From Haladaptatus salinisoli (lineage in GTDB: Archaea; Halobacteriota; Halobacteria; Halobacteriales; Haladaptataceae), in assembly GCF_020614375.1 (NCBI RefSeq), contig NZ_CP085327.1, forward strand, positions 1,352,823 through 1,416,822: a stretch of 64,000 nt of DNA, given 5' to 3'. The notes under the pieces are model-generated. The model was not told where the DNA came from. It did no database searches and saw nothing but the letters and a program-made list of their open reading frames with translations. Every line of letters begins with the position of its first letter. Positions within the stretch are counted from its first letter, which is position 1. Made by a program: the position numbers and the translations under genes. Positions 1-64,000 of this stretch are shown here, piece by piece.

Positions 1-1217
1 CGCTCAAGGCGAACGGGAAGCGACTGCTCGAATCGGGCTACCACGCGGTCTACCCGTACTTCAACACCAGCGAGAACTACGTGCCGAACGTCGAGGAGGG
101 CGAGACGCTCGACGTGACCGACACGCGGATCGAGGAGAAACAGACCCAACCGCCCCGTCGGTACGGCCAGTCGCGGCTCATCGAGACCATGGAGAAGATG
201 GGCATCGGAACGAAGAGCACGCGCCACAACACCATCCAGAAGCTCTACGACCGGGGGTACCTCGAAAGCGACCCGCCGCGACCGACGCGGCTCGCGCAGG
301 CGGTCGTGGAGGCCGCGGAGGACTACGCCGACCTCGTGGTGAGCGAGACGATGACCCGCCGACTCGAGGAGGACATGACCGCAATCGCCGAGGGCGACGC
401 CGAGTTGGACGACGTGGCCGACTCCTCGCGCGAGATTCTGGCCGAGGTGTTCGACGACCTGGAGGAGTCGCGCGAGGAAATCGGCAAACACCTCCAGCAG
501 TCGCTGAAGGAGGACAAGACGCTCGGTCCGTGTCCCGACTGCGGCGAGAGTCTGCTCGTCCGCCAGAGCAGGCGGGGGTCGTACTTCGTCGGCTGCGACG
601 GCTACCCCGACTGCACGTACACCCTCCCCCTGCCGAACAAGGGGAAGCCGCTCCTGCTGGACGAGACGTGCGAGGAACACGGCCTGCGCGAGGTGAAGAT
701 GCTCGCCGGACGGAGCACCTTCGTCCACGGCTGCCCCCTGTGCAAGGCGGAAGAGGCAGAGGAAGAAGAGGACCGCGTCATCGGCGACTGTCCGGAGTGC
801 GGCGAGGAACACGGCGGGGAGTTGGCGATAAAGCGCCTCCAGACCGGTTCGCGGCTGGTCGGCTGCACGCGCTACCCCGACTGCGACTACTCGCTTCCCC
901 TCCCGCGCCGGGGCGACATCGAAGTGACGGACGAGCGCTGCGAGGAGCACGGCCTGCCGGAACTCGTCGTCCACGGCGGCGACGAACCGTGGGAACTCGG
1001 CTGTCCCATCTGCAACTACCGGGAGTTCAAGGAGCGCGAGTCCAAGAGCGGCCTCGAAGCCATCGAGGGAATCGGCTCGAAGACGGCCGAGAAACTCGCC
1101 GAGGCCGGCATCCAGAACGTAGACGACCTGAAGAGCGCGGAGGTCGAGACCGTCGCGGAGCGGGTCAGCGGCGTGAGCGAAGACCGGTTGCGGAGTTGGC
1201 AGGCGAAAGCGGACTGA
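1..1217 (+). CDS. topA: DNA topoisomerase I, C-terminal part (5' end outside window)
   Basis: Type IA topoisomerase, which relaxes negatively supercoiled DNA through a 5'-phosphotyrosine intermediate. The frame is open from base 3, so the gene begins upstream and about 404 C-terminal residues are visible. The first visible part ends the catalytic core (the region around 'LIETMEKMGIGTKSTRHNT' is typical of the family). It is followed by Cys4-type zinc modules: CPDCGE with GCDGYPDC, CEEHG with CPLCK, CPECGE with GCTRYPDC, and CEEHG with CPICN. The protein ends in a helix-hairpin-helix segment (IEGIGSKTAEKLAEAGI), as in many haloarchaeal TopA proteins. The active-site tyrosine lies outside the window. 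Confidence 0.95.
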   Translation, partial: LKANGKRLLESGYHAVYPYFNTSENYVPNVEEGETLDVTDTRIEEKQTQPPRRYGQSRLIETMEKMGIGTKSTRHNTIQKLYDRGYLESDPPRPTRLAQAVVEAAEDYADLVVSETMTRRLEEDMTAIAEGDAELDDVADSSREILAEVFDDLEESREEIGKHLQQSLKEDKTLGPCPDCGESLLVRQSRRGSYFVGCDGYPDCTYTLPLPNKGKPLLLDETCEEHGLREVKMLAGRSTFVHGCPLCKAEEAEEEEDRVIGDCPECGEEHGGELAIKRLQTGSRLVGCTRYPDCDYSLPLPRRGDIEVTDERCEEHGLPELVVHGGDEPWELGCPICNYREFKERESKSGLEAIEGIGSKTAEKLAEAGIQNVDDLKSAEVETVAERVSGVSEDRLRSWQAKAD

Positions 1218-1469
1218 GCCACTCGTCCCGTCCGATTCTCGTCGTTCGTTTCTGAAATCGGCTGTCCGACCTGCCGCCGCGCTGGAGCAGGCGATGCGAC
1301 CGCCGGAGGCCAGCAGTTCGCCGCGAACGAGGAGGAAAGCGACGAGGGCCGACGACCGTGCGGAACGCGGTGAGGTGAGGGAGGAGTGCCTTTGGTCGAG
1401 CGTTTACGACGTCGCGCGGGCGCTGCCCCCCGACCGTCGTAAAAGGTCGTGGTGGTCGTTTCGAAGCTG

Positions 1470-1475
1470 TTTTAG
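1470..1475 (+). promoter_or_regulatory. TATA-like box of the GGGP synthase gene
   Basis: TTTTAG lies 24 nt before the ATG at 1499, the spacing expected for a leaderless haloarchaeal transcript. No Shine-Dalgarno motif is present. The rest of the 281-bp gap after topA shows nothing recognisable. Confidence 0.45.
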
Positions 1476-1498
1476 CCCGCAATTCTGAAAAGGGGCCT

Positions 1499-2221
1499 AT
1501 GACTGCGCCGTGGGACGACTGGAGCCACATCACCAAAATCGACCCGGACAAGACCCTCGCGGGCGACGACACCTTCGCCGACGTGTGTTCGACGGGGACG
1601 GACGCCCTCGAGATCGGGGGGACGCTGGGGATGACCGAGGAGAAGATGACGCGAGTCATCGATGCGTGCGCCGAGTACGACGTGCCGCTGTATCAGGAAC
1701 CGAGCAATCCCGCGGTCGTCGTGGAGAACGAGGCGCTCGACGGCTACCTCGTCCCGACCGTGCTGAACACGCGCGACGTCGCGTGGATCGCCGGCCTCCA
1801 CAAGGAGTGGGTGCGCATCACGGATATCGACTGGTCGAAGACGTTCACCGAGGGGTATATCATCCTCAATCCGGATTCCAGCGTCGCCCAGTACACCGAG
1901 GCCAACTGCGACCAGACCGCCGACGACGTCGCGGCCTACGCCGAACTGGCGGAGCGCGCGCTCGGCCAGCGGATAATCTACGTCGAGTACTCCGGCATGT
2001 TCGGCGACACCGAGGTCGTCGCGGCGGCGCAGGACGCGCTGGACGAGGCGACGCTGTTCTACGGCGGCGGCATCCACGACTACGACTCCGCGCACACGAT
2101 GGCCCAGCACGCGGACGTCGTCGTCGTCGGTAACCTCGTCCACGACGAGGGCGTGGACGCCGTCCGCGAGACGGTCGAAGCGGCGAACGAAGCGAAGAAG
2201 ACGCGCGCCGAATCGGCGTAG
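1499..2221 (+). CDS. Phosphoglycerol geranylgeranyltransferase (GGGP synthase)
   Basis: Joins geranylgeranyl diphosphate to sn-glycerol-1-phosphate, the first ether bond of archaeal membrane lipids. The protein has 240 residues, the normal length for the PcrB/GGGPS TIM-barrel family. Family motifs are in order: QEPSNP (66-71), the GYLVPTVLN strand (82-90), YVEYSG (161-166), the phosphate-binding GGGIHD (189-194) and VGNLVHDEG (210-218). The ATG is fixed by a TATA-like box 24 nt upstream. It stands alone between topA and an ABC operon. A geranylgeranyl reductase of the same lipid pathway lies 6.6 kb away on the other strand. Confidence 0.95.
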
Positions 2222-2311
2222 GGCCACTTTTTACGCGGATTTTCGGTCGGTAGCGACGCGGAGACGCTTCTTCGACGAACGGTCGCTGTCGATTTCGCGC
2301 TTCGAAAATGT

Positions 2312-2328
2312 ATGAACGATACGTTCAT
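2312..2328. promoter_or_regulatory. Palindromic operator, probable TetR site
   Basis: ATGAACG-ATA-CGTTCAT is a perfect 7-bp inverted repeat with a 3-bp spacer. It lies 35 nt before the ATP-binding subunit gene of an operon that ends in a TetR-family regulator. A second half-like sequence, ATTCATA, follows at 2331-2337. The size and symmetry suit a TetR dimer, so autoregulation of the transporter operon is inferred. Confidence 0.6.
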
Positions 2329-2362
2329 GTATTCATAGCACCGAGATACACGGTGAGAGACC

Positions 2363-3247
2363 ATGTCGACGATCGAGACGCGAAACCTGACGAAGTTCTA
2401 CGGCGAGACGCGGGGTATCGAAGACCTGAACCTCGCCGTCGAGGAGGGCGAGGTGTTCGGCTTCCTCGGCCCGAACGGGGCCGGGAAGACGACGACGATT
2501 CGAACCCTGCTCGGATTCATCGCGCCCACGGCGGGAGGGGCGACGGTGCTCGGACGCGACGTGCGTGACGAGCGGGCGCTCATCGAAGCCAAGCGCCGCG
2601 TCGGCTACCTGCCGAGCGACCCCGGCTTCGACGAGGAGACGACCGGCGCGCGGTTCCTCGACTATCAGGCGTCGCTGAAGGGCGACGCCCGACGCGGCGA
2701 ACTGCTCGACCTGTTCGACGCGCCGACCGACCGGAAGATCGGCGCGCTCTCGCGCGGGAACAAGCAGAAACTCGCCATCGTGCAGGCGTTCATGCACGAC
2801 CCCGACCTCGTGATCATGGACGAACCGACCTCGGGGCTCGACCCGCTGATGCAGGAACGCTTCTACGACTTCATCCAAGCCGAGCGGGAGCGGGGGAAGA
2901 CGATATTCTTCTCCAGCCACATCCTGAGCGAGGTTCGGAAGGTGTGCGACCGCGTCGGCATCATCCGAGACGGACGACTCGTCACGACCGAGGACGTGGA
3001 GACGCTGCTCGACCGGAGCGGCAAGCGCGTCCGAGTGAACGTCGAAGAGTCGGTCGACCCGGCCGATTTCGACATCGCGGGCGTCCACGACCTCTCGCTG
3101 GACGGGGAGGTGCGATTCACCTTCACGGGCGAGTACGACGCGCTCATCGACCACCTCTCGGCGTTCCACATCGTCGATCTGGACGTGGAGGAAGCGCCGC
3201 TGGACGAGGTGTTCATGCGGTTCTACGGGGGCGAGGCGCATGCTTGA
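2363..3247 (+). CDS. ABC transporter ATP-binding protein
   Basis: ATPase subunit of an ABC-2 type exporter, 294 residues. Visible motifs are Walker A GPNGAGKT (36-43), signature LSRGNKQK (129-136), Walker B LVIMDEP (149-155), the D-loop SGLD and switch histidine H186 in FFSSHIL. The C-terminal 80 residues form the accessory domain usual in drug, bacitracin or copper-type ABC-2 ATPases. The stop codon lies inside the permease gene (8-bp overlap), so the two are translationally coupled. A TetR regulator follows and a palindromic operator precedes the gene. The substrate cannot be told from the sequence. Confidence 0.92.
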   Translation: MSTIETRNLTKFYGETRGIEDLNLAVEEGEVFGFLGPNGAGKTTTIRTLLGFIAPTAGGATVLGRDVRDERALIEAKRRVGYLPSDPGFDEETTGARFLDYQASLKGDARRGELLDLFDAPTDRKIGALSRGNKQKLAIVQAFMHDPDLVIMDEPTSGLDPLMQERFYDFIQAERERGKTIFFSSHILSEVRKVCDRVGIIRDGRLVTTEDVETLLDRSGKRVRVNVEESVDPADFDIAGVHDLSLDGEVRFTFTGEYDALIDHLSAFHIVDLDVEEAPLDEVFMRFYGGEAHA

Positions 3248-4043
3248 AATCGTGCGCTACGAGGCCTCCCGGCGGTACAAGAGCGCGGTCGTCCTCTCCG
3301 TGCTGCTCGCCCTGCTGTCGGTGTTGATGGTCGCCCTGTTCCCGTCCATCGAATCGTCCGGCGCGGACATCGACGCCTACTGGGAGAGCCTGCCGCCCGC
3401 GATGAAGGCGGCGTTCGGCGCGTCCGGCGGCGGCTTCTCGCTGACCACGATAGAGGGGTTCCTCGCGGTCGAAATCTACCAGTTCTTCTGGCTCCTGCTG
3501 CTCGGCATCTACGTCGCCTACGTGGCCGGGAGCCTCATCGCGGGCGACGTGGAGCGCGACCGACTGGACGTCCTGCTTGCCGCACCCGTCTCGCGCTCGA
3601 CGGTGCTGGTCGAGAAGTTCGTCTCGCTGCTGCCGACGATACTCGTCCTCAACGTCGTCGTCGGAGCGGTCGTGTACGGGAGCATCGTCGCGGTCGGCGA
3701 ATCGGCGTCGATGGTCGACGTGGCGATGGTTCACCTGCTGTCGATACCGTACCTGCTCGCGTGCGGAGCCATCGGACTGCTCCTCTCGGTGCTGTTCGAC
3801 CGTGCCGACATCGCCCAGCGCGGCGGTCTCGGCGCGGTGTTCGCCCTATTCCTGCTCGACTCCGTCAGCGAATCGGCGGGCGTCGATTGGCTCGGCGCGA
3901 TAAGCCCGACGCGCTACTACGACCCCACGGCCATCCTCGTCTCCGGGGAGTACGACTGGGCGGGGGCCGCCGTGCTGCTCGGAGCGACCGTCGCGCTGGT
4001 GCTCGTGAGCCGCGCCGTGTTCCGACGGAAGGATATCGCGTGA
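3240..4043 (+). CDS. ABC-2 type transporter permease
   Basis: Membrane partner of the preceding ATPase, 267 residues, with about six hydrophobic segments: near 19-37, 83-104, 127-150, 163-183, 190-210 and 240-258. The sequence 'RDRLDVLLAAPVSRSTVLVEK' between the second and third segments is the typical ABC-2 membrane coupling region. It starts within the end of the ATPase gene and is followed 39 bp later by the TetR gene. Export of a toxic or hydrophobic compound is the likely role; this is inferred from family and context. Confidence 0.88.
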   Translation: MLEIVRYEASRRYKSAVVLSVLLALLSVLMVALFPSIESSGADIDAYWESLPPAMKAAFGASGGGFSLTTIEGFLAVEIYQFFWLLLLGIYVAYVAGSLIAGDVERDRLDVLLAAPVSRSTVLVEKFVSLLPTILVLNVVVGAVVYGSIVAVGESASMVDVAMVHLLSIPYLLACGAIGLLLSVLFDRADIAQRGGLGAVFALFLLDSVSESAGVDWLGAISPTRYYDPTAILVSGEYDWAGAAVLLGATVALVLVSRAVFRRKDIA

Positions 4044-4082
4044 GGGACGAAAGATGAGGGTGGACGAGACGGAGGATACCGC

Positions 4083-4694
4083 ATGAGGGGCTTCGACGAG
4101 GAAGAGCGAGAGCGCATCCGGGAGGAGTTGATGGCGGCGGGCCGCGACCTGTTCGCGCGGTACGGGCCGCGAAAGACGACCATCGCCGACCTCACCGACG
4201 CGGTCGGTATCGCCAACGGAACGTTCTACCGCTTTTTCGACTCGAAGGAGGAGCTGTACTTCGAGGTCGTCCAGCGGGAGGGCCACGAACTCGCGGACGA
4301 ACTCGTCGCGAACTCGCTGGCGGCGGAAGACGACCCCGAGCGAGCGATTCGGCGGTTCCTCCGCCTGCTGGTCGAGACGATGGAGGAGAACGAACTGTTC
4401 CAGCAGTTGCTCGAGGGCGACGAACTCGCGCGGATGATGCGAACGATGGACGGCCTCTCGGACGAAGAACTCGAAGCGCGGCGGGCGGCCTCGTTCGCGT
4501 ACGTGCTCCCGTACGTCGAACGGTGGCAGGAAGCGGGGAAGATTCGCGACGGGGACCCCTACGCCATCGTGGGGGCGATGGGCGTCGTGAAGTTCCTCCC
4601 CCTGTACCGCGAGCAGTTCGGGGAGTACTACCCCGCCGTCCGCGACACGCTCATCGAAACCGTCGCGGCGGGGCTGACGCGGCCGCCGGAGTGA
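4083..4694 (+). CDS. TetR/AcrR family transcriptional regulator
   Basis: DNA-binding repressor of 203 residues. The N-terminal helix-turn-helix spans roughly residues 33-58 ([20 protein letters not shown], then DSKEELY), the classic TetR pattern. The C-terminal all-helical domain should bind the ligand and form the dimer. As the last gene of the ABC operon it most likely senses the transported compound and represses its own operon through the palindrome at 2312-2328. Several ATGs lie close together near the junction; the one at 4083 is chosen because the family normally begins 15-20 residues before the first helix. Confidence 0.92.
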
Positions 4695-4749
4695 GCCACG
4701 GCGGCCGGAAACGAACGCGTTTAAGACCGCCCCGGAAGAACTGCGCCGT

Positions 4750-6048
4750 ATGCAGAACCGTACCTACACCGCGGACGCCGAACCCGGCGACAGCGTCACG
4801 GTCGCCGGCTGGGTGCACGAAATCCGCGACCTCGGCGGTATCGCATTCCTCATCGTCCGCGACACGACCGGGAAGATTCAGGTCAAGTTCGAGAAGGACG
4901 AGATGGACGACGACCTCGTGGAGACGGGACTGGGCGTCAACCGCGAGAGCGTCGTGAAGATATCGGGTGACGTGGAAGAGGAGCCGCGCGCGCCGACCGA
5001 CGTTGAAATCGTTCCGACGGAAGTCGAAGTCATCGCGCCCGCAGAGCCGGAACTTCCGCTCGACCCCAGCGGAAAGGTGGACGCCGACCTCTCGACGCGC
5101 CTCGACAACCGGACGCTCGACGCGCGAAAGGAGGACGTGGAGGCGGCGTTCAAAATCCGCGCCGAGGTGCTTCGCTCCGTGCGCGAGCAGTTCCGCGAAC
5201 TGGGCTGCACCGAGATAAACACGCCGAAGATAGTGGCGACGGGAACGGAGGGCGGAACCGAACTGTTCCCCATCACCTACTTCGGGCGCGAGGCGTTCAT
5301 GAACCAGTCGCCGCAGTTGTTCAAGCAGTTGATGGTCGGCTCCGGTCTCGAGCGCGTCTTCGAAATCGGTCCCATCTTCCGCGCCGAGGAGCACAACACC
5401 CCGCGCCACCTGAACGAGGCGACGAGCATCGACTTCGAGAGCGCCTTTTTCGACCACACCGAGGCGATGGACGCCTGCGAATCGGTCGTCAAAGCCGCCT
5501 ACGAGGGCGTCGCCGAGAACTGTAGCGACGAACTCGACGCGCTCGGCGTCGACTTCGAAGTCCCGGAGGGCGATTTCCCGCGACTCACCTACGAGGAGGC
5601 CATCGAGCGGATCAACGCCACCGGCGAACTGGACGAGATGCTGGTCTGGGGCGACGACCTCCCGACCGAGGGCGAGAAGGCGCTCGGCGAGGACGTGGGC
5701 AGCCACTACTTCATCACCGACTGGCCCAGCGAGATAAAACCGTTCTACATCAAAGACCACGACGACGACGAGGAGCTCTCGACGGGCTTCGACATGATGC
5801 ACCCGCGGATGGAACTCGTCTCGGGCGGCCAGCGCGAACACCGCTTCGACCGCCTCGTCGAAGGCTTCGAACAGCAGGGTCTCGACCCCGAGGCGTTCGA
5901 CTACTACACGAAGATGTTCAAGTACGGCATGCCTCCCCACGCCGGTTGGGGCCTCGGCGGCGAGCGTCTGGTCATGACGATGCTCGGACTCGACAACATC
6001 CGCGAAGCGGTGTTGTTCCCGCGAGACCGACAGCGGCTCTCGCCGTAG
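4750..6048 (+). CDS. aspS: Aspartyl-tRNA synthetase (archaeal type)
   Basis: Charges tRNA-Asp with aspartate. The length (432 residues) fits the archaeal/eukaryotic class IIb type without the bacterial insertion. An N-terminal OB-fold (about 15-100) precedes the catalytic core. Motif 2 is [20 protein letters not shown] (205-223 region). Motif 3 (GWGLGGERL and the following [14 protein letters not shown]) is at the C-terminus. Archaeal AspRS enzymes of this type are often non-discriminating and also charge tRNA-Asn; that cannot be decided here. It is monocistronic, with a TATA-like 'gtttaag' just before the start. Confidence 0.96.
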
Positions 6049-6186
6049 TCGGCGAGCGGGAGCAGGGAGTGGAGCGAACTCGCCGCGACTGCCATCCACA
6101 GCAACCGTTCTTCGACAGTCGAGCGCGACGCCGAGTAACGGCGTCGAATTTTAAGGGTTATACGCCGTCGCTCGAAAGGACCGCCT

Positions 6187-7017
6187 ATGAGTGACGAGGC
6201 AGGTCGCGCGTTCGTCCCCGGACACATCACGGGATTCTTCAGCATCCACGAAGCCGACGACAGCGAGCGGGCCGGGTCTCGGGGCGCGGGCGTGACGCTC
6301 TCGGAGGGGGTGACCGTCGCGGTCGAACCCGCCGAGGAGACGAGCATCGAACTGAACGGCGAGTCGTTCGTCGAATCCGGGCGGCGGGTGCTCGATGCGC
6401 TCGGCGTGACGGCCCGGGTGACGGCGGCGACCGACCTCCCGCTCGGGGCGGGATTCGGCGTCTCGGGGGCGCTGGCGCTCGGAACGGCGCTCGCCGCGAA
6501 CGAGCGGTTCGACTGCGGGCGTTCGGAGAACGAACTCGTTACCGTCGCGCACGTCGCGGAGGTCGAGGCGGGCACCGGCCTCGGCGACGTGGTCGCGCAG
6601 GCGCGCGGCGGGATTCCGGTCCGACTCGAACCGGGCGCGCCCGAGTACAACCGCCTCGACGGCGTCCCGAAACGAGCGCGCATCGAGTACCGTTCGCTCG
6701 GCGAACTCTCGACCGCGGAGGTGCTCTCGGGGAGCACGGAGCGGATATCGAAGGCGGGCGTCGAAGCCCTCGTGGCGCTCGTGAACGAACCCACGCTCGA
6801 CACGTTCATGAGCGAATCGCGGAGGTTCGCCGAGAAGACTGGACTGCTCACCGACGAAGTCCGCGACGTTATCGAGGACGTACACGACGCCGGCGGGCGG
6901 GCGTCGATGGCGATGCTCGGCCGGACGGTGTTCGCGCTCGACGACGGCCTCAGCGACGCGGGGTACGACGCGCGCGCCTGCCGAACGCACCACGCCGGGG
7001 CGACGCTGCTCGACTGA
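6187..7017 (+). CDS. Pantoate kinase (GHMP family)
   Basis: ATP-dependent phosphorylation of pantoate, the archaea-specific first committed step towards coenzyme A. The protein has 276 residues. The N-terminal PGHITGFF (11-18) and the glycine-rich phosphate loop PLGAGFGVSGALALG (85-99) identify the GHMP kinase superfamily and the archaeal PoK branch. The C-terminal 'GGRASMAMLGRTVFAL' is the other conserved GHMP element. The partner enzyme, 4-phosphopantoate-beta-alanine ligase, follows 44 bp downstream, which supports the assignment. Confidence 0.9.
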   Translation: MSDEAGRAFVPGHITGFFSIHEADDSERAGSRGAGVTLSEGVTVAVEPAEETSIELNGESFVESGRRVLDALGVTARVTAATDLPLGAGFGVSGALALGTALAANERFDCGRSENELVTVAHVAEVEAGTGLGDVVAQARGGIPVRLEPGAPEYNRLDGVPKRARIEYRSLGELSTAEVLSGSTERISKAGVEALVALVNEPTLDTFMSESRRFAEKTGLLTDEVRDVIEDVHDAGGRASMAMLGRTVFALDDGLSDAGYDARACRTHHAGATLLD

Positions 7018-7061
7018 CGCGAAACCGTACCGATTTTTACCACTTCTTCCCAAGGACGACC

Positions 7062-7805
7062 ATGACCGACGAAGGGGAGATTCCCGAAGACCATCCCCGC
7101 TACCAGTCGCTGCTCACGCGCCACCGAATCGAGGACGGCGTCGAAAGGGGCGTCACGAGCAAGCAGGGCCTCATCGCCGAGGGGCGGGGCGAGGCGTTCG
7201 ATTACCTGCTCGGCGAGGAGACGATTCGGAGCGCGGACGAGGCCGAGCGGGCGGCGGCGGCCCAACTGCTGCTCGCGGAGCACGCCGTCCTCTCCGTCAA
7301 CGGGAACGTCGCGGCGCTCGTACCCGACGAAATCGTGGCGCTCGCCGAGGCGACCGGCGCGGACATCGAGGTCAACCTGTTCAACCGCACGAACGAGCGT
7401 ATGCGGGCCATCGCCGACCACCTGCGCGAGCACGGGGCCGAGGAGGTGAAGGGACTCGACGCGGACGCTCGGATTCCGGGATTGGAGCACGAGCGGGGGA
7501 AGGTGGACGAAGACGGCATCTACGCCGCCGACGTGGTACTCGTCCCCTTGGAGGACGGCGACCGGGCCGAGGCGCTCGCCGCGATGGGAAAGACCGAAAT
7601 CGTCATCGACCTCAATCCGCTCTCGCGCTCGCCGCGAACCGCCGCGATACCCATCGTCGACAACATCGTGCGGGCCGTGCCGAACGTGACGGCGCACGCG
7701 CGTGAACTGGCGGACGCGCCGAGTGAGGAACTGGAAGCCATCGTCGCGGAGTTCGATCGGGAAGAGGCGCTTCGAGACGCCGAGAACGCGATCCGAGACA
7801 TCTAG
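7062..7805 (+). CDS. 4-phosphopantoate--beta-alanine ligase (phosphopantothenate synthetase)
   Basis: Condenses 4-phosphopantoate with beta-alanine using ATP to give 4'-phosphopantothenate in archaeal CoA synthesis. The protein has 247 residues, normal for the archaeal PPS family. Conserved blocks are HPRYQSLLTRHRI (11-23), SVNGNVAALVP (78-88), EVNLFNRT (103-110), DLNPLSRSPRTA (183-194) and VDNIVRAVPN (199-208). It directly follows pantoate kinase, the enzyme of the preceding step. The short gap contains a TATA-like 'tttttacc', so it may have its own promoter. Confidence 0.93.
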   Translation: MTDEGEIPEDHPRYQSLLTRHRIEDGVERGVTSKQGLIAEGRGEAFDYLLGEETIRSADEAERAAAAQLLLAEHAVLSVNGNVAALVPDEIVALAEATGADIEVNLFNRTNERMRAIADHLREHGAEEVKGLDADARIPGLEHERGKVDEDGIYAADVVLVPLEDGDRAEALAAMGKTEIVIDLNPLSRSPRTAAIPIVDNIVRAVPNVTAHARELADAPSEELEAIVAEFDREEALRDAENAIRDI

Positions 7806-7887
7806 CGCTCGCCGGACGCGACGACCGATTCATCCGCCAACAAGTATATTCGACCGGGGGCGCTGAAGGACGGTGGAGCTAGTTACA

Positions 7888-8082
7888 ATGGCAACCGGCA
7901 CGGTAGACTTCTTCAACGACAGCGGACGGTACGGTTTCATCGACACCGAGGACGCGGACGAGGACGTGTTCTTCCACATGGAAGACGTCGGCGGTCCCGA
8001 CTTGGAGGAGGGCCAAGAAGTGGAGTTCGACATCGAACAGGCCGACAAAGGACCGCGAGCGAAGAATCTCACTCGGCTGTAG
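7888..8082 (+). CDS. Cold-shock domain protein (copy 1)
   Basis: Single-stranded nucleic-acid-binding CspA-type protein of 64 residues. The RNP-1-like YGFID (15-19) and RNP-2-like VFFH (27-30) motifs are intact. The ATG at 7888 is chosen over the one at 7873 because MATGTVDFF is the family's N-terminus and GGTGGAG, a weak ribosome-binding site, precedes it. A near-identical paralogue is at 58415-58609 (about 55 of 64 residues the same). A TATA-like 'gtatattcg' near 7844 suggests a leader of some 20 nt. Confidence 0.95.
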   Translation: MATGTVDFFNDSGRYGFIDTEDADEDVFFHMEDVGGPDLEEGQEVEFDIEQADKGPRAKNLTRL

Positions 8083-8083
8083 G

Positions 8084-8108
8084 GATCGAACCGTTCCTCG
8101 GTTCGATC
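8084..8108. terminator. Perfect stem-loop after the cold-shock gene
   Basis: GATCGAACCG and CGGTTCGATC form a 10-bp perfect stem with the 5-nt loop TTCCT, beginning 2 nt after the stop codon at 8082. A transcription terminator or mRNA 3'-end stabiliser is likely. There is no long T tract after it. Confidence 0.5.
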
Positions 8109-8177
8109 TCTCCGCGAACGCTTCGGGTCTCGAATGAGTCCGCCGGGTCTTTACGGACGGACGGAGAGTAGATACTC

Positions 8178-8798
8178 GTGGACACCGACGAAGTTCTTCG
8201 ACGATGGGCGAAACGGTCGGGAGCGTACTCTCCGGACTACTACGCCTACTACGGCCCGAACGAGGCGAGCGAGTCGGTACGCGCCCGTCTCGACTCGCTC
8301 GCCGGTTCCAACCCGACGGTCCTGGAACTCGGGTGCAGTTCGGGCCGCCACCTCTCTCACCTCCGCGACCACGGCTACGAGGACCTGTACGGCATCGACA
8401 TCAACGACGAAGCGCTCGACGTGATGGAGGACGCCTACCCGGACCTCGCCGCCCGCGGCACGTTCTACATCGACGCCATCGAAAACGTCGTCGCGGATTT
8501 CGACGACGGGCGCTTCGACGTCGTGTACTCGGTGGAGACGCTCCAGCACCTCCACCCCGACAACGAGTGGGTGTTCGAGGAACTGTCCCGAATCACGGAC
8601 GACCTGCTCGTCACGGTGGAAAACGAGGGGGAGGAGGGTCGCCGGTCGGCCGAACCGACGGTGAACTACGTCGACGACGACTTCCCGCTGTACTATCGGA
8701 ACTGGAATCGCGTCTTCTCGGAGCGGGGCTTCGTCGAGGTCGATTCCGAACCGGTCGAGCGGAACACGCTTCGAGCGTTCCGACCGACGCGGGAGTAA
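8178..8798 (+). CDS. Class I SAM-dependent methyltransferase
   Basis: Methyltransferase of 206 residues with a Rossmann-type SAM fold. Motif I is VLELGCSSGRH (48-58), followed by YGIDIN (71-76) and DVVYSVETLQHLH, where the family's acidic and aromatic motif IV positions fall. A GTG start is used. The N-terminus 'RSGAYSPDYYAYYGPNEASES' resembles methyltransferases acting on small or lipid-like substrates, but the substrate is unknown. The gene is monocistronic and converges with the geranylgeranyl reductase gene, with a 19-bp gap between the two stops. Confidence 0.85.
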   Translation: MDTDEVLRRWAKRSGAYSPDYYAYYGPNEASESVRARLDSLAGSNPTVLELGCSSGRHLSHLRDHGYEDLYGIDINDEALDVMEDAYPDLAARGTFYIDAIENVVADFDDGRFDVVYSVETLQHLHPDNEWVFEELSRITDDLLVTVENEGEEGRRSAEPTVNYVDDDFPLYYRNWNRVFSERGFVEVDSEPVERNTLRAFRPTRE

Positions 8799-8817
8799 TC
8801 GTCGCGTTCGACGGCAG

Positions 8818-10194
8818 CTAGTACTTCGGCTCCGCGCCGGTGATGCTGTAGATGTCGTCCATGATGCCGTCACGCTGTTCCTGCCACGTTTCGAGTCCGG
8901 CGGGCGAGGTCGGGTAGTCCTCGTAGTGGTTCTTGAGTTCGCCCGCCTTCTTCTGGACGCGCGACATCTCCCAGAGCAGGTCCCAGTGGCCGAACGTCTT
9001 GAACAGCGTCTTGATTTTCAGCCCCAGCCCCATCGAGGTCGTCCCCTTCGACCCGAGCGCGTCAACGAGTTGTTGGCTGGGGAGCGCCGTGATGAGACCG
9101 GTGAGTTCCTCCACGTCGTGCGCGCCGCCGAAGATGTTGTACACGTCCATCGCGGCGAACTTCTTGCCGAAGTCGGTCATCACCTCGTGGTTGTACCCCC
9201 AGAAGCGCTCCTCGCTCGGATCGTCCTCGGTGACGGCTTCCACGGCGCGTCGAGCGGCCCACGCGCCGGACTTCGCCGCGCCCGGAATCCCGCCGCCCGT
9301 CGTCGGGTTGACGTGCCCCGCGGCGTCGCCCACCGCCACGAACCCGGGCGCGACGGCGGAGTCGTAGGGTCGTCGGGTCGGCAGGGCCGCGCCGAGTTTG
9401 TCCTTCACCTTCGCGCCCGCGAACTCCGCGCGGTTTCGCAGGTCGCGCTTGAGTATCTCCACGAGTTCCATCGGCTCCTTGTTCATCTGGAAACCGAGCC
9501 CCGCGTTTATCTCCGTGCCCGAGCGGGGGAAGTACCAGAGGTAGCCCAGTTCCTCGGTCGGCTTGAAGACGATGGCGTCGTCCCACTCGACGGGGTCTTT
9601 CACCTCCACGATTTCGCGGTAGGCCGAACAGAACTGCGAGTAGTTGACGTTCGTGTCGAACGTGGTCTCGCGCAGGTCGGCCTTGTCCTGGAGAATCGAG
9701 AGCGCCCCGGCGGCGTCGACGACGACCGTCGACTCGTAGGCGAGCGGCGTTCCCTTCCGCGTCGCGCGGACGCCCGTGATTCGACCGTCGCTGTCCTGAA
9801 TCACGTTCTGGACGACGGTGTCGTAGTGAATGTTCGCGCCCGCGCGCCGGGCCTCGTCGAGGATGACCTCGCCGTAGCGCTTCCGGTCGAGCACCGAGCC
9901 GTTGATGTCGCCGAACGGGATGTCGATGCTCTCGCCCGAGAGGGGGTTCTCGAACACCGCGCGTCGGATGTTCTGGTTGCTAAAGGACTCCTCGCGCAGT
10001 CGCTCGCGGTCGATAACGTCCGGGAAGGTGCTCTTGCCCTTGATAGCGTCGCCGCAGGCGATGTGGCCCGCCTCCTCGGGGGACTTCCGCTCCAGCAGGA
10101 CGACATCCACGCCCTCGCCGGCGGCCGTCGCCGCAGCGAACGCTCCGGCGGTACCGCCTCCGACGACGACGATGTCGTATGTTTCCGCAGTCAT
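8818..10194 (-). CDS. Geranylgeranyl reductase family FAD-dependent protein
   Basis: Flavoprotein of 458 residues that most likely saturates the isoprenoid chains of archaeal ether lipids or related geranylgeranyl compounds. The N-terminal dinucleotide fold is VVVGGGTAGAFAAATAA (9-25), with an acidic end at LLERK. The FAD-contacting GDAAGHVNPTTGGGI lies at 289-303. CGDAIKG (48-54) matches the family's conserved cysteine region. A TATA-like T-rich block precedes the start. The GGGP synthase of the same pathway is at 1499. Haloarchaea have several paralogues, so the exact substrate is uncertain. Confidence 0.88.
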   Translation of the reverse strand: MTAETYDIVVVGGGTAGAFAAATAAGEGVDVVLLERKSPEEAGHIACGDAIKGKSTFPDVIDRERLREESFSNQNIRRAVFENPLSGESIDIPFGDINGSVLDRKRYGEVILDEARRAGANIHYDTVVQNVIQDSDGRITGVRATRKGTPLAYESTVVVDAAGALSILQDKADLRETTFDTNVNYSQFCSAYREIVEVKDPVEWDDAIVFKPTEELGYLWYFPRSGTEINAGLGFQMNKEPMELVEILKRDLRNRAEFAGAKVKDKLGAALPTRRPYDSAVAPGFVAVGDAAGHVNPTTGGGIPGAAKSGAWAARRAVEAVTEDDPSEERFWGYNHEVMTDFGKKFAAMDVYNIFGGAHDVEELTGLITALPSQQLVDALGSKGTTSMGLGLKIKTLFKTFGHWDLLWEMSRVQKKAGELKNHYEDYPTSPAGLETWQEQRDGIMDDIYSITGAEPKY

Positions 10195-10359
10195 CTCTAT
10201 ACGGTGTTACTGGTCATATCATAAAAAACAGACGCAAACGCCCCCGAGGGCCGGATTTTTCGTCGGAGGGGGGAGGTCAGAAACCGCCGTTTTCCGTTCC
10301 TCGTTCGGTTCGGTCCCGGACGAAACGCGCCGTTTCCGTCTTCGTCGGGGAGCGACGGA

Positions 10360-11139
10360 TTACGAACGAAACTCGGGCGGGGCGACCGGTTCGAGGTCGC
10401 GGTCCGCGAGGAGTTCGGCGAGGAACTCGGCTCGTCGGCCGATTTCGTCGGGACGGTGCGAGTCGGTTCCGACGGCGACCGGGATATCGTACTCGCGCAG
10501 GACGTCGAGGAACCCGGAATCGGGGTGGACGACGCCCGCGTCCGTCAGGGCGCGACCGGCGTTGATTTCCGGAATCGTCCGGGAGTCGGCGAGCGCCCGC
10601 GCGGTGCGGCGGTAGTGTTCTCGGGTGGCGCGGCCGCGGAGCGCTTCCGTGCGCTCCACGAGGTCGACGTGCGCGGCGACCTCGAACAACTCCGATTCGA
10701 CGAGCGCCACGAGCTTCTCGAAGTACCGGTCGACGATGGCGTCGAGTTCGTCGGCCGTCTTCCCGGAGAAGTTCGATTCGACCTGGACGTTCGCGTCGTC
10801 GATCCAGTGGACGCTCCCGAGGGCGTAGTCGAACTCGCCCTCCTCGAGGAAGTTCCGAATCCGGGTCTCGTCGCGGGGTTCGTAATCGACCTCGACCGCG
10901 TCGTGTATCTCGACGGCGGCGTCCTCGCGAAGCCGCCGGATGGCGCGGCGGCGGCGCTCGTAGGTGACGTCGAGGTTGAACCCCTGCAGTGCGCGCGTGT
11001 CCGCCATGACGTCGCGTGGCGAGACGTTACAGTGGTCCGCGAACCCGACGCCAGTGAACTCCGTTTCCTCGGCGGCGCGAACCATCGCGCTGAGGAACGT
11101 CCCGTCGGAGTAGTTCGAGTGGATGTGGCAGTCTTGCAC
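10360..11139 (-). CDS. PHP-domain phosphoesterase (histidinol-phosphatase-like)
   Basis: Metal-dependent phosphoesterase of 259 residues. The PHP metal ligands are visible: DCHIHSNYSDG (3-13), FADHCNVS (34-41), an acidic segment DAVEVDYEPRDE, GSVHWID, AAHVDLVER and the closing GTDSHRPDEIG. This is the HisK/YcdX-like branch rather than the polymerase-associated PHP. Histidinol phosphatase or a nucleotide phosphatase are both possible. No histidine biosynthesis gene is nearby. It stands alone, transcribed on the minus strand. Confidence 0.82.
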   Translation of the reverse strand: MQDCHIHSNYSDGTFLSAMVRAAEETEFTGVGFADHCNVSPRDVMADTRALQGFNLDVTYERRRRAIRRLREDAAVEIHDAVEVDYEPRDETRIRNFLEEGEFDYALGSVHWIDDANVQVESNFSGKTADELDAIVDRYFEKLVALVESELFEVAAHVDLVERTEALRGRATREHYRRTARALADSRTIPEINAGRALTDAGVVHPDSGFLDVLREYDIPVAVGTDSHRPDEIGRRAEFLAELLADRDLEPVAPPEFRS

Positions 11140-11319
11140 GGTACGAGAGGGGGAGTCTGACGGGTAAATAGTTGGGGGAGAGCGGCGTTCGACCGGGAGG
11201 TACGTCGCCTTCGACGACGGTTACGACCCGAAACGCGGCGCTTCCGGCGGGAGGGGACGGTCGGGTCGCACCCGCCGCTGGTCGGAAGCCGCGTCGGTCG
11301 AAAAAGCGAAACCGCGCCG

Positions 11320-12183
11320 TCAGTAGAACTCGCGCACCAGGTCCATCGCGCCTTCGGGCGCGCCGTCGGGAATCTCGGCCATGTTCCCCTCGATGCCGTG
11401 GAGTTCGTGGTACGGGACGCTGTCTTCGTCCTGGTAGATGATGCCCTGGTACTCCTTGCTCGCGTCGAGAATCTTGTCCTTGGCCGCGTCGTAGTCGGCC
11501 GGGTCGTGGTCCTCGTCCGCGAGGTCGACGATGGAGTCGCGCCAGTAGTCGTAGGTGTCGACGTCGTTGAACGTCACGCAGGGCGAGAAGACGTTCACGA
11601 AGCCGAAGCCGTCGTGCTCGATGGCCTTCTGGACGATTTCTGCGTGGCGCTGGGCGTCGGTCGAGAACGACTGCGCGATGAACGTTCCGCCCGCCGACAG
11701 CGCGAGCGCGAGGGGGTTCACCGGGGGCTGTTTCGGTCCCTCCGGCGTCGTGCTCGTCTCGAAGTCCTCGCGGCTGGTCGGCGAGGCCTGTCCCTTGGTC
11801 AACCCGTAGATGCGGTTGTCCATGACGATGTAGCTCATGTCCACGTTCCGGCGAACCGCGTGGATGAAGTGGCCCACGCCGATGGAGTAGCCGTCGCCGT
11901 CGCCGCCCGCGACCATCACTTCCAGATCGGGGTTGGCGAGTTTGACGCCGGTGCCGACCGGGAGCGCGCGCCCGTGAACGCCGTGGATGGCGTACGAGTG
12001 CATGAACGTCCCGATCTTACCGGAGCAGCCGATACCCGCCACGATGAACGTGTCGTCGGGGCTGTTGCCGGTTTCGGCGAGTGCTTTCATCATCCCGTTC
12101 ATCGTCCCGAAGTCCCCGCACCCGGGACACCACGTCGGTTGCTTGTCCGACTTGAAGTCGGTGAATCTCACGTCCGAGCTCAT
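11320..12183 (-). CDS. 2-oxoacid:ferredoxin oxidoreductase, beta subunit (PorB/KorB)
   Basis: Thiamine-diphosphate subunit of the haloarchaeal two-subunit 2-oxoacid:ferredoxin oxidoreductase, which oxidatively decarboxylates pyruvate or 2-oxoglutarate to the acyl-CoA and reduces ferredoxin. The protein has 287 residues. CPGCG (19-23), C53 and a C-terminal cysteine (FSPCVTF) are the [4Fe-4S] ligands. GDGDG (94-98) with MDNRIYGLTKGQ forms the TPP/Mg site. The start overlaps the alpha-subunit stop by 4 nt (ATGA). Pyruvate versus 2-oxoglutarate specificity cannot be decided by eye. Confidence 0.93.
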   Translation of the reverse strand: MSSDVRFTDFKSDKQPTWCPGCGDFGTMNGMMKALAETGNSPDDTFIVAGIGCSGKIGTFMHSYAIHGVHGRALPVGTGVKLANPDLEVMVAGGDGDGYSIGVGHFIHAVRRNVDMSYIVMDNRIYGLTKGQASPTSREDFETSTTPEGPKQPPVNPLALALSAGGTFIAQSFSTDAQRHAEIVQKAIEHDGFGFVNVFSPCVTFNDVDTYDYWRDSIVDLADEDHDPADYDAAKDKILDASKEYQGIIYQDEDSVPYHELHGIEGNMAEIPDGAPEGAMDLVREFY

Positions 12184-13934
12184 GCTTTTACCTCCTGACC
12201 GAGTTTCGCTTTGATTTCGTCCGCCAGTTCGTCCGCCTTGAACCGCACGCCGTTGTACTTGTTTATCCGCTCGACACGGGTAAGGGCGTCGTGTTCGATG
12301 AGGTCGGCGAACTGCCCCGTGGCGTTACACTCGACCACGATGACCTCGTCCGCGGCCTCGATGTCCCCGGTGAGGTCGGGGCGCGGGAAGATGTAGGGCA
12401 CCGAGAGGAATCGGACGCTCACGCCCTCCTCCTCGAGGTAGCCGTTGGCTTCGCGCAGCGCGCCCTCGTTCGACCCCCACGTGATGACGAGCGTGTCGGC
12501 GTCCGGGTCGCCGAACTCGCGGACGTCCCAGTCCTCTTCTTCCTTCGCCGTCTCGACCTTGCGGTTTCGCTTGTCCACCTGTTCGACGCGAATCTCGGTG
12601 TCCTCGGTTCGGCGACCGAGCGCGTTGTGTTCGAGGCCGGTGGACATGTGTGCGCCGCCCTTCGTGCCGGGGAACGCCCGGGGGCTGACGCCGTCCGCCG
12701 TCGGGAAGTGCGGCTGGAAGCGACCCTGCTCGTCGGTCCACGCCTCGATGTCGTTCTCGTCCACGATGTTCCCGCGCTCTATCTCCACGGCGTCCATGTC
12801 GAACTCCTCCGGCGAGAACGTCTGTTCGGTGACCGCCATGGCGAGGTCGGAGAGCAGGAAGACGGGGGTCTGGTACTTCTCGGCCAGGTTGAACGCCTCG
12901 ACCGTCTTGTGAAAACACTCTGCGACGGTCGTCGGCGCGACGACGAACCGCGGAATCTCGCCGTGGCCGCCGTACAGCGTCATGTTCAGGTCGCCCTGCT
13001 CCTGTTTGGTCGGCATCCCGGTCGAGGGACCGGAGCGCATCACGTCGCAGATGACCAGCGGCGTCTCGCTCTGCGCGACGAGACCGAACGTCTCGGTCAT
13101 CAGGTCGATACCCGGACCGGAGGTCGCCGTCATCGCGCGTGCGCCCGAGCGGGCCGCACCGAGCGCCATGTTGATGGCCGACAGTTCGTCCTCGGCCTGC
13201 ATCACGGTGCCGCCGAAGTGTTCGATTCTGCCCGTCAGATACTCCATCACGTTGGTCGCGGGCGTGATGGGGTAGCCGGAGTAGAACCGGCAACCGGCGG
13301 CGATCGCGCCCATCCCGATGGCCTCGTCGCCGTTGAGCAAAACGTAGTCCTCGTCCGTCGTCTCGATGTCGTAGGCGAAGTCGTGGTCGTACTCCTCCTG
13401 GACGTGCTCCTGCCCCAGGCGCGCCGCCTGTTTGTTGTTCTCGACGATGGACTCGCCTTTGTCTCCGAACTTCTTGTCGAGCGCGCTGTCGAGGTTCTCT
13501 ATCGGGAAGTTCGCCACCTCGCAGGCCGCGCCGAGCGCGACGATGTTCTGCATGATGGCTCCGCCCGCGTCCTCCGCGAGACGCTTGAGCGGAACGGACA
13601 GCCCGAGCATCTCTTCGGGGATGTCCACGTCCTCCATCTCGGTGCGTTCCCCGTCGTAGATGATGACGCTGTCCTCGTGAAGTTCGTCGAGGTTCTCGTC
13701 GATGGTTCGCTGGGTCAGCGCAACGAGGATATCCAGTCGGTCGACGACGCTCTCGACTCGGTCGGTAGACGACCGGATCTTGTACGCGGTGTACCCACCC
13801 CGAATGCGGGAGGCGAAGTCCTTCGACGTGAAGACGTGTCGCCCCGCGCGGGAAAGGGCCGTTGCGAAGATTTTCCCGGTCGAATCGATTCCATCGCCGG
13901 CTTCCCCGCCGATGGCCCAGTTCAGGTCTTGCAT
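12180..13934 (-). CDS. 2-oxoacid:ferredoxin oxidoreductase, alpha subunit (gamma-alpha fusion)
   Basis: Large subunit of 584 residues. The first ~190 residues are the gamma domain (NWAIGGEAGDGIDSTGKIF at 4-22; SRIRGGYTAYK). The rest is the alpha/pyrimidine domain (YSGYPITPATNVMEYL, then AINMALGAARSGARAMTATSG). No delta ferredoxin subunit is encoded, in line with the haloarchaeal alpha-beta enzymes. The frame is open upstream to 14093, but the ATG at 13934 is chosen because MQDLNWAIGG is where the fold begins and it lies just after a promoter-like AT-rich block. Confidence 0.93.
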   Translation of the reverse strand: MQDLNWAIGGEAGDGIDSTGKIFATALSRAGRHVFTSKDFASRIRGGYTAYKIRSSTDRVESVVDRLDILVALTQRTIDENLDELHEDSVIIYDGERTEMEDVDIPEEMLGLSVPLKRLAEDAGGAIMQNIVALGAACEVANFPIENLDSALDKKFGDKGESIVENNKQAARLGQEHVQEEYDHDFAYDIETTDEDYVLLNGDEAIGMGAIAAGCRFYSGYPITPATNVMEYLTGRIEHFGGTVMQAEDELSAINMALGAARSGARAMTATSGPGIDLMTETFGLVAQSETPLVICDVMRSGPSTGMPTKQEQGDLNMTLYGGHGEIPRFVVAPTTVAECFHKTVEAFNLAEKYQTPVFLLSDLAMAVTEQTFSPEEFDMDAVEIERGNIVDENDIEAWTDEQGRFQPHFPTADGVSPRAFPGTKGGAHMSTGLEHNALGRRTEDTEIRVEQVDKRNRKVETAKEEEDWDVREFGDPDADTLVITWGSNEGALREANGYLEEEGVSVRFLSVPYIFPRPDLTGDIEAADEVIVVECNATGQFADLIEHDALTRVERINKYNGVRFKADELADEIKAKLGQEVKA

Positions 13935-14040
13935 CGTTGCTAAGCTAACCGGTGACAAATCAAAAGCCTTCTGAAGCAGGTTCGGCAGGCGGGTGAAAAA
14001 GACAAGAAGGGATTTGTGCCGGACGACCAAAGGGGCCACC

Positions 14041-14679
14041 ATGGAAAGCACCGAAGTCGTCGTTCGGTCGGTACGAACCGTCGGTCCGGACACGGTCGCA
14101 CTGATTCTGGAATCGCCGCCGGAGTTCGACGCCCGCCCGGGGCAGTTCCTCCAAGTCGCGGGCGAGGTCGACGGCGAAGAGGTGGCTCGCCACTACACGC
14201 TCTCGTCGCCGGGCACCGACGACACCTTCGAGATGACGGTCGGCGTCGACCCCGACGGCGACCTCAGCCCGTGGCTCGCCGAACGCGAGCAGGGCGACAC
14301 GCTCGAAGTGACGGGACCGTTCGGGCGCTCGTACTACGAGGACGAATCCAGCGTCGTCGTCCTCGCTGGCGGACCGGGCGTCGGCCCGGCGGTCGGAATC
14401 GCGGAGCGCGCGGTGGCGGACGGCGGCGAGGCGGTCGTCGTCTACCGGGACGACGAACCGGCGCACGAAGACCGGTTGCGAGGACTCGAAGCCGCGGGCG
14501 CGACGGTGTTCGTGACCGACGAACCGCTGGCCGACAGCGACGACGTGCGCGACCTGCTGTCCGACGCGGAAGGGCAGGTGTTCGTCTACGGGTTCGCCGA
14601 CTTCCTCGACGACGCGAGCGACGCGCTGGCGGCGGCCGGGCACGACCCGGACGACGCGAAGGTCGAGAACTTCGGATAG
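14041..14679 (+). CDS. Ferredoxin-reductase-like FAD/NAD(P)-binding protein
   Basis: Flavoprotein of 212 residues of the ferredoxin-NADP+ reductase superfamily. The N-terminal FAD beta-barrel includes RPGQFLQVA (32-40) and RHYTLSSPG (50-58). The C-terminal nucleotide-binding half has LAGGPGVGPAVGIAE (108-122). It lacks iron-sulfur or other fused domains. It is divergent from the neighbouring 2-oxoacid:ferredoxin oxidoreductase genes, so a role in passing electrons from ferredoxin to NAD(P) is plausible but unproved. The ATG at 14041 is preferred to an upstream one at 13993 that lacks family similarity. Confidence 0.85.
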   Translation: MESTEVVVRSVRTVGPDTVALILESPPEFDARPGQFLQVAGEVDGEEVARHYTLSSPGTDDTFEMTVGVDPDGDLSPWLAEREQGDTLEVTGPFGRSYYEDESSVVVLAGGPGVGPAVGIAERAVADGGEAVVVYRDDEPAHEDRLRGLEAAGATVFVTDEPLADSDDVRDLLSDAEGQVFVYGFADFLDDASDALAAAGHDPDDAKVENFG

Positions 14680-14731
14680 CGCCGCGAAAAGCAGTACTCT
14701 TTTATCATCCCGTGAAAATAACCCACACTCA

Positions 14732-15532
14732 ATGGGTCTCAGGTGTTCGCTGCTGGGGCACGATTACGGCGAGTCCGAAATCGAGCGCGAGCGAGAAGAA
14801 CAAGGCAACGAAGTGGTGGTGTCGGTTCGGGAGTTCCAAGAGTGTGCGCGCTGCGGCGACCAGCAGGTCGTCAGCGAGAACAAGGAAGTGACCGCACTCG
14901 AGGACCCCGAACCGACGCCCGAACCGATAGAGAGTCGAGAACCGGCCGAACCGGAACCGACGCCCGAACCGGCCGAGGTGCGGGAACCGGAGCCGATCGG
15001 ATTCAACGACGACGACTTCGAACCGCCGGAGAGCGCGGAGGAGGACGACGGCATCATCCTCGAAGACGAGGAGGACGACGAATCCGGCGGGCGCGAGCGC
15101 GGGGAGTGGCCCGACCCGGAGGAGACGAACGTGGACGACTCCGGCCGCGCGCCGACCGAGTGGCCGGACACCGGACTCGAAGACGAGGGATTCAGCGCCG
15201 AACCGGGCGACGGCGGTCGCGCCGACGTGAGCTTCGGCGGAAGTCTCACCCCGGAGAGCGCGCCCGAGGCGAGCGACGAGACGGAGTACGTCGAAGCGGA
15301 GTCCCGCGAGGAGACGGGGTTCGTCAGAACGACGCGACCGGAACCGCAGACCGACACGGGGTTCACCCGGGCGCGCGAAGCGCCCAGCCCCGACCAGGCC
15401 TCCGAATCGAATCCGGACGCCGAACTCGTCTGTCCCGAGTGCGGCCACGTCGACGACGCGTCGGGGTCGTCGCTCCGCGCGGGCGACATCTGTCCCGAGT
15501 GTCGCCGCGGGTATCTCAGCGAACGGGACTGA
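14732..15532 (+). CDS. Haloarchaeal protein with terminal zinc motifs and acidic linker
   Basis: Conserved haloarchaeal type of protein, 266 residues, function unknown. The N-terminus (MGLRCSLLGHDY, then CARCGDQQVV) carries cysteines of a zinc-binding module. The C-terminus has a CPECGH ... CPECRRGY zinc ribbon. About 180 residues between them are very acidic and proline-rich, with PEPTPEP repeats, and are probably disordered. Such an arrangement suggests a nucleic-acid or protein-binding adaptor. A TATA-like 'cttttatc' precedes it. It appears monocistronic. Confidence 0.75.
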   Translation: MGLRCSLLGHDYGESEIEREREEQGNEVVVSVREFQECARCGDQQVVSENKEVTALEDPEPTPEPIESREPAEPEPTPEPAEVREPEPIGFNDDDFEPPESAEEDDGIILEDEEDDESGGRERGEWPDPEETNVDDSGRAPTEWPDTGLEDEGFSAEPGDGGRADVSFGGSLTPESAPEASDETEYVEAESREETGFVRTTRPEPQTDTGFTRAREAPSPDQASESNPDAELVCPECGHVDDASGSSLRAGDICPECRRGYLSERD

Positions 15533-15726
15533 CTCCTCGAAGCGTTCGACTCGCGCGGCGTTCGACGCGCCGGGGTGGGAGTTCGACCGCCGGGGGACCT
15601 CTCTCGATTTTCGACCGGGGAGCGTCGTCCCCGCTCCCCTTTTAAAGAAGGAGGCGTTCCGCTTGCAGCACCCCGAACGTGACGCGAAAAGAGTAAACAT
15701 CCACCCCTCTAATCTGGTGCCAACGC

Positions 15727-16119
15727 ATGAAGGAGTACAAGATGCGACGCGGAGAGCACCTCGAAGACCGCATGCCAGACCTGAAAGCGAGTATCGAGGA
15801 GTACTTCGGGCCGGTATCGGGCACGGAAGAGTTCAACGGACACGAACTCTACGTGGTCGAGGAGCCCGACAACCCGGTGTTCGAGAAGGTCATCGCGGGT
15901 GCCGCGTCGTACAGCGGAAAGAAGGACAAACTCGCCGTCCACTTCGAAGAGCGCCCCGCCGAAGACGTCATCGCGGAAGGGAACGCCGACGCCGCAGCGG
16001 ACGCCGTCAGCAAGAAAAACGAGTTCCTCCTCGAAGCGACCGGGCGCGACGCCAAAGCCCGCCGCGACTCGTTGAAGCGCACCGTCGAAGACAAAGCCGA
16101 CACGCCGGACAACGTTTAG
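15727..16119 (+). CDS. Conserved haloarchaeal protein (DUF5611-like)
   Basis: Protein of 130 residues whose start MKEYKMRRGEHLEDR and central GHELYVVEEPDNPVFEKVIAG match, from memory, a widespread haloarchaeal family of unknown function. It is soluble, with no signal peptide or membrane segment. A TATA-like 'agtaaaca' about 30 nt before the ATG suggests a leaderless transcript. The gene converges on sepF and the two 3' ends overlap by 4 bp. No function can be assigned. Confidence 0.75.
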   Translation: MKEYKMRRGEHLEDRMPDLKASIEEYFGPVSGTEEFNGHELYVVEEPDNPVFEKVIAGAASYSGKKDKLAVHFEERPAEDVIAEGNADAAADAVSKKNEFLLEATGRDAKARRDSLKRTVEDKADTPDNV

Positions 16120-16475
16120 TTACGTCCGAGTTTCTGCCGACTGATGTTGACGCCCGACGGCGTCACGATGAGTTGGTCGTCACCCTTCTGGACGATGTCG
16201 CCGTCGACCTCGCGGGCGACCTGCTGGAGTTCGTCGGTGATTCGCTCGACGGTCGTGTCCTCGGTGCGGAGGCGGGTGATGTCGGCGACGACGAGGTCTC
16301 CGTCGTACACCGCGTCCTTGATGGCGATAACGTCCTGCTGGCCGCCGATTTCCGCGATGTGGATGCTCATTCCCGCTTCGTCCGAGGCCGTCTCGAAATC
16401 GTCCAGGTCGAGTTCGACGTAATCCCCGACGCTTCCGGACGGCCCATCGCCGAGAATTTTGTTCATGAAACCCAT
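16116..16475 (-). CDS. sepF: SepF-like cell division protein
   Basis: Archaeal SepF links FtsZ to the membrane at mid-cell. The protein has 119 residues. The N-terminal MGFMNKILG is a short amphipathic membrane-targeting helix. After a linker, the globular domain includes DVIAIKDAVYDGDLVVADI and ends with GDIVQKGDDQLIVTPSGV, the pattern of the SepF/DUF552 fold. The frame is open far upstream, but the ATG at 16475 is the only one that gives the family N-terminus. No other division gene is nearby. The stop region overlaps that of the convergent gene at 15727. Confidence 0.88.
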   Translation of the reverse strand: MGFMNKILGDGPSGSVGDYVELDLDDFETASDEAGMSIHIAEIGGQQDVIAIKDAVYDGDLVVADITRLRTEDTTVERITDELQQVAREVDGDIVQKGDDQLIVTPSGVNISRQKLGRN

Positions 16476-16574
16476 AGGAAGATGGGGTCGTCGAACGAGT
16501 ATAGTTCTTACGTCAGACGGTCGAAATTCGAATGCGCTTCGCCGCGAAACGGACTTTTTTGACGGTACACCCCC

Positions 16575-17291
16575 ATGCTCCGACGCGTGACGTTCAGTAT
16601 CTGCGTCAGGGAGGAGTACGTCGACGAAGACGGGAACGACCAGCATCGGTTCGGCGTCGCCGTCACGACGCGACTCGCGGCGGTCGGGACGCTGTGTCCG
16701 TTCGCCAGCGAGAACGGCGCGGTCGCCACGCAGAGCCTCGTCAACGTCGAACTCGGACGAAAGGGCGTCGAGTATCTGGACGACGGGCTCTCGGTGGACG
16801 ACGCCCTGCGGGCGCTCCTCAACGCGGACGACGGGGCCGAGCAGCGCCAACTGCACGGCGTGGACGCCGACGGAACTTTCGCGTTCTCCGGCGAGGAGTG
16901 CAACGGCTGGTACGGGCACGTCGAAAGGGAGAACTACACCGTCGCGGGGAACCTGTTGGTCGGCGAGTCCGTCGTCGACGCGACCGCCGCCGCGTACGAA
17001 AACGCCGACCGCGACGCCCCGCTCGCGGAACGGCTCGTCGACGCCTTGGCCGCGGGGCAGGCGGAGGGCGGCGATAGGCGGGAGGAACTCCACGTCCAGA
17101 GCGCCGCCCTGTTGGTCGAGACGACGGAGGACCGCGAGATGGAACCGTACTACGACGACCTCCGGGTCGACGCGAGCCAGACGCCTATCGAAGACCTCCG
17201 GGCGACCTACGAACTCGCCCGCGAGGGGTTCGAGATGGCCGTCGAGCGCTACGGCGAGGAGGCCGACGGCGACGACGACGGAGCCGACTGA
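16575..17291 (+). CDS. DUF1028 family protein (Ntn-hydrolase-like)
   Basis: Protein of 238 residues matching the DUF1028 family. Visible hallmarks are an N-terminal TFSICVREE strand, GVAVTTRLAAVGTLCPFA, GAVATQSLVNVELG, the RQLHGVD-G-FAFSGEEC block, GNLLVGESVV and LVDALAAGQAEGGDRR followed by QSAALLV. The family is related to N-terminal nucleophile hydrolases, but the reaction is not established. The start may be the ATG at 16575 or the in-frame GTG at 16587 that begins directly at VTFSI. It is monocistronic and divergent from sepF. Confidence 0.85.
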   Translation: MLRRVTFSICVREEYVDEDGNDQHRFGVAVTTRLAAVGTLCPFASENGAVATQSLVNVELGRKGVEYLDDGLSVDDALRALLNADDGAEQRQLHGVDADGTFAFSGEECNGWYGHVERENYTVAGNLLVGESVVDATAAAYENADRDAPLAERLVDALAAGQAEGGDRREELHVQSAALLVETTEDREMEPYYDDLRVDASQTPIEDLRATYELAREGFEMAVERYGEEADGDDDGAD

Positions 17292-17318
17292 CGAGTCCTT
17301 TCGACCGAAACGGATGGG

Positions 17319-17325
17319 TTTATGG
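17319..17325 (+). promoter_or_regulatory. TATA-like box that decides the PUA-protein start
   Basis: TTTATGG lies 24 nt before the ATG at 17349. An in-frame ATG at 17322 falls inside this box, which argues that 17349 is the true, leaderless start. Confidence 0.45.
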
Positions 17326-17348
17326 CCGAAAGCGACACACCTGCGGGT

Positions 17349-17828
17349 ATGGAAGTCAAGTCTCGTCACCACCTCCGAAGCGACGAGGTCAGGGAGATAG
17401 AGGACGCGCTCGCGGACTCGCTCGGCGTCGAACTGGACGCGGACACCTACGAACTCGTCGAGTTGGACGGAAGCGAGTTCGACCTCGTGCTGATCGACGG
17501 CGACCCCGTCGTCGTGTACGTGGACGACCGACCGTTCCTCACGGTGCGGGGCGCGAACGCGCATCCTCCGACGAGTCACCTCGTCACGGTGGACGCGGGA
17601 GCCGTGTCGTTCGTCAGCGACGGGGCCGACGTGATGCGCCCCGGCATCGTCGAAGCCGACGACGACATCGAACCGGGCGACCTCGTCGCCATCGCGGAGG
17701 AGACCCACGGCAAGGTGCTCGCCATCGGTCGCGCGAAGACGACCGGCGACGACATGGTCGGCGACTCCGGAAAGGTGGTCGAGTCGGTTCACCACGTCGG
17801 CGACGACCTCTACCAGTTCGCGGTGTAG
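17349..17828 (+). CDS. PUA-domain RNA-binding protein (MCT-1-like)
   Basis: Protein of 159 residues. The N-terminus MEVKSRHHLRSDEVREIEDAL followed by a short alpha/beta domain and a C-terminal PUA domain (about residues 70-150: TVDAGAVSFVSDGADVMRPGI and GDLVAIAEETHGKVLAIGRA) matches archaeal MCT-1/PUA proteins linked to tRNA or ribosome function. A longer start at 17322 is possible but would overlap the TATA-like box. Cytoplasmic. It is the first of several same-strand genes, but spacing suggests separate promoters. Confidence 0.85.
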   Translation: MEVKSRHHLRSDEVREIEDALADSLGVELDADTYELVELDGSEFDLVLIDGDPVVVYVDDRPFLTVRGANAHPPTSHLVTVDAGAVSFVSDGADVMRPGIVEADDDIEPGDLVAIAEETHGKVLAIGRAKTTGDDMVGDSGKVVESVHHVGDDLYQFAV

Positions 17829-17888
17829 TCACCCCCGTCGCTCCCCGCCGGGGAAAGGGCGAAGTGGGAGGGCGTCGAAGGGGGAAGT

Positions 17889-18191
17889 ATGTGGGGTTCC
17901 CGGCGGAACCGGGAGAGAAAGTCAGTAGTCTGCATCGCGTGTGGCGACGCCGTCAACCGCTCTGCGGCCCGCGAGTACGACAAGGAGGGCAACCGCTGGG
18001 AGCGGAACGGGAAGTCGTTCGAACACCTCTGCAAGGCGTGTCACCGCGACCTCTGTCACCAACCGCGCGACGAACTGGAGACCATCCTCGTGGAGATCGA
18101 CGCGGGAGGTGTCGAGCAGGGCGAATTTTTCACCCGGTACGAAACCGCCGTCCGCGACCGCTACGGACCGCTGGAAGAGCGAGAAGGCTGA
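17889..18191 (+). CDS. Small zinc-finger-like haloarchaeal protein
   Basis: Protein of 100 residues with the cysteine pairs CIACG (near 15-19) and CKACHRDLCHQ (near 48-58), likely one zinc site. The remainder is charged and helical (DELETILVEIDAGG). The family looks conserved among haloarchaea, but no function is known. The preceding 60 bp hold no clear ribosome-binding site. It lies between the PUA protein and the RNB ribonuclease on the same strand, so a link to RNA metabolism is possible. Confidence 0.7.
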   Translation: MWGSRRNRERKSVVCIACGDAVNRSAAREYDKEGNRWERNGKSFEHLCKACHRDLCHQPRDELETILVEIDAGGVEQGEFFTRYETAVRDRYGPLEEREG

Positions 18192-18233
18192 CCAGTCGAT
18201 ACGACTAACTTGCCGACTCCCCTACCGACGGCC

Positions 18234-19514
18234 ATGACCAGCGACGCACAGGCCGAGGCCGGAACCGCCGAGGGGCAGGGACCGGTCGAAATCTCGCCGG
18301 AACTCGCCCAGCGACTCGACGAGAAGCGTGAACAGCTGTTCGAGAAGTTCGAGATCCGGGACGAGTTCCCGCAGGCCGTGATGACCGAGGCCGAGAGGCG
18401 AACCGAGGACATCCAACAGGAGATTCAGGACGAGGTCGACGAGCGCGAAGATCTGCGCGACATGACGACGTGGACGACCGACCCCGTCGACGCGCAGGAC
18501 TTCGACGACGCCATCTCCGTCGAGGAGCGCGACGACGAGTACGTCCTCTGGGTTCACATCGCCGACGTGACCCACTACGTCCACCCCGAGTCGAACATGT
18601 GGGAGGAAGCCGTAAAGCGGGGGAACACGGTGTATCTGCCCGCCTACACGATACACATGCTCCCGCCGATGCTGGCCGAGACGGTCTGCTCTCTGGTGCC
18701 GAACGAGGACCGCCTCGCCCACACCGTCGAGATGCACCTGGACAAGGAGAACCTCTCCTACGAGACCATCGACATCTACAAGTCCGTCATCCGGAGCGAC
18801 GAGCGACTCACCTACTCGCAGGCGGAGAACCGCATCGACGACGAGGGCGCGCCGCTCCACGAGGAGTGCAAACTCTCCTTCGAACTCGCCGACCGGATGC
18901 ACGAACAGCGCAAGGAAGACGGCAGCCTCGTCCTCAATCCGCGGCGCGACCGCGCGCACACCATCATCGAGGAGTCGATGCTGAAGGCGAACAAGGCGGT
19001 CACGCACGAACTGATGTGGGGACGGGGCGTCGAAGCGATGTACCGCGTCCATCCGCAACCGACGCCGGACGAGTGGAGCGAGGCACTACAGGAGATACAG
19101 GATTTGGACGGCGTCTCGATTCCGGGGAGCACGTGGGACGACCCGCGGAAGGCGGTCAACGCCACGCTCGAAGAAGCGCCGCCGCGCCAACTCGACAAGA
19201 TTCAGTGGGCCGTGATGAAGGTGATGCCGCGCGCCCGGTACATGAGCGATCCGTTCGGCGGTCATCACGCCCTGAACTTCGAGATTTACGGCCACTTCAC
19301 CAGTCCGATTCGGCGGCTCTCCGACCTCATCAACCACTGGATCGTCTACACGAACGACGTGCCGGAGGACCTCGTTGCGCTCTGCGACCGCGCCAGCGAC
19401 AAGCAGGCGGACGCCGAGGCCTGCGAGCGCGAGTACAAACAGTTCTTGGAGGAAGTCGGCCTCGACCCGAACGCGGTCAACAACCGTGGCGTCGAAGTGG
19501 TCGAGGAGGAGTGA
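18234..19514 (+). CDS. rnr: RNB-domain exoribonuclease (RNase R-like, minimal)
   Basis: 3'-5' exoribonuclease of the RNase II/R family. The protein has 426 residues, so it holds essentially the RNB catalytic domain alone; the cold-shock and S1 RNA-binding domains of bacterial RNase R are absent. The catalytic aspartates lie in TTDPVDAQDFDDAIS (D83, D89, D91, D92). The conserved HFTSPIRRLSDL near the C-terminus is the other family signature. The ATG at 18234 is chosen over 18210. The stop TGA overlaps a GTG of the downstream uracil-DNA glycosylase frame, so the two genes are coupled. Confidence 0.9.
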   Translation: MTSDAQAEAGTAEGQGPVEISPELAQRLDEKREQLFEKFEIRDEFPQAVMTEAERRTEDIQQEIQDEVDEREDLRDMTTWTTDPVDAQDFDDAISVEERDDEYVLWVHIADVTHYVHPESNMWEEAVKRGNTVYLPAYTIHMLPPMLAETVCSLVPNEDRLAHTVEMHLDKENLSYETIDIYKSVIRSDERLTYSQAENRIDDEGAPLHEECKLSFELADRMHEQRKEDGSLVLNPRRDRAHTIIEESMLKANKAVTHELMWGRGVEAMYRVHPQPTPDEWSEALQEIQDLDGVSIPGSTWDDPRKAVNATLEEAPPRQLDKIQWAVMKVMPRARYMSDPFGGHHALNFEIYGHFTSPIRRLSDLINHWIVYTNDVPEDLVALCDRASDKQADAEACEREYKQFLEEVGLDPNAVNNRGVEVVEEE

Positions 19515-19531
19515 AAGCGCTGACCGGGCGA

Positions 19532-20152
19532 ATGCCGGACTTTCCAGATCCCGACTCGCGGAACGTCCTCGAACCGGACTGCTCGCGCTGTCCCGAACTC
19601 GCCGCGTGTCGGAACCGCATCTCGTGGGGGAACGGCCCGTCGAACGCGGACGTGGTGGTCGTCGGCGAAGCGCCCGCCGCAGGGAATCCCGACGCGGAGC
19701 GGTGGCGAGGCGGCAACTGGACGGGGATGGCGTATACGTCCCGCCACTCGGGACGGAAGGTCCGCGCGCTGTTCGACGAACTTGGGTACGACGCTTACTT
19801 CACCAACGCCGTGAAGTGTTTTCCGGAAGGCGACGACGGGACGAACCGGGAACCTCGGCGCGAGGAACTCGACCGGTGTTTCGCCCACTTGCGGACGGAG
19901 ATAGAGGGAGTGCGTCCCGCCGTCGTCGTTTCGACGGGAAAACACGCCACGGAGGCCGTCCTCGACTTCGAGTCGATTCCGCTCGACGGATTTCTCGACC
20001 GGGTGCTCTCGCCCGTCGAGTGCGAGCGACTCGGCGTGACGCTTCTTCCGCTCTTACACCCGTCGTACGAGAACGTCTGGAGGGGACGGCTCGGCTACGA
20101 CCGGGAAGAGTACGTCGCCGCTATCGATGCCGAACTCGCGGCGATCGTGTGA
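19532..20152 (+). CDS. Uracil-DNA glycosylase superfamily protein
   Basis: Removes uracil or a related damaged base from DNA, by family. The protein has 206 residues. GEAPAAGNPDAE (45-56) is the catalytic-loop region of the family 4/5-like enzymes, NAVKCFP (92-98) follows and LLHPSYENV near the C-terminus is the second signature. Cysteines in DCSRCPELAAC (16-26) plus C96 could bind a 4Fe-4S cluster, as in family 4 enzymes. The ATG at 19532 is chosen. A GTG at 19511, overlapping the RNase stop, is an alternative and would add 7 residues. It is in an operon with the RNB ribonuclease. Confidence 0.85.
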   Translation: MPDFPDPDSRNVLEPDCSRCPELAACRNRISWGNGPSNADVVVVGEAPAAGNPDAERWRGGNWTGMAYTSRHSGRKVRALFDELGYDAYFTNAVKCFPEGDDGTNREPRREELDRCFAHLRTEIEGVRPAVVVSTGKHATEAVLDFESIPLDGFLDRVLSPVECERLGVTLLPLLHPSYENVWRGRLGYDREEYVAAIDAELAAIV

Positions 20153-20458
20153 TCACTCGTCCGCGGGTTTCTTCTCCGACGCCCCCGAAGGAGCGGCGGT
20201 GTCGTCGACTACGTACACCCAACCGTCGCTCCGGTACGTGACGCGGTAGCCGCGATAGGTAAAGACCGCTTTACCGTCGCTTCGCGGTTTCCCGTTCGTT
20301 CGCGGGCGAAAGAGCGCGTCGAGCGCGTCCGGGTCGATAACGTCGTACAGCTGCTGCCCGATATCGTCGGGCGACGCCCCCTCGTGCTCTGCAATCGCGT
20401 TGACGACGGCGATACACGGGGATTCGCCGTCTCGCAGACAGTAGGAAGTGCGTTCCAT
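20153..20458 (-). CDS. HalOD1 domain protein
   Basis: Small soluble protein of 101 residues that matches the halobacterial output domain HalOD1: AVVNAIAEHEG, then LYDVIDPDALDALF, then VFTYRGYRVTY-DGWVYV. HalOD1 is usually fused to response-regulator or sensor domains, or found alone, and is thought to be an output domain of signalling systems. The ATG at 20458 is preferred over the longer frame to 20497. A TATA-like 'atatttatcc' lies on the minus strand just upstream. The stop abuts the glycosylase gene on the other strand. Confidence 0.8.
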   Translation of the reverse strand: MERTSYCLRDGESPCIAVVNAIAEHEGASPDDIGQQLYDVIDPDALDALFRPRTNGKPRSDGKAVFTYRGYRVTYRSDGWVYVVDDTAAPSGASEKKPADE

Positions 20459-20571
20459 TACGGTATCGACCCAATGGATTCGACAATTGATAAACATACC
20501 GGATAAATATGGCCGAATCAGACTCTAAACCTAGTATTTTCCGGATTTCGAACGAATTTTTACAAGGGGGG

Positions 20572-21048
20572 TTACTCGTCGGTCGCCTCGTCTCCGAAGT
20601 GGTCGAACGGTTGGACGTGTTCGTCCTTCACCAACATCTCGTTCACCACGTCTAACCCGACATCGTCGAGCGACCGTCCGACGGCGACCACGTCGTTTCG
20701 GTTTCTCGCCACCGCCTCGACGTGGATGTTTTCGACGCCCGCCATGATCTCCTTGACGCTCACCACGCCGTTCGTTTCGAGCACCCGTTCCGCGAGTTCC
20801 TCGCGCTCCGGAATCGGCGCGGTACAGACGAAGAGAACGCGAAGCGGAAAGGCCGCCTCGTGGTAATCGATCTGCGGATGGTACCCTTTGACGATCCCCT
20901 CGTCTTCCAGCCGCTGAAGTCGATTTCCGACCGTGCTGGCGGAGACGCCCACCGCCTCGCCCATCTCGGTCGTCGTCGTGTTGCGAGCGTCGTGCTGAAG
21001 CAGGTGAAGGATGCCGCGGTCAATCTCGTCGAGTGAATTCTGGCTCAT
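20572..21048 (-). CDS. Lrp/AsnC family transcriptional regulator
   Basis: Protein of 158 residues. The N-terminal winged helix-turn-helix covers about residues 8-55 (DEIDRGILHLLQHDARN, then VGVSASTVGNRLQRLEDEGIV). The C-terminal RAM/ligand-sensing domain follows (FPLRVLFVCTAPIPEREELA, VENIHVEAVARNRNDV). Such proteins respond to amino acids or related metabolites, and several haloarchaeal ones are global regulators. No obvious target operon is adjacent, and autoregulation is possible. A 6-bp inverted repeat (CATTAT/ATAATG) sits about 200 bp upstream at 21252-21270, but its link to this protein is uncertain. Confidence 0.92.
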   Translation of the reverse strand: MSQNSLDEIDRGILHLLQHDARNTTTTEMGEAVGVSASTVGNRLQRLEDEGIVKGYHPQIDYHEAAFPLRVLFVCTAPIPEREELAERVLETNGVVSVKEIMAGVENIHVEAVARNRNDVVAVGRSLDDVGLDVVNEMLVKDEHVQPFDHFGDEATDE

Positions 21049-21298
21049 GGCTCTGTATCGAAGCTACGGTTCTCGGTGCGGTTCGTCCGAAAAAGTCGGC
21101 AGTCGTCCGAGACGACAAACTTTCGTGGGAGGCGTGGCCGAAACGCGGCGAGAGGCCAGCTCACCACCAGAGCCTCCGGCGACGTCGAACACTGCCGGGT
21201 CTGTCACACCCGGGCTCCGGGCGTACTTGGTCAAAACACTGCTACCCCCTTCATTATATTCCGAATAATGGAGCCGAGCACGGGTAAAACTGTGTGAA

Positions 21299-21440
21299 AC
21301 GGTGGTCTTTGTCGATCGGGTCGGTTTGGTCGGGTTCGGGCCGTAGGGGGTGCGAGGCGGGTTTTCGGTCGCTGAAACGGTGGTGGTTGGGGAGGTGTAG
21401 CGGTGGGATTCGGGTCGGTGGGGGGGTTCGAAAGGGGACG
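21299..21440 (+). other. G/T-biased tract with two potential quadruplex motifs
   Basis: The plus strand is nearly free of C except in CG steps and carries many G runs. Two clusters of four G runs occur: 21318-21350 (GGG, GGG, GGG, GGGGG) and 21389-21426 (GGGG, GGG, GGG, GGGGGGG), each with one loop of 11-12 nt. The bias is unlike the balanced surrounding DNA. No protein frame explains it. Confidence 0.5.
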
Positions 21441-21466
21441 GCGCACTCCTTCGCCGAGAAATAGAC

Positions 21467-21481
21467 CGCCGGGATTCGAAC
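21467..21481 (-). repeat. Partial copy of tRNA-Ala T-arm (outer scar)
   Basis: This stretch matches tRNA-Ala positions 21666-21680 (T-stem and loop) at 14 of 15 bases, in the same orientation, about 200 bp beyond the tRNA 3' end. It is not a full tRNA. An old att-type duplication is the simplest reading. Confidence 0.5.
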
Positions 21482-21569
21482 GACGCCAAGGCGTTCCTGC
21501 TCGCTTCGCTGCGCGGGCATGCGACTCGTCTAATTAAAATCCCGCTCGTCAATCCTCGCTACGCTCGGA

Positions 21570-21583
21570 TGGACTCGCCGGGA
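21570..21583 (-). repeat. Exact 14-bp copy of the tRNA-Ala 3' end (inner scar)
   Basis: Bases 21570-21583 equal 21660-21673, the discriminator base, acceptor 3' strand and start of the T-stem of tRNA-Ala. The copy is in the same orientation, 90 bp downstream of the gene's 3' end. Integrases that target tRNA genes leave such copies. It also forms the outer arm of a hairpin reaching 21624. Confidence 0.6.
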
Positions 21584-21624
21584 CTGAGCGAACGGCGGTT
21601 CGTTCGCGAAGGTCGGCGAGTCCG
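21571..21624. repeat. Long imperfect hairpin ending in tRNA acceptor sequence
   Basis: The outer arms GGACTCGCC and GGCGAGTCC are perfect inverted repeats, and inner arms GAGCGAAC / GTTCGTTC pair with one mismatch. The structure lies directly downstream of tRNA-Ala, so it could act in termination or be the relic of an integrated element's end. Confidence 0.5.
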
Positions 21625-21659
21625 CTGACTGGAGCGGAGTGAAACGAAGCGGAAGGAAG

Positions 21660-21731
21660 TGGACTCGCCGGGATTTGAACCCGGGGCCTCTTCCTTGCGA
21701 AGGAAGCGATCTGCCACTGATCTACGAGCCC
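21660..21731 (-). tRNA. tRNA-Ala(CGC)
   Basis: A 72-nt cloverleaf. Acceptor stem GGGCTCG/CGAGTCC has one G-U pair, the D-stem is GATC/GATC, the anticodon stem CTTCC/GGAAG has loop TTCGCAA (anticodon CGC), the variable loop is 5 nt, the T-arm CCGGG-TTCAAAT-CCCGG is perfect and the discriminator is A. CCA is not encoded. It reads GCG codons. No intron. Partial copies of its 3' end lie downstream. Confidence 0.95.
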
Positions 21732-21739
21732 TCGGTCTA

Positions 21740-22354
21740 TCATACCGGACGGTCGTTATTTGTAGCTTGTGTTTCGGTGCGGAGGATGCGAAAGCGTCCC
21801 GCGATCAGTCCGACGGCGAAGCCGGTGAAGTGGGCGAGGAGCGCCACGCCGGGGGCGGCGGTCGTCGCGGTCGCGAGGAAGGCGAGGACGAACAGCGCCG
21901 CGAGCTGCGCCCGGCGGGAGAGGCGGAGGCGACCGAGCACCGCGTCGGCGACCGGATTGCCCGCGAGCAGGTAGCCGAACAGGCCGAACACCGCGCCGCT
22001 GGCGCCGAGGACGCCCGGAACGGTCGGCGAGAACAGTCCCGTCACCCAGATCTGCGCCACCCCGGCCAGCATCCCGACCGCCAGGAAGTAGGCGTGGAAT
22101 CGAAGGGTCGTCGTCACGCGCTCGACCAACAGTCCGGCGAACAGCAGGGCGACGGCGTTCGAGACGAGGTGCGGGACGTTGTGGTGGGCGTAGACGCTCA
22201 GCGGGAGCGCCCACGGGTGCACCACCACGGGCGGAGCCAGAACGAACAGGCTCGTCGCGAGGAACGGACTGACGAATCGCAGCGCCGACCGGAGGGCGAA
22301 CACGACGAGGAAGACGGCGAGCGTCTGTATCGTCGGGGAACGCGAGAGTCGCAT
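21740..22354 (-). CDS. Rhomboid family intramembrane serine protease
   Basis: Membrane protease of 204 residues with about six hydrophobic segments. The catalytic serine S119 sits in GASGAVFG (117-124), the catalytic histidine is H175 in LLAHFTGFAVGLIAG, and HLVSN (62-66) is the conserved His/Asn element of helix 2. It should cleave single-pass membrane proteins. The length is that of a minimal six-helix rhomboid. It lies just upstream of tRNA-Ala on the same strand (8-bp gap), with no evident partner gene. Confidence 0.9.
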   Translation of the reverse strand: MRLSRSPTIQTLAVFLVVFALRSALRFVSPFLATSLFVLAPPVVVHPWALPLSVYAHHNVPHLVSNAVALLFAGLLVERVTTTLRFHAYFLAVGMLAGVAQIWVTGLFSPTVPGVLGASGAVFGLFGYLLAGNPVADAVLGRLRLSRRAQLAALFVLAFLATATTAAPGVALLAHFTGFAVGLIAGRFRILRTETQATNNDRPV

Positions 22355-22452
22355 ACTCCCTACTGCTCGCCGGAGCTACAAAAATCGACCCGACGCCGTC
22401 GCTGGTCGGTGCGAGAAAACGGATAGATTAGTGACGGAAGATATCGCCCGTC

Positions 22453-22761
22453 TCAGTCTTCGAGAACGATTTCGATGCTCACGTCGTTCGGAACCTGGAT
22501 GCGCATCAGCTGTCGAAGCGCACGTTCGTCCGCGTCGAGGTCGATGAGGCGCTTGTGGACGCGCATCTCCCAGTGCTCCCACGTCGCGGTGCCCTCTCCG
22601 TCGGGCGACTTGCGGGTGGGAATCTCCAGCGTCTTCGTCGGGAGCGGAATCGGACCGCTCAGGGAGACGCCGGTCTTCTCGGCGATCTCGCGGACGTCGT
22701 CGCAGATGTCGTCTAAGTCGCCGGGGTTGGCTCCTGCGAGTCGGACTCGTGCTTGCTGCAT
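22453..22761 (-). CDS. rps10: 30S ribosomal protein S10
   Basis: Ribosomal protein of 102 residues ([20 protein letters not shown] start; [18 protein letters not shown]; [19 protein letters not shown] core). It is the last gene of the minus-strand translation cluster and starts 3 bp after the EF-1alpha stop, so it is surely cotranscribed with tuf, the usual archaeal arrangement. Confidence 0.97.
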
Positions 22762-22764
22762 CGT

Positions 22765-24030
22765 TTACTTCTCGTTGACTTCGAGGACCTGACCGGCCGC
22801 GACGGTCTGTCCCATGTCGCGAATAGCGAAGGATCCGAGTTCCGGAATCTCGCCCGCCGGCTCGATGCTGAGCGGCTTCTGCGGTCGGACCGTGACCTTC
22901 GCTGCGTCGCCGGACTTGATGAAGTCCGGGTTCTCCTCGGAGACCTCACCGGTGGACGGGTTGATCTTCGCGTCGATGGATTCGATGGTGCAGGCGACCT
23001 GCGCGGTGTGGGCGTGGAAGACCGGCGTGTAACCCGCGGTGATGACGCTCGGGTGCTGCATCACGACGATGCGGGCGGTGAACGTGTCCGCGACCTTCGG
23101 CGGGTCGTCCGCCGGACCGCAGACGTCACCGCGGCGGATGTCGTCCTTACCGATGCCGCGCACGTTGAATCCGACGTTGTCGCCGGGTTCCGCCTTCGGC
23201 ACCTCTTCGTGGTGCATCTCGATGGTCTTGACCTCGCCACCGACGTCGCTCGGCTGGAACGAGACGTTGTCGCCCGTGTTCAGGGTTCCCGTCTCGATAC
23301 GTCCGACCGGCACCGTGCCGATGCCGGAGATGGTGTAGACGTCCTGGATGGGCAGGCGGAGGTCCGCGTCCGTCGGCGGTTCCGGCGCTTCGAGGTTGTT
23401 GAGGGCCTCGAGCAGCGTCGGGCCGTCGTACCACGGCGTGTTGTCCGAGTTCTCGGAGACGTTGTCGCCCTCGAACGCCGAGGTGGGAACGAACGTCGCG
23501 TCGTCGGACTTGAAGTTAACCTGCTTCAGGAGCTTCGAGACCTGCTCTTTCACGTCGTTGTACTTGCCCTCGTCGTAGTCGACGACGTCCATCTTGTTGA
23601 CCGCGATGATGAGCTCGTTGATGCCCAGAGTCTTCGAGAGGAAGACGTGCTCCTGGGTCTGGGGCGCGACACCGTCGTCGGCGGCGACGACGAGCACGGC
23701 GTTGTCGGCCTGCGATGCGCCCGTGATCATGTTCTTCACGAAGTCGCGGTGGCCCGGACAGTCGACGATGGTGAAGTAGTACTCGTCGGTGTCGAACTCC
23801 TGGTGGGCGATGTCGATGGTGACGCCGCGTTCTCGCTCTTCCGCGAGGTTGTCCATCACGTAGGCGAACTCGAAGCCGCCCTTGCCCTTCTCTTCCGCTT
23901 CTTCGCGGTGCTGTTCGATGACGTGCTCGGGTACGCTCCCCGTCTCGAAGAGGAGTCGTCCGACCATCGTGCTCTTCCCGTGGTCGACGTGGCCGATGAC
24001 GGCCAAGTTCTGGTGTGGTTTGTCGCTCAT
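22765..24030 (-). CDS. tuf: Translation elongation factor 1-alpha
   Basis: GTPase that brings aminoacyl-tRNA to the ribosome. The protein has 421 residues, the usual haloarchaeal length. G1 is GHVDHGKST (about 12-20), G3 DCPGHRDF, G4 NKMD, followed by two beta-barrel domains. It contains the typical archaeal start [19 protein letters not shown]. It is followed closely by rps10. A GGTTTTAACC box about 50 nt upstream is the likely promoter. Confidence 0.98.
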
Positions 24031-24078
24031 TGGTATCTCACGCGCAGATGCGCTCTGTCGGATTTATTTGGCAGAAGC

Positions 24079-24088
24079 GGTTAAAACC
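24079..24088 (-). promoter_or_regulatory. TATA-like box of the tuf-rps10 operon
   Basis: GGTTTTAACC (minus strand) is preceded by a GAAA element resembling the BRE. It lies about 50 nt before the tuf ATG, implying a leader of roughly 25 nt, which is longer than most genes in this window. Confidence 0.45.
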
Positions 24089-24173
24089 ATTTCGATACGT
24101 CATGCAGGCTATCTCGCCGCCGTCTGGCGGTTAGTGGGAACACGTGGCACGGTGGTGCGCGACCGGCGGCGGA

Positions 24174-25124
24174 TTACTCCTCGCGCTCCAATCGGGTCGC
24201 GTCCGACAGCACCGCGGTCGCCGTCTCGGGACCGCCCGCGCCGCGCCCGCTGATGTTGAGTCGTCCGGCGTGTTCCGTCTCGAACTGGACGATGTTCCGC
24301 GTGCCGGATACGGCGAGCGTGCCGTGTTCGGGGACGAGGCGCGGGCCGACCCTGACCCCGTCTCGCGCGACTTCGCCGACGAGCCGAATCGTTCGGCCGT
24401 CCTCGGCGGCCAGTTCGAGCGCGCTCCCCGGGAGGTCGCGGATACCGGCGACCTCGGCGTCGGCGAGTGTGTACTCGCCGTCGAAGAGGACGTTGGCGAG
24501 GATGACGCACTTCAGTGCGGCGTCCGTCCCGTCCACGTCGAACGACGGGTCGGCCTCCGCCACGCCGAGGTCCTGTGCCTCCGCGAGCACGTGCTCGTAG
24601 CTCAACCCCTCCGCGGCCATCCGCGAGAGGACGAAGTTCGCGGTGCCGTTCAGCACGCCGCGAACCGCGGTGACGTTCTTCGCTCCGACGTCCGTGATGG
24701 TCGAGAGGACGGGTATCGCGCCGCCCACGGTCGCTTCGAACTGCACGCGACCCTCGCTCTCCCGTTCGAGCGCCCGCAACTCTCCGTAGCGTTCGGCGAC
24801 CGGCCCCTTGTTCGCCAACACGACGTGTCGGTCGGCGCGGAGCGCCTCGCGCGCGTGGTCGAACCCCGGTTGCGCGTCGCCGAGCGTCGTCGGGGTCGCC
24901 TCGACCAGCGCGTCGTACTCGCTTTCGAGCGCGGCGTCCGCGTCGAGCGACCCGACGCGACCCTCGTCGCTCTTGCGGGCGAGGGCGGATTCGATGTCGA
25001 TTCCCGAGGCGTCGACGACCGCGCTTTTCGAATCGGCGAGCGCCGTCACCGTGTGGCCGTACTCGCCGGCGAGTTCGGCGACCGAGCGGCCGACTGCGCC
25101 GGCACCGAGCACCGCGAGCCTCAT
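24174..25124 (-). CDS. hom: Homoserine dehydrogenase
   Basis: Reduces aspartate semialdehyde to homoserine in threonine and methionine synthesis. The protein has 316 residues. The N-terminal Rossmann motif is MRLAVLGAGAVGRS, followed by LVEATPT, VVLANKGPVA and the family signature GVLNGTANFVLSRM with AQDLGVAEADPSFDVDG. The fused C-terminal ACT domain of longer homologues is missing, but a separate ACT-domain protein is encoded immediately upstream with a 4-bp overlap and likely supplies regulation. The ATG at 25124 is set by the Rossmann start. Confidence 0.93.
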   Translation of the reverse strand: MRLAVLGAGAVGRSVAELAGEYGHTVTALADSKSAVVDASGIDIESALARKSDEGRVGSLDADAALESEYDALVEATPTTLGDAQPGFDHAREALRADRHVVLANKGPVAERYGELRALERESEGRVQFEATVGGAIPVLSTITDVGAKNVTAVRGVLNGTANFVLSRMAAEGLSYEHVLAEAQDLGVAEADPSFDVDGTDAALKCVILANVLFDGEYTLADAEVAGIRDLPGSALELAAEDGRTIRLVGEVARDGVRVGPRLVPEHGTLAVSGTRNIVQFETEHAGRLNISGRGAGGPETATAVLSDATRLEREE

Positions 25125-25660
25125 ACGCCGCCCTCCCCGTCGGTCAGCGGTTCGATGACCGTCAGCCCCTTCTCGTCGGCGATGGCGTTCACGGTGTCGA
25201 TTACGTGACCCGTCTCCGCCGAGTCCGTGGCGAGTCGAAGTCGCGCGCTGGACACGTCGCCCGTCCCCTCCGGAGCCGAGAGCGAGACGTCGACGACCGA
25301 CGACCGCGCCTCGGTCGTGATTCGCGAGAGCGTATCGGAGATGTCGGTGTCGATGATGTGGCCGGTGAGGATGACGGTTATCTCCTCGTCGTACCGCTCG
25401 GCTCCGGCGCGGACGACGTTCACGCTCCCCTCGCGGAGCGCGGAGACGATGGCGTCGAATCGGTCGGGGGGACACTCCAGGTCCACCTCGACCGGAATGT
25501 GGCCGCGCGGGGTGAGCGAACCGCGCTCGTGGAAGACGCTGAGCAGGTTTCCACCGGATTCGGCGATGGGTTCGAGGGCGCGGAGCAGTTCACCCGGTTC
25601 GTCGGCCAGTTCCAGCCGAACCGTGTACGCCTGCACCCGTCCGTCGCCGTGGTCGGTCAT
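25121..25660 (-). CDS. ACT-domain regulatory protein
   Basis: Protein of 179 residues with an N-terminal ACT-type fold (YTVRLELADEPGELLRALEPIAESGGNLLSV) and a second ACT-like half (EITVILTGHIIDTDISDTLSRI). The stop overlaps the homoserine dehydrogenase start by 4 bp. By context it is probably the amino-acid-sensing subunit of that enzyme, replacing a fused regulatory domain. The ATG at 25660 is chosen because the frame upstream to 25753 has no family similarity and contains an AT-rich promoter-like part. Confidence 0.85.
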   Translation of the reverse strand: MTDHGDGRVQAYTVRLELADEPGELLRALEPIAESGGNLLSVFHERGSLTPRGHIPVEVDLECPPDRFDAIVSALREGSVNVVRAGAERYDEEITVILTGHIIDTDISDTLSRITTEARSSVVDVSLSAPEGTGDVSSARLRLATDSAETGHVIDTVNAIADEKGLTVIEPLTDGEGGV

Positions 25661-25848
25661 GGTAGCGGGATTCGAGCGCGGGCGACAATAAAGCTTCAGT
25701 CGGTTACAAAATTCTCCGTTCCGGGGGTACAACGCGGCGCAACGGAAGCGCAACGGTCCGCAACGCGAGTTAGCCGGACCTTACACGGGGCGTTAACGAG
25801 CGCGTAGTAATACCGTTGGAGACGGAACCGAGAATCCGGGTGATAGAG

Positions 25849-25992
25849 ATGCGATTCACCGATGCGGTCGGCGCGGGAAGTGACGGTGCGGAAACGAATC
25901 ACGTCTGCGCGTTCTGCCAGACGGCCTTCGACAGCCGAGAGGAGGTCTGTCCGATGTGCGACGCCAGAATCGTCCATCGTGGGGAACGATAA
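25849..25992 (+). CDS. 47-residue zinc-ribbon protein
   Basis: Small frame MRFTDAVGAGSDG then CAFCQTAF and CPMCDARIV, ending HRGER and TAA. Two CxxC knuckles 12 residues apart form a complete zinc ribbon, typical of the tiny CPxCG-type zinc-finger proteins abundant in haloarchaea. It is on the plus strand, in the gap between the ACT protein and EF-2, which are both on the minus strand. An AT-rich 'gtagtaatacc' about 40 nt upstream may be the promoter. The role is unknown. Confidence 0.65.
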   Translation: MRFTDAVGAGSDGAETNHVCAFCQTAFDSREEVCPMCDARIVHRGER

Positions 25993-26088
25993 GTTCGCGG
26001 CGTCCCGTCGGTAGTATCGAAACGGAGCGACTCGTCGAGGTACTTTTAGCGGAAGAAACGAGAAAATCGCAGAGAAGAGCGACGTCGC

Positions 26089-28278
26089 TTAGAAGTAGTC
26101 CACGGCCTGCGGCAGTTCCAGCTTCATGCCCTTGCGTTCGCGGATCTCCATGATCTTCTCCCGTTGGAGATTGTCGGCCATGACCTGGAAGCCCGCGTTC
26201 TCGGTGTTCCACGAGGCGCGGCCCTCGGTCGCGGAGCGGATGTCGCTGGCGAATCCGATCATCTCGTCGACCGGCGCGATGCCCTCGACGACCATGAGGT
26301 CGCCCTCCTGGTACATGTCGTCCACGCGACCGCGGCGACCCTGAATCTCGCCGGACGCCGCGCCCATGTGCTCGTTCGGCACGTCGATGCGGACGTTCTG
26401 AATCGGTTCGAGGAGCTTGACGTGCCCGTGGATGAGCGCGCTGTGAACCGCCCGACGGACCGCGGGGATGACCTGCGCCGGACCGCGGTGGATGGTGTCC
26501 TCGTGGAGGCGAGCGTCGTTGAGACGGATGAGCGTCCCCTGCACCGGTTCGGCCGCGAGCGGACCGTCGTCGAGCGCCTCTTCCAGCCCTTCGATGACGA
26601 GCTCCATCGTCTCGTTCAGGTGCTGGATACCCTTCGTGTCGTCGACGAGGATGTTCGTCCCGTGGATGTGCTCGACGTTCTGGCTGGTGTCCTTGTCCAT
26701 GCCGGCTTCCTGCAGGGCCTCGCGGCGCTCCTGCTCGGGCATGTCCATCGACACGTCGCCGAGTCGCACCTTCTCGACGATTTCGTCGTTGAGCGGTTCG
26801 ACCGTCAGATAGAACCGGTTGTGACGGTTCGGCGAGATTCCCTCGACGGTCTCAGTAGCGCCCTGCACCTGCTCGCGGTAGACGACGATGGGTTCACCGG
26901 TCGTCACCGGGATACCCTGGTTTCGCTCGATGCGCTGCGTGATGACTTCGAGGTGGAGTTCACCCTGTCCGCTGATGAGGTGTTCGCCGGTGTCCTCGTT
27001 GATGGTGATCTGGATGGTCGGGTCTTCCTTGGACACCTGACGCAGCGTCTCGATGAGCTTCGGCAGGTCGTCCATGTTCTTCGCCTCGACCGACTTCGTG
27101 ATGACGGGTTCTGAGATGTGCTCGATGGACTCGAACGGCGTCATCTCGACGGAAGAGACCGTCGAACCGGCGATGGCGTCCTTCAGGCCGGTGACCGACG
27201 CGATGTTCCCCGCTGGGACGCGCTCCACGTCCTCGCGCTCGCCGCCCATGAAGATACCGACGTTCTGGATTCGGTTCTTGCCCGCCGTCCCGGAGACGTA
27301 CAGCTCTTGGCCCTTTTCGAGGGTGCCGGAGAACAGCCGGCCCGTGGCGATCTCGCCCGCGTGCGGGTCCATGCCGATGTCCGTGACCATGAAGACGACT
27401 TCGCCGTCCTTGTTCACGAGGCGCATGTCCTCCGCGAGCTGGGTGCTGTCGTCGCCGCGCCAGACGGTCGGAATTCGCTCGGGCTGTGCCTGGAGCGGGT
27501 TCGGGAAGTGCTCGGCGACCATGTCGAGCACGACGTCGGAGAGGGGGGACTCCTCGCGGAGTTTCGCGATGCCTTCCTCGCCCTCTCGGTTCAGCTCGAT
27601 GATGTCGCCGAAGTCGATGCCGGTCTGCTGCATCGACGGGAGGCTCACCGCCCAGTTGTACAGCGCGGAGCCGAACGCGACGGTGCCGTCCTCGACGGAC
27701 ACCTTCCAGCCTTCGTTGTACTTCTCCTCGTCCATCCCGCGGACGAGTTCGTTCACCTCGCGGATGACCTTCTGGAGACGCTCTTGCATCTCCTGCGGCC
27801 CTTCCTGCAGCTCGTTGATGAGGCGGTCGACCTTGTTGATGAACAGGGTCGGCTTGACGCCCTCGCGGAGCGCCTGACGCAGAACCGTCTCCGTCTGGGG
27901 CATCGTCCCCTCGACGGCGTCGACCACCACGAGCGCGCCGTCGACGGCCCGCATCGCGCGGGTCACGTCCCCGCCGAAGTCCACGTGGCCGGGGGTGTCG
28001 ATGAGGTTGATGAGGTAGTCGGTGTCCTCGTACTTGTGCGTCATCGAGACGTTCGCGGCGTCGATGGTGATACCGCGTTCCTGCTCGTCCTCTTCCGTGT
28101 CCATCGCGCGCTGGTGACCGGCGGTCTCGGAGGAAATCATCCCGGCACCGGCGAGGAGGTTGTCCGTAAGTGTCGTTTTACCGTGGTCGATGTGTGCGGC
28201 GATGGCGATGTTCCGGATCTGCTCCGGCTTGTCCATGAGCCGTTCACACTGTTCGACGATCTTCTTTCGTCTGCCCAT
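26089..28278 (-). CDS. fusA: Translation elongation factor EF-2
   Basis: GTPase that drives ribosomal translocation. The protein has 729 residues, normal for archaea. G1 is AHIDHGKTT, switch region [13 protein letters not shown]3 [11 protein letters not shown]4 NKVDRL. Domain IV carries the diphthamide region with [14 protein letters not shown], and the modified histidine is in this loop. No intein is present. Neighbours on the same strand are rps7/rps12 upstream (separated by one plus-strand gene) and the hom and tuf genes downstream. Confidence 0.98.
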
Positions 28279-28497
28279 ATATGGGTATCCCTACCTGTAC
28301 GAGGTTGAAAAGCGTAGTGTTTTGCCCGCCAGCGAACGGCCGAGAAACGCCGCGTTTCCCTGCGAGTCGGTCACATAGAGCACGAGAACGCTCGGTCGGT
28401 CGGCGGCCGCGACACCACTCGACCGACCCGTAGCGACCCCATATAAATCGCTCCAACCGGCAATCTAATAGCCGTCCAACCCGTGACAACATCACGC

Positions 28498-29259
28498 ATG
28501 GATATCCGCGTGCAAGGTGCCGCACCGACGACCCCGTTTCTCAGCGCCTCCGACCTCTTCGAAACCGAGCACGACTTGGAACGGCCCGTTCACGTGCGCG
28601 TGCGCTCCGATCCGGACGAGCGCACGTGGACCGCCCACCCCGGCGACTACCACGTCCTCAACATCTCCGAGCAGGCCGCGACCAGCGCGATGGCCCGCGA
28701 ACTCGCGCTCCACGAGTACTCGCACATGGCCCGCCACGAGCAGGCGCACCCCTCGCACACGCAGTCGACCGCCGAGGCGCTGTTCCTCGCGTTCTCCGGG
28801 CGGTCGGTCGAGCGGCGAAAGCTCACGCACTGCTACCAGATCGCCAACCACATGAAGGACATCTACGCCGACGATATCACGCTGCGCGTCGGCCCGACCG
28901 ACAAACTGGTCGCCTTCCTCGAATCCGAACTCGCCGCGGCGGTCGCGGATCGACCGGCCTTCCCCCGCGGGCGGCGTACCACCGCCACCGCCGACCCCGA
29001 GATGACCGCCGTCAACGCCGCCTTCGCCCTCGCGCTGGTCGAGCGCCACGACCTCGTGGGACGCGACCACCGGCTCTACGACCTCGCCCGCGCCGCGGCC
29101 CGCGACGCGCCGACGGTGGACGTGCAGGGGTTCAAGTATCGGTTCCTCTCGCTGACCGACGACCCCGACGAGAGCGAGTACCGGAAGGAGTTGGTCGGCG
29201 CGACGCGCGAGTACGTCCTTGGAGGTTCGAACTCGACTGACGGGCAAGCGGCGGACTAG
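28498..29259 (+). CDS. Haloarchaeal HExxH protein (DUF5781-like)
   Basis: Protein of 253 residues on the plus strand inside the minus-strand translation cluster. From memory it fits a haloarchaeal family of unknown function (DUF5781). It contains LALHEYSHMARHEQ: HEYSH (72-76) is an exact HExxH zinc-protease motif within a predicted helix, with more His and Glu residues just after it. No signal peptide or membrane helix is seen. The ATG at 28498 is chosen over 28483. A CATATAAATC TATA-like box lies about 50 nt upstream. Peptidase activity is an inference from the motif. Confidence 0.75.
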   Translation: MDIRVQGAAPTTPFLSASDLFETEHDLERPVHVRVRSDPDERTWTAHPGDYHVLNISEQAATSAMARELALHEYSHMARHEQAHPSHTQSTAEALFLAFSGRSVERRKLTHCYQIANHMKDIYADDITLRVGPTDKLVAFLESELAAAVADRPAFPRGRRTTATADPEMTAVNAAFALALVERHDLVGRDHRLYDLARAAARDAPTVDVQGFKYRFLSLTDDPDESEYRKELVGATREYVLGGSNSTDGQAAD

Positions 29260-29479
29260 CAGTCTCCGGACGATTTCTGGCGTTCTCTTCGAGGAAAGCT
29301 AGCGACTGCGGTAATTCACTCGACACAACCAGCGCGATAGAGAGCGTTCGAGAAAGTCCCCTCAACGAAATGTACTGCGAGAACCCGCCAACCAGATTGC
29401 TATCGCGCACGTTACCACCGAATCGATCGCTCTTCGGGAAATCGAAAAGCGAGAAAATCGAAGCGAGAGAACGGATTCG

Positions 29480-30097
29480 TTAGCGTGCCGCGGCGGCGAC
29501 GCGCTCTTTCTCTTCTTTCTGGTTGATAGCGTAGGTCTGTACGTCGTAGTTCGCCGCGCCGATAATTTGGGAGGCCAGCGCGTCCTCGGCGTCCGTGGGG
29601 GACTTGAACGAGGCGCTGTGGGCACCCTCGGCGATGAACTTGAGCGACTGGTCGACGCGGCGCTGCGGCGCGACGTCGACCGCCTTCGGGACGGAGATGC
29701 CGCCGTACTTCAGGCGAACCGTCTCCTCGCGGGGAGCGGCGTTCTCGACCGCGCGGACGAGCACCTGTATCGGGTTCTCCTCGGTGCGGTCGTGGATGAT
29801 GTCGAACGCGGCGCGGACGATCTTCATCGTCTGCTGTTTCTTGCCCGTGTTCTCCTCCGTCTGCATGAGGCGGTTGATGAGGCGCTCGACGATGCTGACC
29901 TCGCTCTTCTGGAACTGCTTTCCGGCGTGGCGACCCATCGTGTGCGCGACGGGAGTAACCGAGATGTACCGCTCCGTGCTCGGGTCGCGGAACTCTATCT
30001 CCGTCACGTCCCACGTGCCGAACAGCTTCGCCGCCGCGCCTTCGCCCTCCGTGCCGACGTGCGAGTCGGGTTCCGGTTGTTCTTCGTCTGCCGACAT
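29480..30097 (-). CDS. rps7: 30S ribosomal protein S7
   Basis: Ribosomal protein of 205 residues. It has the archaeal acidic N-terminal extension ([20 protein letters not shown]) and the S7 core with [21 protein letters not shown], then [18 protein letters not shown] and [20 protein letters not shown]. It starts 2 bp after the S12 stop, so S12-S7 form one transcript. The 220-bp gap after it before the convergent DUF5781-like gene shows no gene. Confidence 0.97.
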
Positions 30098-30099
30098 GG

Positions 30100-30528
30100 T
30101 TATCGCACCGGTTTCTCCGCGTTTCCGCGAACCAGTTCCTGCAGGCTCACGCCGTTGACCTTCTCCACTTTGTAGTTGACGGCGGAGAGGTCGCCCATCG
30201 CGCGACCCTTCGCGCCGCCGATGCCGGCGATGGTGACCTCGTCGTGTTCGTCGATGAACGAAATAGCGCCGTCGCCGGGCAGGAACGCCGTGACCTGCTT
30301 TCCGTTCTTGATGAGCTGGACGCGGACGCACTTTCGAATCGCGGAGTTGGGCTGTTTCGCCTCGACGCCCACCTTCTCCAGCACGATACCTCGACCCTGC
30401 GGCGCGCCTTCGAGGGGGTCGGATTTCTCCCCGAGACCGCGCTCGCGTCGGGCGTAGTCGGAGTCGGACCACCGATGGTTCTGGCGGTCTTTCTTCAGTT
30501 TTCGAGCCGCATACTTGCCGTTCGCCAT
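30100..30528 (-). CDS. rps12: 30S ribosomal protein S12
   Basis: Ribosomal protein of 142 residues that lines the decoding centre. Conserved blocks: [59 protein letters not shown] and [20 protein letters not shown]. The position equivalent to the streptomycin-resistance loop (QPNSAIRK) is unchanged. A TATA-like box 26 nt upstream implies a leaderless transcript for S12-S7. Confidence 0.98.
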
Positions 30529-30552
30529 ATGGTGTGAACTATCCGATGGAGC

Positions 30553-30562
30553 TACTTAAGCG
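30553..30562 (-). promoter_or_regulatory. TATA-like box of rps12-rps7
   Basis: GCTTAAGTAG (minus strand) centres about 28 nt before the S12 ATG, with a purine-rich A/G tract just upstream as a possible BRE. It shows that S12-S7 have their own promoter rather than depending only on the rpo operon. Confidence 0.5.
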
Positions 30563-30731
30563 TCCCCTTTTGTTTTCGGCGAAACGCCCGCAGGTCGCTC
30601 GAAAGGGGTCGATAAAGCGATTTGAGAGCGTTGCAGTGATTCTAAGCCGAGCCAACGGATTCGTTCGTCGGATCCCGTCCGTGCTCGTTCGAATCGTTCG
30701 GCGTCGCGCCGAGCTGTAGCGCGGCGGGTCG

Positions 30732-31100
30732 TCACTCCCGCGTCAGGGCCGCGATTTCGACGAACCGTCCGACCGCGTCCGTGAGCCAGCCCAGCAGGAT
30801 GAACAGCCACGCGACGGAGAGGGCGACGCCGACCGCGACCGCGGCGAACTCGACCGCCGCGAACTGCTGCCCGAGCGCGTTCACGACGGCGCGAACAACC
30901 ACCGTTTCCACGGCGGTAGGGGCCGCTCCTCGGCGGTCGTTATCGCCGCGACGGCCATCGCAACGGCGTAGCTCAGAACCACCGCGCCGACGGCGAACGC
31001 GACCGCTCGCGGAAGGACGTTCGTCGCGAACCGACCGCTCCCGGTACCCGTCGCGTCCCGGATGACGAATCAGAGAAGCGGGGAGAGCGCGGCGGCAAAC
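30732..31100 (-). pseudogene. Decayed small membrane-protein gene
   Basis: Two hydrophobic coding pieces lie in different frames on the minus strand. The downstream piece ends at the TGA of 30732-30734 and includes VAVGVALSVAWLFILLGWL. The upstream piece (about 30930-31065) includes AFAVGAVVLSYAVAMAVAAI. They would join if one base were removed from the run of four C at about 30927-30931, and a TGA at about 31070 cuts off the N-terminus. No start codon allows an intact protein. It fits a two- or three-helix membrane protein that has lost function. Confidence 0.45.
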
Positions 31101-31239
31101 GGAACGCCATCCTTCGGCGGGGGCGAACGAGGGAGGCGAGAGACATAGCTATCGGTCGAGTTCGACGGCGTACAGCTCTTGTTGGAAAGCAGTAACGTCG
31201 GTTCGACGCCGAGAAAACGCGCCGAAAGTCGACCGCGGA

Positions 31240-31677
31240 CTACGTCAACTGGATGTCGTCCACGTCGAAGTGACGGTCGACGATCAGTTTGGCCGTCTCG
31301 ATGTTGCGTCCGCCCGCCCCGATGGCGACGCCGGTGTCCTCCTGTGCCACTTCGACGTAGGCCACGATATCGTCGTTCTCGCTGATGGTGACGTGGCGCA
31401 CCTCGGCGGGAGCCAGCGCGTTGGCGACGAATCCGGCCGCCGTGTCCGCGTCCTCGATCAGTTCCACGTCCGCGTCGAGTCGGTCCTGGACGCCCCGAAC
31501 GTGCTTTCCGCCCGGGCCGATAGCGCGACCCATGTCGCCCGGCTTGACGACGAAGACGACGCGCTTTTCGTCGCCGCCGTCACCGTCCAGCACGACGCAG
31601 TCGCGGGCGGTCGCCCCCGTCTCGTCCTCGAAGAGGGCGATGTACTGGCGAGCCGTGTCGGAGAGGGTGACGGTCAT
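31240..31677 (-). CDS. nusA: NusA-like transcription factor (two KH domains)
   Basis: Archaeal NusA-like protein of 145 residues made of two KH RNA-binding domains; the S1 domain and N-terminal region of bacterial NusA are absent, as usual in archaea. KH1 contains VKPGDMGRAIGPGGKHVRG, with the GPGG loop, and KH2 contains EDTGVAIGAGGRNIETAKL. It starts in a 1-nt overlap with the rpoA2 stop, so it ends the RNA polymerase operon. It is proposed to bind transcript RNA during elongation and termination. Confidence 0.95.
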   Translation of the reverse strand: MTVTLSDTARQYIALFEDETGATARDCVVLDGDGGDEKRVVFVVKPGDMGRAIGPGGKHVRGVQDRLDADVELIEDADTAAGFVANALAPAEVRHVTISENDDIVAYVEVAQEDTGVAIGAGGRNIETAKLIVDRHFDVDDIQLT

Positions 31678-32858
31678 CAGTCGGAGGGTTCGGCGCCGCG
31701 ACTCACCGAACCCATGCGGAGGTTCACGTCGCCCGTGCCGAGTTTGATGGGCTTGCCGACGATGACGTTCTCGATGACGCCGTTCAGATCGTCGATTTCG
31801 CCGTGGATGGCGGCGTCGAGCAGGTGGTTCACCGTCACCTCGAACGCCGCGCGCGCGAGGACGGACTCCTTACTGCCGGAGATGCCGTGGCGACCGATGG
31901 ACTCGATGGTGCCGCGGTTGGTCATGATGTCCGAGACGAGCATCAGGTGGCGGACGTTCACGTCGTCCAGCCCCTGCTCTTCCAGCGTGTCCATCGTCTC
32001 CTCGATGATGGCCTCGCGGGCCGCCTCGACGCCGAGGTTGCGGTATATCTCGTGGATGTTGTTCGAAGTGGTGCGCGAGGCGTCGACGCCCTCGATTTCG
32101 ATGACGTCGCCGAACGCCGACCCCTCGGTGTAGAGGACGAACTCCTCGCCGTCGTCGGTCTGTTCCTTCCGGATGACGACGCGCGTGATGTCCTCGATAC
32201 CCTTGAAGACGATTTCGCGGAGTTCCTCGACCAACTGCAGGAGTTTGCGGTAGCTGGGCTGGTCGGGACCGAACTCGATGACGGTGTCCTGTTGGGTCGT
32301 CTCCACGCCGAGGCTGTCCTCGATGATGCTCGCGACTTCCTCGGGCGTTATCATCCGTTCTTCGAGGGTGTCCTCGTTCAGGTTGATGGAGACGATCATG
32401 TCGGCGACGTTGGTCGAGATGTCGCCGAGGGCGAGGATCTTCGTCGCCTCGATCTGCCAGACGACCTCGTGAGCGCGCTCGCGGTCGTCGGCGTACTCCT
32501 CGTCCAAGTGCACCGTCATCATCGGCGTGTCCGGCGTCTTGCGGGCGTCCACGAGTTCGATGAGGCGCGGCAGCCCCTGGGTCACGTCGATCTCCGCCAC
32601 GCCCGCGTAGTGGAACGTGTTCATCGTCATCTGCGTCCCCGGTTCGCCGATGGACTGGGCGCTCACCGTCCCGACCGGGTCGAGGGGGTCGACCCGCGTG
32701 TTCAGGTACCGAGTCTCGACCGCGCGAGCAATCTCGTCGACCTGTTCGACGGTAACCCCGTCGCGCGATTCGATGGTCTCGTACACTTCGTCCTTGAGTC
32801 GTCGCGGGAGGTCGGTGTCCTCCACGACGGCTTCCATGTCGTCGGTGATTTCAGTCAT
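31677..32858 (-). CDS. rpoA2: DNA-directed RNA polymerase subunit A''
   Basis: C-terminal fragment of the split largest RNA polymerase subunit, 393 residues. It carries the bridge/trigger-loop and jaw regions: [39 protein letters not shown] and near the C-terminus [18 protein letters not shown]. It overlaps rpoA1 by 8 bp. The split between A' and A'' lies at the usual archaeal site. No intein. Confidence 0.98.
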
Positions 32859-35781
32859 CGGATTCCACCTGCCGTGCGTCCGCGTGTTCGGAGAGGTTCG
32901 TCGGCGGGCGCTTCTCGCCGAGGAACTCCCGTTTGCGGTTCTCGCTGTCGAACTCCTCGTCTATGATGCGGTCCGCGATGTCCTCGACGTCGATGGGGTT
33001 CTCCTCGTCGGAGGACACCCGAACCGGCGAGGTGCCGTCCTCGCCGAACTCGAACTGGACGATGGTGTCGCTGGTGTCGCGCACCGTCCCGTCGTACTGC
33101 GTTTCGAGTTCGGACAGCGCGTTGATGAGGCGGCGCTGGAGGTAGCCGGACTTGGACGTGCGAACCGCCGTGTCCACCAGACCTTCGCGGCCGCCCATCG
33201 CGTGGAAGAAGAACTCCAGCGGGGTCAGGCCGCCGGTGTAGGAGTGCTCCACGAAGCCGTGGGCGTCCGCGGAGAGGTCGTTCTCCTGGTAGTGGCTGAG
33301 CGTGCGGTCCTCGTAACCGCGGTTGATTCGCTCGCCGCGAACCGCCTGCTGGCCGACGCAGCCGGCCATCTGGGTCAGGTTGAGCAGCGAGCCGCGAGCG
33401 CCGGACTCGGCCATGATGACCGCCGGATTGTCGCCGGCGAAGTGGTCCTCCGCGATGTCGCCGGCGGAGTCGCGCGCGTTGCTGAGCGTCTGCATTATCT
33501 TCATCTCCAGCGTCTCGTCCACGGTGCGGCCGGGCAGGGATTCGAGTTCGCCGTTCTCGTACGTCGTGATGAGGTCTTCGACGCGATCGTATGCGTTCTC
33601 GATGGTCTCGTCGATCTGCTCTTGGGCCGCCGTCGGAATCGTCTCGTCGTCGATACCGATGGAGAACCCGAAGTGCATGATGGCGCGCATCGCCAGCGTC
33701 GCGACTTCGTTGATGAAGTGGCGCGCGCGGGTCTCGCCGTACACCTTACAGATGGTGTCGACGATCTCCCCGCCGAACGCGCCGACCGCGTCCTCGTCGA
33801 TGGTGCCGGAGACGAGTTGGCCGTTCTCGATGACGACGGTGTCGCCGGCCGAGCTCGTGAACTCCAGTTCCAGTCCGTCGGGCAGGAGTTCCGAGAACAG
33901 CGTCCGACCCGTCCAGTACGGCGTTCCGTCCTCCTGCTCGCCGTCTGCTTCGGGCAGTTCGTCGATACGAGTCGCGCGGAGCAGGTCCAGCGCCTGCGTC
34001 TCGTTGAACTGCGGGTTCTCGTGGGTCAGGAGGTAGGTTCCCGAGATGTGGTCCTGAATCGCGCCGATGATGTTCTCGCCGAAGCGCGGGGAGAGGATCT
34101 GTTCCTGCACGCGCATGAGCACGCGAGCCTCCGCGCGGGCCTCCTCGTTCTGGAGGGCGTGCATGTTCATCTCGTCCCCGTCGAAGTCGGCGTTGTACGG
34201 CGGACAGACAACGGTGTTCAGGCGGAACGTCTTGTACGGCATCACGACCACCTCGTGGGCCATGATGGACATCCGGTGGAGCGAGGGCTGGCGGTTGAAG
34301 ATGACGATGTCGCCGTCGATGAGGTGGCGGTTGACCTCCCAGCCGGGTTCGACCTTCTCCGAGAGCTCCTCGCAGTTCTTCTCGGTGACCTTCAGCCGTC
34401 GCCCGTCGGGGCGCTTGACGTAGTTCGCGCCGGGGTGTCCTTCGGGCCCGTTGCGGACGTACCGCTGGGCTTCCTCGATGTTCCTCGGGGTGACGTTCAT
34501 CGTCTGGGTCATCTCGCGGGCGACGCGCCGCGGGACTCCGACTTCGTTCAGCGAGAGCGTCGGGTCGGGCGAGATGACGGTGCGCGCCGAGAAGTTCACG
34601 CGCTTCCCGGACAGCGAACCGCGGAACCGACCTTCCTTCCCCTTCAGCCGCTGGCTGAGCGTCTTGAGCGGACGCCCGGAGCGGTGGCGGGCGGGCGGCG
34701 TGCCCGAAATCTCGTTGTCCATGAACGTCGTGACGTGGTACTGGAGCAGTTCCCACAGGTCTTCGATGATGAGTTGCGGCGCGCCGGCCTCGCGGTTCTC
34801 CATGAACCGCTGGTTGATGCGGATGATGTCCACCAGCTTGTGGGTCAGGTCGTCCTCCGACCGCTGGCCGTTGTCCAGCGTGATGGAGGGACGGGCCGTC
34901 ACCGGCGGCACCGGGAGGACGGTCAGAATCATCCACTCGGGGCGCGAGCGGTCGGCGTCGATGCCGAGCACGCGCACGTCCTCGTCCGGGATGTCCTCGA
35001 ACCAGTCGCGGATGTCCGAGGGCATCAGCTTGTTCATGTCCTCGGTCGTGAGGTCGATGTCGAGCGCCTTTTCGAGGGCCTTGCGATCTTCCTCGCGCGG
35101 GCGGAACTCGCCCGACATTATCTGGTTGATGCGCGAGAGGTCGATGCCCGTCTGCTCGGCGAGATCCGGCGGCGAGACTGGTTCTCGCTCCTCGTCTTCC
35201 TCACCGTCTTCGGTGCGACCCTGCATCGCGGTGGCGATGCGTTCGCTGTACTCGCTCGTGAGCACCTGCTGGACTTCGTAGTAGGTCGTCGGCTTCTCGT
35301 GGTTGATGTCGTACTGCACCTCGCCGCAGTGCGGACAGCGGTCTTTCTTCCGCGCCTCCCGGATGGCGGCCTTCGTCACGTCGTTGACGTCGTTGCCGAG
35401 TTCCTTCGTCCGGGTGAGCATGGCCCGGTACTTCTCCTTTTCGTCCTCGGTCAGGAGAAGCCGCGAGCAGTTCCGGCAGGTGCCCCGAAGCAGGCGGCGG
35501 ATGAGCTTCGTGAAGCCGACGTGGATGACCGGCGCGGCGAGTTCGATGTGACCGAAGTGGCCGTTACACGACCCGGAGTGTTGCCCGCAGGTCTTACACT
35601 CCAGACCGGGGTCGATGACGCCCAGTCGGGGGTCCATCAGCCCCATGTCGATGGGGAAACCGTCGTCGTCGTACGTGTCGGCGGTGATTATCTTCGTCGC
35701 CGACATTTCTCGATACTCCTCGGGGTCCATCAGCCCGAAGCTGATGGAGCCGATCTCCTTGGGAGTTTGATTCGTTGCCAT
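32851..35781 (-). CDS. rpoA1: DNA-directed RNA polymerase subunit A'
   Basis: N-terminal fragment of the largest subunit, 976 residues. The N-terminal zinc site has [17 protein letters not shown] (62-78) and a later CRNC...CPHCG pair. The catalytic Mg-binding loop [12 protein letters not shown] is at about residue 530. The region between residues 150 and 290 includes a helix-turn-helix-like insert ([20 protein letters not shown]) near the clamp. It follows rpoB1 with a 1-bp gap and overlaps rpoA2 by 8 bp, so all polymerase genes are translated in a chain. Confidence 0.98.
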
Positions 35782-35782
35782 G

Positions 35783-37609
35783 TTAGACTGCGTCCTCCAG
35801 TTCGAGTCGCGGCGCGATTCCGAGCGCCTTCATCTCGTCGAGCAGGAGCTTGAACGCGTAGCTCATCTCGATCTCGTGGATGTCCGTCTCCTCCTCGCAG
35901 TTCGGGCAGTACACGCGGTTCTGGTCGATGTTCTCGACCGCGCTCATCCCGCACTGACCGCAGACGTAGATCCATTCGCGGTCGGACGAGTCGAGGAGTC
36001 GTTCTTTGAGCGCCAGCGCCGCACCGTGCCCGATGAGCACCTCGCGCTCCATCTCCCCGACGCGCAGGCCGCCCTCGCGGGCGCGACCTTCGGTCGGCTG
36101 GCGCGTGAGCACCTGCACCGGGCCGCGCGAGCGGGCGTGGAGCTTGTTCGACACCATGTGGTAGAGCTTGTGGTACAGGATGGTGCCGACGAATATCTCG
36201 GCCTCGATCTTCTCGCCCGTGATGCCGGAGTACATTATCTCCTTGCCGGACGACTTGTAGCCGCGCTCCTCGAGCGCCGAGCGGAGTTCCTCCTGGTCCT
36301 CGCCGGTGAACGCCGTCCCGTCGACGCGCCGCCCCTCCAGCGCGCCGACCTTGCCGCCGATCATCTCCAGCACGTGGCCGACCGTCATGCGCGACGGGAG
36401 CGCGTGCGGGTTGACGATGAGGTCGGGGACGACGCCCTCCTGCGTGAAGGGCATGTCCTCCTGCGGCGCGATGTGGCCGACGACGCCCTTCTGGCCGTGT
36501 CTCGACGCGAACTTGTCGCCGAGTTCCGGGATTCGCTCGTCGCGCACCGACACCTTCGAGAGCTTCGAACCGTCCTCGCCCTCCATCAGCGTGACGGTGT
36601 CCACGACGCCGGATTCGCCCGAACGCATCGTCACGCTCGTCTCGCGGCGCTTCTGGGGCGACAGCCCGCCCATGTCGTCCGGCTCCTCGAGGAATCGCGG
36701 CGGACTCGTCTTACCGAGCAGGACGCTGTTCTCGTCCACCCGCGTCTCGGGATTGACCAGTCCGTCCTCGTCGAGGTGGGTGTACGCGTCCTCGCCCCGA
36801 GCGCCGCGCACGTCGTCGCTCGGAATCTCGAAGCGGTCTTCCTGGCCGCCGGGGTAGCGTCGTTCCTCGCCCTCGTAGGTGCGGAAGAAGTGCGACCGGG
36901 CGAGCGCGCGGTCGACCGATCCGCCGTTCAGCACGAGCGCGTCCTCGATGTTGAACCCCTCGTAGCTCATCACGGCGACGGTGAAGTTCTGCGCCGCGGG
37001 GCGGTCGTCGTAGCCGATCTGCTCGGTCGTCTGTGTCTTCACCATCGACAGCTGCGGGTAGTGGAAGAGGTGCTGGCGCGTGTCCGGGCGGATGCGGTAG
37101 TTCGCCGCCGGGAGACCGAGCGACTGCTTCATCATTCCCGCACCCATCGTGATGCGCGGGCTGGCGTTGTGCTCGGGGTACGGAATCATCCCGGCACCGA
37201 TGCCGAAGATGAGTTGCGGGTCGATTTCGAGGTGGGTGTGGTCGCCGTTGAGGTCTTCCTCGTCGACGGCGACGTAGATGTCCTCTTCCTCCTCGGCGTC
37301 GATGAACTCGATCTTGCCGCGCTCGACGAGTTCCTCGAACGAGAAGTCGCCCTGCTTGAGCGCCTCGAGTTCGTCGTCGGTGATGAGCGTCTCGCCGTCC
37401 TCGATGACGAGCAGCGGTCGACGGGCGCGTCCCGCGTCGGCGTTGATGATGACCTCTCGGGTGCGGTCTTTGACCGAGACGTTCACCATCTCGCTGACGT
37501 CGCCGCGTCGGCGCGCCTCTCGTACTTGGTCTGCGAGCTGTTCGGGGTCGGGGTGCGTCCCGACCAGACTGCCGTTTACGTACACTTTCGCTTCTCGTCC
37601 CTGACTCAT
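35783..37609 (-). CDS. rpoB1: DNA-directed RNA polymerase subunit B'
   Basis: C-terminal fragment of the split second-largest subunit, 608 residues. It contains the hybrid-binding region with [24 protein letters not shown] sequence ([19 protein letters not shown]), [15 protein letters not shown], the C-terminal anchor [18 protein letters not shown] and a zinc site CGQCGM...CPNCEE. One base separates it from rpoB2, and the next gene rpoA1 begins 1 bp after its stop. No intein. Confidence 0.98.
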
Positions 37610-37610
37610 G

Positions 37611-39167
37611 TTAGTCTGCGCTCCCTTCGATGCTCTCGATTCCGGGGATGCCCTCGACCCCCATCGACGACAGCTCCTGTTTGAGTTCCTGTTCGTCCTC
37701 GACGTTCTGGCTGAGCTCCATCGCCTGCGCGAAGTTCTTCACCAGTCCACAGTTCGGCCCCTCCGGCGTTTCGGAGGGACAGATGCGACCCCACTGGGTC
37801 GCGTGCAGGTCGCGCGCCTCGAAGTGCGGCTGACTCCGCGAGAGCGGACTCCGCAGGCGGCGGAGGTGCGACAGGACGCCCATGAAGTCGGTTCGGTCGA
37901 CCAACTGCGACACGCCGGAGCGACCGCCGACCCAGTTCCCGGTCGCGATGGGGTGTTCGAGGCGCTCGGTGAGCACGTCGGAGCGGACGACGGTGTTCAC
38001 CGACAGTTGTCGGTTGCGCATGTTCGCGCGTTCGAGCTGGTACTTCACGTCCCGCGCCAGCTTGTTCAACGCCGTGCGGAACAGGTCTTTCATCAGGTTG
38101 CCGGACACCTTCAGGCGCTTGTTGGCGTAGTGGTCCTTGTCGTCCGCCTCTCGTCGACCCAGCGCGAGTTCGAAACACGCCTCTGCCATCCGGGCGAGGT
38201 AGTACGCCTTGTTGATTCGCACTTCCTCCTCGTCGACGCCCTCCTCGTGGAGGTGCGGTAGGAGGTAGCGGTCGATGACGTAGTTCGCGCGTTTCAACTG
38301 GTAGTTCTTGCCCTGTCCCGAGGCGACCCGCTTTCCGAGCGCCTCGATGGCCTCCTCCTGCGTCTGCACCTCGGCGGCCTCCAGATTTTCGAGCATGAAC
38401 TTCACGATTTCCGGGTCGTCGGAGACGCGGTGGACGATCTCCTCGTCGGACTCCAGCCCCAGCGCCCGAACGAGCGTGACGAAGTTGACGCTCCCCGAGA
38501 CCGAGGGGAACGACACTTCGAGCAGGCCGTCGCGGGTTCGCTCGACCAACACCAGCGCGCGGTAACCCCGGCGCTGGCTGAACGTCTTCGCCACCTGAAT
38601 CTCGTCGCCGTACTTCGTGTCGTACTCGGCGAGAATCTTGTTCGGCGCGAGGTCCTCCGAGGTCATCAGGACCCGCTCGGAGCCGTTGACGATGAAGTAC
38701 CCGCCGGGGTCGGCCGGGTCTTCGCCGATCTCGACCAGGTCGTCGGCGTCGAAGTTCGCGATGTTACACTTCTCGGAGCCGACCATTATCGGCATCCGAC
38801 CGACCTTCGTCTCGGTCGAATCGACGACCCGCTTGTCGTCGCCTTCGCCTTTCACGATGGTCATCTCCATGAAGACGGGTGCGGCGTAGGTGATGTTGCG
38901 GAGGCGGGCCTCCTGCGGGTAGAGGAGCTCTTCGCTCCCGTCCGCCTCGCGTACGCGCGGCGTGACGACCCTGATGTCGCCGAGTTCGACGTACACCGGT
39001 TCCTCGCCCTCTTTGTCCCCGATGTCGGTGTCGATGGTCTCCTTCTCGGTCACCACTTCCTGCATACCGCGATTCAGGAAGGAGTTGAACGAGCGGTAGT
39101 GATGTTCTGCGAGCCGTTCTTTCGAGAAATACTCCTTCGATAGTGCGCGTCGGTCTTGCCTTTGCAT
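37611..39167 (-). CDS. rpoB2: DNA-directed RNA polymerase subunit B''
   Basis: N-terminal fragment of the second-largest subunit, 518 residues, with protrusion, lobe and fork parts. Recognisable blocks are [69 protein letters not shown] and near the C-terminus [20 protein letters not shown]. The start overlaps the rpoH stop by one base (TAATG). Confidence 0.98.
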
Positions 39168-39394
39168 TATTCCACCACGAGTCGATAAACGACCGCTCGG
39201 TCGGTCGTTCGTGAGTCACGGACGATCTTGATCACGTTGCCGACCTCGGCGTCGTCCGGCAGCGCGGGGTCCGCCCGCTTTATCTTTGGTAAGTCGGTGC
39301 GTTTGATGTCGTACTCCTCGAGCACTCCCTCCAGTTCGCCCTCGTCGACGACGGAGTGCTCGGGAACCAGCTTGTGTTTGCTTACGTCTACCAT
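39167..39394 (-). CDS. rpoH: DNA-directed RNA polymerase subunit H
   Basis: Small polymerase subunit of 75 residues (Rpb5 C-terminal domain homologue): [19 protein letters not shown], then [11 protein letters not shown] and [12 protein letters not shown]. It is the first gene of the rpoH-B2-B1-A1-A2-nusA operon, the standard archaeal order. Confidence 0.98.
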
Positions 39395-39464
39395 GTGTGC
39401 GCGATTTTCTGGCCAGCGGGAGAAATGGCTATCACGAGATACTACAGGGTATTACTGGCGGCAC

Positions 39465-39474
39465 TCATTTAAGG
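39465..39474 (-). promoter_or_regulatory. TATA-like box of the RNA polymerase operon
   Basis: CCTTAAATGA (minus strand) lies about 70 nt before the rpoH ATG, giving a leader of roughly 45 nt. This leader is long for this genome and could allow post-transcriptional control. Farther upstream, CCCGCA-TCCG-TGCGGG at 39511-39526 forms a 6-bp hairpin of unknown role. Confidence 0.4.
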
Positions 39475-39665
39475 CTTGCTAACTAGAGCGCACACGCCCG
39501 GCTATCGCACCCCGCATCCGTGCGGGCAGTTCTCTAACACAAGTATCTACTTCGTTCTGGTATAAATGGTTTGGGCCGACGTGTCGACGCTCGGTACGAA
39601 TCCGCACGCCTCCTTCGTTTGGAAAGCCTTAAGCCTACAAGCCAGAAAGGAGAGAGTGCGTCCAA

Positions 39666-39738
39666 GCCCGGGTGGTGTAGTGGCCCATCATACGACCCTG
39701 TCACGGTCGTGACGCGGGTTCAAATCCCGCCTCGGGCG
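39666..39738 (+). tRNA. tRNA-Asp(GTC), copy 1
   Basis: A 73-nt cloverleaf: acceptor GCCCGGG/CTCGGGC (one G-U), anticodon stem CGACC/GGTCG with loop CTGTCAC (anticodon GTC), T-arm GCGGG-TTCAAAT-CCCGC and discriminator G. No intron and no encoded CCA. It is identical to the copy at 40372. A TATA-like CCTTAAGCC about 36 nt upstream (39624-39632) is its probable promoter. Confidence 0.96.
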
Positions 39739-39839
39739 TTCTTCTGAACTTACGAGCAGATCAATTGTGGCGAGTGAGTTTCGTAGTGAGGCCCATGTTC
39801 AAATAGAAAAACGAACCACGGGTAGTCTGTACTCTAGCG

Positions 39840-40283
39840 ATGAACACGTCGAGAAAAGGTGACGAAACGGAAGCGGTGGTTCTGAGCAGACTCGTGGAAG
39901 TCGGCCTGTCGGTCTCAGTTCCGTTCGGAGATGGCGAGAGATACGACCTCGTAGTCGATGACGGGAGCCAACTATATCGAGAGCAATGCAAAACCGGAAG
40001 CCGGGTGAACGGCGCAATTCGTTTCAATCTCTACATCTCCACCGTGAGTTCGGAGGGACGTGTCGATTCGGATTACGCCGCGGACGAGATCGACGGTTAT
40101 GCAGTGTACTCGCGGAGAATGGATGAAGTCTACTGGATACCCATCGAAGAGACTAGAAACGGAGAAATGCGATCGGAGTGGACGAGTCGCAACCGAAGGC
40201 ACCGACATCGAAAATTAACTGGGCTGACCAGTACAGGATTGCGACGATGTTTGGTTGATTTTTGGTGCTTGGAAAGTACGTAG
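39840..40283 (+). CDS. PD-(D/E)XK-type endonuclease-like protein
   Basis: Protein of 147 residues resembling the small PD-(D/E)XK nucleases described with group I introns. The N-terminal KGDETEAVVLSRL helix is followed by PFGDGERYDLVVD (28-40) and YREQCKTG (46-53). D36 and QxK at 49-51 occupy the metal-binding positions, and DGYAVYSRRMDEVYWIPIEE (85-104) follows as in the family. The C-terminus is basic (SRNRRHRHRKL), suiting nucleic-acid binding. It is the only gene between two identical tRNA-Asp genes, and its codon use is more AT-rich than its neighbours, which suggests transfer. The target is unknown. Confidence 0.75.
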   Translation: MNTSRKGDETEAVVLSRLVEVGLSVSVPFGDGERYDLVVDDGSQLYREQCKTGSRVNGAIRFNLYISTVSSEGRVDSDYAADEIDGYAVYSRRMDEVYWIPIEETRNGEMRSEWTSRNRRHRHRKLTGLTSTGLRRCLVDFWCLEST

Positions 40284-40333
40284 TGATTCAAACTGCGTTA
40301 TTCCCTCCCACAAGCTGACGAAATCGACACCCC

Positions 40334-40342
40334 TTAATAAGG
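40334..40342 (+). promoter_or_regulatory. TATA-like box of tRNA-Asp copy 2
   Basis: TTAATAAG is centred about 34 nt before the second tRNA-Asp. It differs from the box before the first copy, so the duplicated segment does not include the promoter and each copy would be transcribed from different upstream DNA. Confidence 0.4.
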
Positions 40343-40371
40343 GCGCGGAGTAGGTGGAGTTGCGTTCTCAA

Positions 40372-40444
40372 GCCCGGGTGGTGTAGTGGCCCATCATACG
40401 ACCCTGTCACGGTCGTGACGCGGGTTCAAATCCCGCCTCGGGCG
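40372..40444 (+). tRNA. tRNA-Asp(GTC), copy 2
   Basis: All 73 bases equal those of the copy at 39666, and the next ~19 flanking bases differ at only two positions. Anticodon GTC, perfect stems apart from one G-U in the acceptor. Full identity implies a recent duplication or ongoing conversion. Confidence 0.96.
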
Positions 40445-40551
40445 TTCTTCCGAACTCACGAGCGAGGCGTCTGCGCCGAGCGAACGCCAAACCGGTGTCG
40501 ACTGCGAGCGTCCGACTCCGGTGCGACGGAGCGTGAATCGGAGCGTACTCG

Positions 40552-41097
40552 ATGGTGGAATTTTTACACGTGTGCGCGGAATCACCGCGCGACCCCGAAA
40601 CTCTGCTCGGCCGTGAGGACGTCCCCACCGCCGACCTGCATCGTGAATTCGACCGCTAGAAGTACGAAGCGCTCGAACGGCGGTGCGAAACCATCGACGG
40701 CGTCGTCGCGATTGGCGTCGTCGAGGACGGTGCGGTTCTCCGACAAGGGCCGAAATGGACGACGCTTGGCGGGAGCGTCCTCCCCGACGGGGGCTGGGTC
40801 GAAGCCGCGATAAACACCTTCGACCACGTGACCGGCGTCGAGATCGAAATCGAGGAGCCGGTGCTCTTCGAGCGAGTTCGCTTCTCCGCGGAGGGCGACG
40901 TCGAGTCGGATTTCTCGGCACCGGGGGTTCACTTCCGCGCGTCGTTCGCCGAGGGCGAACGCGCGTTTCGGGAGGAACCGACGGTCGCCGACGACGACGC
41001 CGAGCAGTTCGAGGAGGTGGAGTTCGCGTGGTTCGAAGAGATGCCCGAAGATGCGCACCCGAACCACGAGGAGCACGTCCGACTGTTCTTCGAGTAA
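40552..41097 (+). pseudogene. NUDIX hydrolase-like gene interrupted by an amber codon
   Basis: Reading from the ATG at 40552 gives a continuous protein-like frame of 181 codons broken only by TAG at 40657-40659 (codon 36). Both sides look like one haloarchaeal NUDIX-like protein: before it LLGREDVPTADLHREFDR, after it KYEALERRCETIDGVVAIGV, GPKWTTLGGSVLPDGGWVEAA and ending in HEEHVRLFFE. The NUDIX box itself is degenerate. A single G-to-T change from GAG would create the stop. Restart at GTG 40828 could give an 89-residue C-terminal fragment, but this would lack half the fold. TAG ends many normal genes here. Confidence 0.65.
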
Positions 41098-41282
41098 TCT
41101 CCGCGACTGCGACGCCGACGAACGCTCCGAGCGTTGACGCGCGCTCGTCCGGTTACCGTCGACCGAGCGGACGGCATCTACGTTTCGGCCAAACCTATAC
41201 GAATCACCGTCGCGTGACGGGACTGGGGGAGAGAAATGACGCAACTCGTAGAGGGTGGGGAGACTCTCGCGGAACTCGACGC

Positions 41283-42896
41283 ATGAATCGGGGGGCGCTC
41301 GTTCGAGTCGCCGTGGCGCTCCTGCTCGTCTCGCAGGGCGGAGCGTCCGTCGTCGCGGAACGCGGGTCGTCCGCCCAGCGGACGACGACCGCGGGAACGA
41401 CGACTGCACAGACCACGACCGACCAAACGGCCGGCGAGTTCGAACTCGTCTCGGTCTCCTCGAACGTCCCGATAAACGGAACCGGCACGCTCGCGCTCAC
41501 GTTCGAGAACACCGGGGAGGACGTCACCGACGCCAGTATCGCCGTGCAGTCGCCGAACGAGAGCGTTCGGTTCGGACGCACGCAGGACGCCCGTCGGTTC
41601 GTGGGCGACTGGTCGGCCGGCGAGCGCCGAACCGTCGAGTTCAGGCTTCGCGCGGAGGAGTTCGCCGAGAGTCGGAGCTACCCGTTTCAGGCGTTCGTCT
41701 CGTACGCCGGCGAAGGCGGGTCGCGGGAGCGCGCCGGGCCGTTCGCGTTCGACGTGACGCCCGCCGAGACGATTCGATTGGAGCGGTTCGAAGTGACGGC
41801 CATCTCCTCGAACGTGCAGGCGGGCGACACGGGGACGATTACCCTGACGCTCGAAAACACGGGACGGGACGTGAGCGACGCCATCGTCACCCTGCGCTCG
41901 GCGAACGACCAGGTTCGACTCGGACGGTCGGGTAACGCGAGCCAGTTCGTCGAGGAGTGGCCGACCGGCGAGGACGTGAGCTTCGAGTACCGGGCGACGG
42001 CGGGCAACGACACCGCCGTCGGGAGCTATCCCTTCTTCGTCTCGGTTTCGTATCGGGAGGACGGAAGTCGAACCCGAACCCCGTCCCAGGTCGTCGGCGT
42101 CATCCCCGCGCCGGAGCAGTCGTTCTCGCTCGGCGACCTGAACAGCACCCTGCGCGTCGGCGACGAGGGGTCGGTCACGGGAACCGTCACGAACGAGGGG
42201 CCGCAGATCGCGCCAAACGCGGTGCTCGTCCTCGCGTCGCAGGGGGAGAACGTCTATCCGAAGGAGACGGAGTACGCGCTCGGCACCCTCGAACGCGGCG
42301 AATCGGTCCCCTTCGAGTACCGAATCGACGTGAGCGACGGCGCGACTCGCGGGCCGCGCCAGCTATCGCTCGTCGTCCGATACCAGAACCAGGACGGGGA
42401 CCCGCGGCGGAGCGAACCGCTGGAGGCCCGAGTGCGCGTCGCCCCGCAGCGGGACGAGTTCGCGGTCAGGCCGAGCGGAGCGTCGGTCGAAGCCGGGTCG
42501 AGTTCGACGGTTTCGCTCGTCGTCACGAACCGCGACGACAGGACGCTCCGAAACGTCGACGCGCGGGCGTTCGTCGACAGCCCGCTGACCGTCGAGGACG
42601 ACCAGGCGTTCGTGCCGCGACTCGAACCGAACGAATCGGCGACGATACGGTTCGCGGTCGGCGCGAACGGCGGGACGCTGGCGGGAACGTACCCGATGTC
42701 GCTCGATTTCCAGTACGAGACCCCCGACGGCGACGAAGAGCTCTCCGACACGTACGAGGTTCCGATTCGAGTCGCCGAGCCGGAGGGGGACGGACTGCTC
42801 CCGTTTTCGACCGGTTCCGGATTCGCCCTACCGCTCGTCGTCATCGGCGTTCTCCTCGGTATCGCCGGCGTCGGCGCGGTTCGGAGGTGGCGGTGA
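41283..42896 (+). CDS. Secreted/membrane-anchored protein with four Ig-like repeats
   Basis: Protein of 537 residues. It has an N-terminal signal segment (ALVRVAVALLLVSQGGASVV), a Thr-rich linker (TTTAGTTTAQTTTD), then four repeats of about 95-105 residues beginning near FELVSVSSNVPINGTG, RFEVTAISSNVQAGDTG, SFSLGDLNSTLRVGDEG and FAVRPSGASVEAGSSS. Each has a (L/V)xNxG-type turn as in CARDB/COG1361 extracellular domains. The C-terminal helix LPLVVIGVLLGIAGVGAVRRWR anchors it with the repeats outside. The stop touches the start of an RND transporter, so it is likely that pump's external partner. Confidence 0.8.
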   Translation: MNRGALVRVAVALLLVSQGGASVVAERGSSAQRTTTAGTTTAQTTTDQTAGEFELVSVSSNVPINGTGTLALTFENTGEDVTDASIAVQSPNESVRFGRTQDARRFVGDWSAGERRTVEFRLRAEEFAESRSYPFQAFVSYAGEGGSRERAGPFAFDVTPAETIRLERFEVTAISSNVQAGDTGTITLTLENTGRDVSDAIVTLRSANDQVRLGRSGNASQFVEEWPTGEDVSFEYRATAGNDTAVGSYPFFVSVSYREDGSRTRTPSQVVGVIPAPEQSFSLGDLNSTLRVGDEGSVTGTVTNEGPQIAPNAVLVLASQGENVYPKETEYALGTLERGESVPFEYRIDVSDGATRGPRQLSLVVRYQNQDGDPRRSEPLEARVRVAPQRDEFAVRPSGASVEAGSSSTVSLVVTNRDDRTLRNVDARAFVDSPLTVEDDQAFVPRLEPNESATIRFAVGANGGTLAGTYPMSLDFQYETPDGDEELSDTYEVPIRVAEPEGDGLLPFSTGSGFALPLVVIGVLLGIAGVGAVRRWR

Positions 42897-45449
42897 GTGG
42901 TCCGGTACCAAGCGGTCATCGACCGGCTCGACGAGTGGATAGTCGGGCGGTCGCGGGCGGTTCTGCTCGTCTTTCTCGTCCTGACCGCCGGGTTCGGCGT
43001 CGGGGCGACCCGCGTTTCGACCGAGGCCGGGACGAGTCAGTTCACCGAGGACACACCGGCCCAGGAGGCGTTCGACGCCGTTGAACGCGAGTTCACGCCG
43101 CCCTTCGCGGCGGAGAACGGGAGCACCCAGCTCATCCAGACGGGGCGAAACGTGCTGTCGAAGCCCGAACTGCTGGCGATGTTGGAAGCCCAGCATCGAC
43201 TGGAGCAGCGCGAGGAACTGCGCGTCGGTTCCACGGTGAGCGCGGCGGCCATCGTCGCGCGAACGCTCGACCCGAACGCGACGACGCTCGAAGCGCAGAT
43301 TCGCGCGCTGGAACGGGCGACGCCGACCGAAATCGAAATCGCGGTGAGACGGGCGGCGACGAATCCCGAGTTCAGGACGCTGCTGAGCGACGACTTCAAC
43401 CCTCGCGCGGCCTCGGCGTCGGCGACCGTCGGAATCGTCGAGCACCGGATTCCGCGCGGCATCCCCGATCAAGCGGGCGCTGAAGCGAGCGGGGAGGACC
43501 CGCTGGCGGAGATTCAGAGTCGCGCGCAGTCGGTCGTCGGAACCGTCGACAGCGACATCCGGGTCTTCGGAAGCGGTATCGTCACCTCCGAGCTATCGAG
43601 CGTCGTCTTCGATTCGCTCGTCATCGTCGTCCCCGCCGCCGCGGTGCTCATCCTCGTCTTTCTGGTGTTCGCCTATCGCGACCCCGTCGATCTCCTGCTC
43701 GGGGTCGCCTCGCTGGTGATGACCGTCGTCTGGACGCTGGGGTTCATGGGCATCGTCGGAATCCCGTTCACGCAACTGCTCGTCGCCGTGCCGCCGCTGT
43801 TGCTCGCGGTCGGCATCGACTACGGAATCCACGTGATAAATCGGTACCGCGAGGAGCGCATCGAGGACGGGGCGAGCGAGGGGGGCGTCGGACGCGCGAT
43901 GCGACGAGCGACCGACCAACTGCTCGTCGCGTTCTTCGTCGTAACCGGGACGACCGTGCTCGGGTTCGCGTCGAACGTCACGAGCCGCCTCCAGCCGATA
44001 CGGGAGTTCGGCGTCGTCGCCGCGGTCGGCATCGTGTTCACGCTGCTCATCTTCGGTATCTTCCTCCCCGCAGCGAAGGTCGCGGCCGACCGACTCCGCG
44101 CTCGGCTCGGCGTTCCGGCGTTCGGCGACCGTCCGCTCGGGGAGGAGGGGTCGCTGCTGGGGCGGACGCTGCAGGGCAGCGTCGCGCTCGCCCGCCGGAG
44201 CGCCGGGTCGGTGCTCGTCGTCGCGTTCGTCCTGACGGTCGCCTCGGGGTACTACGCGACGGGCATCGACACGTCGTTCTCGAACGAGGATTTCCTCCCG
44301 CCCGAGGAGACGCCGGCGTACCTCGAATCGCTCCCCGAACCGCTCGCGCCCGAAACCTACACCGTCACGCGAACCATCGAATTCCTGGACGAGAACTTCG
44401 CCACCGCGGAGGACGACGCGGTGACCGTCTTCGTCGAAGGGCCGCTGGAGGAAGACTACGCGCTCGAATCGTTCCAGCAGGCCAACCGAAATCCGCCGGC
44501 GTCGTTCGTCGCGGACGAGAGGCGGGCGAGCGCGGAGAGCATCGTCACCGTCATCCAAGAGTACGGCGAGCAATCGGAGGCGTTCCGCCGCCTCGTCGAG
44601 CGGAACGATATCGACGGCGACGGCGTCCCCGACGACGACCTCGAAACGGTCTACGACCGACTGCTCTCCTCGCCGGCACGCGGGCAAGCGTTGCAGTACA
44701 TCTCGGACGACCGGCGAAGCGCGCAGGTCGTGTACGCGACGAAGAGCGGCGCGTCGCAGGAAGCCATCACGCGCGACGCCCGCGCCGTCGCCGAGCGGTA
44801 CCGCTTCGACGCGACCGCGACGGGCGAAATCGTCGTCTTCCAGTCCATCGCGGCGCTCATCTTCGCGTCGGCGGTCCGCAGTCTCGCCGTGGCGCTGATC
44901 GCGACTGCGGTCTTTCTCGCGGTCGTCTATCGCGTCCTCGCCGGGCGCGCGGCGTTCGGCGTCGTTAATCTCGTCCCGATAATCGTCTCGGTCGCGCTGC
45001 TCGCCGGGACGATGCGGTTGCTCGGGATACCGTTCAACGCGCTCACCGCGACCGTCCTCGCCATCGCCCTCGGTCTGGGCATCGATTACTCCGCCCACGT
45101 CGTCCAGCGGTTCACCGACGAGTACGACGCACGCGGTGAACACGAGGAGCGTGGGGTGCGTGAGGAACGCGAAGAGCACGCCGAGCGCGACGGGGAGACG
45201 GAGGTCTTCGACGCCCTCTCCAGAACCGTGCGCGGAACCGGCGGCGCGCTGACCGGAAGCATGCTCACGACCGTCGCCGGAACCGGAATCCTCGTCCTCG
45301 CCATCACCCCCGTCCTCGGGCAGTTCGGTCTCGTGACGGCGCTCAGCATCTTCTACTCGTATCTCACCGCGCTCCTCGTGACGCCCGCCGTTATCGTCGC
45401 GTGGGCGACCCTTTCCCGGAGCGCGTCCGCAAGGCGGGATCGGACGTGA
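42897..45449 (+). CDS. MMPL/RND superfamily transporter
   Basis: Large membrane protein of 850 residues with the duplicated RND layout: helix 1 near 20-38, an outer domain, five helices at about 240-400 (VVPAAAVLILVFLVFAYRDP; AVGIDYGIHVINRYREER), then helix 7 near 440, a second outer domain and a second five-helix block (IALGLGIDYSAHVVQRF). Both GID/GxDY motifs carry the acidic residue needed for proton coupling. GTG start, directly after the preceding gene's stop. Two RND units in one chain suit a lipid or hydrophobic-compound exporter like MMPL/HpnN. Specificity is unknown. Confidence 0.88.
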   Translation: MVRYQAVIDRLDEWIVGRSRAVLLVFLVLTAGFGVGATRVSTEAGTSQFTEDTPAQEAFDAVEREFTPPFAAENGSTQLIQTGRNVLSKPELLAMLEAQHRLEQREELRVGSTVSAAAIVARTLDPNATTLEAQIRALERATPTEIEIAVRRAATNPEFRTLLSDDFNPRAASASATVGIVEHRIPRGIPDQAGAEASGEDPLAEIQSRAQSVVGTVDSDIRVFGSGIVTSELSSVVFDSLVIVVPAAAVLILVFLVFAYRDPVDLLLGVASLVMTVVWTLGFMGIVGIPFTQLLVAVPPLLLAVGIDYGIHVINRYREERIEDGASEGGVGRAMRRATDQLLVAFFVVTGTTVLGFASNVTSRLQPIREFGVVAAVGIVFTLLIFGIFLPAAKVAADRLRARLGVPAFGDRPLGEEGSLLGRTLQGSVALARRSAGSVLVVAFVLTVASGYYATGIDTSFSNEDFLPPEETPAYLESLPEPLAPETYTVTRTIEFLDENFATAEDDAVTVFVEGPLEEDYALESFQQANRNPPASFVADERRASAESIVTVIQEYGEQSEAFRRLVERNDIDGDGVPDDDLETVYDRLLSSPARGQALQYISDDRRSAQVVYATKSGASQEAITRDARAVAERYRFDATATGEIVVFQSIAALIFASAVRSLAVALIATAVFLAVVYRVLAGRAAFGVVNLVPIIVSVALLAGTMRLLGIPFNALTATVLAIALGLGIDYSAHVVQRFTDEYDARGEHEERGVREEREEHAERDGETEVFDALSRTVRGTGGALTGSMLTTVAGTGILVLAITPVLGQFGLVTALSIFYSYLTALLVTPAVIVAWATLSRSASARRDRT

Positions 45450-45453
45450 CTCG

Positions 45454-45807
45454 TCATCCCGAAAGCAGGGTCGCCGCGGTGCCGCCGAGCGCGACCGCAA
45501 CCAGCGCGCCGACCAGGTTCACCGTCGCGTTGCCGACCGCCCGGCGGCGTTCCCCCCGCTCGTACAGGCGAACCGTCTCGAAGGCGAAACTGGAGAACGT
45601 GGTGAACGCGCCGCAGAATCCCGTTCCGAACAGGGTCACCATCGCGGAGTTCTCGGTCAACCCGGCGGTCAGCGCGCCGAGCACGAAACTCCCGACGACG
45701 TTGACCGCGAGCGTGTCCCGGCGCTCGCCGGGGAGCGCTCGCCCGACGAGGTGGCGACTCAACGCGCCGAGCATCCCGCCGACGCCGACGAGGAAGGCCG
45801 GATTCAC
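45454..45807 (-). CDS. crcB: Fluoride channel CrcB (second of pair)
   Basis: Small Fluc-type fluoride exporter subunit of 117 residues with four membrane helices. Motifs: GGMLGALSRHLVGR, the N-V-x-G-S-F core (TLAVNVVGSFVLG) and GTGFCGAFTTFSSFAFE, the phenylalanine-box and TTFSTF-like pore motif. A GTG start overlaps the stop of the other crcB by 4 bp. The two subunits probably form an antiparallel heterodimer. It converges with the RND gene, with a 4-bp gap. Confidence 0.9.
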   Translation of the reverse strand: MNPAFLVGVGGMLGALSRHLVGRALPGERRDTLAVNVVGSFVLGALTAGLTENSAMVTLFGTGFCGAFTTFSSFAFETVRLYERGERRRAVGNATVNLVGALVAVALGGTAATLLSG

Positions 45808-46190
45808 GGGACGACACCCCCGACGACCCGGCGACCGAGGAGGACAGCGAGGATGCCGAGTACGTAGTTCGCGGCCACGTTCGCCGCGGCGAGCGGCGGC
45901 GAGAGCCCCGCCGTCTGTACCGCGAAGGTGCTGTAGGTCGTGAACGACGAGAGGAATCCGGTTCCGACGAGCAACCGCGTTTCCGGCGCGAGCAGGTCCG
46001 TCAGGCGGGCCTCGTAGAGGAGCACGCCGAGCGCGAAGCTCCCGGCGACGTTCACCGCGAGCGTCCCCCACGGAAAGCCGCCGGGGAGGGCGGCGCTCGT
46101 CGCGGAACGAAGGACCGCGCCGGCGAACCCGCCGACAGCGACGAGGAGGAGCGGTTCGACCCGTTCGAGTTTCTGCGTGGCCTGCGACAT
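45804..46190 (-). CDS. crcB: Fluoride channel CrcB (first of pair)
   Basis: Partner Fluc subunit, 128 residues, four membrane helices. GGFAGAVLRSATSAALPG, TLAVNVAGSFALGVLL and GTGFLSSFTTYSTFAVQT match the family. Paired divergent CrcB genes are known to encode heterodimers with fixed opposite orientations. No fluoride riboswitch could be recognised in the roughly 95 bp upstream. Confidence 0.9.
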   Translation of the reverse strand: MSQATQKLERVEPLLLVAVGGFAGAVLRSATSAALPGGFPWGTLAVNVAGSFALGVLLYEARLTDLLAPETRLLVGTGFLSSFTTYSTFAVQTAGLSPPLAAANVAANYVLGILAVLLGRRVVGGVVP

Positions 46191-46284
46191 CGTTTCTCCG
46201 GGGGCCTCTCGGCCCGGTAGGCGGTTCTCGACCGAGTCGGCGGGCGAGACCCGTCGCTCGTGTTCGATGCGGTTCGCACCGACC

Positions 46285-47313
46285 CTATCCCTTTCGAAGT
46301 TCGCTCGCGCTCGGACTCCCCCCGCCGTGCGCCACCCGTCGCTCTCGGATTCGAACCGCGTGGACGCTCTCGGTCGCGTCGTCCACGACGAGCGCCGCGC
46401 CCGGCGTCTCCGGCATCCGGTCGGCGAACGACCCTCGCATGTACGCCGGTCGGGCGCGAGCGAGGGCGTCGCGGTCGGGCCGCGAGGTCAACCGATGCGC
46501 GAGGAGCACGTCCGACTGCGAAATCGCCACCTCGGGGAGCGCGGCGGGACGCTGCGTCGCCGCGACCAAACTGACGCCGGGGCGGCGGCCGCGCGTCACG
46601 ATGGTCCGAAGCGCCGGTTCGGCGACCCCGTCGAAGAAGGCGTGCGCCTCGTCCACGACCAGCCACGGAAGCGTCCGTATCGATTCGGCGATTCGGGCGC
46701 GGTAGAGGTCGTCCGCGACCGCCCGAACTACGGCGTTCATCGGCGCCGCGTCGTAGCCGGAGCAGTCGAGCACAATTCCCGACGCGGCCGCGCAGTCGAC
46801 CGCGGTGAGTCCGTCGGACGAGAACACGCCCCACGACTCCGCCAGCGCGAGGTGATTCCGCGCTGCCCGTCGAGTCGCCGGGTTCGCGTCCGCGTCCGCA
46901 ACGTACGCGACCATCTCCGCGAGCGTCTCGGCTTCTATCGCGGCCCGCCAGACCAGCGATCCGGTCGGACTCTCGCGGTCGAGACCGAGCAGGTCGCACC
47001 ACGCGCGCGACGTGAGCGCGCTCGCAGCGATCTGCGGACTTTCGACGACCTCGAAACCGGTCTCGTCGGCGAAGGTGACGAAAGCGCCCATGGGGTCGGC
47101 GACCACCGGCGTAACGCCCTCCGCCGCCGCGAGTTCCTCCGCCAGCACGCCGAGCGTGTACGATTTTCCGTAGCCGCGTTTTCCGACGACGAGCGCGACG
47201 TGCGGACCGTCGAGGTCGACGTCGACGCGCGCGCCGGGGCTTCCGTCGCGCGCCCGATACGTGCCGAGGTTGCCCGCCGCGCCGGAGTCGCCTGTGCGTC
47301 CGAGTACCGTCAT
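46285..47313 (-). CDS. HerA-type ATPase
   Basis: ATP-binding protein of 342 residues of the HerA/FtsK-like family. Walker A is GKRGYGKSYTLGV (44-56), Walker B is LPWLVVDEAHAFF near residue 230 and the arginine-rich sensor region GRRPGVSLVAATQRPAALPE follows. The N-terminal HAS-barrel of true HerA is very short or missing and no NurA nuclease gene is adjacent, so a DNA-end-resection role is not supported. The ATG at 47313 (MTVLGRTGDSG) is preferred to the longer frame to 47355. A role in DNA or protein translocation is inferred only. Confidence 0.82.
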   Translation of the reverse strand: MTVLGRTGDSGAAGNLGTYRARDGSPGARVDVDLDGPHVALVVGKRGYGKSYTLGVLAEELAAAEGVTPVVADPMGAFVTFADETGFEVVESPQIAASALTSRAWCDLLGLDRESPTGSLVWRAAIEAETLAEMVAYVADADANPATRRAARNHLALAESWGVFSSDGLTAVDCAAASGIVLDCSGYDAAPMNAVVRAVADDLYRARIAESIRTLPWLVVDEAHAFFDGVAEPALRTIVTRGRRPGVSLVAATQRPAALPEVAISQSDVLLAHRLTSRPDRDALARARPAYMRGSFADRMPETPGAALVVDDATESVHAVRIRERRVAHGGGSPSASELRKG

Positions 47314-47390
47314 GCGGCGTCTTGGTTTCGGAATCGGATTTGAATCTTCGCGCAAAGGTTTAAATCCCAGAGGAGGAGCAGTTCGGGGCC

Positions 47391-47840
47391 ATGTCCGCGT
47401 ATCAACGGTTTCGGTCGGACGACCGCGCCATCGAAGGACTGCCGATTCGACTCGTCATCGCGCTCGTCGTCGGCGTCGCCAGCCTGGGCGTCATGATGAA
47501 CATGCTGTCGGGACTCAACGGACTAGCGGTAAGCGAACTCGACGCGAAGCCCCAACCCGAAGTCATCGAACCGGGTCGGCAGACGGTCGAGGTACGGGTC
47601 ATCGATTCGGACGGGAAACCGGTCGCCGACGCGACGGTCGTCGTGAAAGGCGATTCCGCGACGCTGGAGGACATCGGGACGGCGACCACGGGCGCGGACG
47701 GACGGGCGAGCCTCTCGATAGCTCCCGGACTGGGGCCGAATCAGGACGACGGCACGCTCGACGTGGATATCAAACCGCCCGCTGGAAGCGAGTTCGCCGA
47801 CAATCGGGAGAACACGCGGATACTGGTCGTCTCCGGTTGA
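47391..47840 (+). CDS. Membrane-anchored protein with transthyretin-like domain
   Basis: Protein of 149 residues. An N-terminal charged stretch (RFRSDDRAIEGLP) leads into one membrane helix (IRLVIALVVGVASLGVMMNML, about 19-39). The outside part has the pattern of a carboxypeptidase-regulatory/transthyretin-like fold: TVEVRVIDSDGKPVADATVVV and TTGADGRASLSI. The N-terminus is reminiscent of haloarchaeal pilin-like proteins but lacks a clear cleavage motif. It is divergent from the HerA-type ATPase with a 77-bp gap. Function unknown. Confidence 0.7.
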   Translation: MSAYQRFRSDDRAIEGLPIRLVIALVVGVASLGVMMNMLSGLNGLAVSELDAKPQPEVIEPGRQTVEVRVIDSDGKPVADATVVVKGDSATLEDIGTATTGADGRASLSIAPGLGPNQDDGTLDVDIKPPAGSEFADNRENTRILVVSG

Positions 47841-47867
47841 CGTCCGGTTCTTCCGCGCTCGCCCGGC

Positions 47868-48629
47868 CTACCCGTACCCGTCCCAGTCGATCCACTCGTG
47901 TTCCCAACCGCGCCGCGTCTGCGCGTGGCGCTCCGCGAACTCGCGGTCTTCCCGAGCCGTCCGGTTCCGTTCGAGCGAGTCGGACTGCTCGCCGTCGACG
48001 AGCAGCGGCGCGAAGGCGACGCTGCCGAACCGCTCGGTCGGTTCGGCGGCCCCGCTCGCCGACCGTTCGATGGCGACCAATCGCTGGTTGCCGCTGCCGA
48101 GGGGGATGACCAATCGCCCTTCGGGCGCGAGTTGGTCGACGAGCGTCCGCGGCGGGTCGATAGCCGCGGCTTCGACGAGAATGCGGTCGAACGGCGCGTA
48201 CTCCGGTAGCCCGTCGGCCCCGTCGCGGCAATCGACGAACACGCCCCCGTAGCCCGCGGCGGCGAGGTTCTGTCGCGCTTCGTAGACGATTCTCCGGGTG
48301 ATGTCGACGGCGTGGACGTTACGTTCGCCGACCATCTCCGCCAACACCGCGGCGGTGTAGCCGACGCCCGCACCGACGACGAGGACGGAATCGTCCTCGC
48401 CCACGTCGAGCGCTTCCAGCAGCCGAGCCGCGGTGCTCGGGGCCAGTATCCGCGTTCCCCGGTGGTCGAACGACTGGTCCGAGTAGGCGCCCTGCTCGGC
48501 GTCGATCGGGACGAACTCGTGACGTGGCACCGTTCGGAGCGCGAGACCGACCCGTTCGCTTCGAACGACCCCCTTGGTCTCGTGCTCCAAACTGGCGACC
48601 ATGTCGTCGCGCAACACCGCCGGTTCCAT
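47868..48629 (-). CDS. PCMT-like methyltransferase, divergent (PCMT2)
   Basis: Protein of 253 residues in the protein-L-isoaspartate O-methyltransferase superfamily. Family landmarks are VPRHEFVPIDAE, the SAM motif VLVVGAGVGYTAAVLAE (83-99) and LVIPLGSGNQRLVAIER. The active-site loop normally reading TISxP(H/S)xVA is here GTRILAPSTAA (58-68), so the catalytic Ser/Thr is lost, and it has a C-terminal tail (RRGWEHEWIDWDGYG) missing in the paralogue. Substrate may differ. A longer start at 48659 overlaps the upstream gene by ATGA and is possible. Confidence 0.8.
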   Translation of the reverse strand: MEPAVLRDDMVASLEHETKGVVRSERVGLALRTVPRHEFVPIDAEQGAYSDQSFDHRGTRILAPSTAARLLEALDVGEDDSVLVVGAGVGYTAAVLAEMVGERNVHAVDITRRIVYEARQNLAAAGYGGVFVDCRDGADGLPEYAPFDRILVEAAAIDPPRTLVDQLAPEGRLVIPLGSGNQRLVAIERSASGAAEPTERFGSVAFAPLLVDGEQSDSLERNRTAREDREFAERHAQTRRGWEHEWIDWDGYG

Positions 48630-48655
48630 GAACTGGCGTTGGGTTCGGACGTTCT

Positions 48656-49567
48656 TCAATTGCGCGGCCTTCGCCCGACGACGGCTTGTTGATTCGTCCC
48701 CGGAACGTCGCGGATTTCGAACCCCTCGAAGCCGGCGTCCTCGAACCAGTCCGAAAACTGCTCGGCGGTGTACGCGTCGCCGTTTTCGGTCTGCGCGAGC
48801 ATGTGCGCCCCCATCAGCGCCGCGCCGTCGGCCCGGCCTCGGATTCGGTCGACGAAAACCGCCGCGCCGCCGGGGTCGAGCGCGGCGAAGGCGTTACGGA
48901 GGAGAGCACGATTTTCGTCGGGGCCGAGCGAGTGCGCGACCCGAGAGCAGAACGCGACGTCGAAGCCCGTCGGGAGGTCGTCGGTGATATCTCCGGCGAC
49001 GAGTTCGACGGGCTCTCGTTCGAGAAATCGCCGGTCGATGTCGACGACCGCGGGTCGGTCGACGAGCGTCACTTCGAACCCGCGACGGACGAACTCCTTG
49101 GCGAAAGCGCCGGGACCGCCGCCGATATCGAGGACGCGCTCGGCGTCGGGGCGTTCGTGAACCGCCTCGGTGACGCACGCTCGAACCGTCGTCTCGTCCA
49201 CGGCCGCCATCGCCCCGGCGAAGTTCGTCGTCCACTCGTCCGGCGTCGCGGGCGGCGAGCCGGTTCGCATGGTCTCCGGGAGCGCCAGCCACCGGTCGAG
49301 GCAGTCGAGTCGGTGGGGGACGCTGCCGATGGAGCGCACGTCCGCCTTGGCGAAGAGTCCGAGCGCCCGGTTCGTGGGTTCGTACTCGTCGCCGACGCGT
49401 TCGAGAAATCCTAATTCGGCCATCGCTTCGAGCGTGATCCTCGCCGCGCGCCGGGTGACCCCCGTTTCGTCGGCGACCTCGTCGGGCGTGCCCGCGTCGA
49501 ACGCGACGGCGTCGACGATGCCGGTCTCGCGGGCGGCCCACAGCAAGCAGAGTTCGCGGTAGTCCAT
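48656..49567 (-). CDS. O-methyltransferase with winged-helix dimerisation domain
   Basis: Class I methyltransferase of 303 residues. The N-terminal ~85 residues form a winged helix (GTPDEVADETGVTRRAARITLEAMAELGFLE), as in plant COMT-like and antibiotic O-methyltransferases, followed by the SAM fold with VLDIGGGPGAFAKEF (about 144-158) and VTLVDRP. It lies between the two PCMT-like genes on one strand. The end overlaps the alternative PCMT2 start. A small-molecule hydroxyl or carboxyl is the likely acceptor, but no substrate can be named. Confidence 0.85.
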   Translation of the reverse strand: MDYRELCLLWAARETGIVDAVAFDAGTPDEVADETGVTRRAARITLEAMAELGFLERVGDEYEPTNRALGLFAKADVRSIGSVPHRLDCLDRWLALPETMRTGSPPATPDEWTTNFAGAMAAVDETTVRACVTEAVHERPDAERVLDIGGGPGAFAKEFVRRGFEVTLVDRPAVVDIDRRFLEREPVELVAGDITDDLPTGFDVAFCSRVAHSLGPDENRALLRNAFAALDPGGAAVFVDRIRGRADGAALMGAHMLAQTENGDAYTAEQFSDWFEDAGFEGFEIRDVPGTNQQAVVGRRPRN

Positions 49568-49603
49568 ACCGACCGCTCGGGCGCGAGCCGAAAAAAGCTA
49601 CGC

Positions 49604-50248
49604 TCACTGCATCGGAACGAACCGCACCGCGCCGCGTCGGTCGCGGTCGAGCGCGCCGTCTTCGCGCTTCCGTGCGAGAACGAGGCGCTGCGTCGCGGTC
49701 CCGAGCGGCGCGAGCAGGCGACCGCCGGGGCGGACTTGTTCGACGACGGCGGTCGGGAAGTCGGGGGCGGCGCAGGTCAGGTAGGCGGCGTCGAACGGTG
49801 CGCGCTCGGGCCAGCCGTCGTGTCCGTCGCCGACGCGGATCGAAATTTCGTCGTAGCCGAGGTCGTCGAGTCGCTCTCGGGTCTCCGCCGCCAGCGACTC
49901 GTGGTACTCGACGCTGGCGACGTTCTCCGGGCCGACGATTTCGGCGGTGACGGCGGCGTGATACCCGCATCCGGTGCCGATTTCGAGCACCCGCTCGCCC
50001 GGCGAGAGGTCGAGCAGCTCGGTCATGATGGCGACCATGTGCGGGGCGCTGATGGTCTGGTCTTCGCCGATGGGGAGCGGGCGGTCGGCGTACGCCTCGC
50101 GGCGCTTGTTCTCGGGGACGAACTCGTGGCGGGGGACGGCCCGGAGCGCGTCTAGCGTCGCCTCGTCCTCGATGCGGTCGCGGTCGGCGAGGCGACGGAC
50201 GAGGGCGGTTCGTTCGTCCTCGAAGTCGTCGCGTCCGCGTCCGAACAT
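49604..50248 (-). CDS. pcm: Protein-L-isoaspartate O-methyltransferase
   Basis: Repairs isoaspartyl damage in proteins by methylating the abnormal carboxylate. The protein has 214 residues, normal for the family. AVPRHEFVP (38-46), the active-site loop EDQTISAPHMVAIM (62-75, with catalytic S67), SAM motif I VLEIGTGCGYHAA (87-99) and GGRLLAPLG near the C-terminus are all present. Unlike the paralogue at 47868, nothing catalytic is missing. It follows the zinc-finger protein gene by 1 bp. Confidence 0.93.
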   Translation of the reverse strand: MFGRGRDDFEDERTALVRRLADRDRIEDEATLDALRAVPRHEFVPENKRREAYADRPLPIGEDQTISAPHMVAIMTELLDLSPGERVLEIGTGCGYHAAVTAEIVGPENVASVEYHESLAAETRERLDDLGYDEISIRVGDGHDGWPERAPFDAAYLTCAAPDFPTAVVEQVRPGGRLLAPLGTATQRLVLARKREDGALDRDRRGAVRFVPMQ

Positions 50249-50249
50249 G

Positions 50250-50900
50250 CTACCACGCCGACCACGCGGTCGAACTCTCGTCCTCGGCGTAGATTCGCTT
50301 CGCGTCCTTGGCGAGGACGGTGTCGCCGTCGTGGTCGAGTCGGTCGAAGTCGTAGCCGGTCGCGTCGTCCGTGACGAGGATGCCGTCGACGGTGAACTCC
50401 TCGTCGGCGAGTTCCTCCGTCTCGCCGACGACGAACTCGTAGTCGCCCGGAACGTTCACCGTGACGCTCCGCGAGTTATCCCTGCGCCCGTCGTTCGGGT
50501 GGACGGTGACGTTGACCGCGACGTTGTCCACGGCGCGCGTCCATATGGTCTCCACGTCCTCCGCGACCGACTCCTCGACGCGGCGATTCTCGCCCTGTTC
50601 GAGGCTCGTGATTCGGACGACGAAGATGGCCTCCTCGGTTTCGAGGACGAACTCCTCGCCGACCGCCAGCGTCTCCGCCACCGGGACGTCCGCCGTCGCG
50701 CTGAACGACTCGCCGCCCTGCGAGACGACGACGTCTATCTCCTCGGTCTTCGCTTCCGCTAGCTTCGTCTTGTGGACGTGGCCGCACTCGGTGCAGCGAA
50801 CCGTCGCTTGTCCGCCCGATTTGAGCACCTCGTGGACGGTCTCCAACTCGGGGGAACACGACGGGCAGGGGACTGCCACGCGCTCCGAAGTTTCGCTCAT
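50250..50900 (-). CDS. Zinc-finger protein of the HVO_0476 type
   Basis: Protein of 216 residues. The N-terminus binds zinc through CPSC (12-15) and CTEC (36-39). The remainder is an acidic beta-rich domain (FSATADVPVAETLAVGEEFVLE; VNVTVHPNDGRRDN). It is recognised as the haloarchaeal family named after Haloferax HVO_0476. It begins the minus-strand run HVO_0476-like, pcm, methyltransferase, PCMT2, which is probably one operon. A nucleic-acid or translation-related role has been guessed for the family, but none is shown. Confidence 0.82.
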   Translation of the reverse strand: MSETSERVAVPCPSCSPELETVHEVLKSGGQATVRCTECGHVHKTKLAEAKTEEIDVVVSQGGESFSATADVPVAETLAVGEEFVLETEEAIFVVRITSLEQGENRRVEESVAEDVETIWTRAVDNVAVNVTVHPNDGRRDNSRSVTVNVPGDYEFVVGETEELADEEFTVDGILVTDDATGYDFDRLDHDGDTVLAKDAKRIYAEDESSTAWSAW

Positions 50901-50998
50901 ATCGTCGTAGTATGGACTGCGGGCGTAAAAGTGCGCGGAGTTGGGAGGAGCCGCGACAACAGAAGGCTCATGCCGAACTGGGAACGTCGTCGGTTCGA

Positions 50999-51367
50999 AT
51001 GAGACGGCGAGAATTCGTCGGGAAGATAGGCGTCGGGATGCTGACGTTCGGCGTAGCGGGTTGCGGCGCGTTGGTCGGACGGGAGAACGAATCCCCGATA
51101 CCGCTGTTCGTCACGAATTACGACGGGGCGAGGCGTACAGTCACCGCGATTTGGCGCGACGACGAGGGTGAGAGGGGTCGAGAGACGGTGACGGTTCCCC
51201 CCGAAAACAGGGTTCGAATCGCCGAAATCGAACCGAGTAACGGCGTTATCGTCGAAACGCCCAGCGGATTTCGAAAGGGAGGTGGTCCATTCTGGGGCGC
51301 AGCATCCGCAGAGATATACGTCAGCGGCGAGCGCGCAGTCGAAATACTCCCCTTGAAAACCGACTGA
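50999..51367 (+). CDS. Tat-type lipoprotein, function unknown
   Basis: Secreted protein of 122 residues. The N-terminus MRRREFVGKIGVGMLTFGVAG followed by C has a twin-arginine motif and a lipobox (VAGC), so it should be folded inside, exported by Tat and anchored by lipid at the Cys. The mature part is a short beta-rich domain (FVTNYDGARRTVTAIWRDDEG; VTVPPENRVRIAEIE), resembling a CARDB/ig-like fold. It is divergent from the preceding minus-strand cluster, with no partner gene. The frame continues upstream to 50912, but only the ATG at 50999 gives a signal peptide. Confidence 0.75.
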   Translation: MRRREFVGKIGVGMLTFGVAGCGALVGRENESPIPLFVTNYDGARRTVTAIWRDDEGERGRETVTVPPENRVRIAEIEPSNGVIVETPSGFRKGGGPFWGAASAEIYVSGERAVEILPLKTD

Positions 51368-51370
51368 GCG

Positions 51371-51703
51371 TCAGCCCTCGAAGTACAACTCGTAGTGGTC
51401 GGCGCAGCCGGGATTGAACTCCGCGTCGCACTCGGGACACCGCGAGTCGCAGGCGAGGTACGCGGGTATCGTCAGTCGCGCGCCGCAGACGCCGCACAGC
51501 ACCGCCTCCGCGTCCCGTTCGTCCTCGGCCCACGCCTCGCGGGGGTGGTCGGCCACCGCGTCGTGACACCGGAAACAGGGGTAGAACTCGTCGCAGCAGG
51601 GGAACCGAATCGCGATCACGTCCCGCTCCGTGTCGTAGTGCGAACAGCGCGTTTCAGGGTCTACGTCGACGCCGCGAACGTCGATTCCGTGGACGAGTGT
51701 CAT
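51371..51703 (-). CDS. CHY zinc-finger protein
   Basis: Protein of 110 residues with the CHY-type zinc-finger layout: RCSHYDTERDVIAIRFPCC, YPCFRCHDAVADH, CGVCGARLT and CPECDAEFNPGCADHY, giving at least two to three zinc sites. CHY proteins are often linked to redox or ubiquitin-like roles, though archaeal forms are uncharacterised. It converges on the Tat lipoprotein with a 3-bp gap. Confidence 0.88.
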   Translation of the reverse strand: MTLVHGIDVRGVDVDPETRCSHYDTERDVIAIRFPCCDEFYPCFRCHDAVADHPREAWAEDERDAEAVLCGVCGARLTIPAYLACDSRCPECDAEFNPGCADHYELYFEG

Positions 51704-51725
51704 TCGAGAAGGTCGAATTTCGTCG

Positions 51726-52670
51726 TTAAGGCTGTGGCAGTTCGACTTCCTCGCCGTCCGCGTAGACGGTCGGGTCTCGGATGATGCCGTCCAAGTGGAG
51801 CGGGGCGTCCGTGTCGCCGCCGATTCCCGCGTCGTCGCCGATGGCGATGTGGACGGTGCCGCCCGCCTTCTCGTCCAGTAGAACGGAGCCGACGAGTTCG
51901 GTGACCGCGACGTTCGTGCCGATGCCGAGTTCGGCGAGGTTGTACGCGTCCCGTCCGACCTCTTCAGCGGCGGTTTCGACCTGCTCGCGGATGTCGTCGT
52001 CGCCGATATCGGTGACGTAGCCGTCTTCGACCTCGAATTCGAGGGTTCGCCCGCCTTCGAGTAGACCGTGAGGGCGCATCGTTCCGTCCACGACGTAGCG
52101 ACCGTTCGCGTTCTCGGGGCTGACGAACACTTCTCCCGCGGGGAGGTTGGTGAAGTCGCCGGGGTCGTGACAGAGACCGGTGTCGTCGAACCACTCGCGG
52201 TCGCCGGGTTCGAAGGTGATGTCGGTTCCTTTCTCGGTGGTAACGCGGATTTCGTCCGCGCCCTCGACCTGTTCGAGCACGTCCCGGCAGTGCTCGTCGA
52301 TGGTCTCGTAGTCGGCGGCCAGGCCGGTAACCATCACTTCCTCCGTGATGCCGGGGAGGGTCGCGACCCGGGCGCCCGCCTCGTTCGCCTCGCCGCGCGC
52401 CCGGGTGTGGCTGAGGCTCTTGGTCGTCGGGGCGAGCACCACGTCCGCTCCGGCCATCGCGGCGGCGACGGGGGCGGGAGGTTCCTCGCCGTGCTGGTTG
52501 CCGACGGGGTATCGCGCGATGAGCACGTCGTCGGTCACCTCGCGGGCGGCGTCGTACAGCGCCTCGCCGATGTCCCACCGCTTCTCGTCGGTGACGACCG
52601 CGCAGGATTCGTCCGGTCGGAGCGCCATGCACTGTTCGACGGCGGTTCGCGCCGCGTCGTCCAAACTCAT
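51726..52670 (-). CDS. AmpS/M29-like aminopeptidase family protein
   Basis: Protein of 314 residues resembling the AmpS/leucyl aminopeptidase (M29) group and related metal-dependent hydrolases. Visible blocks are [65 protein letters not shown], and the metal-site region [13 protein letters not shown]...[20 protein letters not shown] with [12 protein letters not shown]. The ATG at 52670 ([13 protein letters not shown]) is chosen. It is divergent from the GAPDH gene. Related haloarchaeal proteins are all annotated only by family, so the substrate is not known. Confidence 0.82.
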
Positions 52671-52791
52671 GGTTTGGGGGTTGCAGTCGGCGGGGTTAGG
52701 TGTTCCCTTTCGCGACTTACTCGCGGTCGAGTTGTTTTCCGTCGAAACGGCTCGAAACCGTTTTGGTCGCGGACGTTGGAGCCAAACGTAC

Positions 52792-53805
52792 ATGCTACAG
52801 GTCGGCATTAACGGGTACGGGACGATCGGGAAGCGAGTCGCTGACGCCGTCCGCGCGCAGCCGGACATGGAGGTCGTCGGCGTCGCGAAGACCCGGCCCA
52901 ACTTCGAAGCCGAGGGGGCCGTCGAGAACGGGTATTCGCTCTACGCCGCCGTCGAGGAACGGGCGGAGCGGTTCGACGACGCGGGGATCGAACTCGCCGG
53001 AATGGTGGACGAGATGGTCGAGCGGGCGGACGTGGTCGTGGACGCCTGTCCCTCGGGAATCGGCGCGGAGAACAAGTCGCTGTACGACGAGTACGACACG
53101 CCCGCGCTGTATCAGGGCGGCGAATCCGCCGACGTGGGCGACGTGAGCTTCAACGCCCGCGCCAACTTCGAGGACGCGGCGGGCGCGCGGCACGTCCGCG
53201 TCGTCTCCTGCAACACGACCGGGCTCTCGCGGCTCATCGCGCCGCTCCGCGAGGAGTACGGGGTCGAGAAGGTTCGGGCGACGCTCGTCCGGCGCGGCGG
53301 CGACCCGGCCCAAACGGGCCGCGGTCCCATCAACGACATCCTACCGAACCCGATCTCGCTGCCGTCGCACCACGGACCGGACGTGAAAACCATCTTCCCC
53401 GACCTCGCCATCGACACGCTCGGGCTGAAGGTTCCGGCGACGCTGATGCACATGCACAGCGTCAACGTCTCGCTGGAAACCGAACCGGACGCCGAGGAGG
53501 TGCGCGAACTGCTCGAAAACGAGTCGCGCCTGTTCGTCGTCCCCGAGCGCATGAACGTCGACGGCGCGGGGAAACTCAAGGAGTTCGCCATGGACAGAGG
53601 TCGGCCGCGGGGCGACCTCTGGGAGAACTGCATCTGGGGCGAGTCCGTCTCGATGGAGGACAACGACCTCTACCTCTTCCAGGCCATCCACCAGGAGAGC
53701 GACGTGGTTCCCGAAAACGTCGACGCGATTCGCGCCGTGACGAACGCGGCGGACGCCCGCGAAAGCGTCGAGACGACGAACGACGCGCTCGGAATCGGCT
53801 TCTGA
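52792..53805 (+). CDS. gap: Type II glyceraldehyde-3-phosphate dehydrogenase
   Basis: Oxidises glyceraldehyde-3-phosphate to 1,3-bisphosphoglycerate, or reverses it in gluconeogenesis. The protein has 337 residues and belongs to the archaeal type II class ([17 protein letters not shown] at 4-20, catalytic C140 in [11 protein letters not shown], followed by HHGPDV and MHMHSVNV). This class can use NADP. The start lies shortly after a TATA-like 'ccgttttgg' element. It is monocistronic. Haloarchaea commonly have both a type I and type II enzyme, with this one acting in gluconeogenesis. Confidence 0.96.
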
Positions 53806-54142
53806 ATCGGGTCGTTCGTTTCGGCCTATTCTACGGACCGTCTCGCACGAGTCGCTCGATCGAATCCAACGGGCGGACGACACGGACTCCGCGTCTCCCG
53901 GTTCGAAGTTCCCGTATCCGACGGTGCACGCCCCCGTCCGGAGAGAAATCACGAAAAGGGTGACGCGACTGCGGTCCGAGATAGCTCCCAGCGCAACGAC
54001 GACGCCTCGTCACTCCGTCAGCGCGCCTCCCGTTGGTCTCAAACACCAATCACTTTCCGGTTGGATCGATTTTCTCCGATTCGAAACGGGATATTCGGAG
54101 GCCGTCCAAAACCTTTTCCCCGGCAAGGGCTTAGTATCGAGC
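53806..54142. other. Intergenic region upstream of hsp20
   Basis: This 337-bp stretch holds no intact gene. A minus-strand piece near 53830-53930 reads like a short, frameshifted coding remnant (TVGYGNFEPGDAES in one frame, RPLDSIERLVRDG in another) but it is too short to identify. The hsp20-proximal part is richer in A+T ('aaaccttttcccc') and probably contains the promoter. Confidence 0.4.
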
Positions 54143-54532
54143 ATGCGACGAGACGACCGCGACGACCCCTTCGACGACCTCTTCCGCGAAATTGAGCGCA
54201 TGATGAACGATATGATGGGCGGGAACGTCGACATGCAGGTCGATACAGGCACGTCGGGGTTCGGTACTGAGACCCACATCGACATCCACGAGGACGACGA
54301 GACGGTTCGCGTCATCGCCGACCTCCCCGGCGTCGAGAAGAGCGACATCAACCTCAAGTGCGACGGCGAGATGCTGACCATCAGCGCCGTCAGCGACCAC
54401 CGCGAGTACGACGAGCGCATCTCGCTTCCGGCGCGCGTCGACGAACGCTCCGCGAAAGCGACCTACAACAACGGCGTCCTCGAGGTCACGCTGGAGAAGA
54501 CGGACGAGTCGGCGAATATCAACGTCGAGTAG
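54143..54532 (+). CDS. Hsp20/alpha-crystallin small heat-shock protein
   Basis: Holding chaperone of 129 residues. The N-terminal segment MRRDDRDDPFDDLFREIERM is followed by the alpha-crystallin domain from about residue 40 (THIDIHEDDETVRVIADLPGVEKSDI) ending with GVLEVTLEK. The C-terminal IxI-type tail is short (ANINVE). The ATG at 54143 is the only one giving the family start. The 3' end overlaps the convergent ATP-grasp gene by 14 bp, so the transcripts are antisense to each other at their ends. Confidence 0.93.
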   Translation: MRRDDRDDPFDDLFREIERMMNDMMGGNVDMQVDTGTSGFGTETHIDIHEDDETVRVIADLPGVEKSDINLKCDGEMLTISAVSDHREYDERISLPARVDERSAKATYNNGVLEVTLEKTDESANINVE

Positions 54533-55385
54533 CTCGGACGAGTTCGGCGAGACGGTCGTAGAACCCGTCTTCGTACTTCGTCTCCGCGTCGACGGTCGGC
54601 CGGGCGTTCGTTTCGTTCACCACGACCCGGTCGCCGGCGTCGAGCAGGTCGACGCCGAGGAAGGGAATCTCCAACACCTCCGCGGTTCGTTCCGCGAGTT
54701 TCCTGTGTTCTCTCGGAAGGGTTCTTCCGCGCGCCTCCGCGCCCCGATGGACGTTGTGCTTCCACCGACCGTCGGCGAGCGCGTCGTCCGGCAGTCGGCG
54801 TTCGACCGCGCCGACGTACTCGCCGGCCACGACCATCGCGCGGTAGTCGGTCGCGTTCGGGAGGTACTCCTGCACGAGGAACGATTTGTCGCCCGTGGCG
54901 CGGTAGTCGTGGACGAGGTTCAGATAGTCGACGACGCCGAGGAAGGAATCGAGGTCGTCGACTTTGGCGATACCCGTCCCGCGCGTGGTCGAGTTGGGCT
55001 TCACCACGACCGGGGGATCGAACCGGGCGAAGACCTCTCGGAGGTCGCTTTCCTCGACCGGATTCGAGACGACGACCGTCTTCGGGACCGGAAGCCCCGC
55101 CCGCCCGAGACGGGCGACGACGCCCCCCTTGTTGCGCGAGGTGAGCACCGCCTCCCGGTCGTTCACCCACGGCACCGAGAGCAGGGCGTCCACCACGCCG
55201 CCCTCCATCGACCGCGAGGGGTAGACGAAGCCGACGTCGAACTCGTCGGGGTCCCACGGCGGGTCCGCGAGGTCGAAGGTTCGGGCCTCGCTCGGGGCGT
55301 GGCGCGCCCGAATTCCGCGCTCCGCGAGGGGGTCGCGCATACGCGCGAACGACTCCTGTTTGTACGCCACCGCGAGGTTCAGCAT
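54519..55385 (-). CDS. ATP-grasp ligase, RimK-like
   Basis: Protein of 288 residues with the RimK-type ATP-grasp fold, which forms an amide bond through an acyl phosphate. NPVEESDLREVFARFDPPVVVKPNSTTRGTG is the ATP-grasp start with the loop lysine, VQEYLPNATDYRAMVV the middle, and FLGVDLLDAGDRVVVNETNARPT the Mg-binding end. Archaeal relatives include LysX, ArgX, MptN and CofF, so an amino-acid or cofactor glutamate ligase is likely, and which is not determinable. Upstream is an AT-rich promoter-like region. Confidence 0.85.
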   Translation of the reverse strand: MLNLAVAYKQESFARMRDPLAERGIRARHAPSEARTFDLADPPWDPDEFDVGFVYPSRSMEGGVVDALLSVPWVNDREAVLTSRNKGGVVARLGRAGLPVPKTVVVSNPVEESDLREVFARFDPPVVVKPNSTTRGTGIAKVDDLDSFLGVVDYLNLVHDYRATGDKSFLVQEYLPNATDYRAMVVAGEYVGAVERRLPDDALADGRWKHNVHRGAEARGRTLPREHRKLAERTAEVLEIPFLGVDLLDAGDRVVVNETNARPTVDAETKYEDGFYDRLAELVRATRR

Positions 55386-55507
55386 CGGACGGGTAGTTCC
55401 GCGGCAGTCCGTAAAAAGGTGCGTAGTCGAGGGGTGCGGTTCCGCCGTCCCGTCGTTCGCGTCGCCGTCGCTCCGCGAGGTTCGCCGACGGAAAGAACGA
55501 GTTCGTT

Positions 55508-56038
55508 TTAGCTGACCAACTTCTCCTGACCGCGCTCGACGACGATTTTGCACGGCGGAGAAATCTTGTTGTACGCGCGGCGGAGGGCGTCTTTCACGGC
55601 GTCCGCGTCGTCGACCGAACACCACGCGGTGAACACGCGCTCGCCCGCCTGAATCCGCGCGGCGGTGCCGACCGGTTTCCCGAACGCCTGTCGCATCCCG
55701 TCGGAGACGCGGTCCGCGCCCGCACCCGTCGCCTGCTTGTTCTCGCGCAGGACGTGGTGGGGGAACTTGCGGAGAATCATCTTGTAGTTCTCCTGTCCGA
55801 GGTTTTTGAGCAGGAAGCGGTTGGCGGAGAGGCGGGAGGCCTCCAGCGCGCCGTGGCGAATCTGGCACTCCTCTTCGACGACGAGCGATATCTGGACGGG
55901 GTAGTCGTCCTCGTCGCTCTCCACGTTCCCCATCTTGTACTGTGCGATCTTCGAACCCGGGATACCCGTGATGTACTCGCGTCGCGTGTACGGGGGCTTG
56001 CTGATGGCCCGGTACATCGAGGCAGGTTTGTCGGACAT
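55508..56038 (-). CDS. rpl10e: 50S ribosomal protein L10e (L16 family)
   Basis: Ribosomal protein of 176 residues with the L16/L10e core: [66 protein letters not shown]-like GGTTTATTCG lies about 35 nt before the ATG. It is alone, away from other ribosomal genes, as is usual for this protein in archaea. It binds 23S rRNA near the peptidyl transferase centre. Confidence 0.97.
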
Positions 56039-56099
56039 GGTTACTACTGATGTCTGATGGTCAGGCCGCGAATAAACCCTTCGAAGCGCGTTCGACCTT

Positions 56100-56711
56100 C
56101 TACACGAGGTCTCGGACGAATCGGTCGGGGATGTAGGCCAACATCGAGGTGGGTATGCGGTCGACCAGCCACTCCGCCGCGAACACGAGGCGCTTGCGGA
56201 ACAGGGAGTAGACGCCCGAGATCAACACCGCGACGACCACGAGCGTCTGAACCGCCCCCTCGTGGAGGACGAGGCTCGGGAGCGCGAGGAAGACCCCGAG
56301 CGCGAAGTCCTCCGGCGCGCCGTCGTACCGGATCCACCGCCGGGGACGAATCCACCGCCCGCGGTAGTGGTCGTACACCGCCCGGTTCGATTCGCCGAGC
56401 CACGGCTTCAACTCCAACCCGCCGCCGAAGGCGTCCGACGCGGAGTGAATCGCCGCGGAGAGGAAAAAGACCCCGAGTGCGACCGTCAGCGCGGTCGGCG
56501 CGAGCGCCGCGACCGCGAGCGCCGCCGCCGCCGCCAGCGAGTAGTAGACGGGAAAGTGGAGCGTCTTCCGGTGGCCGGAGTAGAGGTCGAAATCGGGGAA
56601 CAGACCGCCGACAAGCCCCGCCGAAACCGCGACGGGGGCGAACTCCGGTGCGACGAACAGCGCCGCACTCCCGACGAGCACGCCGAGGAGAGCGTGCGTT
56701 GTTGCCATCAT
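56100..56711 (-). CDS. Membrane-bound metal-dependent hydrolase (YdjM-like)
   Basis: Protein of 203 residues with four or five hydrophobic segments. The N-terminal [16 protein letters not shown] and [19 protein letters not shown], followed by [13 protein letters not shown], are the conserved His/Asp clusters of the YdjM/PF04307 family, thought to be membrane metal-dependent hydrolases. The start may be at 56711 ([10 protein letters not shown]), 56708, or GTG 56720. No substrate is known and it is not in an operon. Confidence 0.8.
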
Positions 56712-56858
56712 CGTATCCACCGTAGGCGAGATTCACGTAAACGCTTGTCGGAGCGTACGGGAGTGAACGTCCGAGGGTGCAGGAACGCCCGCGAGAGTAC
56801 CGCCGAGGTGCGCCGCGAGGGTGACCGTTTACTCCGTTCGGCCCGTACGTTCGACGCG

Positions 56859-57482
56859 ATGGGGACGACCGACGACCGCTCGCGGCACCTGGTGCGAGGG
56901 ATGCAACTCGCCATCGCGAGCGTCGTCGTCGTCGGCCTCGCGACCCGGAACGTCGGCGTGTTGGTGAACGGCGTCTTGGCGCTCGGCGTGACCGTCCTCC
57001 CCGGTGTGTTAAATCGCGACTACCGCCTCGCGCTCGACCCCCGCATGACCCTGTGGATCACCGCCGCCGTCTTCTTCCACGCGGTCGGGATGCTCGGACT
57101 CTACGACGTGGTCTGGTGGTGGGACCACCTGACGCACACGCTCTCCGCCACGCTCGTCGCGGGCGTCGGCTACGCGACGGCGCGGGCGTTGGACGAACAC
57201 TCCGACGCGGTTCACTTTCCGCCGCGGTTCATGTTCGTCTACGTCCTCCTGTTCACGCTCGCGTTCGGCGTCGTCTGGGAGGTGCTGGAGTTCGCCGCGC
57301 GGGGGTTCGCCGAGGTCGCGGGAATCGACCCGGTGCTCATCCAGTACGGACTCCGGGACACGGTCGTCGACCTCATCTTCGACGCCGCCGGGGCCGCGCT
57401 CGTCGCGCTGTTCGGAACCGGCGCGCTCTCCGGCACGATAGAGGTGCTCGTCGCGCGATTGGCGAGGAGCGAATCCGAGTGA
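56859..57482 (+). CDS. DUF2238/YjdF-like membrane protein
   Basis: Integral membrane protein of 207 residues with about six helices. The motif WWWDHLTHTLSATLVAGVGYA, then GVVWEVLEF and YGLRDTVVDLIFDAAGAALVA, with conserved His, Glu and Asp in membrane helices, matches DUF2238/YjdF. The function is unknown. The frame is open upstream from 56262, but the ATG at 56859 is where the family starts. It is divergent from the YdjM-like gene and converges with a DUF2270 gene (1-bp gap). Confidence 0.8.
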   Translation: MGTTDDRSRHLVRGMQLAIASVVVVGLATRNVGVLVNGVLALGVTVLPGVLNRDYRLALDPRMTLWITAAVFFHAVGMLGLYDVVWWWDHLTHTLSATLVAGVGYATARALDEHSDAVHFPPRFMFVYVLLFTLAFGVVWEVLEFAARGFAEVAGIDPVLIQYGLRDTVVDLIFDAAGAALVALFGTGALSGTIEVLVARLARSESE

Positions 57483-57483
57483 C

Positions 57484-58197
57484 TCACTCCTCCGGAGCGT
57501 CCCACCCCGTCACGTCGCTCGACAGAATCTCGCCGTTGATGTTCCACGTCCGCGGTCGGTACGCGACGGCGAGGACGCCGACGTAGAAGGCGGCCACGAG
57601 CCCCGTGACGACGAAACCGGGCAGCCAGGCGATGGCCGCGCTTCCGGGCCACCCCGACGCGGACTCGTACGCGGTCAGGTGAAACACCCAGGCCGCGAGC
57701 AGGACGAGAAGCAGGGGGGCGTACACTCGACGCAGACGGTGGGCCAGCGCCTCCTCCATCGACACCTTCATCTTCGGCATGCGGTAGTCCCGACTCAGTT
57801 TCCGTCGCCACCGATCGTCCACCACGCCGGCGGAGTCGTCCAGCGCCAGCGCGAACACGTTCTGCTGGAGCATGCGAACCCGAGACCGCCACATGTCGTA
57901 GGCGCGATAGCGCCGCGCCTCGATGAGCAGGAAGATGCTCACCATTATGACGGCGAGCAGGACGATGTAGTGGGGGTTCCCTCGACTCGAAAACGCCCAC
58001 GTCAGGATGGCCGCCATGAGCGTTATCGCCCAGTTGCTCGTCCGGTCGAGTCGCTCGCGCCAGAACTTCATCCGGTGAATTTCGCCGCGGTAGAGGTGTG
58101 CGAGGGCCGAACTCGGACCCATGCTCTCCTCGAACAGTCCCGCGCCGATCTCCGCGTCGGAAGTCGCCGTTCTTTCGGGGTTTGGCTGGCCAGTCAT
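57484..58197 (-). CDS. DUF2270 family membrane protein
   Basis: Protein of 237 residues with four hydrophobic segments. The N-terminal SSALAHLYRGEIHRMKFWRERLDRTSNWA, ARRYRAYDMWRSRVRMLQQN and DYRMPKMKVSMEEALAHRLRR match the DUF2270 family found in haloarchaea and some bacteria. The two membrane blocks are 53-90 and 160-210. Function unknown. The ATG at 58197 (MTGQPNPERTATSD) is chosen because no similarity extends further. Confidence 0.82.
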   Translation of the reverse strand: MTGQPNPERTATSDAEIGAGLFEESMGPSSALAHLYRGEIHRMKFWRERLDRTSNWAITLMAAILTWAFSSRGNPHYIVLLAVIMVSIFLLIEARRYRAYDMWRSRVRMLQQNVFALALDDSAGVVDDRWRRKLSRDYRMPKMKVSMEEALAHRLRRVYAPLLLVLLAAWVFHLTAYESASGWPGSAAIAWLPGFVVTGLVAAFYVGVLAVAYRPRTWNINGEILSSDVTGWDAPEE

Positions 58198-58414
58198 GGT
58201 TACATCGGGCGTTTCGCCCCGCGATTCGCGTTGATAGTTTTGCCCGGAAGCGTGAAAACCGGTGCGGCTCGAAAGGGAGCGCCGCCGTCGAGAGGGGAAA
58301 ACCACCGTCGGCGGGAAAATCGGGGACGAGAAGCCGACGGCTACGCTCTTCGAATCGGTTCTAAGTAAAATTGGATTCGTTTCCGCTACCCAAGCAGCGA
58401 GTAGTTCGGACTAC

Positions 58415-58609
58415 TTACAGGCGGGTGACGTTCGTCGCGCGCGGACCTTTCGGTGCCTGCTCGATGTCGAACTCGATCTCCTGCCCCTCTTCGAGATCTT
58501 CGCCGCCAACGTCCTCCATGTGGAAGAAAACGTCCTCGTCCGCGTCCTCGGTGTCGATAAAGCCGTAACCGCCAGTGTCGTTGAAGAAATCAACTTTTCC
58601 TTTCGCCAT
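58415..58609 (-). CDS. Cold-shock domain protein (copy 2)
   Basis: 64-residue CspA-type protein almost the same as the one at 7888. RNP-1-like YGFID and RNP-2-like VFFH are intact. Differences include K3/K5 in place of T3/T5, G14 for R, E37 for P, and several conservative changes. The ATG at 58609 (MAKGKVDFF) is set by alignment to the paralogue. A TATA-like GCCTTATGCG lies about 35 nt before the start. Confidence 0.95.
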   Translation of the reverse strand: MAKGKVDFFNDTGGYGFIDTEDADEDVFFHMEDVGGEDLEEGQEIEFDIEQAPKGPRATNVTRL

Positions 58610-58733
58610 TGCTTCTAAACAAAATAGCGGGGCACGCATAAGGCTTCCGAGACGGACGTTGACACGCGGGTCACGGGTAGCGACCGCCGGCACGGCCGAA
58701 AAAGTCCACCGGGCGCGAGTCGACGGTCGCTCG

Positions 58734-59117
58734 TCACTCGCTCGAGTCGTCCCGCTCGGAGCGCTCTATCGGATAGCGCCCGCCGTCGGCGAGTTCTTCG
58801 AGCGTCGAGTCGGCGACCGATTCGACCTCCGCGAGAAGTCCGTCCTCGAATTCGGCGACGAGTTGGTACGTCAACTTCCCGTCGGCGGTGACGCCGGCCG
58901 GAAGGATTTCCTCTTCGAGGCGGTCGGCGAGTTCGTCGTGATCGCCTCGCAGGCGCGATTCGGCCTCGTCGACGTGCTCCATCGCGCGGCCGACCGAGTG
59001 GTGGAACTCGATGAGCGCGCCGTGGGCGCGGTGAAACGTTTCGAGCGCCCGCTCGACCTCTTCGACGGCCGCGCGTTCGTCGTCGGATAGCTCCGCGATA
59101 GCGTCGCGTTCTCCCAT
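58734..59117 (-). CDS. Coiled-coil haloarchaeal protein, function unknown
   Basis: Acidic helical protein of 127 residues (ERDAIAELSDDERAAVEEVERALETFHRAHGALIEFHHSVGRAM; DEAESRLRGDHDELADRLEE) with heptad-like spacing over the first ~75 residues. It has no signal peptide, metal motif or membrane helix. I do not recognise the family. The neighbours are unrelated, with a separate promoter likely. Confidence 0.65.
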   Translation of the reverse strand: MGERDAIAELSDDERAAVEEVERALETFHRAHGALIEFHHSVGRAMEHVDEAESRLRGDHDELADRLEEEILPAGVTADGKLTYQLVAEFEDGLLAEVESVADSTLEELADGGRYPIERSERDDSSE

Positions 59118-59301
59118 GTACCGTCGTCTCTCGTCGCGTCAGTTAGCGGTGTCGGGCGACGCGCTCGGCGACGAAAATCGTTTACGAGTGTTCGTCGCCC
59201 ACCGACCGAAATGGAGGACGAATCGGTGGGCGACGCTCTCCGCGTCCTACGAAAGCGTCTCACCGACGAGCGCGTGCGCCGTCGGGACGCTTCCGGAGGG
59301 G

Positions 59302-59475
59302 CTACCCGTCCTCGTCTTCGTCCTCGTCGTCTTCCTCGGGGGAGTCCGCCTCCCCCTCGCGGAGTTCCGTCTGTTCTTCGGCGTCGGCCTTTTCGGTTCC
59401 CGCACCGTACTGAGTATCCTCGTCTCGCTCGTCGTTCTCCTCTTCGTCGTGGGACTCCGAGTTCTGATCGGTCAT
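59302..59475 (-). CDS. Small, highly acidic protein (57 residues)
   Basis: Frame MTDQNSESHDEEENDERDED continuing to a tail of Glu and Asp residues (PEEDDEDEDEDG). It is not part of a known family. What supports it as a gene is a clear ribosome-binding site, GGAGG, with 7-nt spacing and a TATA-like AAACCTATCC farther upstream. The extreme acidity could suit a charged linker, stress or chaperone-type role in the high-salt cytoplasm, but nothing more can be said. Confidence 0.5.
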   Translation of the reverse strand: MTDQNSESHDEEENDERDEDTQYGAGTEKADAEEQTELREGEADSPEEDDEDEDEDG

Positions 59476-59482
59476 CGTGTTT

Positions 59483-59487
59483 CCTCC
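59483..59487 (-). promoter_or_regulatory. Shine-Dalgarno site of the small acidic protein
   Basis: GGAGG (minus strand) with 7 nt to the ATG at 59475. Most genes in this window lack a recognisable site, so this strong one is notable and supports translation of the 57-codon frame. Confidence 0.5.
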
Positions 59488-59696
59488 CATCGAGGGTACG
59501 AGCGCGAGAGGGATAGGTTTGGTGAGCGATCCGCTCGCCGCGTTCACCGCGCTCGATCCGTCGTTCGAGTGACGCCTTGTCGAATAGTTCCGCCGTTCGG
59601 GCTCCCCGAGCTCAGCCGTGCTGTAGCGGTAAAAATCTCTGCGAACGCCCGGCGCGTCGGTCGACGGATCGTCCGCGACCGACGCGCGGACGGCGC

Positions 59697-59990
59697 TCAC
59701 GCTTCGCTTTCGAAGACGTTCATCGGCTTCTCCCAGTTGACGACCTGCGCCATCGCGAACGTGTGCGTCGTGATGCCGTCGTCGATGAGGATGACCTCGC
59801 CCTCGAAGTCGAACGTCGCGGTTCCCTGCCGGACTTCCACGTACTCGTCAGAGTCGGCCCACTTCGCGTGCACCTCGCCGTGTTCCAACACGTCCTGCAT
59901 CATGCGAACGATCGTCGGGTGTGCTTTTGCGGCCGACTCGTCGAAGTCGCCGGTCACCTTCAGTTCGTCGCGGGCGCGGTCTATCTCCAT
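59697..59990 (-). CDS. Haloarchaeal hypothetical protein (97 residues)
   Basis: Protein of 97 residues (MEIDRARDELKVTGDFDESAA; VLEHGEVHAKWADSDEYVEVR; TATFDFEGEVILIDDGITTHTF). The pattern suggests a small beta-rich barrel. I do not recognise the family and no catalytic motif is visible. The ATG at 59990 is chosen because the frame further upstream is AT-rich and lacks coding character. Downstream on the same strand lies the small acidic gene, but with a gap too large for an operon. Confidence 0.6.
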   Translation of the reverse strand: MEIDRARDELKVTGDFDESAAKAHPTIVRMMQDVLEHGEVHAKWADSDEYVEVRQGTATFDFEGEVILIDDGITTHTFAMAQVVNWEKPMNVFESEA

Positions 59991-60262
59991 GGGTATCGGT
60001 ACGACATGCAAGCTAAAAAAGTTTGAGCGAATCGGCGGCGTGAATGAATCTTCGTTCATCACGGGACGCGACGGTTCACTTTGCGCTGCGGTCGAATCGA
60101 CATCCCCGAATTTCTACGTACTCCCCCTTAGGCTCGAACCAGTGAACTTTACGCCGATTCTCCGTCTTCGGCCGCATCTGAGTCCGCAGGCACTTCGACC
60201 GCTACCAGAACCATCGGATACCGTATATTTTTCGCGAGGGCCAACGAAAACCACCGACACAG

Positions 60263-60601
60263 ATGAATCGCCGTCGAGTCGCCGAAGCGTACGAATCGGC
60301 GTATCCGGAACCGATCCGCGTGAGCGAAGGGGATGAACTGACAATCGAAGAACGCGCGACGAAGTGGGAGGGTTGGCTGTGGTGCATCGACACGACCGGA
60401 CGAGAGGGATGGATACCGGACGCGTACGTCGAGCGACGAGATGGGCGGTGGATCGGTCTCGAGGATTACGTGGCGAGAGAACTCACCGTCGAACTCGGTG
60501 ACACGCTCGCGTCTCACGTCACCGTCGCCGGTTGGGAGTGGTGTGAGAAGCCGACCGGCGAGACCGGGTGGGTACCGTCGGAGAACCTGCGTTCGATTTA
60601 G
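60263..60601 (+). CDS. Tandem SH3-like domain protein
   Basis: Protein of 112 residues made of two SH3-like repeats: RVSEGDELTIEERATKWEGW with WCIDTTGREGWIPDAYVE, and RELTVELGDTLASHVTVAGW with WCEKPTGETGWVPSENL. Each repeat has the ALYDY-like start and the Trp-Gly-Trp-hPxxY end of SH3 folds. Such proteins bind peptides or ligands; the ligand here is unknown. It lies immediately before the tRNA-Phe scar region, and its codon use is more AT-rich than the neighbours, which could mean transfer with an integrated element. Confidence 0.7.
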   Translation: MNRRRVAEAYESAYPEPIRVSEGDELTIEERATKWEGWLWCIDTTGREGWIPDAYVERRDGRWIGLEDYVARELTVELGDTLASHVTVAGWEWCEKPTGETGWVPSENLRSI

Positions 60602-60639
60602 TTTTTCAAGCGGAAACTCAGCGGCTAAAATCGATGGGG

Positions 60640-60655
60640 TGTCGCCTCCCGGATT
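60640..60655 (-). repeat. Partial copy of tRNA-Phe 3' end (outer scar)
   Basis: Matches 60925-60940 (discriminator, acceptor 3' strand and T-stem) at 15 of 16 bases in the same orientation. It is 285 bp downstream of the tRNA gene's 3' end. Confidence 0.55.
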
Positions 60656-60754
60656 ACGAACTACGCCCGGAAACGCGCAGCGAAGCGAGCATTTCCGGTC
60701 TCGTTTGAATCACTGTCGGGAGCACTTTCGCTGCTCCCTTCGGTCGCAGGAAAA

Positions 60755-60773
60755 TGCCATCTCCCGGATTTGA
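60755..60773 (-). repeat. Partial copy of tRNA-Phe 3' end (inner scar)
   Basis: Matches 60925-60943 at 17 of 19 bases in the same orientation. Three copies at spacings of 115 and 170 bp, one being the tRNA itself, form a series typical of nested att sites. Confidence 0.55.
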
Positions 60774-60826
60774 CGTGCTGGGTCGCGACCGCTCAGTCAA
60801 CTCGGGCGATTCTTGAGCAACAAGCC

Positions 60827-60907
60827 ATGTCCGAGTTAGAACCCATCGAACCGGCGAAAGCGAAAGAATTGTTCATCGCACGACGGCGCGGTTGTATTCA
60901 ACTATGA
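60827..60907 (+). pseudogene. Integrase-like N-terminal stub
   Basis: A 26-residue frame, MSELEPIEPAKAKELFIARR ending RGCIQL and TGA. The first ~20 residues resemble the start of haloarchaeal tyrosine-recombinase integrases (LEPIxPxxAxExxxxxR). It points to and ends 18 bp before tRNA-Phe, where an integrase gene would sit next to its att site. It is truncated and cannot be active. The match is from memory and short. Confidence 0.35.
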
Positions 60908-60924
60908 ATCGTATTGAAACAGGA

Positions 60925-60998
60925 TGCCGCCTCCCGGATTTGAACCGGGGACAGCTCGATCTTCAGTCGAGTGCTCTCCCAGTCTGAGCTAAGGCGGC
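60925..60998 (-). tRNA. tRNA-Phe(GAA)
   Basis: A 74-nt cloverleaf: acceptor GCCGCCT/AGGCGGC, anticodon stem CTCGA/TCGAG with loop CTGAAGA (anticodon GAA), T-arm CCCGG-TTCAAAT-CCGGG and discriminator A. No intron, CCA not encoded. Its 3' end is the source of two partial copies found downstream. Confidence 0.96.
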
Positions 60999-61133
60999 GC
61001 ACTCGGTAGGAAGCGCATGGGACAAAAAAGGATTTCGAAATGCGCCGGACGGCGCGCGGGCGGCCGGGCGACGCGCACGCCCCGACTGCCGCCGGACGCA
61101 AGCCATTTACCGGTCGTCGTGGTATCCCCTCTC

Positions 61134-61244
61134 ATGGGAGACCCGGCCTGCTACCTGGACTTCTGCCCCGAGTGCGACGCGCAGGTGACGACGGTGGACG
61201 ACGAGTGTCCCGACTGCGGGGCGGCGCTGGACGACCGCGAGTAG
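61134..61244 (+). CDS. 36-residue zinc-ribbon protein
   Basis: Very small protein MGDPACYLDF followed by CPECDAQVTTVDDECPDCG, ending ALDDRE. Two CPxC knuckles 12 residues apart make a zinc ribbon. A TATA-like 'catttacc' about 30 nt upstream gives a leaderless start. It belongs to the abundant group of tiny haloarchaeal CPxCG zinc-finger proteins. Partner and function unknown. Confidence 0.65.
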   Translation: MGDPACYLDFCPECDAQVTTVDDECPDCGAALDDRE

Positions 61245-61336
61245 TTCGACCCGGCGCTCCTTTCGACGCCGACACCCCCGATTGATTATGCTATTTTTTA
61301 TCACGGTCGGCGTCGCGCGTTCGTCGGGGGGGAACG

Positions 61337-61765
61337 ATGAACGACACAGGCCTCGCCAGCCACGAGTGGTGGGAGCGTTACAAAGAGATAGTGAACGACG
61401 ACCGCGAGATGGAGGTCCGGGGGCACGACAAGTTCGACGATAACTTCTACGTCGAAATCGGCGACGACCGGTTTCTCGTCGAGATGGACGGCGGGAAAGT
61501 GCGGGAGGTGGTTCCGAACCCGACGCTGAACGACCGCTGGGCGTTCGGCGTCGAAGGCGACCGCGAGGCGTGGGAGGAGTTCGTTCAGGAGACGCCGCCG
61601 CCGTTCAACCACGAGATAATCGCCTCGCACTACCGCACCGCGGTCAGGAACGAGGAGGGTCACCTCAAGATGACGGGGGACAACAAGCGAATCTTCCAGA
61701 ACCTGCGACCGTTCCAGCGCGCGCTCGACCTGATGCGCGTCGCGCACAACGACGGGGGGAGCTAA
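61337..61765 (+). CDS. SCP2-like sterol-carrier-type protein
   Basis: Protein of 142 residues. The middle and C-terminal parts (FYVEIGDDRFLVEMDGGKVREV; WAFGVEGDREAWEEFVQETPPPF; GHLKMTGDNKRIFQNLRPFQRAL) show the SCP2 pattern of a hydrophobic-ligand-binding fold. The stop is one base before the GTG of the next gene, so the two are cotranscribed and coupled. A role in presenting a hydrophobic substrate to the downstream hydrolase is possible. The start is the only ATG in range. Confidence 0.6.
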   Translation: MNDTGLASHEWWERYKEIVNDDREMEVRGHDKFDDNFYVEIGDDRFLVEMDGGKVREVVPNPTLNDRWAFGVEGDREAWEEFVQETPPPFNHEIIASHYRTAVRNEEGHLKMTGDNKRIFQNLRPFQRALDLMRVAHNDGGS

Positions 61766-61766
61766 C

Positions 61767-62723
61767 GTGGTCGAACCCGGAACCGTCGAGCCCATCACGG
61801 GCAAGTACGTTCACGCGGAGGTGGGCGGGGTGGACCACCGAATCTACTTCGAAGAGAACGGCCCCGAGGACGGCATCCCGCTGCTGTGCCAGCACACGGC
61901 GGGCAACAACTGTCAGGAGTGGCGACACCTCCTCGCCGACGAGGAGATAACGGAGAACTTCCGCGTCATCGCCCACGACCTCCCGTTCCACGGGAAGTCG
62001 GTGCCGCCGACCACCCAACCGTGGTGGGAGGAGGACTACAAGATGACCGCGGAGCGGTTCACCGAAACGCTCGTCGCGCTCGCCGACGCGCTCGAACTCG
62101 AGGAGCCGATTTACATGGGATCGTCGATGGGCGGGAACATCGCGCTCGAACTGGCCGACTGGTACCCGGATCGATTCCGCGCGCTCGTCGGGTTGGAGTG
62201 CGGCGCACACAGTCCGGGCTTCTACATCGACTGGCTCGACCACCCGCACGTCAACACCACGGAGGTGAACGCCTACTCCTGCTGGGGACTGATGGCACCG
62301 CAGAGTCCGGAAGGAACGCGTCGAGAGACGATGTACCTCTACGAGCAGGGCGCGACGGGCGTGTTCAAGGGCGACCTGTACTACTACTCGGTCGACCACG
62401 ACTACCGGGATAAGCTGGACCGGGTCAAAGCCGACGAGTGCCCGCTGTACGTCGTCAACGGGGAGTACGACTACCTCACCACGCCCGAAGACGGGCGGGA
62501 AACGGCCGAAGGCGTCGGCGACGGTGCGGTCGCCGTCGAGATGGCCGAAATCGGTCACTTCCCGATGAGCGAACACCCCGAGTTGTTCAACGCCTACCTG
62601 AAGGAGATTCTCGCCGACATAACGGGCGAGCGGGACGAGGCGTTGCCGGAGCGACTGACGCCGGACGACGTGGGTATCGAGCTCAGTCCGCCAGCACCCG
62701 CGCGAGAGCGGTCGACGGACTAA
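61767..62723 (+). CDS. Alpha/beta-fold hydrolase
   Basis: Hydrolase of 318 residues. The oxyanion region is QHTAGNNCQEWRH, the nucleophile serine is in MGSSMGGNIALE (GxSxG), the acid is Asp in VNGEYDYLTTPE and the histidine is in EIGHFPMSEHPELF. GTG start, coupled to the SCP2-like gene by a 1-bp gap. The C-terminal ~25 residues (TPDDVGIELSPPAPARERSTD) are a disordered tail. Ester or lactone hydrolysis of a hydrophobic compound is inferred from the fold and partner. Confidence 0.85.
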   Translation: MVEPGTVEPITGKYVHAEVGGVDHRIYFEENGPEDGIPLLCQHTAGNNCQEWRHLLADEEITENFRVIAHDLPFHGKSVPPTTQPWWEEDYKMTAERFTETLVALADALELEEPIYMGSSMGGNIALELADWYPDRFRALVGLECGAHSPGFYIDWLDHPHVNTTEVNAYSCWGLMAPQSPEGTRRETMYLYEQGATGVFKGDLYYYSVDHDYRDKLDRVKADECPLYVVNGEYDYLTTPEDGRETAEGVGDGAVAVEMAEIGHFPMSEHPELFNAYLKEILADITGERDEALPERLTPDDVGIELSPPAPARERSTD

Positions 62724-62828
62724 CGCAAGTTTCACCCGCCACGGTGCCCTCGGCGGTACGGAAAGCGGCGAAAAGCCGCAGAGGGACAAAGCTTATTTCA
62801 ACACGGTCCCGCCCTCCGGACGTACCCG

Positions 62829-62966
62829 ATGGTGCAAGAGAACACAGAGCAACGTGGCGACTGCCTGGAACGCGAGATCGACGGCGGCGTCGAACTGTAC
62901 GACCCGGAGAACGAAGACGCGTGGATATGGTCTGACGTCGGCGTCGAACTCGTACGACAGGCGTAG
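62829..62966 (+). CDS. 45-residue haloarchaeal protein
   Basis: Small acidic protein starting MVQENTEQRGDCLEREIDGG with a C-terminal YDPENEDAWIWSDVGVELVR. The YDPxNxDAWI-S pattern recurs in short haloarchaeal proteins of unknown function (DUF7331-like, from memory). The ATG is 26 bp downstream of an AT-rich 'gcttatttcaac' TATA-like box, giving a leaderless transcript. The 226 bp after it show no gene. Confidence 0.6.
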   Translation: MVQENTEQRGDCLEREIDGGVELYDPENEDAWIWSDVGVELVRQA

Positions 62967-63192
62967 CGACGACCGACTCCGCCCGGGTCGAGCGTATCCC
63001 GCCCTTCGAAGCACCGTTCTGAGAGCCGCGACGTTTCGCCGGCAACCCGCCTATCGTCAGCCGTGAAGGCGACACCGTCGACGCCGAGGGGCGACCGACG
63101 ACGCCGGATCTGAATTCGACGCCGACGTTCGGTTCTACACCGCCGCACGAGTCGACGCCGACGTCCGATTCCGTCGAGGGGGTGCGACCCGC

Positions 63193-63741
63193 CTACTCGC
63201 GCCCCGTCTCGATATGGACGTCCTCGAAGGTCACTTCGACCGGTTCGGTGTATCGGTCGCCGTTCTTCTGGTCGTGGCGCGGGAACTCGGGGGGTTCGAC
63301 CTCGATAGTGATGGTGTACGTCCCCTCGTCCGGAAGTTCGAGGTTCCGACCGTAGTGATAGAGACCGGGATGCCAGACGAACGGGATTCGCTCCGGTCCG
63401 ACCGTGTTCCCTTCGCCGTCCTCGAGCGTCGCCCGGACGGACACCCCGGGGAGGAATCGGCCGTCGTCGACGCTGGCGACCAGCACTTCGAGGTGGCAGT
63501 TCTCGTTCTCCGCGGGTTCCTCCCACTCGAACTGGCCGTCGCGCATCCGATACATCCCCTCGGCTTCTTCCTGAGCGAAGCCGACGATGTAGTCGCCGGC
63601 TTCGGTTTTGTCCCCCGTCTCGGCGACCTCCGTAATCATGTACTCGGCCGCTTCCAAGTACACGTCGCCCGCGTTGCGTGCGAGTTCGAGTTGGCGCTCG
63701 TCGACTTCATCGCTGGGTTGAAGTTCGTTTTCGCTACTCAT
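63193..63741 (-). CDS. P19-like iron-transport-type protein lacking a signal peptide
   Basis: Protein of 182 residues resembling the Tp34/P19 Fe2+ transport family (beta-sandwich with FLPGVSVRATLEDGEGN, PFVWHPGLYHYGRNLELP and the WHPG/H-Y-G metal-site segment). Unlike secreted P19, it has no signal peptide or lipobox. The N-terminal helix (DEVDERQLELARNAGDVYLEA) is unrelated. A TATA-like TTTTTATAGCC lies about 35 nt before the ATG. It may be an intracellular metal-binding relative; the function is not established. Confidence 0.65.
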   Translation of the reverse strand: MSSENELQPSDEVDERQLELARNAGDVYLEAAEYMITEVAETGDKTEAGDYIVGFAQEEAEGMYRMRDGQFEWEEPAENENCHLEVLVASVDDGRFLPGVSVRATLEDGEGNTVGPERIPFVWHPGLYHYGRNLELPDEGTYTITIEVEPPEFPRHDQKNGDRYTEPVEVTFEDVHIETGRE

Positions 63742-64000
63742 TGTTCTTCCCTCGAAAGTGGTCGAGACAGATGGCTATAAAAACCCGGGACGGTTTCGCA
63801 TACTTCTCCCGAACGGAACGGAAACCGAGCGGTCCGAGAAATCGCCGACGAACCGACGGGCGGGGCGAACGTCCGGTTCGAAACGTCGACGGTCGCTCGC
63901 TTCCCCGAATTGGGCGTCGACACTCCGACGGACTCGGATTAGAGCGTCGGTCCTCTGGTGTCAAAATGAATTCGCGCCGTCGATTAAATCACTGTCTTCG
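63742..64000. other. Window end, no gene recognised
   Basis: This contains the TATA-like box for the P19-like gene near 63772-63782. Beyond it no frame has coding character. The last ATG (63967) begins a frame that runs off the window and cannot be judged. Confidence 0.5.

Follow-up and report, generated by a model that had tools for sequence, protein, structure and literature searches.

The window, i.e., the whole 64-kb stretch of Haladaptatus salinisoli DNA that was analyzed, holds four tRNA genes according to ARAGORN, two of which are tRNA-Asp(GTC) genes on the plus strand. Both lie in the arms of a direct repeat, on either side of a nuclease gene, and the features of the locus are as follows:

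39167..39394, minus strand: rpoH-like gene, used as the anchor of the site
39663..39757, plus strand: left arm of the 95-bp direct repeat, 93/95 positions identical to the right arm
39666..39738, plus strand: left tRNA-Asp(GTC), GC allele; pair 28:42 (tRNA numbering) is formed by G 39694 and C 39708
39840..40283, plus strand: PF11645 (PDDEXK_5) nuclease ORF of clade A, with family sequence to approximately residue 111 (approximately 40172)
40178..40252, plus strand: family C-terminus coded in another frame, the mark of a frame break
40318..40371, plus strand: segment immediately 5' of the right tRNA; part of it recurs in the close relative G392 despite differing nucleases; probably the promoter of the right tRNA
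40369..40463, plus strand: right arm of the 95-bp direct repeat, from pairwise comparison with the left arm
40372..40444, plus strand: right tRNA-Asp(GTC), same sequence as the left tRNA-Asp at 73/73 positions; GC allele with pair 28:42 at 40400/40414

A 95-bp direct repeat with a whole tRNA-Asp gene in each arm, placed around an AT-rich nuclease gene, is what the earlier note had described, and the identities of the arms (93/95) and of their tRNA parts (73/73) confirm it. The segment between the arms (39758-40368) has a GC content of 51.4% vs. 65.2% for the window, the lowest value in a scan of 611-nt segments at 50-nt steps, in agreement with the AT-richer insert proposed there. The absence of an integrase was also corroborated: no integrase-sized ORF was found between the repeat arms among the listed ORFs, which leave no space for one in the 633 nt between the two tRNAs. 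Moreover, the whole tRNA is repeated here, whereas an integrase-borne tRNA island would carry an integrase and a repeat of the 3' end only. The rpoH-like neighbour was present at 26/26 full-size loci of the window's own family (the window's own genome excluded). On the right flank (40445-41190), the window is approximately 0.5 kb longer than the related locus L152 until homology returns, and a short open frame (40828-41097) is located inside this flank.

The window ORF was assigned to PF11645 with an E-value of 1.3e-30 and 106.6 bits (cut-off 26.1), and it matched no family in NCBIfam. The closest solved sequence is I-Ssp6803I (E 7.4e-4), and a fold search returned the four chains of 2OST as its top four matches (E 1e-10 to 4e-7); the small PD-(D/E)XK nuclease recognized earlier is thus I-Ssp6803I-like by both sequence and fold. 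The catalytic D..QxK residues (D36, Q49, and K51) were invariant in 41/41 aligned sequences, and the nearest named relative found, from Haladaptatus sp. DYF46, shared 75% identity over residues 1-111. Past approximately residue 111 the ORF departs from the family frame, the family C-terminus being encoded at approximately 40178-40252 in another frame, and in the structure model of the ORF the pLDDT was < 50 from residue 118 onward. Judged by its reading frame, the window copy looks frame-broken, unless a base was misread there, and with a frame broken near residue 112 it may be dying. It is likely a formerly working homing element of the type proposed below that is now apparently frame-broken; relatives hold intact copies. 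Within its own genome, the window nuclease was the sole significant copy (second match E 0.056), and no tblastn match was found in plasmids. In five loci (L001, i.e., the window locus, L091, L038, L177, and L161), Rfam searches at the gathering cut-off matched tRNAs only, and a group I intron was absent.

Occupied and empty states of the site were compared using L152 (G397), a locus of the window's own family with a single tRNA-Asp, in which the rpoH neighbour is kept and the nuclease was not found. The left side through the first tRNA aligns with L152 over 969 bp (83%) for the window and over 851 bp (80%) for L161, and in both the alignment returns around the second tRNA and further right. 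The gene is therefore a stand-alone gene between conserved genes and shows presence/absence polymorphism (window and L161 occupied; L152 empty). According to the earlier note, occupied sites should hold two tRNA-Asp copies and the gene, and empty sites one tRNA and no gene; L152 conforms to this, but tandem tRNA-Asp genes approximately 102-124 bp apart also occur in genomes without a PF11645 match (e.g., G112, G190, and G115). As such gene-free pairs exist, another one being found without a nuclease gene in G024, a tRNA pair alone is no proof of insertion. The pair is not always a product of the gene, which in clades B and C is often located outside it.

Two further lines were dropped. L208 (G328) was considered as a clean empty site against L127 and L136 and was discarded, as only its right side matched. 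Nuclease remnants in the gaps of tandem tRNAs were searched with tblastn, which gave matches in 6/37 gaps; none was counted as proven, because all six queries were L155/L157 and the matches fell outside the nuclease-matching stretches (five wholly, one mostly).

Linkage of PF11645 genes to tRNA genes

A profile search detected PF11645 in 192/391 genomes of the class vs. 0/14 control genomes. The haloarchaeal loci examined (n = 149; the best-scoring listed matches from other genomes, minus contig 206 of G354) all had a same-strand tRNA gene nearby, and in one case the nuclease lay within the tRNA gene. An intron-free same-strand tRNA was located at most 1.2 kb upstream in 125/149 loci, and in 135/149 when tRNAs at most 700 bp downstream were included; the remaining 14/149 had an intron-bearing same-strand tRNA at most 0.9 kb away or surrounding the nuclease. 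Within these ranges (1.2 kb upstream, 700 bp downstream), opposite-strand tRNAs were found in 0/149 loci. The chance expectation for a tRNA at most 600 bp upstream on one strand, taken from the density in the window (4/64 kb), is approximately 2%.

In a second collection of genome contigs, whose species overlap with those of the first, an alignment-based scan recovered 70 loci and a single-protein scan recovered no relative. Same-strand tRNAs were present near 62/63 of the haloarchaeal loci in this collection (Asp 47, Pro 10, Lys 5; L251 was the one without a tRNA), and 0/7 distant acidobacterial loci had a same-strand tRNA nearby. Among the viral contigs (L284-L306), tRNA genes were found near PF11645 relatives in 20/23, all on the same strand and at a distance of at most 1.5 kb on the upstream or 0.9 kb on the downstream side. 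Many of these viral tRNA neighbours stand in arrays of 9-25 tRNAs.

The identity of the tRNA (Asp, Pro, Lys, or Asn) tracks the nuclease clade. In a tree of 168 nuclease cores, the Pro(TGG) (25 rows), Asn (12 rows), and Lys (8 rows) types each correspond to one change, and the Asp nucleases form three clades, A (including the window), B, and C, which are single branches with SH-aLRT values of 100, 93, and 98, respectively, once four long or broken rows are removed. Clade A genes are flanked by tRNA-Asp on both sides in 17/17 rows, and those of clades B and C are found more often next to a lone tRNA-Asp or outside a pair.

The relatives of the Lys and Asn types are associated with short introns in the anticodon arm of the tRNA. 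Intron-bearing tRNA-Lys was adjacent at 10/10 Lys-type loci, and the usual tRNA-Lys anticodon arm was found uninterrupted in 0/10 Lys-type genomes vs. 16/24 comparison genomes, i.e., genomes without a listed Lys-type match (in the other 8/24 it was not found; in G021, where no uninterrupted arm matched, the stem departs from the search pattern). Of the Asn-type loci, 8/12 had an intron-bearing and 4/12 an intron-free tRNA-Asn, and the uninterrupted tRNA-Asn pattern occurred in 3/12 Asn-type genomes vs. 15/16 main-genus genomes without a PF11645 match, with the tRNA-Asn of G282 being intron-free too in a form that the search pattern cannot match. At L091 (G021), the nuclease ORF lies within a 451-nt intron of tRNA-Lys(TTT) (according to ARAGORN, the tRNA-Lys spans 2239-2765 and shares the strand of the nuclease); the intron follows base 37, the usual archaeal site, and its ends pair with exon sequence in a bulge-helix-bulge-like fold, as they do at L038. 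Since an intron breaks the gene yet leaves the mature tRNA unchanged, DNA appears to be the likelier target of these nucleases.

Nuclease clades and tRNA-Asp alleles

Among the tRNA-Asp genes at 27 loci from the family to which the window belongs, one anticodon-stem pair varies, G28-C42 (GC allele) vs. A28-U42 (AT allele), with further changes beyond pair 28:42 in the genome of L178. The tRNA-Asp copies within a locus are concordant except at L157, which holds only a nuclease fragment. Searched class-wide by exact pattern, the GC allele is present in 260/391 genomes, the AT allele in 116/391.

The allele linked to the gene matched the nuclease clade in 110/112 rows (112 of 113 Asp rows were counted; L157 was omitted). 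In clade C, 68/69 rows were non-GC, namely 66 AT, one CGGCC..GGCCG, and one TCACC..GGTGA, which amounts to three different compensated stems, and one row was GC; in clades A and B together, 42/43 were GC and one was AT. A simple Fisher test of this table, in which rows are treated as unrelated, gave p ~1.6e-28. The association recurs in all of the 14 genera that hold both clade C and clade A/B nucleases, where C rows are AT and A/B rows are GC, L019 excepted. This locus is the AT exception in clade B and has an in-frame TAG in its nuclease; the GC exception in clade C is L112, whose frame is open and whose branch is long, and it argues against a strict coupling of clade and allele. A close relative of the window, G392, has the same left flank through the left tRNA (95.5% over 1043 bp) and carries a clade-C nuclease together with the AT allele in both tRNA-Asp copies.

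The AT allele is rarer in clades A/B (1/43) than in PF11645-free genomes (42/199; p 0.0017, again with rows treated as unrelated). As 42/199 genomes carry AT without the gene, the allele does not require it, and its occurrence there is compatible with gene loss following fixation as well as with neutral change. Both alleles were found together in six genomes, and no Asp nuclease was located at most 1.5 kb from a tRNA-Asp in five of these (G356 left out). Tandem GC + AT pairs of tRNA-Asp genes without an adjacent Asp-type nuclease were seen at L204/L211 (G096), L205/L212 (G321), and L206/L213 (G293).

Proposed mechanism and alternatives

The islet is probably a free-standing homing endonuclease element that would cut the anticodon-arm DNA of the other tRNA-Asp allele and be copied together with its own, predicted resistant allele. 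The nuclease would cut a sensitive tRNA-Asp allele in DNA at the anticodon arm, repair of the cut would copy in the nuclease gene along with the predicted resistant tRNA allele (intronless homing), and the swapped stem pair, or an intron, would block cutting. As for direction, clade C nucleases would cut the common GC allele, and those of clades A and B the AT allele. The flanking tRNA copies may act as ready homology arms, so that the cut tRNA gene of a distant species could be repaired from the element with its tRNAs intact. Since tRNA-Asp is indispensable to the cell, a cell with sensitive copies only would be cut, and one that takes up the element would be rescued. Against this mechanism stand the tRNA-Asp pairs and AT alleles that occur without the gene, the GC exception L112, the 4/12 Asn-type loci with an intron-free tRNA-Asn, the 8/24 comparison genomes in which no uninterrupted tRNA-Lys arm was found, and the apparent frame break of the window copy.

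The earlier note had suggested a tRNA-linked homing unit that could cut a tRNA-Asp gene lacking the insert while rebuilding an intact tRNA. The homing-type family, the family-wide tRNA linkage, the missing integrase, and the gene-free single-tRNA site L152 speak for a homing unit, but the second part does not hold as proposed, because insertion between two intact tRNAs rebuilds the target twice and is no protection by itself. The sequence comparisons point instead to protection by the allele, with its swapped anticodon-stem pair, or by an intron.

The same enzyme could also home in another manner, with the allele merely co-converted, the stem swap non-protective, and the target elsewhere nearby, which we consider unlikely. 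Gene and allele are only a few hundred bases apart, co-conversion alone might couple such neighbours, and the free-standing endonucleases of phage T4, in excerpts of their description (PMC2988022), cut at least hundreds of bases off and co-convert the flanks. However, clade C is linked to three different compensated stems and not to a single haplotype, the relatives associate with other tRNAs in which an intron interrupts this same arm, and a carrier requires some protection. It is very improbable that the protein is an RNA-cutting toxin (an anticodon nuclease) accompanied by an adjacent immune tRNA: such a toxin would suit the tRNA linkage and the tRNA stem change that tracks the nuclease, but the closest relative with a solved structure is a homing enzyme that acts on DNA and, in the Lys and Asn groups, the matching change is an intron, which is missing from the mature tRNA.

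Least probable is that the islet is a common integrative island targeted to a tRNA, or that a tRNA was duplicated in tandem and a stray gene is decaying in the space between. Copies of tRNA 3' ends are expected of integrase sites, and the 3' end of tRNA-Asp does recur as a 22-nt copy downstream of many tRNA-Asp genes; tandem tRNA-Asp pairs without the gene exist as well. Speaking against this reading are the repeat, which spans the whole tRNA and leaves no space for an integrase, the adjacency to tRNAs in 149/149 listed loci and in 62/63 haloarchaeal loci of the second, overlapping collection, the tRNAs on both flanks in 17/17 clade A rows, and the clade-allele association. The 22-nt copies (bases 52-73) were seen approximately 130-200 bp downstream of the tRNA-Asp genes (e.g., L158:501-522, L158:1339-1360, and L160:1718-1739), at 7/10 loci of clade A, 7/25 of clade B, 18/59 of clade C, and 0/25 of the Pro type.

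Beyond the single homing element favoured here, we tentatively consider a wider scenario as a serious possibility, i.e., a two-sided natural cleave-and-rescue war over one tRNA-Asp pair, in which lineages would cut each other's allele and carry their own compensated, uncuttable one, and whose turnover would drive anticodon-stem change, tRNA duplication, and tRNA intron gain class-wide. In the engineered cleave-and-rescue drive, the cutter attacks an essential gene and is inherited together with a form of that gene that it cannot cut. The proposed cutter with its linked, predicted resistant tRNA allele would resemble this design, but it would be natural, with a protein nuclease and with a tRNA carrying a compensated base pair as the putative rescue.

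Known systems and wider meaning

The nearest known system is I-Ssp6803I, presented in excerpts of PMC1995217, which has Bonocora and Shub 2001 among its references, as a PD-(D/E)XK homing endonuclease belonging to a group I intron that interrupts a tRNA-fMet gene of a cyanobacterium. The haloarchaeal nucleases share with it the Pfam family, the fold, and the D..QxK residues, and, as their linkage, alleles, and introns suggest, they may also be enzymes of the anticodon region of tRNA genes. Unlike I-Ssp6803I, they have no group I intron (at the Rfam gathering cut-off in five loci including L091), their genes are free-standing beside a tRNA and only once inside an archaeal-type tRNA intron, and tRNA-Asp is unbroken, with an allele swap instead.

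The free-standing endonucleases of T4 spread by intronless homing, and one of them, SegB, is found in the tRNA region, as given in excerpts of PMC2988022 and PMC13096335. They are similar in that a stand-alone gene is placed between conserved genes (SegB among tRNA genes), and a nearby target and co-conversion, as proposed for the haloarchaeal element, would extend this likeness. In contrast to the haloarchaeal PD-(D/E)XK enzymes of the cell chromosome, those of T4 are GIY-YIG enzymes and phage-borne, and the same excerpts of their description mention no tRNA stem swap (PMC2988022, PMC13096335). Stand-alone PDDEXK_5 genes, of the same Pfam family, are also reported from huge gut phages in excerpts of PMC12363816, where a tRNA linkage is absent from the description, whereas 20/23 of the viral contigs analyzed here were tRNA-linked.

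In the literature searched, which was partly available as excerpts and left subscription journals mostly uncovered, no report was found of a link between PF11645 genes and the tRNA genes of haloarchaea, or of a tRNA stem swap as resistance to homing. Within that literature, the I-Ssp6803I-type enzyme and T4-style intronless homing are thus already known, and the haloarchaeal tRNA link and resistance by a stem pair are unreported. If the proposed mechanism is true, resistance to a natural gene drive would lie in the exchange of a single base pair in an essential tRNA, compensated so that its function is spared. The surplus of tRNA-Asp genes in haloarchaea, the scatter of introns among their tRNAs, and the compensated changes in their stems would then have a concrete cause, and a cycle of drive, resistance, and decay could be read over hundreds of genomes. 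At Pro-type loci (e.g., L023, L032, L077, L081, and L090), the anticodon stems of tRNA-Pro(TGG) are strongly divergent yet paired, as an arms race would leave them, judging from a comparison among Pro-type loci.
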